DNA of 39,686 nucleotides from Lachnospiraceae bacterium (GTDB lineage: Bacteria; Bacillota; Clostridia; Lachnospirales; Lachnospiraceae): positions 1-39,686 of the forward strand of contig JAFZNO010000095.1 in the NCBI GenBank assembly GCA_017552985.1, read 5' to 3'. The notes below the pieces were generated by a model that saw nothing but the letters and a program-made list of their open reading frames with translations, had not been told where the DNA came from and did not search any database. The translations under genes were made by a program, and so were the position numbers. Position 1 is the stretch's first letter, and each line of letters opens with the position of its first letter. Shown here one piece after another: positions 1-39,686 of the stretch.

Positions 1-33
1 CACCCCGTTCTTTCTGATTTCATGTCTCTTATT

Positions 34-62
34 TTGGGCATTTTTGCGCACAAAAAGCCCAA
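34..62 (-). promoter_or_regulatory. Leader hairpin downstream of the left-edge promoter
   Basis: Read on the minus strand this is a long stem: TTGGGCTTTTTG, loop TGCG, then CAAAAA, one bulged T and GCCCAA. It lies about 25 nt after the -10 of the promoter at 86-114, so it sits near the 5' end of that transcript. It lacks a U tail, so it is not an intrinsic terminator; an mRNA-stabilising or regulatory 5' stem is a guess. Confidence 0.45.
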
Positions 63-85
63 TACACGACAATAGTGCGTTTATC

Positions 86-114
86 ATGATATCACAAGGG
101 AGATTTTAAGTCAA
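86..114 (-). promoter_or_regulatory. Sigma-A promoter reading off the left edge (probably rpoB)
   Basis: Minus strand TTGACT (109-114), 17-nt spacer, TATCAT (86-91). It follows the rplL terminator and points out of the window. In Firmicutes rpoB normally follows rplL, so this is inferred to be the rpoB promoter; the gene itself is not visible. Confidence 0.6.
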
Positions 115-139
115 GAACTTTTTTTGATTTGCAGAATTT

Positions 140-183
140 TTTGAATTTTTAGAATAGAACGGCCCCGCCACGTGAGCGGGGCC
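140..183 (-). terminator. Intrinsic terminator after rplL
   Basis: Perfect 8-bp stem GGCCCCGC/GCGGGGCC (161-168 and 176-183) with a 7-nt loop, 21 nt after the rplL stop codon. On the minus strand it is followed by a U-rich but interrupted tail, so some readthrough toward the downstream gene is possible. Confidence 0.75.
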
Positions 184-204
184 GGATTGTAATTTAGTTC
201 GAAA

Positions 205-576
205 TTACTTAAGGGTAACCTTAGCGCCAACTTCCTCAAGCTTCTTCTTGATCTCTTCAGCCTCTTCCTTGGTTGCGCCTTCCTTAACCATCTTAGGAGC
301 GCCGTCAACCAGATCCTTAGCTTCCTTCAGACCAAGGCCGGTGATCTCACGAACAACCTTGATAACCTTAACCTTCTCAGCGCCAACCTCGGTCAGCTCT
401 GCGTCGAACTCGGTCTTCTCCTCAACCTCTGCTGCAGGACCAGCTGCTGCTACTACAACGCCTGCTGCTGCGGATACGCCAAACTCCTCCTCGCAAGCCT
501 TTACAAGATCATTCAGTTCCAGAACGGTCATCTCTTTGATCGCATCGATCATTTCCTGAGCTGTTAACTTAGCCAT
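205..576 (-). CDS. rplL: 50S ribosomal protein L7/L12
   Basis: 123-residue acidic stalk protein of the large ribosomal subunit, which recruits translation factors. The N-terminal dimerisation helix ([16 protein letters not shown]), an Ala/Gly-rich hinge ([15 protein letters not shown], about residues 36-50) and the conserved C-terminal domain ([29 protein letters not shown], ending [13 protein letters not shown]) are all present and full length. An upstream in-frame ATG at 609 exists, but the start at 576 begins with the family MAKLT sequence and is preceded by GGAGG at good distance. It is the last gene of the rplJ-rplL unit, 88 nt after rplJ, and is followed by an intrinsic terminator. Confidence 0.98.
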
Positions 577-618
577 TTTCATTTCCTCCATTTTCATTTT
601 ATCATTCATCAGTGTTAT

Positions 619-633
619 GCCGGACGGTCCGGC
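619..633 (-). other. Hairpin in the rplJ-rplL spacer
   Basis: GCCGG/CCGGC inverted repeat with a 5-nt loop in the 88-nt rplJ-rplL gap. It has no U tail, so it is not a terminator. A processing site or stability element that helps give L12 its higher dose over L10 is possible but inferred. Confidence 0.4.
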
Positions 634-664
634 TGTTTGGTTGTCTGCGAAAATTCCAGCGGAA

Positions 665-1171
665 TTATTCTGCAGCAGCTGCGCCAGCGCCGCCTTTTTC
701 GGCGATCTGATTCAAGACGCGAGCAAAATTGGTGATGGGGCTCTGCAAGCTGCCAAGCAACTTGGAGATAAGCACTTCCCTGGAAGGAATGCTTGCGATT
801 GCCTGCATACCCTTCGCATCGTAGAAGTTCCCTTCCACTACGCCAGCCTTGATCTCCAGCTTGTCAGCCTTCTTAGCGAACTCAGCAAGTACTCTCGCGG
901 GCGCGGTTGCGTCGGTGGTGGAGATTGCTGCTGCGCTGGGGCCTTCCAGATAAGGAGTCAGGGACTCGAAGTCAGTTCCCTTGAATGCACGAACCATCAT
1001 GGTGTTCTTGTAAACCTTGTAAACAATGCCTGCTTCACGCAGCTGCTTACGAAGCTCGGTATCCTGCTCAACGGTAAGTCCGCGGTAGTCAACCAGAACA
1101 ACAGACTGGGCATCCTTGATGTTTGCGGAAATCTCTTCCACAACGGGCTGCTTTAACTCAATCTTTGCCAT
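665..1171 (-). CDS. rplJ: 50S ribosomal protein L10
   Basis: 168-residue L10, the base of the ribosomal stalk that anchors L12 dimers. Typical features are the N-terminal RNA-binding domain ([49 protein letters not shown]) and an Ala/Gly-rich tail ([11 protein letters not shown]) after the L12-binding helix ([15 protein letters not shown]). The ATG at 1171 has GGAGGT 6 nt upstream. It is the first gene of rplJL, behind its own promoter (1358-1386) and an L10-type leader with an attenuator, so autoregulation by the L10-L12 complex is expected. Confidence 0.98.
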
Positions 1172-1212
1172 TTTGTTACCTCCTTTTAGATTTTGTTGCC
1201 GAAAGGAGTATC

Positions 1213-1241
1213 AAAAAAACCTCCCTGCAAAGACAGGAAGG
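1213..1241 (-). terminator. Attenuator terminator in the rplJL leader
   Basis: On the minus strand CCTTCCTG, loop TCTTTG, CAGGGAGG followed directly by seven T residues, 42 nt before the rplJ start. Its position between the L10 leader core and rplJ is that of a regulated attenuator rather than a gene-end terminator. Confidence 0.8.
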
Positions 1242-1352
1242 CATGAAATCAAACTGATCACTCACTCTCCTCGGCAGGCGTTTTTGTGCTTATGCCTCCT
1301 TTCGCTCACGCGATTTCGGCACCTGCTGTCTTCGGCATGGTCTTAAAGACCT
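1242..1352 (-). promoter_or_regulatory. Ribosomal protein L10 leader
   Basis: The minus strand carries the sequence hallmarks of the Firmicutes L10 leader: CCGAAGACAGCAGGTGCC (complement of 1318-1335) and, farther downstream, CGCCTGCCGAGG (complement of 1269-1280), which can pair through CAGG(T/C)G..CGCCTG. The palindrome GGTCTTAAAGACC (1339-1351) opens the leader. The known role is to bind the L10(L12)n complex and steer formation of the attenuator at 1213-1241. Confidence 0.8.
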
Positions 1353-1357
1353 TTAGT

Positions 1358-1386
1358 AGAATATCATGTTACGTCGCTAACGTCAA
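1358..1386 (-). promoter_or_regulatory. Promoter of rplJL
   Basis: Minus strand TTGACG (1381-1386), 17-nt spacer, TATTCT (1358-1363). It sits between the rplA terminator and the L10 leader, giving rplJL transcription independent of rplKA. Confidence 0.7.
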
Positions 1387-1390
1387 GGGG

Positions 1391-1437
1391 TGAATTACAA
1401 AAAATCAAAAGAGAGCCCTCCAAAACGGAAGGCTCTC
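1391..1437 (-). terminator. Intrinsic terminator after rplA
   Basis: Minus strand GAGAGCCTTCC, loop GTTTT, GGAGGGCTCTC (1411-1437), followed by CTTTTGATTTTTT. It closes the rpmG-secE-nusG-rplK-rplA unit 18 nt after the rplA stop. Confidence 0.85.
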
Positions 1438-1455
1438 ATGATCTCTAATCATTCA

Positions 1456-2145
1456 TTAGAACTTTGCTACGCTAACCTTTACTCCAGGACCCATGGTACT
1501 GGTCAAGGTGATGCTTCTGAGGTACTGGCCCTTCAGTGCGCTGGGCTTAGCCTTTACAATCGCATCCATCAGTGCGTTGAAGTTCTCCTGAAGTGCTTCC
1601 TCGGTGAAGGATGCCTTACCAACGGGAACGTGCACGATGTTGGTCTTGTCAAGTCTGTACTCAATCTTACCAGCCTTGATGTCAGCGATTGCCTTAGCTA
1701 CGTCCATGGTTACGGTACCAGCCTTAGGGTTGGGCATGAGACCCTTAGGTCCCAGAACCTTACCAAGACGACCAACCACGCCCATCATGTCAGGGGTAGC
1801 AACTACAACGTCGAAGTCAAGCCATCCATCGTTCTGAATCTTGGGGATCAGCTCATCGCCGCCCACGTAATCAGCACCTGCAGCCTCTGCCTCGTTCACT
1901 TTGTCTCCCTTCGCGAAAACCAGTACCTTAACGGTCTTACCAGTTCCGTTCGGAAGTACAACAGCGCCACGGATCTGCTGCTCAGCGTGACGTCCGTCAC
2001 AACCGGTTCTGATGTGTACTTCGATCGTCTCATCAAATTTTGCAACTGCGGTCTTCTTTACCAGTGCAATTGCTTCATTGGGCTCGTAGAGGGTTGCGCG
2101 GTCAACTAACTTTGCAGCCTCTGCATATTTTTTACCATGCTTCAT
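1456..2145 (-). CDS. rplA: 50S ribosomal protein L1
   Basis: 229-residue L1, the mobile L1-stalk protein of the large subunit and a translational repressor of the L11-L1 mRNA. Full length, with family segments [30 protein letters not shown]-type N-terminal domain, the domain II signature [20 protein letters not shown] (about residues 125-144) and the C-terminal [17 protein letters not shown] at 2145 is preceded by GGAGGAAGAATA. It follows rplK by 57 nt in one operon, and a probable L1 operator lies upstream of rplK. Confidence 0.98.
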
Positions 2146-2202
2146 TATTCTTCCTCCATATAGGTTCTAACGACAACGTACGTTGTCTCCCAAAATTATC
2201 AG

Positions 2203-2628
2203 TTACTCTTCTACAACGATACCCATGCTGCGTGCAGTACCAGCGATCATGCTCATGGCTGCCTCGATGCTTGCCGCGTTCAGGTCAGGCATCTTCAGCT
2301 CAGCGATCTCTCTAACCTTTGCCTTGGAGATCGTAGCGACCTTGGTCTTGTTAGGAACGCCTGAACCGGACTTGATGTTGCAAGCCTTCTTCAGGAGAAC
2401 TGCTGCAGGGGGAGTCTTCGTAATAAAGCTGAAGCTTCTGTCTGCGTAAACGGTGATCACAACAGGGATGATCACATCACCCTTATCTGCTGTTCTTGCG
2501 TTGAACTGCTTGGTGAATTCAACGATGTTGACACCATGCTGACCCAGTGCGGGACCAACCGGGGGAGCTGGCGTTGCCTTGCCGGCAGGAATCTGTAACT
2601 TAATGTATCCTGTAACTTTTTTTGCCAT
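2203..2628 (-). CDS. rplK: 50S ribosomal protein L11
   Basis: 141-residue L11 of the GTPase-associated centre. The N-terminal proline-rich switch ([20 protein letters not shown], residues 11-30) and the C-terminal RNA-binding domain ([40 protein letters not shown]) are intact and the length is standard. ATG at 2628 has GGAGGTGCCAAC in front. The downstream gene is rplA; the 109-nt gap to nusG holds a probable L1-binding leader. Confidence 0.98.
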
Positions 2629-2646
2629 GTTGGCACCTCCTATAAT

Positions 2647-2690
2647 GTGGTAACTCGGCGCAGTGTGCGGGGATCCGCTCCTGCTCCCAC
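2647..2690 (-). promoter_or_regulatory. Probable L1-binding leader of rplK-rplA
   Basis: Minus strand GTGGGAG (ending the 5' arm at 2690-2684) pairs through GTGG with CCAC of GTTACCAC (2647 side), with an inner GCGG-ATCC-CCGC hairpin. A GTGGGAG...TTACCAC arrangement with an asymmetric internal loop just before the rplK ribosome-binding site is the known form of L1 operators. Recognition is by eye; binding is inferred. Confidence 0.55.
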
Positions 2691-2737
2691 TCTATATTTC
2701 GCAGGGCATGCCCTGAAAAATATCATTGTTTTGTGAC

Positions 2738-3274
2738 TTAATCGATCTTCTTTACTTCCGCAAAGCTGATCTCTACGGGAGTCTCTCTTCCAAAGAGCTC
2801 CACGTTGATGGTTGCGGTCTGCTTGCCCATGTCGAGCCTCTGCACCACGCCAACCGTATCTTTCCAAACGCCCGCAATGATCGCGATGGTATCGCCCTCT
2901 GCGAAATCGATGGAAATGCCTGCCGCCTTGCCGCCTTCGGTCTGGATTCCAAGAGAACGGATCTCCAGGTCAGTCAGGGGAACGGGCTTGCTTCCCGGTC
3001 CTACAAAGCCAGTCACGCCGCGGGTATTGCGGACTACGTACCAGGTGTCGTCATTCATGTCCATGTTGAGAAGTACGTATCCGGGGAACATCTTCTTCTG
3101 AACGACGCTCTGCTTTCCGTTCTTAACCTCCACAACGTCCTGCAGGGGAACGCGAACCTCGAGGATCTGTTCAGCTAGGTGAGGATTGTTCTCGATCGTT
3201 TTCTCAATGTTGGCCTTGACCTTATTCTCATAGCCGGAATAGGTATGAACTACGTACCACTTTGCCTCTGCCAT
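2738..3274 (-). CDS. nusG: Transcription termination/antitermination factor NusG
   Basis: 178-residue NusG, the RNA polymerase-binding elongation factor. The NGN domain starts MAEAKWYVVHTYSGYENKVK, contains PGYVLLNMDMNDDTWYVVRN and GVTGFVG, and is followed by the KOW domain (about 125-178) with EGDTIAIIAGVWKDTVGVVQ. Length and order are standard. It lies between secE (34 nt upstream) and rplK, the usual bacterial arrangement. Confidence 0.98.
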   Translation of the reverse strand: MAEAKWYVVHTYSGYENKVKANIEKTIENNPHLAEQILEVRVPLQDVVEVKNGKQSVVQKKMFPGYVLLNMDMNDDTWYVVRNTRGVTGFVGPGSKPVPLTDLEIRSLGIQTEGGKAAGISIDFAEGDTIAIIAGVWKDTVGVVQRLDMGKQTATINVELFGRETPVEISFAEVKKID

Positions 3275-3308
3275 ATAATCAACCTCTCCTTATCGTATCT
3301 TTGCGACG

Positions 3309-3515
3309 TCAGGAAATGGACGTCAGGAAATTAACGCCAAACTTGAAACCATAATCAAGGATGGCAATGATAACTCCCAAAACAATCGAGATGATGGTGA
3401 CTACGACCGACTGCTTAATCGCGGACTTTCTGTCAGGCCAAGTAATCTTCTTATACTCAGACTTTAAACCCTTCCAAAAACTGGGCTTAGCCTGCTTCTC
3501 TGAAGAATCTCCCAT
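3309..3515 (-). CDS. secE: Preprotein translocase subunit SecE
   Basis: 68-residue single-span SecE of the SecYEG channel. It shows the family amphipathic helix FWKGLKSEYKKITWPDRKSA (conserved W-P) followed by one membrane segment SVVVTIISIVLGVIIAILDYG. Its size is typical of Gram-positive SecE, which has one rather than three spans. It lies between rpmG and nusG. Confidence 0.97.
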   Translation of the reverse strand: MGDSSEKQAKPSFWKGLKSEYKKITWPDRKSAIKQSVVVTIISIVLGVIIAILDYGFKFGVNFLTSIS

Positions 3516-3554
3516 AATAACCTCCTAACAAAGTGCTTCTTCGTCGTGCTATGA

Positions 3555-3704
3555 TTATTTGGTTTCCTTGTGAAGAGTGTGAGTCTTGCAGAATCTGCAG
3601 TACTTCTTGGTCTCCATTCTGTCAGGATGAGTCTTCTTATCCTTGGTAGTATTGTAGTTACGCTGTTTGCATTCGGTACATGCCAGAGTGATTTTTGTAC
3701 GCAT
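3555..3704 (-). CDS. rpmG: 50S ribosomal protein L33
   Basis: 49-residue L33 read directly from the minus strand: it begins [20 protein letters not shown] and ends [14 protein letters not shown]. It keeps the two CxxC pairs (CTEC, CRFC) that bind zinc, so it is the zinc-containing paralogue type. ATG at 3704 is preceded by GGAGGT. It is the first gene of the rpmG-secE-nusG-rplK-rplA unit, 39 nt before secE. Confidence 0.96.
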
Positions 3705-3780
3705 TTTTCTACCTCCACGTATCTTTGATCATACACATTTTTAGTCAAAAAAAAAGAGCTAAAATTCTTCTCGCTTGACT

Positions 3781-3810
3781 ACTATATCACGTACCGTGAC
3801 AATTCGTCAA
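3781..3810 (-). promoter_or_regulatory. Promoter of rpmG-secE-nusG-rplKA with an inverted repeat in its spacer
   Basis: Minus strand TTGACG (3805-3810), 18-nt spacer, TATAGT (3781-3786). The spacer holds a perfect 5-bp inverted repeat TCACG-TAC-CGTGA (3787-3799), positioned where a bound protein would block RNA polymerase. A near copy occurs at 36336-36350. Confidence 0.7.
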
Positions 3811-3863
3811 TCATTTTTTTAGCCCTTTTACTAAAATCTTTTTTCCTTAACGCTTCCTTGCCG

Positions 3864-4028
3864 CTAGAACTTTAACTTCTCTTCAATCTTCTTAATCTGT
3901 TTCTCGGCCTTCCTTATGATCTCCTCCGCATTGGCGGACTTGGCCATCTCCAGTACGTCCTCCCACTGTTCAAGTTCGTCCAGCAGCATTCCTTTATACT
4001 GTTCGTTTGTCATTCCCATTTCATCCAT
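3864..4028 (-). CDS. Small helical protein of unknown function (54 aa)
   Basis: 54-codon ORF from ATG 4028 to TAG 3864, starting MDEMGMTNEQYKGMLLDELE and ending AEKQIKKIEEKLKF. GGAGGG lies 8 nt upstream, and a near-consensus promoter (4053-4082) precedes it, which supports a real gene. The sequence is highly charged and predicted mostly helical, with no membrane segment and no Cys. I do not recognise a family. It sits between glf and rpmG with no clear terminator after it, so its transcript may run into the rpmG operon. Confidence 0.75.
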   Translation of the reverse strand: MDEMGMTNEQYKGMLLDELEQWEDVLEMAKSANAEEIIRKAEKQIKKIEEKLKF

Positions 4029-4052
4029 AACCAATGCCCTCCTTCTAAGGAC

Positions 4053-4082
4053 ATTATAGGCGTACTCCTTTCAAATCGTCAA
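4053..4082 (-). promoter_or_regulatory. Promoter of the 54-aa ORF
   Basis: Minus strand TTGACG (4077-4082), 18-nt spacer, perfect TATAAT (4053-4058), 25 nt before the ATG at 4028. Confidence 0.75.
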
Positions 4083-4097
4083 CCTTTATCAATTGAT

Positions 4098-5261
4098 TTA
4101 CTTGATTTTGGCCACGAGTTCCAAGGCAGAGGCAATGACTTTGTCCATGTCGTAATAGCGATACTGTCCAAGCCTTCCGCCGAACAGGACGCCCCGTTCA
4201 CGTTCCGCAAGCTTTTGGTAGCCGGCAAAGAGTTCATTGTTTCTGTCATCGTTGATCGGATAATAGGGTTCGTCGCCGCGCTTCCACTCCGCAGGGTACT
4301 CCCGCGTGATCACCGTGCCCTCCCCCTTGCCGAACTCAAAATGCTTGTGTTCGATGATCCTGGTATAAGGCACCTCGCGCTCCGTATAATTCACCACGGC
4401 ATTGCCTTGGAAGTTGTCACAGTCCGGAAGCTTCTCCTCCTCGAAGCGCAGGGAGCGGTACTGAAGCTCTCCAAGTTCATATCCAAAGTACTCGTCGATC
4501 ATGCCCGTGTACAGCACGTTGTCAAACGTATCCCCGCGGTCAGAGCTCTCCAACTCTCCGCTGCAGTTCACGCCGCCCCTTCCCGGCACCTTTGCTCCGG
4601 TCGCGGCAACAAATTCCTTGTAGCTCACGCCAAGCTTCACGGGCGTTCCCTCAAGCAGCTTTTCGACGATCGCCGTATAACCGCCCACGGGGATTCCCTG
4701 CCATCTGTCCGTAAAATAATTGTTGTCATACGTAAAGCGCACGGGAAGTCTTCTAATAATGAAGGCAGGAAGCTCCTTACAGTCCCTCCCCCACTGTTTC
4801 TCCGTATAGCCCTTCACGAGCTTTTCGTAAACGTCGCGCCCAACCAGCGACAGCGCCTGCTCCTCGAGGTTGCGCGGCTCCGTTATGCCGCACTGCGCCT
4901 TCTGCTTCTCAATGATCTCCTTCGCCTCCCCGGGCGTGCGGATCCCCCACATCTTACTGAAGGTATTCATGTTAAAGGGAAGATTGTAGAGCTCGTTCCC
5001 ATATACGGCGATGGGGGAATTCACGTAATGATTAAACTCCGCGAACTGATTCACGTAATCCCATATTTCCTTATTAGAAGTGTGAAATATGTGAGCGCCG
5101 TACTTATGTACCTGGATCCCCTGCCACTCCTCCGTATAAACGTTGCCGCCAAGATTCTTTCTTTTATCTATGCAAAGGCATTTCTTGCCTGCCTTTTTCA
5201 TCTCATGGGCAAATACCGCCCCAAACAGACCCGTCCCCACAATCAAGTAATCGTATCTCAA
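4098..5261 (-). CDS. glf: UDP-galactopyranose mutase
   Basis: FAD enzyme that converts UDP-galactopyranose to UDP-galactofuranose, the precursor of galactofuranose in surface polysaccharides. The N-terminal dinucleotide-binding motif is YDYLIVGTGLFGAVFAHEMK; NLGGNVYTE, YGAHIFHTSNKEIWDYV, PFNMNTFSKMWG and the C-terminal GRLGQYRYYDMDKVI are typical of Glf. TTG at 5261 is preferred as start: GAGG overlapping the upstream stop is 6 nt away, and the protein then begins M-RYDYLIVG as in relatives; a GTG at 5273 would add four residues without a ribosome-binding site. It overlaps the end of the XRE-like gene region, so the two are translationally coupled. No other polysaccharide genes are nearby. 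Confidence 0.93.
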   Translation of the reverse strand: MRYDYLIVGTGLFGAVFAHEMKKAGKKCLCIDKRKNLGGNVYTEEWQGIQVHKYGAHIFHTSNKEIWDYVNQFAEFNHYVNSPIAVYGNELYNLPFNMNTFSKMWGIRTPGEAKEIIEKQKAQCGITEPRNLEEQALSLVGRDVYEKLVKGYTEKQWGRDCKELPAFIIRRLPVRFTYDNNYFTDRWQGIPVGGYTAIVEKLLEGTPVKLGVSYKEFVAATGAKVPGRGGVNCSGELESSDRGDTFDNVLYTGMIDEYFGYELGELQYRSLRFEEEKLPDCDNFQGNAVVNYTEREVPYTRIIEHKHFEFGKGEGTVITREYPAEWKRGDEPYYPINDDRNNELFAGYQKLAERERGVLFGGRLGQYRYYDMDKVIASALELVAKIK

Positions 5262-5269
5262 GTTGCACC

Positions 5270-5632
5270 TCACTTATCCGTCGTCTTTGGTTTTTTCTTT
5301 ACTGCCTTGTACTTTTCAATCTGCGCGAAGTCATCCATGAGAGCCAGGATTTTTTCCTTTCCCTCCTCATTTAACTTCATATAGTTCTGCATCACCCTGT
5401 TCTCCAGCACCAGCGCGCTTAAGGACGCATCCTTTTCCAAATAGGAAAAGTCCACGGGATTTAAGCTCAGCTCCTCGCACATTTTCATTACCGTGCCGTA
5501 CGCCATGCCTTCCACGCCGCGGTCAAGCGCCGTCACGACCGTGCTGTAAGGAATCCCAAGTTCCAAAGCAAACGACCTGACGCTCTTGTGTTGTCGCAAG
5601 ATTTCTTTTCTGAGAATTTCTGCCTTTGTCAC
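5270..5632 (-). CDS. XRE-family helix-turn-helix regulator
   Basis: About 120 residues. The N-terminal half (AEILRKEILRQHKSVRSFAL, ELGIPYSTVVTALDRGVEGM, TVMKMCEELSLNP) reads as a Cro/CI-type helix-turn-helix; the C-terminal half (LNEEGKEKILALMDDFAQIE) resembles the tail of phage-type repressors. The GTG at 5632 is chosen because GGCGGTGG precedes it and the protein then starts MTKAEIL; an ATG at 5656 would add eight residues. Its stop carries the ribosome-binding site of glf, so both form one operon. The target is unknown; autoregulation is the simplest guess. Confidence 0.8.
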   Translation of the reverse strand: MTKAEILRKEILRQHKSVRSFALELGIPYSTVVTALDRGVEGMAYGTVMKMCEELSLNPVDFSYLEKDASLSALVLENRVMQNYMKLNEEGKEKILALMDDFAQIEKYKAVKKKPKTTDK

Positions 5633-5665
5633 GTAACCACCGCCTTCAAAAAACAATACGCGAAT

Positions 5666-5695
5666 AGCATATCACGTTCCCCGGCGTCACCACAA
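5666..5695 (-). promoter_or_regulatory. Candidate promoter of the XRE-glf unit
   Basis: Minus strand TTGTGG (5690-5695), 18-nt spacer, TATGCT (5666-5671), 34 nt before the GTG at 5632. Confidence 0.5.
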
Positions 5696-5730
5696 CCTTT
5701 TTTACGAAATTTCATCAAAAAATATACTGT

Positions 5731-6201
5731 TTATTGAATCCCACGTTCGCGGAATGCCAGAAGCGCCAAAACGATCCCATATGCAAACGCGACGTACGGC
5801 ACGAATGCCACGGGCTCGCGCAGGTTCCCGCGCTCGTTTACGTTTCGCCGGATCACCTGCACGGCCGCCAACGCCCCAAAGGCCGTTAGGGCAAGCATGA
5901 GATACTCCTCCATTCTCCCTCCAAAGGCAGCAAGCGCAACGACGGCACAAAAGAACGCATGACAATCCGCCAATCCATATGCTCTCGAGAACAAACCATA
6001 TTGCAGCAAACCAAAGAAGAACAACCCTCCAAAATACTCCCATGGCCGGTCCTGGCGAAGGCAGAAAGCTGCCAATCCTGCCCCCAGCGCGATCCACCAG
6101 AAAAAACGGTGAACCTGCTTCCATTTATGATCCTCCGCCGCAGCGCCCAAAAAGGCCACTCCGTGTATTATAAGAAAAATCCAAGATAATGCTTCCCTCA
6201 T
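5731..6201 (-). CDS. TadV/CpaA-like prepilin peptidase (A24 family)
   Basis: 156-residue hydrophobic protein with about six membrane segments. The first Asp motif (GAAAEDHKWKQV) and the second (SRAYGLADCHAF) match in position and spacing the two catalytic aspartates of A24 aspartic prepilin peptidases, and PVAFVPYVAFAYGIV matches their PFxPxLxxG segment. The second motif is GLAD rather than GxGD, and the usual following Lys/Arg is absent, so the site is divergent. It would cleave the Flp pilin and pseudopilins of this operon. ATG at 6201 has GGAAAG upstream; a longer reading frame to 6477 overlaps the preceding gene and is rejected. Last gene of the Tad operon, 19 nt after its neighbour. Confidence 0.75.
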   Translation of the reverse strand: MREALSWIFLIIHGVAFLGAAAEDHKWKQVHRFFWWIALGAGLAAFCLRQDRPWEYFGGLFFFGLLQYGLFSRAYGLADCHAFFCAVVALAAFGGRMEEYLMLALTAFGALAAVQVIRRNVNERGNLREPVAFVPYVAFAYGIVLALLAFRERGIQ

Positions 6202-6220
6202 GTCTTTTCTTTCCGTATCA

Positions 6221-8341
6221 TCATCGTAATCTCGTCCTAAGCTCTTCCAACACGCTGCCCGCCACGGACAATTGCGGCCTGCATTCCAACGTCTTCTCTC
6301 CTTTATAAGCCCGGACCGTGATCTGCCGTTCCCCGTCGCCTTCCAAATACAAAGGAACCATAAATTCCATTTCTTCCCGCACAAGTTCCGAGGGAATCTC
6401 GTAGGAAAACATCCTTGGCAGGTCCGGATCGTCTTCCGCAAAACTTTCTGGCCATTCAATTTCCAGCTTCCTGGCATATCCCCTCACGGTGACGATCAAT
6501 ATTCCTGACTCTCCCCTTTGAAAGACGGGATCGTGCGGCGAAAGCATTCGGACGATCTTTGCCTCCAGCGCAAACTCCTGGACGTTCTTCTCCCAGACCG
6601 TCTCATTTCCAACGCGGTCCCTCGCCTTTATAAGGATCCTGACGTCCCCGCCATACAGATCATCCTCCGGTAAAGGCAGGATCCTGACGTGACCGTCCGC
6701 CTCCGGATAAAACGTCTCCGTCCTTCCATGATCCGCGTTCACAATTTCCACTTGAAAGAAAGCCATTCCGCTCAAGGCATCCTCAGCCCAGAGCTCCATC
6801 AGCACGACTTCTCCCCCTTCCTCGCTCCCGGCAAACTGATCCGGAATGCTTTCCGTTCCAAATATCACGGGGCCCTCTCCGTCCCCAGTAAGGAGAATGG
6901 AGTTCTTTTCATCCGCCGCCCGCTCCGAGCGTACTTCCTCATCTTCCATCCTTACGCCGGCACCAGGCGTTACTCGCATCTGCTTTCCATTTCCCGCAAA
7001 ATCCATGGTAAAGCCTTGCGTGATCAAAACCCGTTTCATGCCATCCTTCCGGAGCGCCTGCGCGCAGTTACCGGGCCGAAGGGCACCCGTCCCCGTCCTT
7101 TCTCTTACGAGCGCCTCCGAAGAGATCGCCTGCTCGCCTGTAGATTCCTCACCGCGCGGCACGCAAATAGTGATCTCACTCCCTTCGGCCGCAGATGCCA
7201 TGCTTGAATCTTCTATGTCTAAATCCCTGGTCAGAAACCGAAGCACGTCGATCTGTTGCTTTTTCCCTTTTTTCACTTCCGCCATGAAAGCCAGCGCAAA
7301 CGGCGTCACGCCGTCGGCCTTGACAAAAAAGCCTCCCTCGCCGTCCCCTGCAACGCTCCCGTATTCCGTGCCGTCAACCAGAGAGCTGATCTCTATGGGC
7401 GCAGTAAGGATCTCCCGTTCCGTCAGCGGTCTTCCGGAATCCGGTTCCCATATGGCGTACAGCCGCACGATTCCCGTTCCAGTCGCCGGATCATAATTCT
7501 CCTCCGACAGATTCAAGATCTCCTGCCCGTCTCCGATGCCTTCCCCGCTTCCGTCAGGCTCCAAATTCCATTCGACGAATTGCCATCCTTTTCTTTCATA
7601 GGCATTTGGCGTAAGTGCCTTTTGTGCGACCACGTCCTCCCCCTCATATAGCTCTTCATTATTATATAAATGAAAACTCGGCTGCATCTCTCCTTCCGCG
7701 TCGTCTGCATTAGGCAGGTAAACGACCTGATAACGGTTTGCGGAGATTCCCTTGCAAACGTGCCTCACCTCCGCACCTTGTTCCATGTGATTGCAGGTCG
7801 GGCATAAATAAAAATAATCCAGATCCAGATTGATCGTCGTCATTCTCCCCACTGCGTCGCGGCTGAAATAAAACAATACGGATCCCAAAATCTCACCGCA
7901 ATCCTCACAGTAAGGGTTCCAACCGGAATAATAACTGGCATGACATCTGTTCCCGCCTCCGGGTACCCCGTGAAAGCCGGGCACCTCCACGTGAATGCAC
8001 TGTGCATGGGCGTGCCGCACCCTCCAATGACTGATTGGCACGATGCCATGTCTCTCATAGGAATATGCATGCTCGCCGCGCCCAGGCTTCTTGGGCTCCC
8101 GCTTTTCCCCCGTGATCACTTCCTCCCCCATAGGGTACCAACAGGCAGGGTTCACGGCGTTCCGCGCGTCCCCGGGCCTGGGAAGTGCCTCTTGGATCGT
8201 CCACGCCAAACCGTCCGGCGAAAACTTAATGAGGGTCTCCGGACTACCTGCGCCATGCGAGATCCGCGCCGGCAGCAGTACTGCCAATGTCATAAGCAGA
8301 AGCAAATTCTTCCATCGAAAAAATCTCTTCTTTTTTTTCAA
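6221..8341 (-). CDS. Large secreted Cys-containing protein of the Tad pilus operon
   Basis: 706-residue exported protein. Residues 1-31 form a Sec signal peptide (KKKKRFFRW, then a hydrophobic LLLLMTLAVLLPA core). A His/Cys-rich region (about 105-195) holds two CxxC pairs (CEDC, CPTC) plus HAQCIHV and NRCHASYY, suggesting a metal-binding or disulphide knob. A segment at about 205-300 (ERKGWQFVEWNLEPDGSG, VRLYAIWE) looks like an InlB-type B repeat. The rest is acidic and beta-rich with Ig-like stretches. There is no LPxTG motif or C-terminal anchor. TTG start at 8341 with GGAGG 7 nt upstream. Its place between cpaB and the prepilin peptidase suggests a pilus tip or adhesin role; this is inference. 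Confidence 0.7.
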   Translation of the reverse strand: MKKKKRFFRWKNLLLLMTLAVLLPARISHGAGSPETLIKFSPDGLAWTIQEALPRPGDARNAVNPACWYPMGEEVITGEKREPKKPGRGEHAYSYERHGIVPISHWRVRHAHAQCIHVEVPGFHGVPGGGNRCHASYYSGWNPYCEDCGEILGSVLFYFSRDAVGRMTTINLDLDYFYLCPTCNHMEQGAEVRHVCKGISANRYQVVYLPNADDAEGEMQPSFHLYNNEELYEGEDVVAQKALTPNAYERKGWQFVEWNLEPDGSGEGIGDGQEILNLSEENYDPATGTGIVRLYAIWEPDSGRPLTEREILTAPIEISSLVDGTEYGSVAGDGEGGFFVKADGVTPFALAFMAEVKKGKKQQIDVLRFLTRDLDIEDSSMASAAEGSEITICVPRGEESTGEQAISSEALVRERTGTGALRPGNCAQALRKDGMKRVLITQGFTMDFAGNGKQMRVTPGAGVRMEDEEVRSERAADEKNSILLTGDGEGPVIFGTESIPDQFAGSEEGGEVVLMELWAEDALSGMAFFQVEIVNADHGRTETFYPEADGHVRILPLPEDDLYGGDVRILIKARDRVGNETVWEKNVQEFALEAKIVRMLSPHDPVFQRGESGILIVTVRGYARKLEIEWPESFAEDDPDLPRMFSYEIPSELVREEMEFMVPLYLEGDGERQITVRAYKGEKTLECRPQLSVAGSVLEELRTRLR

Positions 8342-8355
8342 TCACATTCCTCCTG

Positions 8356-9024
8356 TCATTCCCAAGCCTTTACGACTCTAAGCATTCCCTTTTCGAGGCG
8401 TGAATAAAACTCTTCCACGTTTTCCTTGTCCAAAAAGACGTTGATCCTCTGTGCCGCTCCGGCAAGGTCGGCATTTTCAATGAAACCACCGCTGGCGTCG
8501 AATACTTGCTGGACGTAGACGTTTTCCCAGATCAAAACCGTTTCCCCGTCCTCTTCCGTCGCATAAACGTGAATCCTGTCTCCCGCCCGCAGAACGCCTC
8601 CCACGAGCTGGCTAAGATCCTCCGCCCGAAAGCCGGCGACCACTGGCTCCTTCATGCCTGCCGTGACCTCGTTGATCGTTTGGAACATTCCCGTCGTCAG
8701 CATGGCGCCCTGATCCACGTGCCCGGCAGCAATCAGTCCCGTGATCTCTTCCATCTTACGTATCGCCGTCTCAGGGATCAGCTTCGCATCCATTCCTGTC
8801 ATCACAAAATATTCTCCCGCATTTTCTTCCGTGATCAGTTGTCCCTTCGGAACGTCCTTCACGGCAAAACAGACCTCTCCCTTCTCATAGTCCGCGAGCA
8901 TGCTCTTTTCTGCCTGCAGGAGCGCAACGTAAATCGCCGCCGTCGCCAAAAACGCTGCAAAAATGGCTCCCGTCCACAGCTTGATCGCTTTGGCCGTCCC
9001 CGTTTCCGTCTTTTTCCGTCCCAT
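8356..9024 (-). CDS. cpaB: CpaB/RcpC-like pilus assembly protein (SAF domain)
   Basis: 222 residues: one N-terminal membrane segment (LWTGAIFAAFLATAAIYVAL, about 16-35), a SAF domain (CFAVKDVPKGQLITEENAGE, about 51-115) and a C-terminal RcpC-like part (LVGGVLRAGDRIHVYA, RINVFLDKENVEEFYSRLEK). CpaB/RcpC is an extracytoplasmic assembly factor of Tad/Flp pili; here it would act outside the membrane of a monoderm. It follows the pseudopilin by 15 nt and precedes the secreted protein by 14 nt, so translation is probably coupled. Confidence 0.85.
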   Translation of the reverse strand: MGRKKTETGTAKAIKLWTGAIFAAFLATAAIYVALLQAEKSMLADYEKGEVCFAVKDVPKGQLITEENAGEYFVMTGMDAKLIPETAIRKMEEITGLIAAGHVDQGAMLTTGMFQTINEVTAGMKEPVVAGFRAEDLSQLVGGVLRAGDRIHVYATEEDGETVLIWENVYVQQVFDASGGFIENADLAGAAQRINVFLDKENVEEFYSRLEKGMLRVVKAWE

Positions 9025-9039
9025 GTCTTCCTCCTTCCC

Positions 9040-9636
9040 TTATTCTTCTCCTGCGACGTCGACCAACTTTCCCTTTCTCGCAGGAATCTCCATTCCAAAC
9101 AATCCCCGAAGCACGTAGCTGACCTCTCCGTAAACGCCCGTCTTTTCCACGGGTGTTCCGTTTGGAGCCAACACTTCCCCTTTCCTTCCCGTGACCGTCT
9201 CTTCCCTTCCTCCGTCCAGCCTGCGGCTTACAACCACTTCCCCCGTGACGTTATAAACGGTATAATTCTCAACCGTGACCTTTCCGGAAATCAGCCTTTG
9301 ATTGTCGCATTCCCATGCCTCATTCAATCCAAGATTTGCCTTGAGCGCCTCGCGATATCTTTCATATGCTTCCCCGCCGTCCGCGATCCTCACCGCGTGC
9401 GTTCTTCCATACTCCCGGACGTCGATCAGCGCAGACGCAAGGCCGGAAGCTGCCAATGCATCCTCCAGATACCGGCTAGAGGACCGTACCATCTCCATCT
9501 GCAAGAATCCAAAGAGCAACACGCCCAAGAACAGGATAAAAAATAAGCTTGCACAGAGCGTAATCTGTCCTCCGTCCCCAGCAAGGTCAATGCTTTGCCG
9601 TTGAAACCCTCGTCTCCTCCACTTCATACTTTCCAT
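9040..9636 (-). CDS. TadE/TadG-like pseudopilin
   Basis: 198 residues with a short basic N-terminus, then GDGGQITLCASLFFILFLGV and the continuing hydrophobic segment FGFLQMEMVRSSSRYLEDAL, the layout of a Tad pseudopilin. The extracellular part is beta-rich (LISGKVTVENYTVYNVTGEV, YGEVSYVLRGLFG). The start at 9636 overlaps the previous gene by 50 nt; ATG at 9627 has a better spaced AAGG and may be the true start. Probably a minor pilin that primes or caps the Flp pilus. Confidence 0.65.
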   Translation of the reverse strand: MESMKWRRRGFQRQSIDLAGDGGQITLCASLFFILFLGVLLFGFLQMEMVRSSSRYLEDALAASGLASALIDVREYGRTHAVRIADGGEAYERYREALKANLGLNEAWECDNQRLISGKVTVENYTVYNVTGEVVVSRRLDGGREETVTGRKGEVLAPNGTPVEKTGVYGEVSYVLRGLFGMEIPARKGKLVDVAGEE

Positions 9637-9991
9637 CCACCTTCCCAGTGATCCTCAGCCGGATCCGCGCGCCATAACCGACCGGTGCCTTCGTCGTTCC
9701 CTCTAGGCTGACGTCCTGAATCCCTAGCGCTTCCAATTCCTTTCGGAGTAGTTCTTCATCCGCATCCGTGAGATACCCGACCGTCTCCATGCGAAGCACG
9801 TAATTTCTTGCCAGTTGTCCCATTTCCGTCTTCTTGTTGACCAGCCGGACGCAATCCATAAAGTAGGTCATGACCGTCACCATGGCCAAAATGCAGATCC
9901 CGACGGACAGGAGGTCGCCTATGCTCCCCTCCTGCCCCGGAATCCTTTTTTGTGCCGCCAATTTCCTTCGAAGAAGGCCCATGCGGCTCAC
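9587..9991 (-). CDS. Small TadE-like pseudopilin (DUF4320-like)
   Basis: 134 residues: basic N-terminus, GQEGSIGDLLSVGICILAMV as a pilin-like segment with Gly-Ser-Ile-Gly before the hydrophobic stretch, then NKKTEMGQLARNYVLRMETV and a small C-terminal domain. This layout matches the DUF4320/TadE-like proteins found in clostridial Tad loci. It starts 3 nt after the pilin gene, and its 3' end overlaps the next pseudopilin, indicating tight translational coupling. Confidence 0.65.
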   Translation of the reverse strand: MSRMGLLRRKLAAQKRIPGQEGSIGDLLSVGICILAMVTVMTYFMDCVRLVNKKTEMGQLARNYVLRMETVGYLTDADEELLRKELEALGIQDVSLEGTTKAPVGYGARIRLRITGKVDGKYEVEETRVSTAKH

Positions 9992-9994
9992 CTC

Positions 9995-10300
9995 CTAGGT
10001 CCTGGCTCCGGACAAGATGTTTGTCGCTTCCCTTGTCATGGACGCCACAATGGATTTGATAAATTCCGAAAGGCTGTTCTTCATGACCACGCACAGAAGA
10101 AGCGCGATGATGCAAAGTCCCACGGTCACCAGTATGCCGTCGATGCCGGGATCCGTCGCCATCCCCCTTTCCATGACGGCCACCGTCCTTCTTGCCAAGA
10201 CCTCCCTTGTCCGTCGCCATCCGGCATATGCGGCAGCCCCTAGCCTGCTGCCCAAAAGCCAAAGCTTCAATGTCTCCAAAATCTCCATGATTTCCTTCAT
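9995..10300 (-). CDS. Flp1-like pilin
   Basis: 101 residues. The C-terminal half (ATDPGIDGILVTVGLCIIAL, LLCVVMKNSLSEFIKSIVAS) is a pilin-type hydrophobic helix followed by an amphipathic tail, similar to the Flp1-like domain of Firmicutes Tad loci, and is probably the main pilin. An unusually long N-terminal segment of about 50 residues, rich in Arg (AAYAGWRRTREVLARRTVAV), precedes the helix and would be removed by the prepilin peptidase. AGGAGG lies 8 nt before the ATG. It is preceded by a 63-nt gap after tadC, the largest in the operon. Confidence 0.7.
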   Translation of the reverse strand: MKEIMEILETLKLWLLGSRLGAAAYAGWRRTREVLARRTVAVMERGMATDPGIDGILVTVGLCIIALLLCVVMKNSLSEFIKSIVASMTREATNILSGART

Positions 10301-10363
10301 AACGTAATCCTCCTTATATATGATTGTCTTATTGTTTTCCAGTTCAATTCCTTCCCCTCACGA

Positions 10364-11200
10364 CTAGAAGTGCAAGGCCGCTGCAAACATTTGCGTCACG
10401 CAGGCATACAGGATCACACCCATGATTGCCACAAGGATCCCCAACTGATAAAACGTCACGCTGCGATCCAGTGCTTCCTTCTTCTGACTCAACACGGATG
10501 CCTCCATGTCCTTGATCTGCTCGGATAAGTCATTTAACAGTTCCACGGATTGCCCGGATTCCATCGCCTGCACAATGATCATGCAAAGAGAATCCACGTA
10601 CCTGTTGTCAAACTTTTTTTGAAAGCTCTCCAGCGCTGCCCCAAGGTCAGAGTGCATCACCAAGTCCCCCGAGAGTTCCAAAAGCGCCTGCTTCAGGCGT
10701 CGTTCCCGGACGCTCCCGTATAGTTCGGCCAAGGCATCCGTCACGAACACGCCCGCCCTTGTCTGGATCTCAAGGGAATGGTAAGTATGTTTTAGGTCAG
10801 ACAACATTTTCAGATTATCCTTCGCATTCACGTAATGGATCAGTCCCCCGGGCAGGCAGAAAAAAGCAACCCCCGCCACGATCCCGTAGGACGGCGCCAT
10901 CATGGAAAACGCCATAAATCCCGCCGTTCCAAGAAAAATCCGGCTAACCTGATATGCCAGCGGTCCAAACTTCTCTCCCACGTGATACCTGGCTCCGTTT
11001 CTCGTGAGCCACTGCTGCGTCTTCCCATACCAGGCCAGGTTTCTTCCCTTCGTCGCCATCCGCTGCATCATTCCGTCAAAACCCCGGCGCCCGTCACCCT
11101 TCGATAACCCCGTAAGTCCCAGCGTCATCACCCACGCAAACGTTATGCCGCAAAGCACCAGCCCGCATATTTCCACTGCATTCAATTCCCTGCCGATCAT
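10364..11200 (-). CDS. tadC: Tad pilus inner-membrane platform protein TadC
   Basis: 278-residue type II secretion F-domain protein: an N-terminal span (AVEICGLVLCGITFAWVMTL), two central spans (about 90-130), the cytoplasmic F domain with YHSLEIQTRAGVFVTDALAE and DSLCMIIVQAMESGQSVELL, and a C-terminal span (YQLGILVAIMGVILYACVTQ). It pairs with TadB to form the membrane platform driven by the CpaF ATPase. It starts 12 nt after tadB. Confidence 0.85.
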   Translation of the reverse strand: MIGRELNAVEICGLVLCGITFAWVMTLGLTGLSKGDGRRGFDGMMQRMATKGRNLAWYGKTQQWLTRNGARYHVGEKFGPLAYQVSRIFLGTAGFMAFSMMAPSYGIVAGVAFFCLPGGLIHYVNAKDNLKMLSDLKHTYHSLEIQTRAGVFVTDALAELYGSVRERRLKQALLELSGDLVMHSDLGAALESFQKKFDNRYVDSLCMIIVQAMESGQSVELLNDLSEQIKDMEASVLSQKKEALDRSVTFYQLGILVAIMGVILYACVTQMFAAALHF

Positions 11201-11212
11201 GTTCCTTCTCCC

Positions 11213-12163
11213 TCAACTCTCCAGGCGATATGCCTGCATCAAAAACAAAAATGCGATTCCGCCGACGATCCCAAGTGCCACGCGCCCCGGGATGGAGGTA
11301 AACAGAATGCTCCAGACGGAAGTCTCCAGGAGACCATTCACCGTAACCAACGCAAACGCGGACATTCCCAAAAGCAACGTCATGTTGATCCCCGCTTCCC
11401 GCAAAAGACTCTTCCTCTCCCGCACGCTCTTTAGATAATCCCTCATGCTCCTCCGGCTAAACTGCACCAGCACGGAGAAATCCGCACTGTATCTGCTGCT
11501 GACCTCAATGTTGCGCACAAGCTCCTTAAATTGCGGATGCTCGATCCCCTCCGCCATGGACAGTAATGCCATTCCCACGTCACCCGTGGTCTGCGCCTCG
11601 ACGCAGCAGCGTTCCAGGGCGCTTCTCAGCGGCTCATCCATGAACTTGCTGATCTGGCTGAACACGGCGATCACGTCTCCCGCCGTCACGCTGTAATTCC
11701 CCAGGAAATCCAACAGCTTCATCAAATTCTCATTGACGGCTCGCATCTCCAAGGCCTTTCCCAGCGTGATCACGCCCCACTCAGCCAAAAGAAGTAATAC
11801 TACGCCCAAAAGTCCCGCCATCAGGCCGCCCATGGCGGTGCCTGCAAGAAAACAGCCCGCACCTGCCAGTATCGTCAGCAACACAAAGCTCTCCGCCCCC
11901 AAAAAAGGGAACCTCCGGAGCAGTCCGCCATAGCATAACTGCCTTTCCAGGAAAAACCAAAAGCCTTCCTCCTTCTCCAATCTCGTCAGCTTGCTCCGGC
12001 TCAGAAGCAATCGCTTTCTTGCCGCCTCATCCACGCTGCTCTTTGTCCTTTGCAGGAGCCTTTGCAGCAGCCTAATCCTCCCCATGCGGTAAAACGCCAG
12101 GAAACATCCAATCCAAAGCGTGACCAGGATCGCATGGCGATAAATTTCATAAAAGTCTCTCAT
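11213..12163 (-). CDS. tadB: Tad pilus inner-membrane platform protein TadB
   Basis: 316-residue F-domain protein: an N-terminal span (RHAILVTLWIGCFLAFYRMG), central spans (about 100-140), the F domain with LLDFLGNYSVTAGDVIAVFS and IEHPQFKELVRNIEVSSRYS, then two C-terminal spans. It is the partner of TadC. Its ATG lies 17 nt inside the 3' end of cpaF, so the ATPase and platform are translated together. Confidence 0.85.
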   Translation of the reverse strand: MRDFYEIYRHAILVTLWIGCFLAFYRMGRIRLLQRLLQRTKSSVDEAARKRLLLSRSKLTRLEKEEGFWFFLERQLCYGGLLRRFPFLGAESFVLLTILAGAGCFLAGTAMGGLMAGLLGVVLLLLAEWGVITLGKALEMRAVNENLMKLLDFLGNYSVTAGDVIAVFSQISKFMDEPLRSALERCCVEAQTTGDVGMALLSMAEGIEHPQFKELVRNIEVSSRYSADFSVLVQFSRRSMRDYLKSVRERKSLLREAGINMTLLLGMSAFALVTVNGLLETSVWSILFTSIPGRVALGIVGGIAFLFLMQAYRLES

Positions 12164-13358
12164 ACTTTAGGTCCCTCGTCTCCCGATCCCAGCCCGTACA
12201 GGCAAAGATCTCCTTCACCTTATAGTGCTCCATGAACACCACCGTCTGAAAACAATCCATCATCTTCATCAGTTCGTCGCGGCTGTACTTACTCTCATAC
12301 AGGCAGTAGTCCACAAGCTTTTCCAACGCCTTTTCCGCGGAGGGGGCGTGGATCGTCGCGGCGCAAAGCTGCCCCGTATAGGCCGCGTTCAACAAATATA
12401 AAGCTTCCTCGCCCTTCACCTCGCCGATGATGAAAAAATCCACGTCCATGGTAAGTCCTGCGATGCTAATGTCCTTCAGATCGTAGTTTACCTGACTCTC
12501 CCCGGCCCCCGGCAGGGAATGCAAAAACATCATGTCCGGATGATACATGGTGGTCAGCTCGTCCGCCTGCTGCGTCACAAGCACCGCCATATTATCCGGC
12601 AGCGTCTCTTTCAGCGCATTGAGAAGCGTCGTCTTCCCAGAGGAATTCCCGCCACAGATCAGCGTGGAACCGCTCCGGAAGCGGAGCGCAAGGAGCTCGG
12701 CCGTCTCCCTGCTCAGCATCTCCCTCTCCATCAGCTTTTTCAGCATGGGAAAGTCCTTCGGCACCTTCCGGATGCAAAGATAGGGCTGATCATAGGTGTT
12801 GACCAGCGGCATGGAGACCGTGAACCGCAGGATAAAATCCGGATGGCTGTCATTGTCCGTAAATCTCTGAATGGCATTCACGTTCGAAACGTTCACCTGA
12901 TTTTTGGTCGCCACGTAATCAACAAACTGCCGGTACTCCTTCTCCGACGCAAAGCCCACTCCCGCGTCCATCCGCTTTCCAAGGCGCTTGATCCTGACGT
13001 TGTCATACGCAACCACCCGTATGTCTGACACGTCCGCGTCATCGATGAGCGGTGACAGGATCGAGTACCCGAACACGTACTGTTCAAAGCTCTGCAGAAG
13101 CCTTTCCTGTTGCTTTGACGACATGGGATAATAATGGGCTACGTGCCCGCGTACCTCGCCCAGAAAGTCCTGCCGGCTCATGCTCCCCCTTCTCACCTGC
13201 ATCAAAACGTTTTGTTTTTGCGTCAGATAATCCTGCACCAGGTCCATCAGCTGGTCATGCCCTTCGGCCCAAGCCAGATACTCCGCTTTTTCTTCTTTCA
13301 TCCTTCCTTTCTCCTTCCAAGTACGTTCCGCCGCTTTGGCTTTTTCTGCCAGGCGCAT
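12147..13358 (-). CDS. cpaF: CpaF/TadA-type pilus assembly ATPase
   Basis: 403-residue type II/IV secretion ATPase that powers Flp pilus assembly. The N-terminal domain (about 80-200) contains YSILSPLIDDADVSDIRVVA and VNAIQRF; Walker A is GGNSSGKTT (236-244, K242), Walker B is DFFIIGEVKGEEA (E313), and the conserved ATIHA is at 334-338. Start at ATG 13358 has GAGG 7 nt upstream; ATG 13301 is a shorter alternative with GGAG. It is the first gene of the operon, behind the promoter at 13506-13534 and a structured leader. No TadZ/CpaE or secretin is present, as expected for a Gram-positive locus. Confidence 0.92.
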   Translation of the reverse strand: MRLAEKAKAAERTWKEKGRMKEEKAEYLAWAEGHDQLMDLVQDYLTQKQNVLMQVRRGSMSRQDFLGEVRGHVAHYYPMSSKQQERLLQSFEQYVFGYSILSPLIDDADVSDIRVVAYDNVRIKRLGKRMDAGVGFASEKEYRQFVDYVATKNQVNVSNVNAIQRFTDNDSHPDFILRFTVSMPLVNTYDQPYLCIRKVPKDFPMLKKLMEREMLSRETAELLALRFRSGSTLICGGNSSGKTTLLNALKETLPDNMAVLVTQQADELTTMYHPDMMFLHSLPGAGESQVNYDLKDISIAGLTMDVDFFIIGEVKGEEALYLLNAAYTGQLCAATIHAPSAEKALEKLVDYCLYESKYSRDELMKMMDCFQTVVFMEHYKVKEIFACTGWDRETRDLKYERLL

Positions 13359-13442
13359 TTAGAGTCCTCATGCGGAAAACGGCGCCATTTTCCAAATTTT
13401 GGGCGCAAAAAATACACCTGCCTAACTAAAAAAATAATTGGG

Positions 13443-13461
13443 AAAAAACGGCTGAACAGCC
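13443..13461 (-). terminator. Attenuator-like hairpin in the Tad operon leader
   Basis: Minus strand GGCTG-TT-CAGCC followed by GTTTTTT. The stem is only 5 bp, but the U run is good. It lies about 45 nt after the predicted transcription start and about 85 nt before the cpaF ATG, so it could act as a regulated attenuator rather than a gene-end terminator. Confidence 0.45.
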
Positions 13462-13505
13462 ATGATTTAGAACCCGGGGACCATCGTCCCGTCGAGGTAA
13501 TTGCA
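13462..13505 (-). promoter_or_regulatory. Structured 5' leader of the Tad operon
   Basis: The leader holds GGGAC-GATG-GTCCC immediately after the predicted start, then CCGGGTTCTAAATC and the hairpin with a U tail. The piece AGGTGTAA...TTACCT overlapping the -10 can also pair. I do not recognise a known riboswitch; neither the cyclic-di-GMP-I core nor other common cores are present. Confidence 0.4.
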
Positions 13506-13534
13506 ACTTTACACCTAAAAAGAACCGCTGTCAA
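13506..13534 (-). promoter_or_regulatory. Promoter of the Tad pilus operon, nested in a terminator
   Basis: Minus strand perfect TTGACA (13529-13534), 17-nt spacer, TAAAGT (13506-13511). The -35 is itself part of the stem of the terminator at 13521-13552, so the two elements share bases. Confidence 0.65.
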
Positions 13535-13556
13535 TACGTTGACGGCGATTCTTTGT
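13517..13556. terminator. Bidirectional intrinsic terminator upstream of the Tad operon
   Basis: AGAACCGCTGTCAA-TACG-TTGACGGCGATTCT, a 14-bp stem with two mismatches. It is flanked by T runs on both strands (TTCTTTTT on the minus strand, TTCTTTGTTTTT on the plus strand). It ends the minus-strand transcript from the HAD gene region. Confidence 0.8.
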
Positions 13557-13560
13557 TTTT

Positions 13561-13651
13561 CGTCCTTTTGACGAATTTGGGGCTCTCATCTCATTATGAA
13601 AACGGGGGAGGATTCAGAAATCATATGGAGTCGACACACGTCAAAAGGACG
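13561..13651. repeat. 13-bp terminal inverted repeat pair bounding 65 bp
   Basis: CGTCCTTTTGACG at 13561-13573 and its exact reverse complement CGTCAAAAGGACG at 13639-13651. Each arm can also fold on itself (CGTC...GACG). The 65-nt interior has no convincing ORF. The unit sits between the HAD gene end and the Tad terminator. It may be a structured 3' RNA or a small palindromic mobile unit. Confidence 0.6.
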
Positions 13652-13658
13652 TTAAGCC

Positions 13659-14261
13659 CTAACTGATTTTTTCTTCTTTACATAAGATCTCACTGATGTC
13701 ATTCCAGTTCTTGACTCTTGTGATCCTGTCCCCTTCCAAATTCTGGTTATAGGGGGCGTCATACAAAAGCACTTGGATCCCATTGCTTGCCAACACGCCG
13801 GCCGTCACTGGATTGTCATCGATCACCACGTCCACCTGGTTTTCCAGGCAATGCATTAATTCATACCAGACGACGCTTTCCTCGTCACAATAAAACAGGT
13901 CATGAGGGTAAAATCCATTTTTCTGCAGCCAGTTGTTCAAGAATCTCCGGCTCAAGTATCCCATCAGGGTTCGCGAAGTGATCTCCCTTCTGGAAGTAAT
14001 CTGGTAGATCTTGTGCCCATTCTTCAAAAGACTGTCATACACCTTGTCCGCCTGCGGATAAGGCGGATATTTCCTGCAATAATACGGGAAAAACCAACGC
14101 ATCCTGAAGAAGAAGGCTTGTCTCTTGGAAGCGTGAAACATGTCCTCCACGTCATATGCGTCCGGGTTGGCGGGAGCCCTCCTGAAAAAACGCTCCCCGT
14201 ACTTACGCATAAACTCGGGCGTATTTAGAAGGACGCCGTCCACGTCTACTCCTATGTTCAT
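13659..14261 (-). CDS. HAD-like phosphatase, 5'-nucleotidase type
   Basis: 200 residues. It opens with the HAD nucleophile motif MNIGVDVDGVLLNTPEF (Asp6 and Asp8, DxDG). Motif II is probably IYQITSRRE, and motif III/IV is VDVVIDDNPVTAGVL with paired aspartates. The pattern resembles the NT5C/YqfW-like nucleotidases, which hydrolyse small phosphate esters; the substrate cannot be told. It has AGAGG 8 nt before the ATG and follows the truncated AMP-binding gene by 40 nt in the same operon. Confidence 0.75.
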   Translation of the reverse strand: MNIGVDVDGVLLNTPEFMRKYGERFFRRAPANPDAYDVEDMFHASKRQAFFFRMRWFFPYYCRKYPPYPQADKVYDSLLKNGHKIYQITSRREITSRTLMGYLSRRFLNNWLQKNGFYPHDLFYCDEESVVWYELMHCLENQVDVVIDDNPVTAGVLASNGIQVLLYDAPYNQNLEGDRITRVKNWNDISEILCKEEKIS

Positions 14262-14301
14262 TCACAACACCTCTTCCATCCTACAACTTAAAACTCCTTT
14301 T

Positions 14302-15426
14302 TTAGAGCCCAAATTCCGCCCCCTGATCGGGATACCATTCCCTGGTTGAAATCCCGCAATGAACCGGGAAGGATTCCTCCGCGGAACCGTATGCGTTCGG
14401 GAAAGAAATGCCCATGTCCTGGAAGAACTGAACCGTTTCCATCGAGCATGGCGCCGTTCCGCAGCCGAGCACGTGGATGTTTCGTCCAAATTCCGAGGCA
14501 TAGAAGGGTCTCATCAAAAGCTTCATCTGATATCCCGTATGCCTGCGCAGATAGGACGTAACGCCCCTGCAGCTTGCATAAAGCATCCTGACGCCCCTGG
14601 AACGCTTGGAAATCTCTTCCTCCATCTTCTTCCGGATGGCGTCATACGACTTCGGGATCATCACCAGGTGCGTCGGTTCGTAAGTCCGGAGCCCCATCAT
14701 AAGATCCTCTGCGCTGAATTCCGGAATAAACGCCATCTCCGAACCGAGCTGAAAATTAATAAAGAGCATGGTATAACCTGCATCCTGCGTCTGGGGCAAA
14801 ACGTGTAAAAAGCGGCTGTGATCATCATATGCCGCATGGGTTGCAGCCGTGTCGGCCGAATGCATCATTGCCTGATATGTGATCTCCGATCCCTTTTTAC
14901 ATGCCACGTCACCGGAGGAAAAAATAATGGCCATGACGTTTTCATCTCCGTGCTCAACGATTTTCTCCCTCTCCTTCCGCTCCGGATTCAGCAAACCAAA
15001 ATCCATCTGGTCGGAAATCAAGCTGAATACGGGAACGGATGCGCGAAGCTCCCTGTCCAAAAGGGCGTATCTCTCCTCTGCGATCACAACCGCTGACGGT
15101 TCCACGTAACGAAGGAGCTTATTCTGTTCTTCCACCGGCAGGGAAATGTCCGGCAAAACAGCCACGTAGCCCAGATAAGATAAGGCGAGCAGCATCATCG
15201 CACTCTGTGCCGAAGGTCTGGCAAGCACTGCAACGCGTTCCGTCTTTCCGATTCCCTGCGCCGCGAGCGCTTCCCCCACCTGCGTCGTCATCTCGCGAAG
15301 CTGCCCGTAGGTGTACCTCTCCGCATACTTTTCCGATAAATAATCAACGATCGCCGTCTTCTCCTCATATTTCTGAAACACGGCATCCATCCGCTTTATA
15401 AAATCTTCCCGCATATATGTTTTCAT
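14302..15426 (-). CDS. C-terminally truncated AMP-binding (adenylate-forming) protein
   Basis: 374 residues with the N-terminal domain of the acyl-CoA synthetase/NRPS adenylation superfamily: YTYGQLREMTTQVGEALAAQ, RVAVLARPSAQSAMMLLALS, a degenerate A3 phosphate loop (IIFSSGDVACKKGSEIT in place of TSGTTGxPKG), an A4-like region and A5 YGSAEES. It stops about 20 residues after A5, so the ribose-binding Asp (A7), hinge (A8) and catalytic Lys (A10) are missing, and no continuation is present in any frame in the 40 nt before the next gene. Start ATG 15426 has GGAG 7 nt upstream; ATG 15432 is too close to it. Probably not a working ligase; possibly a binding-only pseudoenzyme. Confidence 0.7.
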   Translation of the reverse strand: MKTYMREDFIKRMDAVFQKYEEKTAIVDYLSEKYAERYTYGQLREMTTQVGEALAAQGIGKTERVAVLARPSAQSAMMLLALSYLGYVAVLPDISLPVEEQNKLLRYVEPSAVVIAEERYALLDRELRASVPVFSLISDQMDFGLLNPERKEREKIVEHGDENVMAIIFSSGDVACKKGSEITYQAMMHSADTAATHAAYDDHSRFLHVLPQTQDAGYTMLFINFQLGSEMAFIPEFSAEDLMMGLRTYEPTHLVMIPKSYDAIRKKMEEEISKRSRGVRMLYASCRGVTSYLRRHTGYQMKLLMRPFYASEFGRNIHVLGCGTAPCSMETVQFFQDMGISFPNAYGSAEESFPVHCGISTREWYPDQGAEFGL

Positions 15427-15450
15427 TGTCATTCTCCGTCTTAAGTTTCT

Positions 15451-15696
15451 TTAGTCCATCATCATGGCATCCAAGAGTTCGTCACAGGTCGCATTTATGA
15501 CGTGCGTTCCGTCCGACCATACAATCCTGTCTCCGCAGGCCTTGGCCGTTGCGAAAAAGCCCACGTCCGTCAGCCGCGAAAACCGCAATGTTTTCACCCG
15601 CTTTATCATGTTCACGACCGCAACGCTGCCGTTCTTAAACTGCAGGACCAAAAGAAATCCGGGAAGCGGCGTTACTTCACTTAAAATCTCCTCCAT
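15451..15696 (-). CDS. DUF2442-like small protein
   Basis: 81 residues. The layout (VTPLPGFLLVLQFKNGSVAV, IKRVKTLRFSRLTDVGFFAT, DRIVWSDGTHVINATCDELL) matches DUF2442 proteins, which have a strand-rich core with an F.NG turn and a final W..G..I..D.L motif. Function is unknown; some relatives are linked to toxin-antitoxin or NRPS-adjacent genes. GGAGGA precedes the ATG, and its stop is 24 nt before the AMP-binding start, so DUF2442, AMP-binding and HAD genes form one operon. Confidence 0.65.
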   Translation of the reverse strand: MEEILSEVTPLPGFLLVLQFKNGSVAVVNMIKRVKTLRFSRLTDVGFFATAKACGDRIVWSDGTHVINATCDELLDAMMMD

Positions 15697-15744
15697 TACG
15701 CGCTCCTCCTTTCTATTCCATCATACAAGCATGACGTTCATTAC

Positions 15745-15795
15745 ACATCACCCGAATGGGTAGTTTTGGGTAATTTTTTTCATCACCCATTCCCC
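15745..15795 (-). promoter_or_regulatory. Repeat-rich regulatory stretch before the DUF2442 gene
   Basis: The minus strand holds two direct copies of GGGTGATG (AATGGGTGATG and TTCGGGTGATG) plus TTACCC and CTACCCATT, so AATGGGT/ACCCATT also form an inverted repeat. This lies between the luxR terminator and the DUF2442 ribosome-binding site. It looks like an operator region; no sharp -35/-10 pair was found. Confidence 0.35.
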
Positions 15796-15824
15796 CTCCC
15801 CCAAAGGGCACACCCAAAACACGC

Positions 15825-15855
15825 AAAAAAGGCAAGGGATTGATTCTCCCTTGCC
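15825..15855 (-). terminator. Intrinsic terminator after the LuxR-family gene
   Basis: Minus strand GGCAAGGGA, loop GAATCAA, TCCCTTGCC followed by TTTTTT; perfect 9-bp stem. Confidence 0.9.
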
Positions 15856-15898
15856 TCTTCACTCCGTGCCCGCGCACGCTCTTATTCTCATCACGCGG

Positions 15899-18355
15899 TT
15901 ATCTTAACATGTCCACCAGCTTGCTTCTTCTGTCAATGTTCATCTTCTGGAAGGCGATCTTCAGGTGATGCTTCACCGTGTTCTCCGAAATATTGAGGCG
16001 CCTTGCGATCTCTTTATTATGCAGTCCCTTTGCCGCAAGCTCCGCAACCTCCCGCTCGCGGTCCGTCAGTTCTTCCTCCTCCGGGCCCTGCTCCTCCAGC
16101 ATGGCAAAGACGTGGCTCTCGTCCGCCCGGTTATACCGCACGTCCAGCGCCTTGATCTCGCGGATGGTCTGGGCATGCTTTGAGGCGATGCCCGGCATCA
16201 AAAACAGCACTTGGAAATACTTCCTAAAGCAAGCCAGGAAGGTGTAATTCTTATCCTGCCCCGCCAGTGAGAGGGACTTATCCAAATACTCCGACGCCTT
16301 CACGAGCCTTCCAATCGCCAGATAGCAGAGCGCAAGACCGCAGTACATGAAATTCCGCGTGGACGTGGAGATCAGCCTCTCATCCAGGCTTAGGGATGCT
16401 TCCACGGAGGCGATCGCCTTGCTGTACTCCTTTTTCAGGAGAAGATCCGTGATCCTGCAGGTCTTAATCATAAAGGTGGTGAAGGTCAGGTCAGACAGCT
16501 GGTCCGCCTCCCCCTGGGTCCACAGGGCAGAGCGTCCCGTCTCCATCATCAGGCCCAACAGATATCCGCGCACCGTCTCCACCATGTAGACGTTCAGCAT
16601 TTTCCCTTGCAGGAAGGGGAAGCCCTGTGCCTTGTTCTCCAGGTAATCTATGGCCTTCTGCAGCCCCAGCATGTTGGAGCGGTAAATGGAATTGATGCCG
16701 AGAAGCAACGCCGCGCCATAGGCTGCCGGCGCATTACCGGCCTGCTCCGCCAGGAACGCCGCCTTGTATGCCTGGATGTCCGATTCCTCAAACCTTCCCT
16801 GCACGGAATATGCCTCGCCGCGGTAGATCTCGGCCGCGCCAGCCGCATGATCATTCGTGAGCCGGTTGTAAAGCTTCATCACGCGGTCCATCACGTCCGC
16901 CGTCTCCAGCATGGTCCCCGGCTTGGAATACAGCAGATACCACATGGAGGTGCAGCCAAACAGGAAGGGCTCCTCCTTTACAAACAGCTCCGACGAACGA
17001 TCCAGCAATTCCTCCGCCCGCTGATATTTCTTTTCCATCTTTTCCAGATCCGGGAAATCGCTAAAGGCATCCAGCAGATACCATTCCCCCAGCAGCTGCT
17101 CGTCGCCAAGCCCCTCTAACAATCCATGGATCCGCTTCATCTGCGTCTCAAACTCCTGAAACTGACAGCCCGCGTACAATCCATAGCAAAGTCTCAAAAG
17201 GGACAGTGGATATTTCTTCTGAATCTCCTCCGGGCAGCGCCGCAACACGGTCTTCGCCAGCGTAGCATAAGAGGCGCCGTCAAAATCCTCCGTGATCAGG
17301 CATACCAGCCGGCACTTTAGAATGCTCTCATCGTCATCCGCGTGAAAGAAACAGTTGACGGCCGCCCGGTCCATGCCGTTCTTTTGATATACGATGCCAG
17401 ACTTCCGGTAAACCTCCCTGCGAAAGCTCTCATCCTTCTCCAACAACTGGTTTTGCAGGAACCGGAGCAAAATTTCATGCGGATACAGTTCCCTCTTCGC
17501 CTGCTGATGGCGTACCAGCGGAATCCGCAAAAACAGTTGCCGAAGCTCCTCTCCCTGGATCTCTTCCGGCTGAAGCTCCTTCACGATTCCTTCGGAAAGC
17601 CTGTCAAACAGGCAAAACCTTAAAAGAGCTTCCTGTTGCTGAGGTTGCAGGCGCTTCCAGAAAAATTCGTGCAAAAGGTCTTCCATGTCCTTGATCTCAA
17701 CGGCTCCCGCATCCTCAGTCTCATTCTCAAGACAGAGCGCAACGGCCGCCGCCCACCCGTCAGTCCGCTGACGGATCTCCCGGATCTTCTCAGGCGTCAC
17801 CTTGGTCCCAAGCTGCCTTGCAAAGGCCTCCACGTCCCTCTCGTTCAAAAGCAGGTCCCTGCTATGGAAATAACAAATGGACCCTTCCAGGGAAGACAAA
17901 ACGTTTCTGTGGCGCCCAAAATTCTGGGAGATAAAGATCGTCCGAAGCCCGTCCCTGTCACGCTTGGCCAGGCTGTCCAAGACCTGTGGCTGCCAATTGG
18001 CAAGGGCAAACTGAAAATTGTCAAACACAAGGGTCAGCGGCTCCTTTACCTTTAACTCCATCAGGATCTTGGCCGCCTGCTCCGCATTGCTTCGGTTCAG
18101 ATATCCCAAATCCTGCAGCTTGCCCGCGGCAATCTCGTCCACCTGATGGATCTGACGGATGAACCAACGGAAACTGCTGTCAGGGAGACTCTCCACCGCC
18201 GTATACCAATAAACCGGCTCCTCGCTTCCGTCCAGGATCCTGTGCACGGCCGTGGTCTTTCCGTAACCCGCCGGCGCCTCCAATATGGAGAGCGGACAAT
18301 CCAGTATTCTATCCAGTTTTTGCAACAGTTCTTCTGAAAAATATAACTGTTCCAT
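15899..18355 (-). CDS. MalT-like LuxR-family transcriptional activator
   Basis: 818 residues: an N-terminal STAND/NB-ARC-like ATPase with Walker A EAPAGYGKTT (26-35) and Walker B LTLVFDNFQ (Asp112); a long helical middle of TPR-like repeats (about 330-720); and a C-terminal LuxR helix-turn-helix (EEELTDREREVAELAAKGLH, NKEIARRLNISENTVKHHLK). This is the architecture of MalT-type activators, which bind an inducer in the TPR part and multimerise with ATP. Inducer and targets are unknown. It is transcribed alone, divergent from the 39-aa membrane peptide, whose promoter region it could share. Confidence 0.9.
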   Translation of the reverse strand: MEQLYFSEELLQKLDRILDCPLSILEAPAGYGKTTAVHRILDGSEEPVYWYTAVESLPDSSFRWFIRQIHQVDEIAAGKLQDLGYLNRSNAEQAAKILMELKVKEPLTLVFDNFQFALANWQPQVLDSLAKRDRDGLRTIFISQNFGRHRNVLSSLEGSICYFHSRDLLLNERDVEAFARQLGTKVTPEKIREIRQRTDGWAAAVALCLENETEDAGAVEIKDMEDLLHEFFWKRLQPQQQEALLRFCLFDRLSEGIVKELQPEEIQGEELRQLFLRIPLVRHQQAKRELYPHEILLRFLQNQLLEKDESFRREVYRKSGIVYQKNGMDRAAVNCFFHADDDESILKCRLVCLITEDFDGASYATLAKTVLRRCPEEIQKKYPLSLLRLCYGLYAGCQFQEFETQMKRIHGLLEGLGDEQLLGEWYLLDAFSDFPDLEKMEKKYQRAEELLDRSSELFVKEEPFLFGCTSMWYLLYSKPGTMLETADVMDRVMKLYNRLTNDHAAGAAEIYRGEAYSVQGRFEESDIQAYKAAFLAEQAGNAPAAYGAALLLGINSIYRSNMLGLQKAIDYLENKAQGFPFLQGKMLNVYMVETVRGYLLGLMMETGRSALWTQGEADQLSDLTFTTFMIKTCRITDLLLKKEYSKAIASVEASLSLDERLISTSTRNFMYCGLALCYLAIGRLVKASEYLDKSLSLAGQDKNYTFLACFRKYFQVLFLMPGIASKHAQTIREIKALDVRYNRADESHVFAMLEEQGPEEEELTDREREVAELAAKGLHNKEIARRLNISENTVKHHLKIAFQKMNIDRRSKLVDMLR

Positions 18356-18387
18356 CAGTTTCGACCCCTTTTAGCAAATTCTAATTC

Positions 18388-18415
18388 TTGATTTTTGCGA
18401 CAAATATGATATGAT
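18388..18415 (+). promoter_or_regulatory. Promoter of the 39-aa membrane peptide
   Basis: TTGATT (18388-18393), 16-nt spacer, TATGAT (18410-18415), 68 nt before the ATG and 33 nt from the start of the divergent luxR gene. Confidence 0.6.
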
Positions 18416-18483
18416 GTAATAAGAGTTTTTAGAAGTTCAGGCATTCTGCATTCCGATTTGGAAGTAACAGAGAGGAGAACCTC

Positions 18484-18603
18484 ATGGAATTATTATTTCT
18501 TTTGGGCGGCGGACTGCTGATCATCATTATCGCAGTGGTGATCGCCGTAGTCAGTTCCGTAGTTAGCGCCGTGGCAGCAGATCAAGATGACGGAGAAGAT
18601 TGA
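18484..18603 (+). CDS. 39-aa single-span membrane peptide
   Basis: Short ORF beginning MELLFLLGGGLLIIIIAVVI and ending AVAADQDDGED. It has one strongly hydrophobic span (about residues 3-31) with a Gly-Gly-Gly start and Ala/Val/Ser-rich second half, then an acidic tail. GAGGAG precedes the ATG by 7 nt, there is a promoter at 18388-18415, and a strong terminator overlaps its last codons, so this is a self-contained one-gene transcript. No family recognised. A membrane-acting regulator or a small toxin-like peptide are possibilities. Confidence 0.75.
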   Translation: MELLFLLGGGLLIIIIAVVIAVVSSVVSAVAADQDDGED

Positions 18604-18627
18604 TAACGATCTCCGTCATCTTTTTTT
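18586..18627 (+). terminator. Terminator overlapping the 39-aa ORF end
   Basis: GATGACGGAGA (18586-18596) pairs perfectly with TCTCCGTCATC (18610-18620), then TTTTTTT. The left arm encodes the acidic tail residues DDGE. Confidence 0.92.
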
Positions 18628-18667
18628 GTTACAATCTTTCGGCACGCGCCCCTAAGCGCATTCGTCT

Positions 18668-19846
18668 TTATTCCAACTCATCCAGCGCCCCGTACGTCAC
18701 GGCCCGAAGCTTTCTTACGATCTGCACGTTTCCGAAATCTCCCCGCTGAACGAAATACAGGAATACCAGCTGGTCCTTGGGATCCATCACAACGAAGTTA
18801 CCGGTCCAGCCGTCCCATCCGAAGACACCCTCATTCCCGAACAACCCTTCCGTCACGGGATCGAGCAGCGTTCTCATAAGACATCCGTATCCAAAGCCAT
18901 CCACTGCATTCCAGTACAGATCATCCTTTTGCGCCTGCGTCAAGGCGTCCTTTTGCATAAACGCCACGGTCCTGCTCCCCAGGATCCGTCTGCCGTTATA
19001 AACGCCGCCTTGGATCATCATCTGCGCGAAGTGCGCATAATCATCCAAGGTTGAAACAAGCCCTGCGCCGCCGGATTCAAAAGCCACGTCCTCCCCGTAA
19101 TAAACGGCGAGGTGACAATCCAGGGATGGTGCGATCTTCCCCTGCTTTTGATCATAAAGATATATCTGCGCAAAGCGGTCCTTCTTCTCCTTGGGCACAA
19201 AGAATCCCGTATCCTTCATGTCCAGGGGCTCAAAGATCTCTTTTTTCAAGAACTCACCGTACCGCATTCCGGACACGGCTTCCACCATGGCACCCAGAAT
19301 GTCTGCGGACAGGCCATACATCCATTTTTCCCCAGGCTGGAAGCAGGTTGGGATCTTAGCGATCTCCCGCATATAATCCCGCGTCGTGACCGTCTCACCG
19401 TGAAGCCGCCTGTCCACCAGATCCCCGAACAGCTTCGCCATTCGCCTGCCGGGCTCATGCCCCTCGTCAGGATAGGGAATTCCCGAGTTCATGTTCAAGA
19501 GATCCCAAATGGTGATCGGACGCTTTAACGCCACCTCCTGCCCGTCTTCCCAGACTTTCGTCTCCCAAAACTCCGGAAGATAATACGCAACCGGGTCATG
19601 CAGGTCGATGAGTCCGCGCTCCGCAAGGATCATCACCGCCACGGCCGTCACCGGCTTTGTCATCGAGAACAGTCGGATCATCGTATCCCGCGCCATGGGA
19701 CGCCCCTCTTCCTTATCCGCCATGCCATAGGCCCCGTAATAGATTTCCTTCCCATTATGCAAAACCAACGCGCTGGCCCCCGGCAGATTTCCCGCCTCCA
19801 CCTCACGCCTCAGCACCTGATCCATTAGATCTTTATAATTCTTCAT
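18668..19846 (-). CDS. Serine hydrolase, class C beta-lactamase/esterase-like
   Basis: 392 residues with the penicillin-binding fold of class C beta-lactamase-like esterases: SxxK motif SMTK (Ser61, Lys64), Tyr motif WMYGLSAD (Tyr177) and a late WDGWTG segment in place of KTG/HxG. There is no signal peptide, so it is probably cytoplasmic and an esterase or peptidase rather than an antibiotic-resistance enzyme. ATG 19846 is used because AAAGGAG precedes it; an upstream GTG-type extension to 19885 has no ribosome-binding site and overlaps the GH51 terminator. It is a single gene lying after the GH51 gene. Confidence 0.88.
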   Translation of the reverse strand: MKNYKDLMDQVLRREVEAGNLPGASALVLHNGKEIYYGAYGMADKEEGRPMARDTMIRLFSMTKPVTAVAVMILAERGLIDLHDPVAYYLPEFWETKVWEDGQEVALKRPITIWDLLNMNSGIPYPDEGHEPGRRMAKLFGDLVDRRLHGETVTTRDYMREIAKIPTCFQPGEKWMYGLSADILGAMVEAVSGMRYGEFLKKEIFEPLDMKDTGFFVPKEKKDRFAQIYLYDQKQGKIAPSLDCHLAVYYGEDVAFESGGAGLVSTLDDYAHFAQMMIQGGVYNGRRILGSRTVAFMQKDALTQAQKDDLYWNAVDGFGYGCLMRTLLDPVTEGLFGNEGVFGWDGWTGNFVVMDPKDQLVFLYFVQRGDFGNVQIVRKLRAVTYGALDELE

Positions 19847-19870
19847 CTTTATTTCTCCTTTAAACCACGC

Positions 19871-19916
19871 AAAAACACCTGCCATCCATTAATATCACTA
19901 TAATGGATGACAGGTG
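19871..19916 (-). terminator. Intrinsic terminator after the GH51 gene
   Basis: Minus strand CACCTG.CATCCATTA...TAATGGATG.CAGGTG, a stem of about 16 bp with one mismatch (19876-19916), followed by TTTTT. Confidence 0.9.
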
Positions 19917-19932
19917 CTTCGGTCAACGGATT

Positions 19933-21435
19933 TTATTTTTTCAGCGTAATCTCAAGCAGCACAACGCTTCTTGCGGGAAGCTCGAAGGAAAGGCCGTCCT
20001 TGGTGACGGTAACGGCGTCGAAGTCCGCACCCTGTACCTTGTTCGGAGCCTTGAAGGTGTTGTGTGCGTCCATCTTGCCAGTCACGATCTGACCCTTCAC
20101 GGACTTCACCTTACCGCTTGCGAATGCGATCTCCATGGCCTCGGAAGCATCCAGGGACAGGTTCGTCATGGTAACGTAGAGCTTGCCATTCTTGTCAACG
20201 GTCACGGACTCGGTCAGCTTCTTTGCCTTCAGGTCGCCGATGCCCGCCTCGCTGTTTCCGGTGAGGGTGGACTCTACCAGGTCATTGTCCTGATGAACCT
20301 TATACAGGTTGAATACGTGCCAGGTCGGGGTCTTGATCATCTTCTTACCCTCGGTCAGGATCACGGACTGCAGCACGTTCACCATCTGAGCGATGTTAGC
20401 CATCTTTACGCGGTCACAGTTCTTGTTGAAGAGGTTCAGGTTGATGCCGGCCACAAGCGCATCCCTGATGGTATTCTGCTGATACAGGAATCCGGGATTG
20501 GTTCCGGGCTCCACGTCATACCAGGTGCCCCACTCGTCAATGATCATGCCGATCTTCTTGTCGGGATCGAACTGATCCATGATGGCGCCGTGACGGGCGA
20601 TCAGGGTCTCCATGAACATGGTCTTCTCCATGGTGCTGTACCAGTCTTCCTTGGAGAACTCCGTTGCGGAGCCCTTCTTTACCCAGTTGCCGTAAGGCAC
20701 GGTGTAATAGTGCAGGGAGAGACCGTTCATGTAGCCGAAGCCATGATCAAAGCAGGTCTCCAGCACCTTCTCAGTCCAATGATAATCCCCGCCGTTCGCG
20801 CCGCACGCGATCTTTGCGATGGGATGTTCATGGTCATAATTGCGGATATAGGTCTGATATCTGCGGAACAGGTCTCCGTAATACTCGGGACGCATGTTGC
20901 CGCCGCAGCCCCAGTTCTCGTTGCCAACGCCAAAATAATCAACCGTCCATGGCTCCTCATGACCATTTTCCTTACGCTGGTCAGCCATGGGGGACACGCC
21001 CTTAAAGGTCATGTACTCCACCCACTCGCTCATCTCCTGAACGGTGCCGCTTCCCACGTTGCCGTTCACGTAGGTCTTACAGCCAAGCTGGCGGCAGAGC
21101 TCCATGAATTCATGGGTACCAAAGCTGTTGTCCTCAACAACGCCGCCCCAATGGGTATTGATCATCTTCTTGCGCTTTTCCTTAGGACCGATGCCGTCCT
21201 TCCAGTGATACTCGTCTGCAAAGCAGCCGCCAGGCCAGCGAAGCACGGGAACCTTGATCTCCTTCAATGCTTCCACCACGTCCTTACGCATGCCGTTCAC
21301 GTTCGGAATGTCAGAATTCTCCCCAACGTAGATTCCCTCATAAATGCATCTTCCAAGATGCTCAGAAAAATGTCCCTGCAGTTCGGGATTTACGTGTCCC
21401 TGCTTTACCTCAGGATTAACAAATAATTTTGCCAC
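19933..21435 (-). CDS. Intracellular alpha-L-arabinofuranosidase (GH51)
   Basis: 500 residues. GH51 enzymes release arabinose from arabinoxylo- and arabino-oligosaccharides with retention. Acid/base Glu173 lies in [11 protein letters not shown], nucleophile Glu301 in [14 protein letters not shown], and [20 protein letters not shown] is the family substrate-loop signature. A C-terminal beta domain (about 380-500) follows the barrel. No signal peptide is present, so it acts on imported oligosaccharides. GTG start with AAAGGAGG 7 nt upstream. Single-gene unit with promoter 21491-21519 and flanking operators. Confidence 0.95.
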
Positions 21436-21461
21436 GCTGTTTCCTCCTTTATTACATCGTA

Positions 21462-21472
21462 AAAACGATTTA
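21462..21472. promoter_or_regulatory. Operator-like site O1 of the GH51 gene
   Basis: AAAACGATTTA, a CG-centred near-palindrome, 19 nt downstream of the -10 and close to the ribosome-binding site. The 10-mer AAACGATTTA recurs inverted at 21538-21550 and again upstream of xylB at 32282-32291. The shape is that of LacI-family or cre-type operators. Confidence 0.5.
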
Positions 21473-21490
21473 TTTTCAATTCTTAACTAT

Positions 21491-21519
21491 ACTATATCTG
21501 TAATTTCGGAGAAATGCAA
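21491..21519 (-). promoter_or_regulatory. Promoter of the GH51 gene
   Basis: Minus strand TTGCAT (21514-21519), 17-nt spacer, TATAGT (21491-21496). Confidence 0.7.
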
Positions 21520-21537
21520 TGCTTTTTGGCAAATTTT

Positions 21538-21550
21538 ATAAATCGTTTTA
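21538..21550. promoter_or_regulatory. Operator-like site O2 of the GH51 gene
   Basis: ATAAATCGTTTTA, the inverted copy of O1, 18 nt upstream of the -35. With O1 downstream, the promoter is bracketed by two sites about 77 bp apart, a spacing that would allow a repression loop. Confidence 0.5.
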
Positions 21551-21579
21551 CCCTTTCTTGTCACGTTCCTGAAACAATC

Positions 21580-21609
21580 AAAAAAGGAGCCCTGAATCCT
21601 CAGCACTCC
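21580..21609 (-). terminator. Intrinsic terminator after the HlyD-like gene
   Basis: Minus strand GGAGTGCTGA-GGAT-TCAGGGCTCC followed by TTTTTT; two 4-bp stems around a 2x2 mismatch. Confidence 0.7.
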
Positions 21610-21621
21610 TTCCATCAAAAC

Positions 21622-22701
21622 TCAATTGATGCTCTCCAAAACGTATTGTAACACGCTCTTCCTGTCCGTGACAATCTTTACTTGGCAGAAAAGTCCGCTC
21701 ATCAGGGAAATCGTCTCGCCTTTCTTGTTGGTCAGCGTTGTCGCGTCACAGTCGATCCAGACCGGGAAATAAGACATGCCGCTGTTTTGGTCAAATTCCG
21801 CCTCCTTGGCAATCTTGCAGATGCGTCCGGTGAGGGTTCCGTATTCCGTGGAGGGGAAGGCTCCAATCTCAAACTTTACTTCCTGCCCCTCGCGGATTTT
21901 TCCAATATCAGTGTTCAGCACAATGGCCTGCGCCTGAAAGGTCTTTTGTTGTTCCGGATAAATTTGGCCAACCTGGCTGTCGGCATACAGGATCCCGCCA
22001 GTTTCTAATTTGTCTGATGCGTAAAAGTACCCATCGTCCTTCGCGCGAATGACAAATTTACCATTGACAAAATCTTCCGCAGCAATGCCCTGGGTAAGTT
22101 CCCGATACTCCTCTTCCAGCGTTTGAAGTTCTTTTTGCACGCTTGACTTTTCATTCAAAACGCTACGCGCAAACGTGATCTTGTCAGTCTTGACCTCTTC
22201 CAACTGAAGGAGAAAAAGTTTTTTCCGGATCTGGAATTCTTCAAAAAAGAGGTTGTCCTTCATGGCGTCAAGCTGCGCCGCGTCAAGCTCCTCCATCGTC
22301 ACCGCGTCGCCATTCAAAAACCCGTTATATACCTTCAGAATGGCCAGATGCTCCTGCGCTTTCCGCAGCTTTTCATAATCATCATTCATGCCATTGTCAT
22401 TTGACAGGCTTTCCAATTCCAGCAGCGCGTCACCGCTTTGCACTCTTTGTCCGTCCGAGACGCAAACCTTTGTGATCCTGGCGTTATAGTCACAATTCAC
22501 CGCCACGCGGTCCCCCGTATCCAGAATAACGCCGTCGCATTCCGTGACTTCGTCGATCTTGGAAACGGTCATCCACAGAAGGGAGATGATAGTGATTCCA
22601 AGCAAAACGTATACAAATCCCACGATCGCAGGATTTGGTTTTTTCTCATAAATCTCCGTACTTTCCGAGAGATTTTTCATGTCTATTATGATCGGTTTCA
22701 A
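21622..22701 (-). CDS. HlyD-type accessory protein of the peptide exporter
   Basis: 359 residues: short cytoplasmic N-terminus, one membrane span (PAIVGFVYVLLGITIISLLW, about 23-42), then a biotinyl-lipoyl-like hairpin split around a coiled coil (CVSDGQRVQSGDALLELES, helical region about 90-200) and a beta-barrel end. This is the membrane-fusion/accessory partner of bacteriocin-type ABC exporters. TTG start at 22701 with GGAGG 9 nt upstream, located inside the last codons of the exporter gene, so translation is coupled (4-nt gap). It ends the unit with a terminator. Confidence 0.85.
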   Translation of the reverse strand: MKPIIIDMKNLSESTEIYEKKPNPAIVGFVYVLLGITIISLLWMTVSKIDEVTECDGVILDTGDRVAVNCDYNARITKVCVSDGQRVQSGDALLELESLSNDNGMNDDYEKLRKAQEHLAILKVYNGFLNGDAVTMEELDAAQLDAMKDNLFFEEFQIRKKLFLLQLEEVKTDKITFARSVLNEKSSVQKELQTLEEEYRELTQGIAAEDFVNGKFVIRAKDDGYFYASDKLETGGILYADSQVGQIYPEQQKTFQAQAIVLNTDIGKIREGQEVKFEIGAFPSTEYGTLTGRICKIAKEAEFDQNSGMSYFPVWIDCDATTLTNKKGETISLMSGLFCQVKIVTDRKSVLQYVLESIN

Positions 22702-22705
22702 CTCG

Positions 22706-24907
22706 CTACCCCTCCATGCCGTCGCCCAGAGACTGCTGCCTTACAAGCTCCGCGTATTTTCCGTTCATGGCGATCAGTTCCTTGTGCGTTCCCTCTTCGA
22801 TGATCCTGCCCTTTTGCATGACAAAGATTTTGTCACAATTCTTGATCGTGCTAAGCCGGTGCGCGATAAAGATTGTCGTCACGTCCTTTGCGTATTCGTG
22901 AATCGTCACGTCCAGCGCCCTTTCCGTAATGGAATCGAGATTGCTGGTCGCCTCGTCAAGGATCAGAACGTCCGGCTTTTTCAGCATTGCCCTTGCAATT
23001 GCCAGTCGCTGTCTCTGACCACCGGATAAGTTGGCTCCGTTCTCTTCCAGAAAAGTTTCATATCGAAGCGGGAGCTCGTTGATGAAATCATGGGCTTGCG
23101 CCATCTTGGTCGCTTCCACGACTTCATCCATCGTCACGTCATCCATGCCCAGGGTCAGATTTTCATAGATGGTCCCGCTGAACAAGAAGGTTTCCTGCGG
23201 GATGTAAGCAATTCTTTCACGCAGCGCCTCGATCTGGATGTCTTCAATGCTCCGGTCGCCAATCAGGATCTCGCCTTTTTCCGGCGCATACATGTGCAAA
23301 AGCAGCTTGGAAAGCGTCGTCTTGCCGGAACCGCTTTCTCCCACAAACGCAACGTTGCTTCCCCTGGGAATGTCCAGGGTAATGTTTTCCAACACAAGCC
23401 GTCTGGTACCATATCGGAAATCCAGATCGCGGATCTTTATGTCTCCCTTGAGGGTTTCCGGCACGGCCTTATGCAATTCTCTCTCTGTCTTTTCTGCCTC
23501 CAGGTCAAGGATCTCGCCCAATCTGTCCGCTGCCACCACGGCAGTCTGCATTTGCGGCTGTAAATCGATCAGGTTCTTGATGGGATCCAAAAAGTATACC
23601 AGCAACGCATTGAACGTGATCAGGCCGCCGGCCGTCATTTCGCCGTTGATGACGCTGACCGCGCCAATCCAAAGAATGACCACGCCGCCGATCAGCTCCA
23701 CGGTCGTTTTTAATCCTTCCTGGACGTTGCCTACCCAAGAAAGCTTGAAAATGCTTTTCAATAGCCTTACAAATTTGATTTCCGTGTTATGCTTTGTCCT
23801 GCGCTCCGCATTATAAGCCTTCACCGTCTGAATGCCGTTTAAAGATTCCACCATGTAAGACGTCAGCTGCGCGTTATCCTCCATCACATGTTCATTCAGT
23901 TTACGGTACCAGTCCTTAAAGACCAAAACGATAACGGCGTAGAGCACCACCATGACCACCGAAACAAAGAAAAGCTTTACGTTTTGCGTGCATAAAATGA
24001 CGGCGCCGGCCACCACCATCAGGGTGTCGATCATGATCGTCAGGGTCGCTCCCGAAATGGCATCCCGGACCTTTCCTGCATCCGTAAAACGGGAAATGAT
24101 CTCGCCCACTTTTCTTGTTCCAAAGAAATTCATGGGCAGATCCATGACGTGACGGTAATAGCCAAGGAGCAGGGAAATATCGAGCTTTTGGCTCAGGTAC
24201 AACATCATGTGCGCCCTGATCATGCCGAGTGCAACCTTAAAAAGACTCAGCAGGATCATGCCGATGGAAAGCGCCGTCAGCGTTTTCATCAAACCGCAGG
24301 GCAGAACTTTATCGATCAGCGCTTTGAAATAAAAAGCGCCCAACATTCCAAAAAGCGTATAAATCAAAGACGCCAGGAATATATGAAGAAAAAGATTCCT
24401 TTGAGGCAGCAGAAGATGGAAAAACCGGCTGAATAGCCCCTTGGTCTCCACTCCCTTTTTGAACGTCTCATTTTTTGTTAAAAGAATCAGCACGCCGCTC
24501 CACGCATACTCCGGCGGCCTGTCTTCCGTACCAGTCTCTCCAAAGAATTCCTCTGGTTTTAGTTTTACGATTCCCTTGCCGGGGTCGGCGATCACGATCT
24601 CTTTTTTGGTGATCTTATGCACCACGACGTAGTGCATAAGATTCCCGTTCACGATCATATGTGCAATGCAGGGGAGTGGAAAATCCGAATAAAAATCCTC
24701 TTTTTCGCCCTGTACGCCTTTTGCGGTAAAGCCAAGGCTTTCCGCTGCCTTAACCATGCCATACGCATTGGTTCCCTGCGTATCCGTTCCGGCAACCTCG
24801 CGGATTTTCGTGATTCCAATCTTATATCCATTCTGTTTACAGATCGTTGCCAGACATGCCGCACCGCAGTCCGTTACGTCATGCTGCTTTACGCAATAAT
24901 ACCTCAT
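22706..24907 (-). CDS. C39-peptidase ABC exporter for double-glycine peptides
   Basis: 733 residues. An N-terminal C39 peptidase domain (1-130) has the catalytic Cys14 in VTDCGAAC, His92 in LMHYVVVH and Asp108 in IADPGKG; it cuts after the Gly-Gly of leader peptides. Six membrane spans (about 160-440) and an ATPase domain follow, with Walker A GESGSGKTT, signature LSGGQRQRLA and Walker B DVLILDEATS. All catalytic residues are present. ATG 24907 is chosen because GGGGTGGG is 4-8 nt upstream; a GTG at 24916 lacks one. The two GG peptides just upstream are the obvious substrates. Confidence 0.95.
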   Translation of the reverse strand: MRYYCVKQHDVTDCGAACLATICKQNGYKIGITKIREVAGTDTQGTNAYGMVKAAESLGFTAKGVQGEKEDFYSDFPLPCIAHMIVNGNLMHYVVVHKITKKEIVIADPGKGIVKLKPEEFFGETGTEDRPPEYAWSGVLILLTKNETFKKGVETKGLFSRFFHLLLPQRNLFLHIFLASLIYTLFGMLGAFYFKALIDKVLPCGLMKTLTALSIGMILLSLFKVALGMIRAHMMLYLSQKLDISLLLGYYRHVMDLPMNFFGTRKVGEIISRFTDAGKVRDAISGATLTIMIDTLMVVAGAVILCTQNVKLFFVSVVMVVLYAVIVLVFKDWYRKLNEHVMEDNAQLTSYMVESLNGIQTVKAYNAERRTKHNTEIKFVRLLKSIFKLSWVGNVQEGLKTTVELIGGVVILWIGAVSVINGEMTAGGLITFNALLVYFLDPIKNLIDLQPQMQTAVVAADRLGEILDLEAEKTERELHKAVPETLKGDIKIRDLDFRYGTRRLVLENITLDIPRGSNVAFVGESGSGKTTLSKLLLHMYAPEKGEILIGDRSIEDIQIEALRERIAYIPQETFLFSGTIYENLTLGMDDVTMDEVVEATKMAQAHDFINELPLRYETFLEENGANLSGGQRQRLAIARAMLKKPDVLILDEATSNLDSITERALDVTIHEYAKDVTTIFIAHRLSTIKNCDKIFVMQKGRIIEEGTHKELIAMNGKYAELVRQQSLGDGMEG

Positions 24908-24976
24908 GAATCCCACCCCATACCATTATTCTCTCCGGCGTTAAGCCAGGGAGCTTCGTTTGTTTCCAACCCTTTT

Positions 24977-25006
24977 ATTTTATGACAAACGATGATTGTA
25001 CGTCAA
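24977..25006 (-). promoter_or_regulatory. Promoter of the exporter-HlyD unit
   Basis: Minus strand TTGACG (25001-25006), 18-nt spacer, TAAAAT (24977-24982). It lies between the two peptide terminators and the exporter, and has no GATGAACGACGT box, unlike the three peptide promoters. Confidence 0.65.
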
Positions 25007-25013
25007 TGATGTC

Positions 25014-25050
25014 AAAACGGGCTAAGTCATGCCGAAGCATGCTCAGCCCG
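25014..25050 (-). terminator. Second terminator after peptide 1
   Basis: Minus strand CGGGCT-GAG-CATGC-TTCG-GCATG-ACTT-AGCCCG, with a UUCG-type tetraloop, followed by TTTTGAC. Backs up the stronger one at 25090-25124 and insulates the exporter. Confidence 0.65.
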
Positions 25051-25089
25051 CCTAAGTCTTCTCATATTCAGTTTTTGCTTTTAGCACCC

Positions 25090-25124
25090 AAAAAGGCGTC
25101 TCATTGCTTACGAAACAAGCGCCT
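25090..25124 (-). terminator. Terminator directly after peptide 1
   Basis: Minus strand AGGCGCTTGT...AGCAATGAGACGCCT followed by TTTTT. The outer stem is AGGCG/CGCCT with an inner CTTGT-like pairing. It begins 2 nt after the peptide 1 stop codon. Confidence 0.65.
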
Positions 25125-25126
25125 AA

Positions 25127-25279
25127 TTAATATGCCTTACCCTTGTAGTAATATCTGATGCCGCTGTTGCTGGCTACCTGAACCAGTCTGATGAGGTTCC
25201 AGTTTGCATCATAGCTGGGAACATAGTAGAAACCGCCATTAACGTTCATCATTTCGTTCTCATTCATTACGTTAAACAT
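25127..25279 (-). CDS. Double-glycine-leader peptide 1 (50 aa)
   Basis: Too short for standard ORF filters. Leader MFNVMNENEMMNVNGG (16 aa, ends in Gly-Gly), then a 34-residue mature part that starts FYYVPSYDANWN, contains LVQVASNSG and ends RYYYKGKAY. The leader differs by one residue from that of peptide 2, and VQVASxSG is shared. No Cys, so unlike peptide 2 it cannot form a disulphide. Aromatic-rich and basic at its C-terminus. GGAGGAAGAGTAAT precedes the ATG. Expected to be cut and exported by the C39 transporter; pheromone or bacteriocin activity is inferred. Confidence 0.9.
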   Translation of the reverse strand: MFNVMNENEMMNVNGGFYYVPSYDANWNLIRLVQVASNSGIRYYYKGKAY

Positions 25280-25412
25280 ATTACTCTTCCTCCTCTTAAA
25301 TAAACTTGAATTGTTTTCAATTGCCTGCGCATGACAAATTGAATATTATAAAATGGTTACGTGTCGACTAAAACCAAATTATACCAATAGGTCAATCCCT
25401 AATCTAGATTTT

Positions 25413-25482
25413 ATTATGGGTATCCACCGTTAAAAAATCAACCAGATATGGATGAACAACGTATTTTTTTGATGAACGACGT
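25413..25482 (-). promoter_or_regulatory. Box-controlled promoter of peptide 1
   Basis: Tandem boxes GATGAACAACGT (25451-25462) and GATGAACGACGT (25471-25482), 20-bp period, 9 nt upstream of minus-strand TTGATT (25436-25441), 17-nt spacer, CATAAT (25413-25418). The proximal box carries one change from consensus. The leader from start to ATG is about 127 nt, much longer than at the other two box promoters. Confidence 0.8.
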
Positions 25483-25491
25483 CACAGATCA

Positions 25492-25674
25492 TTAATGGAT
25501 CCGCTTGCCGTCAACGTACGTTCTGTCTTTCTCTCCGCTGCCGCTTGCCACTTGTACCACGGACATTCCAATATATACGAGGCGACAATTCATGGTTTTG
25601 TAATAACGCCAACAAACATAGTAGAAGCCGCCATTCACGTTCATCATTTCCTTCTCATTCATTACGTTAAACAT
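25492..25674 (-). CDS. Double-glycine-leader peptide 2 (60 aa)
   Basis: Leader MFNVMNEKEMMNVNGG ends in Gly-Gly; mature 44 residues begin FYYVCWRYYKTMNCRL (Cys21 and Cys30, a possible disulphide), continue VVQVASGSG and end DGKRIH. It is a paralogue of peptide 1 with a longer and charged C-terminal part. GGAGGGG lies before the ATG, and the promoter with boxes is 39-109 nt upstream. No terminator is visible behind it, so its transcript can run into the peptide 1 promoter region and gene. Expected export through the C39 transporter; role as pheromone or bacteriocin is inferred. Confidence 0.9.
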   Translation of the reverse strand: MFNVMNEKEMMNVNGGFYYVCWRYYKTMNCRLVYIGMSVVQVASGSGEKDRTYVDGKRIH

Positions 25675-25712
25675 GCTTTTCCCCTCCTTCTGATCTGCTG
25701 CGATCTAAATTC

Positions 25713-25783
25713 ATTATGCTTGTGCTTTGCATAAAAATACAACCATTTCTGGATGAACGACGTATTTTTTTGATGAACGACGT
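25713..25783 (-). promoter_or_regulatory. Box-controlled promoter of peptide 2
   Basis: Two identical boxes GATGAACGACGT (25752-25763 and 25772-25783, 20-bp period), 9 nt upstream of minus-strand TTGTAT (25737-25742), 18-nt spacer, CATAAT (25713-25718). This is the typical placement of an activator touching RNA polymerase. Confidence 0.85.
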
Positions 25784-25805
25784 AGCGGCACGGTTTTCTC
25801 CACGC

Positions 25806-25837
25806 AAAAAGACGGTCCCGCTAACCGGAACCGTCTT
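25806..25837 (-). terminator. Intrinsic terminator after the LytTR regulator
   Basis: Minus strand AAGACGGT.CCG-GTTAG-CGG.ACCGTCTT followed by TTTG; 11 bp with one mismatch. Confidence 0.85.
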
Positions 25838-25855
25838 CCTGATCAACCAACCATT

Positions 25856-25867
25856 GATGAACGACGT
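25856..25867. promoter_or_regulatory. Orphan single GATGAACGACGT box
   Basis: One perfect copy of the box, 7 nt after the regulator stop codon, without a partner 20 bp away and without a promoter next to it. It may be a decoy or remnant site, or a third contact for the peptide 2 promoter region 70 bp away. Confidence 0.5.
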
Positions 25868-25874
25868 ATCGGCT

Positions 25875-26594
25875 CTATTTATTTCTGTCGATCGTAATTC
25901 TTTTGATAAAGGAAAAATATGCTTCTTTTACGCTTTGATAATACTTCCTTCCAATCGGCACGGAGCTGCCATTCGTCATCTGCAGCGCCACCCCGCTCAT
26001 TTTCTCAACGTATTGAAGGTTTACCAAATAAGATTTGTGCGTCCGCAACATGGTTGTTCCCTTCATCTGCGCTTCCATGGCTTTTATGCTGTCATATCCC
26101 GTGATCTCATCTTTCTTGGAATAAACGCTGACGTAATTCCCCTGGGCCTGGATAAAAAGAATCTGATCCAGCTTCAAATAACAATCTCCGTCTACGGTTT
26201 TAAATGAGACGTCAATGTTCTCCCTGTTTTCCCGAACCACGGTCTTAAGGCAGGTTTCCACGCCGATCCTGTCAACAGGCTTCTCTAAAAAGGCCAGCGT
26301 TTTCAGGTCAATGGTTTCCCATCTCAGCTCCTTATGACTTGTCACAAAAACAATCCGCCAGATCCGTTCATTCCCGCGAACTTTTTCCATGACCTGAAGG
26401 CCATCCATCCCAGGCATTTCAATGTCGAGAAAGAGCAAATGAATCTTATCGCCCTGATAGGCAAGCACTTCTTCCCCAGACGCAAACTCTATGAATTGAC
26501 ATTCTTGATTTTGCGCATCCAAAAAAGAACCACATAGTTTTTTTACGTGGTCACGATACGCTTCTTCGTCATCGCATATGCCAATGGTGATCAT
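25875..26594 (-). CDS. AgrA-like LytTR response regulator
   Basis: 239 residues: an N-terminal receiver domain (MITIGICDDEEAYRDHV, phospho-acceptor Asp57 in LFLDIEMPGMDG, Thr/Ser at FVTSHKE, Lys105 in FLEKPV) and a C-terminal LytTR DNA-binding domain (about 130-230; ILFIQAQGNYVSVYS, MLRTHKSYLVNLQYVEKMSG, VPIGRKYYQSVKEAY). ATG 26594 is used because GGAGGGGGAA precedes it and it starts the receiver; longer frames do not. Paired with the kinase at 26938. Likely binds the tandem GATGAACGACGT boxes, as LytTR proteins bind paired direct repeats. Confidence 0.93.
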   Translation of the reverse strand: MITIGICDDEEAYRDHVKKLCGSFLDAQNQECQFIEFASGEEVLAYQGDKIHLLFLDIEMPGMDGLQVMEKVRGNERIWRIVFVTSHKELRWETIDLKTLAFLEKPVDRIGVETCLKTVVRENRENIDVSFKTVDGDCYLKLDQILFIQAQGNYVSVYSKKDEITGYDSIKAMEAQMKGTTMLRTHKSYLVNLQYVEKMSGVALQMTNGSSVPIGRKYYQSVKEAYFSFIKRITIDRNK

Positions 26595-26682
26595 TTCCCC
26601 CTCCGCGCCAATAGAATTCCTTTCTTTTATTCTACATGATAAGAGGGAAAAACAAAAGACTTTTTCAAAATTTACGCAATTT

Positions 26683-26713
26683 AAAAACACCACTTATTAT
26701 AAGTGATGTTTTT
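26683..26713. terminator. Bidirectional terminator ending the short box-controlled unit
   Basis: AAAAACAC.ACTTA-TTA-TAAGT.ATGTTTTT, near-perfect stem with A run on one side and T run on the other. On the minus strand it ends the transcript that starts near 26851, separating it from the regulator gene. Confidence 0.85.
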
Positions 26714-26751
26714 AGTAACCCTCATGATTTCTCCGGCTCATGACTTGGTGT

Positions 26752-26829
26752 TTATTTTCCTCCCCCCAGAAGAATCCACAAAAGCTCCCACCAATCGAGC
26801 TGAGCCAAAACAATGCTTCCACCAAACAT
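26752..26829 (-). CDS. Hidden 25-codon hydrophobic peptide ORF in the third box-controlled unit
   Basis: Starts MFGGSIVLAQLDWW and ends WILLGGGK; very hydrophobic and Trp-rich (three Trp), with Gly-Gly-Gly-Lys at the end. The ATG lies about 22 nt after the predicted start of the promoter at 26858-26927, with AAGGGGG and GAGG upstream; the transcript ends at the terminator 26683-26713, so the whole unit is about 170 nt. A second reading (33 codons, starts MRNDVWWKHCFG at 26846) has its ATG directly after GGGGG with no gap and is less likely. It has no GG-leader like peptides 1 and 2, so it may be a signal for the kinase, or the unit may act as RNA. Inference. Confidence 0.5.
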   Translation of the reverse strand: MFGGSIVLAQLDWWELLWILLGGGK

Positions 26830-26857
26830 CGTTCCTCATCCCCCTTTTTATAATTTT

Positions 26858-26927
26858 ATTATGGGAATGCCCCAAGAAAAAATCAATAAAATTTGGATGA
26901 ACGACGTATTTTTTTGATGAACGACGT
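26858..26927 (-). promoter_or_regulatory. Third box-controlled promoter (short peptide unit)
   Basis: Two identical boxes GATGAACGACGT (26896-26907 and 26916-26927, 20-bp period), 9 nt upstream of minus-strand TTGATT (26881-26886), 17-nt spacer, CATAAT (26858-26863). The -10 surroundings (CCCATAATAAAAT) are identical to those of the peptide 1 promoter. The distal box ends 11 bp before the kinase stop codon. Confidence 0.85.
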
Positions 26928-26937
26928 TTTTTCCTGA

Positions 26938-28227
26938 TCAAAGGATGATTTCCACGGTGAAAACGCCCTGTTCCACGCTCTTATGAAATTCACCATGAAC
27001 TTTATCAACGGTATTCTGGATATTCAGCAGTCCAAACCCATGATTCTGACAATCACTCTTTGTGGTTCCATAATGACTCTTCGGCTCTAAATTCTGCCGA
27101 CAAGAATTTGAAATGCGAATGCATATCCGATCACGGAAAGTGCCGCAAGAAATCTGGATTTTTTTCTCCCTGCCCTCCTCCACTTGTCTCGTTGCTTCAA
27201 CCGCATTACTCAAGAGATTGGAAAAGATGACGCAGAGATCAAAAACTTCCAGTTCCGTATGTCCAAGAAATCCACCGTCCCATTCCCATTGAACGCCTTC
27301 TTCCATCGCTTTCTGATGCCATTCGCTGATGATCGCATCCACGGCTCCCACGCCGGTAAACTTTTGAACCTCAAGCTTTCGCGTTTCCGCACGCATTCGC
27401 TCGACGTAGGACTTTAATTGCGGCAAGTCATTTGTTTGAATGCACTGCTCCAATGCCGTCAGATGAGCATTTACGTCATGGCGAAACCTTCGGATTTTCT
27501 GGTCACTTTCCATGATTTCCTTGATATGCGCCTCTTGCCTTTTCAGCGCCAGCTGATAGTACTCATTTTCCATCTTATATTGCATGGCATGATTTTCAAT
27601 GCTGGTTTGCCAGAAGATCAGAATGACAAAAATAAGCCCAACAATTACCCAACAAATGGACAATTGCAACGTCCAGTCGGAAAACTCCGTTTTTCCTTCC
27701 ATCACTCCCTGCGATACCGCAATGATGACAAACAGACATCCCGCGCCCACAAGGGCAATCGCGTACTGTGGAATGCCGAACCTCACCATCTCTCCTTCTG
27801 CGCGCAGTCCTTTGAAAAGGAGAAAGAATATAAAGAATAAGAACGGGAAAAAAAACTGCATCAACAGACTCCATAAATTGGAATCGATAAAAGCCTGGTA
27901 TGGGATCTTAAACACGAACGTCATAAGATAACTGCCCAAAATGTTGACCGCGCCCGGGACAAAAAAAACCATGGGAGACAGTAAAAGCGCCGTGATGCGC
28001 TTTTCTTTTACGAGAATGATGAGCGCCAAAATGGTAACGATGGTTATGCCTGGTCCCTTAAATGCGAACTCACCGGTCAAGTACATTGCCAAAACCAACA
28101 GGCAGGAACCGCCGATCACGGCAACCGATAATTTTGCGTTCCTATGAAATGGCACGCGCAAAATCCATCTGTAAACGACGTAATAGTTTAGAAATGCCAT
28201 CAGAAAACTCGCAACCCACACAATCAT
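26938..28227 (-). CDS. AgrC-like sensor histidine kinase
   Basis: 429 residues. The N-terminal half has about six membrane spans (1-210), the typical peptide-sensing domain of AgrC/ComD-type kinases. The cytoplasmic part has a coiled linker, an H box RRFRHDVNAHLTALE (His250), an N box FSNLLSNAVEA (Asn341) and a final GFGLLNI ATP-lid motif. This is the HPK10 family, which pairs with LytTR regulators. Start ATG 28227 with AGAGG 6 nt upstream. It is first in the locus and lies 343 nt from its regulator, separated by the short box-controlled unit. Confidence 0.92.
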   Translation of the reverse strand: MIVWVASFLMAFLNYYVVYRWILRVPFHRNAKLSVAVIGGSCLLVLAMYLTGEFAFKGPGITIVTILALIILVKEKRITALLLSPMVFFVPGAVNILGSYLMTFVFKIPYQAFIDSNLWSLLMQFFFPFLFFIFFLLFKGLRAEGEMVRFGIPQYAIALVGAGCLFVIIAVSQGVMEGKTEFSDWTLQLSICWVIVGLIFVILIFWQTSIENHAMQYKMENEYYQLALKRQEAHIKEIMESDQKIRRFRHDVNAHLTALEQCIQTNDLPQLKSYVERMRAETRKLEVQKFTGVGAVDAIISEWHQKAMEEGVQWEWDGGFLGHTELEVFDLCVIFSNLLSNAVEATRQVEEGREKKIQISCGTFRDRICIRISNSCRQNLEPKSHYGTTKSDCQNHGFGLLNIQNTVDKVHGEFHKSVEQGVFTVEIIL

Positions 28228-28328
28228 TTTTTGCCTCTTTCAAAAGTCCGCAACCCGATTACCCCAGATCATCTTCTTACCCAACCGCACCATTTTAAAA
28301 ATACACTAGTTTCACAAGTCTGGCAAGC

Positions 28329-28357
28329 AAAAAAGGAGCCCTGCCAGGCAGGGCTCC
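28329..28357 (-). terminator. Intrinsic terminator of the sugar operon
   Basis: Minus strand GGAGCCCTGCC-T-GGCAGGGCTCC, perfect 11-bp arms, followed by TTTTTT. Ends the xylB-DUF4867-isomerase unit. Confidence 0.95.
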
Positions 28358-28383
28358 CAAAAAAGTTTCCGTTTTCGTTTATC

Positions 28384-29868
28384 TTACGCCCAAGGATTCT
28401 CGGTGATGTAAGGAACGGACTTAGGCTGGTTGTAGTTCAGATCCTCTACGGGTACTCCGATGAACTTGAATACTTCATACAGAGCCTTTCCGAAGTGACC
28501 GAATGCAACTGCGCCGTGATGAGGATAGTTCTTCTCGATCAGCACGTGACGATAGAATCTTCCCATCTCAGGAATTGCGAATACGCCGATGGAACCGAAG
28601 GACTGGGTGCGAACGTCCAGAACCTCGCCCTGTGCGATGTATGCGCGGAGCTTGCAATCAGCGGTGGACTGCAGACGATAGAAGGTGATCTTTCCAGGAG
28701 CGATGTCTCCCTCGAGGGTTCCGTTGGTAACCTCGATAGGAAGTGCTCTTGCCATGATCTTCTGATACTTCATCTCGCAGAATGCCAGCTTCTTGGAGCA
28801 GGTATTGCCGCAGTGGAAGCCCATGAAGGTATCCTTGTGGGTGTAAGGGTACTTGCCCTCGATGGACTGCTTGTACATGTCAGCAGGTACGGAGTTGTTG
28901 ATGTCGAGCAGGGTAACGGCATCACCACTTACGCAGGTACCGATGAACTCGGACAGACATCCATAGATGTCAACCTCACAGGATACGGGGATGCCCATAC
29001 CGGTGAGACGGCTGTTTACGTAGCAAGGTACGAAACCAAACTGGGTCTGGAATGCAGGCCAGCACTTGCCAGCGATTGCAACGTACTTTCTGTAGCCTCT
29101 GTGTGCCTCAACCCAGTCAAGAAGGGTCAGCTCATACTGAGCGAGCTTCTCAAGAACCTCAGGCTTCTTGTTGCCTGCGCCAAGCTCAGCTGCCATCTCA
29201 GCAACCTTTGCAGGGATTCTGGCGTCACCGGCATGCTTGTTGAAGGACTCGAACAGATCCAGCTCGGAGTTCTCTTCGATCTCAACGCCCAGGTTGTAAA
29301 GCTGCTTAATGGGAGCGTTACAAGCAAGGAAGTTAAGAGGTCTGGGACCGAAGGAAATGATCTTCAGATCGGAAAGTCCGATGATCGCGCGAGCGATGGG
29401 AACGAACTCATTGATCATGTCAGCGCACTCCTCAGCGGTGCCAACGGGATACTCAGGGATGTAAGCCTTAACGTTGCGAAGCTTCAGGTTGTAGCTTGCG
29501 TTCAGCATGCCACAGTAAGCATCGCCACGGCCATCCTGCAGGTCTGCCTGGCTCTCCTCTGCAGCTGCAACAAAGATGGAAGGACCATCAAAGTGCTTAG
29601 CAAGCAGGGTCTCGGAGATTTCAGGACCAAAGTTTCCAAGATATACGCAAAGTGCGTTACATCCAGCTTTCTTAACGTCTTCAAGAGCCTGAACCATGTG
29701 GATCTCGCTCTCTACGATACAGATGGGGCACTCATAAATGTCAGCTGCGCCATACTTCTTGGTATACGCATCGATCAGGGCCTTTCTTCTGTTAACGGAC
29801 AGGCTCTCAGGGAAGCAGTCACGGCTAACAGCAACAATACCAATTTTTACCTGGGGTAAATTGTTCAT
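28384..29868 (-). CDS. L-fucose/L-arabinose isomerase-family protein
   Basis: 494 residues of the L-fucose isomerase family (COG2407 type), which interconvert aldoses and ketoses with Mn. Family segments include VKIGIVAVSRDCFPESLS, NALCVYLGNFGPE, DLKIISFGPRPLNFL, and candidate metal ligands in PVSCEVDIYGCLSEF (Glu/Asp), GFHCGNTCSKK and HHGAVAFGHFGKAL. No araA or xylA is present in the window; because a GH51 arabinofuranosidase and xylulokinase are close, L-arabinose or D-arabinose are candidate substrates. This is inference. AGGAGGAAACTGCAAA precedes the ATG. Last gene of the operon, 90 nt after DUF4867. Confidence 0.8.
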   Translation of the reverse strand: MNNLPQVKIGIVAVSRDCFPESLSVNRRKALIDAYTKKYGAADIYECPICIVESEIHMVQALEDVKKAGCNALCVYLGNFGPEISETLLAKHFDGPSIFVAAAEESQADLQDGRGDAYCGMLNASYNLKLRNVKAYIPEYPVGTAEECADMINEFVPIARAIIGLSDLKIISFGPRPLNFLACNAPIKQLYNLGVEIEENSELDLFESFNKHAGDARIPAKVAEMAAELGAGNKKPEVLEKLAQYELTLLDWVEAHRGYRKYVAIAGKCWPAFQTQFGFVPCYVNSRLTGMGIPVSCEVDIYGCLSEFIGTCVSGDAVTLLDINNSVPADMYKQSIEGKYPYTHKDTFMGFHCGNTCSKKLAFCEMKYQKIMARALPIEVTNGTLEGDIAPGKITFYRLQSTADCKLRAYIAQGEVLDVRTQSFGSIGVFAIPEMGRFYRHVLIEKNYPHHGAVAFGHFGKALYEVFKFIGVPVEDLNYNQPKSVPYITENPWA

Positions 29869-29958
29869 TTTGCAGTTTCCTCCTTAAACTCACTTTTGTT
29901 TGTGGTTTGTTTGTTGTTTATCTGTAACCCTGCGGGCAGGGAAACATACGATATTTGA

Positions 29959-30597
29959 TTACAGGGTACAGTTCTCGCCCTTAAGGCCGATGAAGCTGCC
30001 TGCGTCAAGACCGCCCTCGGCATGGCCGATGAGCCACTTGTTCACTGCGGTGATCAGAGCATCCTCGCTGGGTGCGGTTCCGTCAGCATTTACCTTTGCG
30101 TGTGCGGTCTTCAAAGGATAGTTGGTTCCCTTCGGAAGAACGATCGCCACCTGGAAGCCGGCGCCGTCCACGCCGCAAGGCGCATAGTGAAGCGTCGTAG
30201 CGAACACTTCCACTGCAGTGCCTGCAGGTACAAAGAATGCCTTTACGTTGGAAGTGTCATAGGTGAAATCCGGAGCAACGTCAGCGAGCAGGCCGAGCAT
30301 CAGGATCGCATCGGTGGCAGCTACGTTGATCTCGGAATCACGGTGATACTCCAGAGCGTTCAGCTTGTTGTTATGGCCGTTGCAATAACCGATCTGGATG
30401 GGCATTTCGCCATAGGTGGTCTCGGTCAGCGCCTTCATCACGGGAGTTGCCTCCAGGGAAGCCACGCTGGGCTCATAAACCACGCCATCGGGAAGTTCGG
30501 TCTTCTTCAAAGCCTCTACCAGGGGAGCGAAGTCCACGTTGGTAACGACTCTGCCATACTTACGGAATTCAGCGTCATTTACGGACAAAATTTTCAT
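29959..30597 (-). CDS. DUF4867 protein, sugar-operon linked
   Basis: 212 residues matching the DUF4867 layout: MKILSVNDAEFRKYGRVV, IQIGYCNGHNNKLNALEYHR (His/Glu-rich cupin-like metal site), VNVAATDAILMLG-type middle and AFFVPAGTAVEVFATTLHYA with a second His, then GFQVAIVLPKGTNYPL. The pattern of a double-stranded beta helix with His-rich strands suggests a cupin-type sugar isomerase or mutarotase helper; no reaction is established. Between xylB and the isomerase in one operon; relatives are known beside sugar isomerases in Firmicutes. Confidence 0.75.
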   Translation of the reverse strand: MKILSVNDAEFRKYGRVVTNVDFAPLVEALKKTELPDGVVYEPSVASLEATPVMKALTETTYGEMPIQIGYCNGHNNKLNALEYHRDSEINVAATDAILMLGLLADVAPDFTYDTSNVKAFFVPAGTAVEVFATTLHYAPCGVDGAGFQVAIVLPKGTNYPLKTAHAKVNADGTAPSEDALITAVNKWLIGHAEGGLDAGSFIGLKGENCTL

Positions 30598-30635
30598 GAC
30601 TTGAGTAACCCTCCTTTTAGGTTAGTTTTATATTT

Positions 30636-30764
30636 GCATCCACGGATTGCTCCGTTGCGATGCAACTCTCGCATCTCCGCTTCGCTTTGGTCGGCGCATT
30701 GCAATCGTCCCCCGGACGATTTGCGCCCTGCAAACATTCGGCATCCGCTGAAATGCTTGGATGC
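30636..30764. repeat. Cluster of palindromes in the xylB-DUF4867 spacer
   Basis: Three hairpins in 130 nt: GCATCC.ACGGA-TTGC-TCCGT...GATGC (30636-30663); GGCGCA.TTGC.AATCGTCC-CCC-GGACGATT-TGCGCC (30693-30727, 14 bp with a 4-nt bulge); GCATCC...GGATGC (30741-30764). GCATC/GATGC arms recur. No U tail, so not a terminator. Resembles REP-like intergenic units and would reduce or stabilise distal operon mRNA. Confidence 0.6.
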
Positions 30765-30765
30765 A

Positions 30766-32238
30766 TCACTTCGTAATGATGTCAAAAACGGGCTTGCAGG
30801 CAGGATAGATCTCCTTGAACTGCTGATATCTCTCCTCATACTTTGCAACCAAAGCGGGATCGGGCTCAACGGTGTCAACGATCTTCACAACCTTTGCAGC
30901 GATCTCTTCCACGGAAGCGTATTCGCCGTTAGCCACTGCAGCCAGCATTGCGCCGCCCATTGCAGGACCTTCCTCGGACTCGATCACGTCAACCTTCAGG
31001 TTCAGGATGTTGGCGATCATCTTCTTCCACAGGGGGCTCTTAGCGCCGCCGCCGCAGTTCTTGGTTCTCTCAAGGTTGATGCCAAGGGACTTTGCAACTT
31101 CCAGGGAATCACGGAGTGCAAATCCTACGCCCTCAAGCACTGCCTGCGTCATGTCTGCGCGGGTGGTGTCCATCGTCATGCCGATGAAGGTTGCCCTTGC
31201 GTTCGGGTTATTGTGAGGAGAACGCTCGCCCATGAGGTAAGGCAGGAAGTAAACGTGGTTCTCGCCAAGCTTCTCGATTGCCTTCTGCTCTGCTGCGTAA
31301 TCCTTGGTCCCAATGATCTCATCCATCCACCACTTGTTGCAGGAAGCGGCGCTGAGCATGCAGCCCATCAGGTGATACTTGCCGTCCGCGTGAGCGAAGG
31401 AATGGAGCGCGTTGAACTTGTCCACGCCAAAATTCTTGGAGGAGATAAAGATGGTGCCGCTGGTTCCAAGGGAAATGTTACACATGTTGTCGCCAACGGT
31501 GCCGGTTCCCACTGCAGCTGCCGCATTGTCGCCTGCGCCTGCCGCAACGATGCAGGTGGCAGGAATGCCAAGCTCTGCAGCGATCTCGGGAAGCACGGTG
31601 CCAACCTTCTCATAGCTCTCATAACACTTTGCAAGCTGGCTCTCCTTGATGCCGCAGATATCGCACATCTCCTTGGACCACTTGCGGTTCTTTACGTCGA
31701 ATACCAGCATTCCGGATGCGTCGGAAACGTCCGTGCAGTGCACGCCGGTCAGCTTGTAAGCGATGTAATCCTTAGGAAGCATGATCTTTTCGATCTTTGC
31801 GAAATTCTCAGGCTCCTTATTCTTTACCCAAAGGATCTTGGGTGCGGTAAAACCGGTAAAGGAAATGTTTGCGGTGTACTCGCTGAGCTTGTCCTTACCG
31901 ATCACGTTGTTCAGATAATCACACTCTTCGAAAGTTCTTCCGTCATTCCAAAGAATTGCGGGACGGATCACGTTGTCATCCTTGTCCAGAATTACAAGTC
32001 CGTGCATCTGGCCACCAAAGCTGATGCCGGCTACCTGGGACTTGTCCGCGTCCTTGATCAGCTCCTTGATGCCGATCTTTGTTTGCTCCCACCAATCCTC
32101 GGGTTTCTGCTCAGACCAACCCGGATGAGGGAAGTACAGGGGATACTCCTTTGATACGATGTTTTGGATCTTGCCGTCGCTGTCCATCAACAGAAGTTTT
32201 ACGGCAGAGGTACCCAAATCCACTCCAATATATAGCAT
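30766..32238 (-). CDS. xylB: Xylulokinase (FGGY family)
   Basis: 490 residues. FGGY carbohydrate kinase with MLYIGVDLGTSAVKLLLMDS (first phosphate loop), GISFGGQMHGLVILD and ILWNDGRTFEECDYL, which are XylB signatures, adenosine-site NISLGTSGTIFISS and the C-terminal GGGAKSPLWKKMIANILNLK and EEGPAMGGAMLA. Phosphorylates D-xylulose to D-xylulose-5-phosphate for the pentose phosphate pathway. ATG 32238 is chosen because GGAGGAAGGC precedes it; a longer frame to 32352 crosses the promoter and is rejected. First gene of the sugar operon, with an operator-like site in its leader. Confidence 0.93.
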   Translation of the reverse strand: MLYIGVDLGTSAVKLLLMDSDGKIQNIVSKEYPLYFPHPGWSEQKPEDWWEQTKIGIKELIKDADKSQVAGISFGGQMHGLVILDKDDNVIRPAILWNDGRTFEECDYLNNVIGKDKLSEYTANISFTGFTAPKILWVKNKEPENFAKIEKIMLPKDYIAYKLTGVHCTDVSDASGMLVFDVKNRKWSKEMCDICGIKESQLAKCYESYEKVGTVLPEIAAELGIPATCIVAAGAGDNAAAAVGTGTVGDNMCNISLGTSGTIFISSKNFGVDKFNALHSFAHADGKYHLMGCMLSAASCNKWWMDEIIGTKDYAAEQKAIEKLGENHVYFLPYLMGERSPHNNPNARATFIGMTMDTTRADMTQAVLEGVGFALRDSLEVAKSLGINLERTKNCGGGAKSPLWKKMIANILNLKVDVIESEEGPAMGGAMLAAVANGEYASVEEIAAKVVKIVDTVEPDPALVAKYEERYQQFKEIYPACKPVFDIITK

Positions 32239-32281
32239 GCCTTCCTCCTTCTTTCCGTCTTCTCGGCGCTCCCCGCTCATC

Positions 32282-32291
32282 AAACGATTTA
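32282..32291. promoter_or_regulatory. Operator-like site O3 of the sugar operon
   Basis: AAACGATTTA, identical over 10 bp to the core of the two GH51 sites, located in the leader about 65 nt after the -10 of the xylB promoter, where it could act as a roadblock. Confidence 0.45.
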
Positions 32292-32357
32292 CGACTGATC
32301 TCCTAACCGTTCTTTTTTTCGGGAAACTGCGCAAAGACAGAATTGTAATCATTAAAT

Positions 32358-32386
32358 ATTATAGATTTTCTTAGCAGAAAACACAA
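32358..32386 (-). promoter_or_regulatory. Promoter of the xylB operon
   Basis: Minus strand TTGTGT (32381-32386), 17-nt spacer, perfect TATAAT (32358-32363); leader of about 115 nt. Confidence 0.75.
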
Positions 32387-32405
32387 GCGTTTTTTTCGAA
32401 AAGAC

Positions 32406-32488
32406 TTATCCACTTTTTTTGTGGATAACGCGTCATTTTCTGTGGATTATTCCACGTACATCTTTTAGAAGAAACAGAGTTATCCACA
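32406..32488. other. Cluster of four DnaA-box-like 9-mers
   Basis: TTATCCACT (32406-32414), TGTGGATAA (32420-32428), TGTGGATTA (32441-32449) and TTATCCACA (32480-32488). Two match the consensus TTATCCACA exactly on one strand or the other, and two differ by one base. They lie between the divergent promoters of xylB (32358-32386) and the plus-strand gene (32514-32542). No dnaA, dnaN or AT-rich unwinding element is near, so this is not an obvious origin. Confidence 0.7.
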
Positions 32489-32513
32489 ATTCAAAAAAGT
32501 TTTCCCGACACAC

Positions 32514-32542
32514 TTGTCATACGCAATATGTTGTATTATAAT
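32514..32542 (+). promoter_or_regulatory. Promoter of the tocopherol-cyclase-like gene
   Basis: TTGTCA (32514-32519), 17-nt spacer, perfect TATAAT (32537-32542). It begins 25 nt after the last DnaA-like box. The leader to the ATG at 32677 is about 125 nt and I see no known riboswitch in it. Confidence 0.75.
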
Positions 32543-32676
32543 AAGGTGGGTTACAACTAAATCTAGTTTTTCTTCGGTCTATTCTCACAAGGAACGCCCT
32601 CTAAAACAACACTCGAGTTGAATTACCCGTCATTTTTTACGTAATAAGCTGTCATAAATTTACCGGGAGAAAGCAA

Positions 32677-33798
32677 ATGAATCGTTCCGATCAAAGCAGA
32701 AATGCATACATGCTCTGCGGTTCCCTTGCAAAGAAAGGGTACCTGCGCTGGTGGCACTCCTTCTCAGGGATTAGTGCCGCTACGGGAATCCGTCGCTTTT
32801 TCTTCGTTGAATATCTGATTCTAAATCCCGTTCCGGGCAAACAAAAAAAAGACAGGGCTGCCATTCCTTCTTACGTAAAGGTTTCCGCGGGAATCTTCCC
32901 GGATGCGGAGGCACCCGGACTCCAACTTGCCGCTTATCACCCGATCACGGCGGCCAAATATGCAAAGAAGCCCTTATATTTTCAGGTCGGTGACAATGTT
33001 CTGCGCGAGAACCGCATCGCCAGCCGGATCAAGGAGGCACCCGCCCCAAAGAATCTCAGCGAACCGGATCCCGAGGAACAGATCGTGGAATGGGATCTGG
33101 AGATCCATAAGACCATTGCCTGTCATACCGGATTCCTCGCCTCACCTTTCCTGAGTGCGCTCAACGCCTTGGACAGCTTCTGGCACGGAGAGGGCATCAA
33201 AACCCATTATCGCGGCAACGTTGTCGTAAACGGCGAAACCTATGAGGTCTCCCCGGATGACTGCAGCGGCTATGCCGACAAGCACTGGGGACGAAGCTAC
33301 AACAAACCGTGGCTGCAGCTTGCCTCCTGTGATCTCATAAGCGAACGCACGGGAAAGCCACTAAAGCACTCTGCCCTTGCCATAGACGGCTGTTGCCCGA
33401 GATTCCTCTTCTTCCGTTTTAAGCCCAAAATGCTGTTACAGCTGACCTACACCGGAGAAGATTTCTGTTATTCCTTTGCCAGGATCCTGCAGCGTCCCCG
33501 CCTGAAATGGGGAACGAAGGAGACAAAGGAGACCGTCACCTGGCATGTGAAGGCCGGGAACCGCAACTCACTGGTTACGCTGACCCTCCAGTCTCCCAAG
33601 CAAAAAATGATGGCGCTGTCATACGACGAGCCCGATCCGGCCCTTCCCTCGCCGCGCCTAAAAGCGGGCTGCGAAGGATACGGCACGCTGGATCTTTACC
33701 GCATCACGCCAAGCGGAAAAGTATGGCTCGACACGCTGACCATTCGAAATGCCCTGTGTGAATTTGAAAAACCTGTTAAAAAGGCCTCCGCTCATTGA
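32677..33798 (+). CDS. Tocopherol-cyclase-like lipocalin-fold protein
   Basis: 373 residues. The segments YLRWWHSFSGISAATGIRRF, HGEGIKTHYRGNVVVNGETY and SGYADKHWGRSYNKPWLQLA match the pattern of tocopherol-cyclase-family/AttH-like proteins, a two-lipocalin fold in which a Y-(A/E)-(D/E)-(K)-x-W-G motif marks the second barrel. No membrane span or clear signal peptide. In bacteria outside phototrophs the substrate is unknown; a lipid or isoprenoid-like molecule is a guess. GGGAG precedes the ATG by 9 nt. Its 3' end overlaps its terminator. Single-gene unit, next to a shikimate gene. Confidence 0.65.
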   Translation: MNRSDQSRNAYMLCGSLAKKGYLRWWHSFSGISAATGIRRFFFVEYLILNPVPGKQKKDRAAIPSYVKVSAGIFPDAEAPGLQLAAYHPITAAKYAKKPLYFQVGDNVLRENRIASRIKEAPAPKNLSEPDPEEQIVEWDLEIHKTIACHTGFLASPFLSALNALDSFWHGEGIKTHYRGNVVVNGETYEVSPDDCSGYADKHWGRSYNKPWLQLASCDLISERTGKPLKHSALAIDGCCPRFLFFRFKPKMLLQLTYTGEDFCYSFARILQRPRLKWGTKETKETVTWHVKAGNRNSLVTLTLQSPKQKMMALSYDEPDPALPSPRLKAGCEGYGTLDLYRITPSGKVWLDTLTIRNALCEFEKPVKKASAH

Positions 33799-33814
33799 CG
33801 AGCGAAGGCTTTTT
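33784..33814 (+). terminator. Terminator overlapping the end of the tocopherol-cyclase-like gene
   Basis: GCCT.CGCTC-ATTGAC-GAGCG.AGGC followed by TTTTT; 10-bp stem with one mismatch. The stop codon lies in the loop. Confidence 0.9.
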
Positions 33815-33816
33815 CC

Positions 33817-33845
33817 TTGTCACGAAAAGGAAATAACGTTATAAT
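33817..33845 (+). promoter_or_regulatory. Promoter of aroA
   Basis: TTGTCA (33817-33822), 17-nt spacer, perfect TATAAT (33840-33845). It starts 3 nt after the terminator U run. Confidence 0.8.
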
Positions 33846-33892
33846 AAGGGCTCAGATGAAACGTATGACTAAGGATTTAGGAGGAAGGAATC

Positions 33893-35248
33893 ATGGAAGG
33901 AACGTATCGCGTCCCTTGTTTGTACAATATGGCGGCCCTGCCAGGCTTTTTGAAGGCCCAGGTTCCCGGTTCAAAAAGCATCACCAACAGAGCGCTTCTG
34001 CTGGCCATGCTGGCTGACGGAGCCTCTACCCTGCGCGGTGCCTTGTTTTCCGACGATTCCAGGCATTTTGCCGAGTGTGCCAAGTCGCTTGGATTCGAAG
34101 TGGAAACGGATGAAGCAAACGCAATGATCAAGGTGACGGGCCGTGGCGGAGACGTTCCCAAAAAAGAAGCCTCCCTCTACGTCGGAAGCGCCGGAACGGC
34201 CGCAAGATTCCTGACGGCATGGCTGGGCATCACCCACGGAACCTATCACTTGGACGCATCAGCCCAGATGAGACGGCGCCCCATGGCTCCGCTCCTTCGC
34301 GGAATCGAGACCCTTGGATGTGAGATTTCCTGCACCGAGACGCCGGATTGCTTTCCCTTTACCCTGCATTCCCGTGGCTTCCAAAAGAATTTCGTCAGCG
34401 TGGACATTGAGCGAAGCAGCCAATTTTTGAGTGCCCTGCTCATCTCCTCCGCCCTGTCGTCCTCAGATTTCACCGTGGAGGCAGTCGGCAGCCACGGCAT
34501 GGCCTACGTGGACATGACAAGAAAAATGATGGCGCAGTTTGGCGTACGCTGCGATGCCGTTTCTCAGGATGCCCCTCAGTCTTCATATTCCGCTGACGCG
34601 GCTCCGGCCAAGCGCTTTGTCACGCCTGCGGGTCAGAAATACCGCGCCCTCGACTATCAGATCGAGCCTGACGTCTCCGGCGCAAGCTATTTTTACGCCC
34701 TCTGTCCCTTGCTAAACCTTCCCGTCCAGGTATCTCACGTGCACTTTGATTCCCTGCAGGGAGACGTACAATTTCTGCGTTTCCTGGAGCAACTTGGCTG
34801 CCACGCCGAAGACCGGCCGGAGGGCATACTGCTTACGCCGCCCAAGGACGGTTCTTACCCCGGCATCGTCGCGGACATGAGCGCCTGCTCCGATCAGGCC
34901 ATCACGCTTGCCGCCCTGGCGCCCTTTGCGACCAGTCCCACCACCATTACGGGGATCGGCCACGTGCGTTTTCAGGAAAGCGATCGCCTGAGTGCCATCG
35001 AGACGGAGCTAAAGAAAATGGGGATCCGTTGCGAGACCACGGAAGCCTCCATCACGATCTGGCCAGGCTCTCCCCAGCCAAGCCTTGTAAAAACCTATGA
35101 GGACCACCGCATGGCCATGGGCTTTACCCTGATCGGTCTTCGAAGCCCCGGCATCGTGATCGATGATCCCGCTTGTTGTAAAAAAACGTTTGAAAATTAT
35201 TTTGAAGTCTTGGAAAAGGTACTTTGCATTTCCCCGTCCTCATGCTAA
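33893..35248 (+). CDS. aroA: 3-phosphoshikimate 1-carboxyvinyltransferase (EPSP synthase)
   Basis: 451 residues. Transfers the enolpyruvyl group of PEP to shikimate-3-phosphate, the sixth step of chorismate synthesis. Catalytic and binding motifs are PGSKSITNRALLLA (Lys), GSAGTAARFL (PEP loop), AQMRRRPMAPLL, ERSSQFLSALL, IEPDVSGASYF (Asp base), QESDRLSAIETEL and TYEDHRMAMGF. All key residues are kept. The PEP loop reads GSAGTA where the class I form is usually GNAGTA. AGGAGG 9 nt before the ATG. It is followed by a carbamate kinase rather than other aro genes. Confidence 0.96.
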   Translation: MEGTYRVPCLYNMAALPGFLKAQVPGSKSITNRALLLAMLADGASTLRGALFSDDSRHFAECAKSLGFEVETDEANAMIKVTGRGGDVPKKEASLYVGSAGTAARFLTAWLGITHGTYHLDASAQMRRRPMAPLLRGIETLGCEISCTETPDCFPFTLHSRGFQKNFVSVDIERSSQFLSALLISSALSSSDFTVEAVGSHGMAYVDMTRKMMAQFGVRCDAVSQDAPQSSYSADAAPAKRFVTPAGQKYRALDYQIEPDVSGASYFYALCPLLNLPVQVSHVHFDSLQGDVQFLRFLEQLGCHAEDRPEGILLTPPKDGSYPGIVADMSACSDQAITLAALAPFATSPTTITGIGHVRFQESDRLSAIETELKKMGIRCETTEASITIWPGSPQPSLVKTYEDHRMAMGFTLIGLRSPGIVIDDPACCKKTFENYFEVLEKVLCISPSSC

Positions 35249-35251
35249 AAT
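35224..35251 (+). promoter_or_regulatory. Candidate promoter of the carbamate kinase gene
   Basis: TTGCAT (35224-35229), 16-nt spacer, TAAAAT (35246-35251), inside the last codons of aroA. Confidence 0.45.
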
Positions 35252-35347
35252 GTATTTATGGTACTTGGCACCGTGATCTGGGCAAAGAAAAATATTAGAA
35301 TCTCAATGAGATCGATATGGAAATAAAACGTGCAGGAGGCAATTACA

Positions 35348-36283
35348 GTGAGCAAGAAAAAAGTTGTTGTTTCCCTTGGGCATGAAGCCCTTGGACATAC
35401 CACCTTAGAGCAACAGGGCGCCGTAAGACAGACCGCCAAGGCGCTGGCAGACCTGGTAGAGGCTGATTACCAGCTTACCATCACGCATTCAAACGGACCG
35501 CAGGTAAGCATGATCCACAAGGCCATGACGGAGCTGCGCCGCGTTTATACGGATTATACTCCCGCACCCATGTGCGTTTGTTCCGCCATGAGTCAGGGCT
35601 ACGTGGGTTATGACATTCAGAACAGCCTGCGCTCTGAGCTTCTTTCCCGCGGCATTTCCAAACCCGTGAGCACCATTCTGACCCAGGTGACCGTGGACCC
35701 TTATGATGATGCATTCTACGCACCGACGAAGGTGATCGGCCGCTTCATGTCCCAGGAGGATGCCGAGGCGGAGCTGAAGAAGGGAAATTACGTGAAAGAA
35801 TATCCGGGCAAAGGTTTCCGCCGCGTTGTGGCCGCACCCAAGCCCATTGACATTGTAGAATTAGAGACCATCCGCACCTTGACGGATGCAGACCAGATCG
35901 TCATCGCCTGCGGAGGCGGCGGCATTCCCGTCATCGAGCAGAAGCACGTTCTCAAGGGTGCTTCCGCCGTGATCGAGAAGGATGCCATCGCCGGAAAGCT
36001 TGCGGCAGACCTTCGTTCCGACGAACTCATCATCATGACCGACGTAGATTGCGTATACAAGAATTTTGGCAAGGAAAGCCAGTCGCCCATCTCTTCCATG
36101 ACCGTGGCTGAGGCAAAGGCTTACGCAGAAGAAGGAGAATTTGAGGCAGGCACCATGCTTCCGAAGATCGAAGCTGCCATCGCTTACCTGGAGAAGGTTC
36201 CTGGCGGCAAGGTCTTGATCACCAATCAGGCATGCATCGATGACGCCATCAAGGGAAAGGCCGGCACCGTGATCACGGCATAA
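35348..36283 (+). CDS. arcC: Carbamate kinase-family protein
   Basis: 311 residues of the amino-acid kinase family. ArcC makes ATP from carbamoyl phosphate in arginine or agmatine catabolism. Typical segments are GNY-type substrate region SNGPQVSMIHKAM, GYVGYDIQNSLRSEL, DPYDDAFYAPTKVIG, EYPGKGFRRVVAAPKPIDIV, VIACGGGGIPVI, EKDAIAGKLAADL and LIIMTDVDCVYKNFG. The first phosphate loop reads VSLGHEALG where most carbamate kinases have ALGGNAL. GTG start at 35348 with AGGAGG 8 nt upstream; an upstream frame to 35330 covers the ribosome-binding site. No arcA or arcB nearby. It may use a different substrate. Confidence 0.82.
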   Translation: MSKKKVVVSLGHEALGHTTLEQQGAVRQTAKALADLVEADYQLTITHSNGPQVSMIHKAMTELRRVYTDYTPAPMCVCSAMSQGYVGYDIQNSLRSELLSRGISKPVSTILTQVTVDPYDDAFYAPTKVIGRFMSQEDAEAELKKGNYVKEYPGKGFRRVVAAPKPIDIVELETIRTLTDADQIVIACGGGGIPVIEQKHVLKGASAVIEKDAIAGKLAADLRSDELIIMTDVDCVYKNFGKESQSPISSMTVAEAKAYAEEGEFEAGTMLPKIEAAIAYLEKVPGGKVLITNQACIDDAIKGKAGTVITA

Positions 36284-36303
36284 CGTAAAGCATATCGTAA
36301 AAT

Positions 36304-36333
36304 AAAAAAGGAGTGCCATGCACTCCTTTTTTT
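36304..36333. terminator. Bidirectional terminator between arcC and the NlpC/P60 gene
   Basis: GGAGTGC-CAT-GCACTCC with A7 on the left and T7 on the right; serves both converging genes. Confidence 0.93.
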
Positions 36334-36335
36334 AT

Positions 36336-36350
36336 GTCACGTCCCGTGAC
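36336..36350. repeat. Inverted repeat GTCACG-TCC-CGTGAC
   Basis: Perfect 6-bp inverted repeat with a 3-nt centre, immediately beside the shared terminator. Its core TCACG-N3-CGTGA is the same as in the spacer of the rpmG promoter (3787-3799). Confidence 0.5.
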
Positions 36351-36366
36351 CAATTATCATCGTAAA

Positions 36367-37620
36367 TTACTGAATAATGCGGCGTACGCCCACCATATCC
36401 TTGCGGTAGGTGGCATTGCTCACCTTGATGCCGTCCTTTTTATTGCTGGCGTGTACGATCTTGCCGGAACCAATGTACATTCCCACGTGGCCGTTATAAC
36501 AAACGATGTCGCCGGGCTGGGCATTTTCATAGGCAACCGCCGTTCCGTCATTTCTCTGCTGCCCGGAAGTCCTGGAGATGGAATATCCAAATTTCGCGTA
36601 CACGGAATACATAAAGCCTGAGCAGTCCGTGCCGTTCGTGAGACTCGTTCCGCCTAGCACGTACGGGTTACCCACAAATTGCAGCGCATACTTCGCAATT
36701 TTCTTTCCCAAGTCACTTCCCGCCGCATTATCTACGATGGAGGAATAACTTGTCTCCGTGATCGTTCCCACGTCTGCGGACTGCCCCTGCTTTTGCTGTT
36801 GCTGAAGCTTCTTGATTTCTTTTTGCTCCTGCTGGATCAAAGTCTTCGCTACGTTAGCTTCCTGTTTCGCCTTTTTGATCTCAGCCTCAAAGTCGGCGCT
36901 CTCTTTTTTTCTCTGAGCCAGCGCCTTGTCAAGATCCGCCTTTTGCTTTTCCAGTTCCGCCTTCGCAAGCTCCACTTCTTCCTTCGCCCGCGTGAATGCG
37001 TCCTTTTGAGCTTGTAAATCTTGTTTCTCGACCTCTAGCTTCTTCCACAGATCCAGCGTGATCTGTTTCACGTTCTCAAAATCTGAAAGCTTGCTCCTGT
37101 CGTACGTATAGAGCTGTTCGACGTAGTCCATCTTGTTTAGGAGGTTGGAAAGGCCGACTCCCTGCATGAGCAGGTGGAAGAAGGAAACGTTACCCGTCTC
37201 GTAAATCCTCTTGGCACGGACCTGCATGTCATCCTTCTGCTTTTCCTCCCGCGCCTTTGCCGCAAGGTATTCCTGCTCCGTCTGATCGATCTCTTCCTGC
37301 TTTTGCGTGATCTCGCCTCTCTTTATCTCGATCTCCTTTTCCATGTCCGCGATCTCATCCTCCCGAAGGGCGATGCACGTCATGGTATTTAGGATCTCCG
37401 CGTTCAGATCGTCGATCATTTCCTCGATCAGACTTTGCTTATCCTTCAGGTTTTCCGCCTTTTTATTGGCTTCCTCCAATTCCTTCTGATGCGCCTTGAT
37501 CTGCTCCTGTAACTCTGAAATGGTGCTGGCGTGAACGGAATTGGACGCGAAAGGACACAGCACTGCGATCGCCAGTGCCGCAAACAGTCCCATGATCCAT
37601 TTTCTTCCGTTTCTCTCCAT
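36367..37620 (-). CDS. Secreted coiled-coil NlpC/P60 peptidoglycan hydrolase
   Basis: 417 residues: signal peptide (to about ASNSVHAS), a long coiled coil (about 35-280, heptad-rich in Lys, Glu and Gln, with a NVSFFHLLMQGVGLSNLLNK segment typical of PcsB/CwlO-like proteins), a short linker, and a C-terminal NlpC/P60 domain with Cys335 in TDCSGF, His380 in NGHVGMYIG and His392 in IVHAS (numbers from the ATG at 37626). The coiled coil probably docks onto FtsEX-like partners. ATG 37620 is chosen for AAGG 6 nt upstream; 37626 is the alternative. It follows the lipoprotein foldase gene by 32 nt in one operon. Confidence 0.92.
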   Translation of the reverse strand: MERNGRKWIMGLFAALAIAVLCPFASNSVHASTISELQEQIKAHQKELEEANKKAENLKDKQSLIEEMIDDLNAEILNTMTCIALREDEIADMEKEIEIKRGEITQKQEEIDQTEQEYLAAKAREEKQKDDMQVRAKRIYETGNVSFFHLLMQGVGLSNLLNKMDYVEQLYTYDRSKLSDFENVKQITLDLWKKLEVEKQDLQAQKDAFTRAKEEVELAKAELEKQKADLDKALAQRKKESADFEAEIKKAKQEANVAKTLIQQEQKEIKKLQQQQKQGQSADVGTITETSYSSIVDNAAGSDLGKKIAKYALQFVGNPYVLGGTSLTNGTDCSGFMYSVYAKFGYSISRTSGQQRNDGTAVAYENAQPGDIVCYNGHVGMYIGSGKIVHASNKKDGIKVSNATYRKDMVGVRRIIQ

Positions 37621-37652
37621 TCGCATCCTTGGTTCCCCGTTAACTAGTGATC

Positions 37653-38813
37653 TTATTTCTGCGATGCCAGATTGTAAAGGTAATCAAATGCCAGCTGGTA
37701 ATGATAGGTCTGTCTGAAATCCTCCATGGATGATTCCCCAAGATAATCAGCGATGGAAGAAAGACCTGCATTCGTGGTTTGCTCCTGTAAAACCCTGTTT
37801 AATTCCTCATCGTCGATGCAAAGTCCCTGCTTCTTCGCCAATGCCTGCAATACCAGGTCTTCGCGCGCCGCAATGACGGAATGCTCATTGAGAAAGCTCT
37901 CCAGATCCTGTCCGAAATACGTCTGCACCAGCGTATCAGGATCCGTCGCCATCTGGAATGCCATGGTAACAAAGTAATTATTGATCTGCTCACGATAGTA
38001 ATCGATCCATTCCTGCGGAACTTCCTTTACTTCGCACATCTCCTCCATGAAGGTTTCCAAAACCTTTTCCTGATAAGCGTCATCGCCTTCAGATTGATAT
38101 GCTTCCGTAAGATAATCACGAATGTACTGGCGAAGACCCTCAACGGTGTCTATGTCCGGGACGATCCCTGCAACGTGCTCGTCCTTCATTTCTTCAGGGA
38201 TGATGCAGTTTACGGTCACGGTGAAAACAACTGCCTGGCCTGCCAGTTCCGTATTGCCATAATCCTCGGGGAACGTGAGGTTTAAGTCAACCGTCTCTCC
38301 AGGCATAACGCCGATCAGGCCGGATTCAAAGCCGTCAATGTAGCTGTTGGAGCCAATGGTAAGAGGCGTACTCTCTGCCGTTCCGCCGTCAAAGGCAACG
38401 CCGTCCTTCTTTCCAACGTAAGCAATGTTTACGGTATCCCCGTCTGCCACGGCACGATCCTTAATTCCCTGATCTGCAGGGAAATAGTTATAATAAGCAT
38501 CCTTGAGGATCAGCTCAACCTCTTTCTCATCAATCTCCACGGGATCTCTCTCCACGCGGAAATTCTGATAATCCTTGAGCGTCACGTACTTGTCAAGATC
38601 CATGTCCTTCGCATAGGTACGGCCTTCGGTAACCTTTATTGGTTCCGCAGTCGACGCCGGATCCTGGACCCCCGTCCCCGTAACTTCAGTTCCGGTCGTC
38701 GATGGATTATCGCCACCCGTTTTCGTCTCACAGCCTGCCAACGTTCCACAGGCGAGAACCGCTGCACAGATCACGGCAATCCCGCCAAAATTCTTCTTTT
38801 TCATCTCTTTCAT
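37653..38813 (-). CDS. Trigger-factor-like lipoprotein peptidyl-prolyl isomerase
   Basis: 386 residues: lipobox LACGTLAGC (Cys28) after a hydrophobic signal, a Thr/Gly-rich linker, an FKBP-type PPIase domain (about 110-210: DGDTVNIAYVGKKDGVAFDG, LTIGSNSYIDGFESGLIGVM, VDLNLTFPEDYGN), and a helical trigger-factor C-domain (about 220-386, ESSMEDFRQTYHYQLAFDYL). The ribosome-binding TF domain is missing and replaced by the lipid anchor, so it acts outside the membrane on exported proteins. Predicted extracellular partner of the NlpC/P60 hydrolase downstream. Start could also be the ATG at 38804. Confidence 0.9.
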   Translation of the reverse strand: MKEMKKKNFGGIAVICAAVLACGTLAGCETKTGGDNPSTTGTEVTGTGVQDPASTAEPIKVTEGRTYAKDMDLDKYVTLKDYQNFRVERDPVEIDEKEVELILKDAYYNYFPADQGIKDRAVADGDTVNIAYVGKKDGVAFDGGTAESTPLTIGSNSYIDGFESGLIGVMPGETVDLNLTFPEDYGNTELAGQAVVFTVTVNCIIPEEMKDEHVAGIVPDIDTVEGLRQYIRDYLTEAYQSEGDDAYQEKVLETFMEEMCEVKEVPQEWIDYYREQINNYFVTMAFQMATDPDTLVQTYFGQDLESFLNEHSVIAAREDLVLQALAKKQGLCIDDEELNRVLQEQTTNAGLSSIADYLGESSMEDFRQTYHYQLAFDYLYNLASQK

Positions 38814-38862
38814 AATCCTCTCATTTTTTCTTCTGAAGCCTTGCGGCTAACTTCCATTTTGT

Positions 38863-38889
38863 ATTATAACACCAATACTTGCATAATTA
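38863..38889 (-). promoter_or_regulatory. Candidate promoter of the lipoprotein-NlpC unit
   Basis: Minus strand TATAAT at 38863-38868, with weak TTAATT about 16 nt upstream. The rest of the 203-nt spacer (38814-39016) holds this, the opposite-facing promoter below and a short GAAGCC...GGCT repeat; nothing else is visible. Confidence 0.45.
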
Positions 38890-38931
38890 AAATGAAAATT
38901 ACGTGAACTTTAAAATTATCAAAACCAATTC

Positions 38932-38960
38932 TTGTGAATTTGGCAAAGCTGTGTTATGAT
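38932..38960 (+). promoter_or_regulatory. Promoter of the membrane-anchored protein gene
   Basis: TTGTGA (38932-38937), 17-nt spacer, TATGAT (38955-38960); 57 nt before the ATG. Confidence 0.7.
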
Positions 38961-39016
38961 GTAATGTAGTTTCTGTATAAAATTGAATAGGGAAAAGGAT
39001 AGAAAGGATACATAGT

Positions 39017-39526
39017 ATGATGAACACAAACACGTTTGCCATCCTGGGCATTAACGCTGGTCTGATCGTCCTGATCGTGGTGCTCGTGCTGGTGGTGGCC
39101 GCCATTATCGCAATGTACTTCTTGGGAAAGAAGGCCCAGAAGAAGCAGGCCGAACAGCAAGAGCTCATGGAAGCCAACAAAATGACGGTCTCCATGCTGA
39201 TCATTGACAAAAAGCGACTTAAGATCAAGGAATCAGGATTGCCGCAATCCGTCATCGACCAGACGCCGAAGATCATGAGAAACCAGAAGCTCCCCATCGT
39301 AAAAGTTAAGATCGGACCCCAGATCATGAATCTGATCAGCGATGAGAAGATCTTCGACAGCATTCCCCTCAAGAAGGAAGTTAAGGCGACGATCAGCGGC
39401 ATGTACATTCTCGGAGTGAAAGGCCTTCACGGCAAGATCGAACTCGCTCCTCCCAAGAAAAAAGGCTTCTTCAAGCGTGCCATGGAAGCGGCACAGGAAA
39501 AAGCCGGTGCAAAACCCGTTAAATAA
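39017..39526 (+). CDS. Membrane-anchored protein of unknown function (169 aa)
   Basis: Residues 8-36 form one membrane span (GINAGLIVLIVVLVLVVAAI) followed by a basic stop-transfer GKKAQKKQAEQQ. The cytoplasmic part contains MLIIDKKRLKIKESGLPQSV, PKIMRNQKLPIVKVKIGPQI and ATISGMYILGVKG, a small beta-rich domain, then a Lys/Ala-rich tail. The short span-plus-basic layout recalls YajC, but the rest does not match and I do not recognise a family. AAAGGATACATAGT precedes the ATG. No terminator is visible before the insertion sequence at 39550. Confidence 0.8.
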   Translation: MMNTNTFAILGINAGLIVLIVVLVLVVAAIIAMYFLGKKAQKKQAEQQELMEANKMTVSMLIIDKKRLKIKESGLPQSVIDQTPKIMRNQKLPIVKVKIGPQIMNLISDEKIFDSIPLKKEVKATISGMYILGVKGLHGKIELAPPKKKGFFKRAMEAAQEKAGAKPVK

Positions 39527-39555
39527 AATTCAACCCCTCACGGCATGTGATATGC

Positions 39556-39599
39556 TACCCCTAAGTAGGACATTGAAATATAAAACCTACTTGGGGGTA
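39556..39599 (+). mobile_element. Left end of an insertion sequence with SD-sequestering hairpin
   Basis: TACCCCTAAGTAGG (39556-39569) pairs with CCTACTTGGGGGTA (39586-39599) in a 14-bp stem with one G-T pair. The right arm contains GGGGG, the ribosome-binding site of the transposase start at 39605. Such hairpins protect elements from being translated when read through from outside. The exact end of the element is not resolved; the right end is outside the window. Confidence 0.6.
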
Positions 39600-39604
39600 T
39601 TTCT

Positions 39605-39686
39605 ATGTCAAGAAAAAGTATGATTAAACCTGCATTAAAGGTGGAACTTGTTGAACGGTACTTGAAAAATGAAATCGGGGTAAGTG
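39605..39686 (+). CDS. Transposase N-terminus (partial, cut by window end)
   Basis: 27 codons visible: begins MSRKSMIKPALKVELVERYL and continues KNEIGVS. Basic start followed by a helix-turn-helix-like stretch (VELVERYLKNEIGVS), typical of IS3/IS150-type OrfA. GGGGG lies 7 nt before the ATG, inside the upstream hairpin. The family assignment needs the rest of the gene. Confidence 0.6.
   Translation, partial: MSRKSMIKPALKVELVERYLKNEIGVS

Follow-up and report, generated by a model that had tools for sequence, protein, structure and literature searches.

Paired Boxes with a 20-bp Period as Putative Operators of a LytTR Regulator in a Candidate Autoinducing Bacteriocin Locus of a Lachnospiraceae Bacterium

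RESULTS

Genes of the Locus

The window analyzed in this study is a stretch of 39,686 nucleotides from a Lachnospiraceae bacterium. The locus of interest is transcribed leftwards throughout (minus strand) and comprises, in this order, genes for a kinase, a 25-codon ORF, a LytTR regulator, two short peptides (P1 and P2), a C39 exporter, and an HlyD-type protein. The kinase (26938–28227) is an AgrC-like membrane sensor with a GHKL ATPase domain (PF14501, 1.5e-21; its match to the AgrC model, 4.3e-14, falls far short of the cut-off). The 25-codon ORF (26752–26829) encodes MFGGSIVLAQLDWWELLWILLGGGK, a candidate autoinducer peptide without a convincing Pfam or NCBIfam match. Of two longer frames over the same ORF, one of 33 codons was rejected as it is interrupted in the related locus L042, and one of 37 codons with a TTG start is open in L042 too. 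A terminator-like hairpin lies 3' of the ORF (26682–26714), with 15 pairs and a U run at its end. Its fold is equaled by none of 200 shuffles (z −5.27); it is not among the calls of a terminator consensus scan of the window. The response regulator (25875–26594) combines a receiver domain (PF00072, 8.4e-14) with a LytTR DNA-binding domain (PF04397, 3.8e-19), and a search of solved structures gave 53 matches, nearly all receiver domains and none informative on DNA contact.

P1 (60 residues, 25492–25674) and P2 (50 residues, 25127–25279) are bacteriocin-like peptides with double-glycine leaders. Both pass the leader model TIGR01847 (18.4 and 17.9 bits; cut-off 15.7), and neither reaches the cut-off of 27.1 for the class II bacteriocin model PF10439 (19 and 17.9 bits). 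They are followed by the C39 peptidase/ABC exporter of double-glycine peptides (22706–24916; PF03412, 3.3e-36; TIGR01193, 701 bits with a cut-off of 524) and by the HlyD-type secretion accessory protein (21622–22701; PF13437, 6.8e-10; TIGR01843 below cut-off). With a kinase and LytTR regulator, double-glycine peptides, and a C39 exporter, the locus has the composition of a pheromone-regulated class II bacteriocin locus; a double-glycine-leader pheromone gene is absent at the kinase gene, where the ORF is leaderless.

Box Pairs and Their Promoters

Three box pairs, designated operators 1–3, lie in this locus on the minus strand: operator 1 (26896–26927) between the kinase gene and the 25-codon ORF, which it precedes, operator 2 (25752–25783) before P1, and operator 3 (25451–25482) before P2. 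The pair reads ACGTCGTTCATC-AAAAAAAT-ACGTCGTTCATC, with 8 nt between the 12-nt boxes, and only one of the six boxes deviates, the proximal one of operator 3, in which a C is replaced by T. All three sites conform to ACGTCGTTCATC-AAAAAAAT-ACGTYGTTCATC followed by 9 nt, TTGATT or TTGTAT, 17–18 nt, and CATAAT. The −35 elements are at 26886–26881, 25742–25737, and 25441–25436, and the −10 elements at 26863–26858, 25718–25713, and 25418–25413, respectively, which gives spacers of 17, 18, and 17 nt. The first-pass annotation had described pairs at 25451/25471, 25752/25772, and 26896/26916, five of six boxes identical, each 9 nt from a −35 and with a 17–18-nt spacer before CATAAT; on recomputation, the period of 20 bp, the distance, the spacer, and the −10 were recovered in all three promoters, and the comparison of the six boxes bore out that five are identical. 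It had overlooked a seventh, solitary perfect box past the regulator stop (25856–25867), which is followed by 9 nt and TTGATC and, by eye, by no −10 at the usual distance.

At up to two mismatches, the box has 13 matches in the window against 3.34 expected, a number reached by no shuffle. Of the three promoters, two (25441–25413 and 26886–26858) are also picked up by a generic promoter scan, whose window total of 10, against 6.8 expected, is barely above shuffles. Direct repeats of the 20–22-bp class upstream of the −35, together with a LytTR regulator in the locus, are what is expected of a LytTR-activated promoter in general, and both are present here. Direct control of the regulator gene by operator 1 was set aside because the conserved ORF and the hairpin intervene; read-through past the hairpin is possible, and a promoter-like element, similar by eye in several relatives, is present beyond the hairpin before the regulator gene. 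In L043 (1980–2015), L045, and L047 (6940–6972), a GGGTCATAAGACA...TGTCTGTGGCCC hairpin separates the short ORF from the regulator gene, where the window has an A+T-rich hairpin instead.

P1 is part of a cassette with box copies at both ends (25471–25867, minus strand), the solitary box forming one edge. The cassette is missing from L042 (net 385 bp), where the regulator is 99% identical and the flank of the solitary box joins the P2 operator directly (8690–9300), with the junction inside a 12-bp box. Because L045 and L047 also have a single peptide gene at the corresponding place, gain of the cassette in the lineage of the window is the simpler direction, with its loss from L042, through recombination between boxes, as a possible alternative. 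Either way, the 12-bp operator boxes would mark the exact points at which a bacteriocin-peptide cassette was inserted or removed, with the solitary box left as an edge. Elsewhere, L030 has a short HlyD remnant directly 3' of the regulator gene (2340–2441); the peptide and exporter genes have apparently been deleted there and the kinase, ORF, and regulator kept. L043 and L044, one recorded as Lachnospiraceae and the other as Paludibacteraceae, are identical over the 5 kb compared, and one contig is probably mis-binned.

Rarity of the Box and Its Association with the Regulator

Exact matches to GATGAACNACGT number nine in the genome of origin (3.86 Mb, 137 contigs), and seven of these lie in this stretch. 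With a less strict pair pattern, four pairs are found, namely the three described above and one at C75:23176–23205, with none in the control. For the remote single boxes at C108:25064 and C128:4933, no second box at a distance of 20 bp was seen by eye in the sequence inspected. The first-pass annotation had proposed such a scan and had named many scattered copies as the result that would speak against operators; copies are rare instead.

Among 138 genomes of the genus, including that of origin, a strict pair pattern was found in 8 and a broader one, with the additional requirement of TTG at +9, in 12; the reversed controls were found in none. Of the 138 genomes, 15 encode a close relative of the regulator (E ≤ 1e-35), and these 15 include every pair-bearing genome (8/8 strict, 12/12 broader). 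The chance of the strict overlap is 2.4e-9 if the genomes are independent, but they are related, so this value overstates independence. The other three of the 15 genomes (G010, G029, and G125) have more diverged pairs, likewise with a period of 20 bp. In the family, 3 of 397 genomes contain the strict pattern (reversed control, one match) and 10 of 396 the broad one (reversed control, none), the genome of origin counted in both. In G076, no pair was found beside either regulator relative (L184 and L185). The pair also adjoins related kinase/regulator genes in other species; that of operator 1 is the same in L042 and L030 and has changed letters in L043, L045, L047, and L033. The proposal that the pairs are LytTR operators is supported by their rarity, their co-occurrence with relatives of the regulator, and their presence beside related kinase/regulator genes, and from these comparisons of sequence we consider them very probable operators of the neighboring regulator (25875–26594).

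Fixed Period and Variable Letters

Beside related kinase/regulator genes the box takes forms such as GTCGTTCATC, GTAGTTCATC, GTAGTTCGTG, GTCGTTTRTA, and GTCGTTCATG, often with the change present in both members of a pair, and the period stays at 20 while the letters vary between systems. Where one genome holds several systems (G046, G110, and G070), the boxes differ between them. In 27 loci searched for GTHGTTYRT pairs at periods of 14–30, all 28 pairs sit at 20; of these loci, L172 and L234–L236 entered only through the pattern, and L156, L160, L163, and L164, although collected on account of the pattern, are regulator matches as well. A hand count with a looser core (28 loci, periods 17–25) assigned 36 rows to a period of 20 and 9 to different periods, with four loci (L036, L176, L184, and L185) giving no row. 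Among 26 distinct strict-pattern sites (from 28 places), for which the search did not require TTG, 21 have it at exactly +9 and 5 do not; a 47-site profile was excluded from this count because some of its sites came from a pattern in which TTG at +9 was mandatory. The fixed period would fit one monomer per box on one face of the helix, as reported for PlnC/PlnD (PMC2714321). In L034 (8440–8486) and L031 (6926–6972), two box pairs stand back to back and divergent beside a regulator relative with no kinase match nearby.

A Short Trp-rich Peptide at Kinase-linked Operators

Downstream of 17 of 23 kinase-linked operators, at +88 to +110, lies a 15–29-codon ORF that has one or more Trp and a sequence resembling a ribosome-binding site; in 16 cases the ORF has at least two Trp. 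Dinucleotide shuffles (200) gave means of 0.39 and 0.12, respectively, and maxima of 3 and 2, a comparison that overstates independence since the loci are related. One further operator (L234) has a short aromatic ORF without Trp, and five (L033 at 9767, L037, L163, L182, and L186) have no short aromatic ORF. The 23 loci are not a random draw but come from the 15 genomes with a regulator relative, the named contigs of the regulator search, and pattern matches in the family. Left out were L031, L034, L035, and L188 (no kinase match nearby), L036 (contig end, with the system continuing in L037), L184, L185, and L176 (no pair found), and L044 (the duplicate of L043).

The short ORFs are hydrophobic, aromatic, and leaderless, with conserved parts such as LDWWELLWILLGGGK, FNWWELLKKFLG, DIWEWLKWLLGGGK, and YDFWEWLCYILG, and residues other than Trp are also conserved between species. 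Pfam and NCBIfam scans of 8 of the 18 peptides gave no convincing match, and the literature searched (titles and abstracts, open-access papers) contained no description of such leaderless Trp-rich peptides. Synonymous and nonsynonymous codon changes are 7/2 for L045/L047, 6/2 for L045/L172, 2/2 for L047/L172, and 3/6 for L187/L039; the synonymous excess in the first two of these pairs therefore supports purifying selection on the peptide there. Among the window, L156, and L030, all changes in the ORF are nonsynonymous (3 to 5 codons per pair). These changes in 26752–26829 fall mostly in the first half, the C-terminal part being the same, possibly an indication of diversifying specificity. Two gene orders occur, kinase-operator-peptide-regulator and regulator-kinase-operator-peptide, and in the latter the genes downstream of the peptide vary.

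The kinase matches the AgrC model weakly; an agr system was rejected because the genome of origin (G000) has no AgrB match. A search for AgrB likewise found no match in G046, G028, and G325; at E ≤ 0.001 it matched in 8 of the 12 genomes searched (7 over the cut-off), always on a contig other than that of the module.

Other Genes behind the Operators

The fourth pair of the genome of origin (G000:C75:23176–23205; L150:7177–7206, minus strand) precedes genes for two radical-SAM proteins and an ABC protein and may control a second branch of the regulon, one concerned with peptide modification. In related loci, operators that are not next to the kinase gene have double-glycine peptides downstream in L155 (then a C39 exporter) and L159, and a 509-residue protein in L162. 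Large lipoprotein-like proteins also lie downstream of operators; those in L154, L155, and L158 match solute-binding domains, located in the second half of the protein in these three of the four, and that in L157 matches nothing. Proteins of this kind, of about 710–730 residues, recur under or near operators (L154:7465–9657, L155:1640–3832, L157:7532–9715, and L158:5719–7857). Other operators have, further downstream, ABC transporters, an M16 peptidase (L151), or a radical-SAM protein (L164).

DISCUSSION

Taken as a whole, the data point with good probability to the box pairs being operators of a LytTR regulator in an autoinducing (quorum-sensing) bacteriocin locus. In the mechanism that we propose, the kinase and regulator would form a two-component system for which the box pairs serve as activator operators, bound by the regulator. 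Operator 1 would drive the 25-codon ORF beside the kinase gene, giving a positive feedback loop; operators 2 and 3 would drive P1 and P2, which the C39 transporter would export; and the C75 pair may drive the two radical-SAM genes elsewhere in the genome. Through the three operators of the locus, two bacteriocin-type peptides and a very short, conserved Trp-rich peptide are probably turned on. We infer, with about an even chance of being right, that the kinase senses this last peptide as its signal, and the peptide would then be exported, processed, and recognized as an autoinducer.

The first-pass annotation could name no motif that matches the box. Its letters do presumably differ from those of VirR boxes, but the box fits the known LytTR type because it contains GTT, which we take to be the core of LytTR half-sites, and because its 20-bp period resembles that of VirR boxes. 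In Clostridium perfringens, VirR boxes are described as two imperfect direct repeats 7–8 nt apart immediately upstream of the −35, so that with 12-nt boxes their spacing implies a period near 20, and the boxes in the window, 8 nt apart and next to the −35, are similar; the VirR targets named in that account are toxin genes, whereas here they are bacteriocin-type peptides (PMC2838878). The pln regulon of Lactobacillus plantarum (PlnC/PlnD) is likewise a bacteriocin locus with a kinase, LytTR regulator, double-glycine peptides, and repeats at the −35; its 9-bp tandem repeats are reported to lie directly upstream of the −35 with a critical 12-bp spacer, i.e. a 21-bp period (PMC2714321). The present locus differs in its period of 20 rather than 21 and in having, at the kinase, a leaderless Trp-rich ORF and no double-glycine pheromone. 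The BlpRH/gallocin system of Streptococcus gallolyticus also has a kinase, a LytTR regulator, and a secreted peptide controlling bacteriocin genes, with one rare motif in the locus and in two remote places, but the motif reported is different and there is an extra LytTR-only repressor (PMC8545106). LytTR operators are reported at 4–11 bp from the −35 in S. mutans and mostly 10 bp elsewhere, a range that includes the distance in the window, and for HdrRM and BrsRM direct repeats upstream of the −35 with spacers of mostly 12, some 11 or 13 bp, and positive feedback are described (PMC6193735). Unlike the LytTR Regulatory Systems, in which a one-component regulator is paired with a membrane inhibitor, the window encodes a two-component system whose regulator has a receiver domain. 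The XIP peptides of streptococcal ComRS are short with a DWW-like motif (PMC4162386), and the likeness is one of the peptides only: the cell takes up XIP and cytoplasmic ComR detects it, whereas here a membrane kinase adjoins the peptide, and within the locus the ORF has no Rgg-type receptor beside it, its neighbors being the kinase and LytTR regulator. The main text of a 2026 survey of rumen bacteriocins does not contain the terms LytTR, operator, promoter, or pheromone (PMC13289728). The operator is of an ordinary kind for LytTR activators, with a geometry closest to that of VirR boxes, and the leaderless Trp-rich peptide is the more novel element.

The identity of the inducing signal admits other explanations. 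PlnA, BlpC, and ComC are double-glycine inducing pheromones of lactic acid bacteria, and P1 and P2, with their double-glycine leaders and adjacent C39 exporter, could be the pheromones here, the Trp-rich peptide having another role. This is unlikely given that P1 is absent from L042 and that L030, L043, and L033 keep the kinase, short ORF, and regulator when no relative of these double-glycine peptides or of the exporter was found in the locus. To a similar degree we doubt that the Trp-rich peptide is a leaderless membrane-active bacteriocin under its operator and that the kinase senses something else; its short, hydrophobic, aromatic, and leaderless character and its co-regulation with bacteriocin-type peptides would suit such an effector, but it occupies, in the 17 of 23 systems, the place at the kinase-linked operator expected for a feedback signal, and by eye no immunity gene is apparent beside the ORF. 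Tandem Trp codons in a short ORF before a terminator-like hairpin also recall an attenuator leader such as trpL, in which charged tRNA-Trp would set expression of the regulator. Against this stand the conservation of residues other than Trp between species, the comparable ORF that has no Trp, and the promoter-like element seen by eye beyond the hairpin, and the variable genes after the peptide in the second gene order argue against it as well; an attenuator is very improbable.

The operators themselves could be bound by a different LytTR protein, there being 14 matches to the regulator in the genome of origin at E ≤ 0.001 (itself included), or could act as repressor sites, as PlnD is reported to repress from the same repeats at which PlnC activates (PMC2714321). 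Both are very unlikely: the pair co-occurs with this regulator subfamily, and its position just upstream of the −35 is that given for LytTR activators (PMC6193735).

With the Trp-rich peptide taken as the candidate autoinducer, the data suggest, more tentatively and at somewhat less than even probability, a class of peptide pheromones in Lachnospiraceae. Its members would be leaderless and Trp-rich, 15–29 residues long, and produced with neither AgrB nor a double-glycine leader; each would be sensed by its own membrane kinase and LytTR regulator through system-specific box pairs with a fixed 20-bp period, at which bacteriocin cassettes would be gained and lost. As a fixed pattern that can be searched for, the operator marks out candidate regulons in Lachnospiraceae of the rumen and gut that include bacteriocin-type peptides, radical-SAM clusters, exporters, and large lipoproteins, and the candidate signal is short enough for synthesis and direct testing. 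The systems with differing boxes that share one genome in G046, G110, and G070 could serve as natural orthogonal switches.
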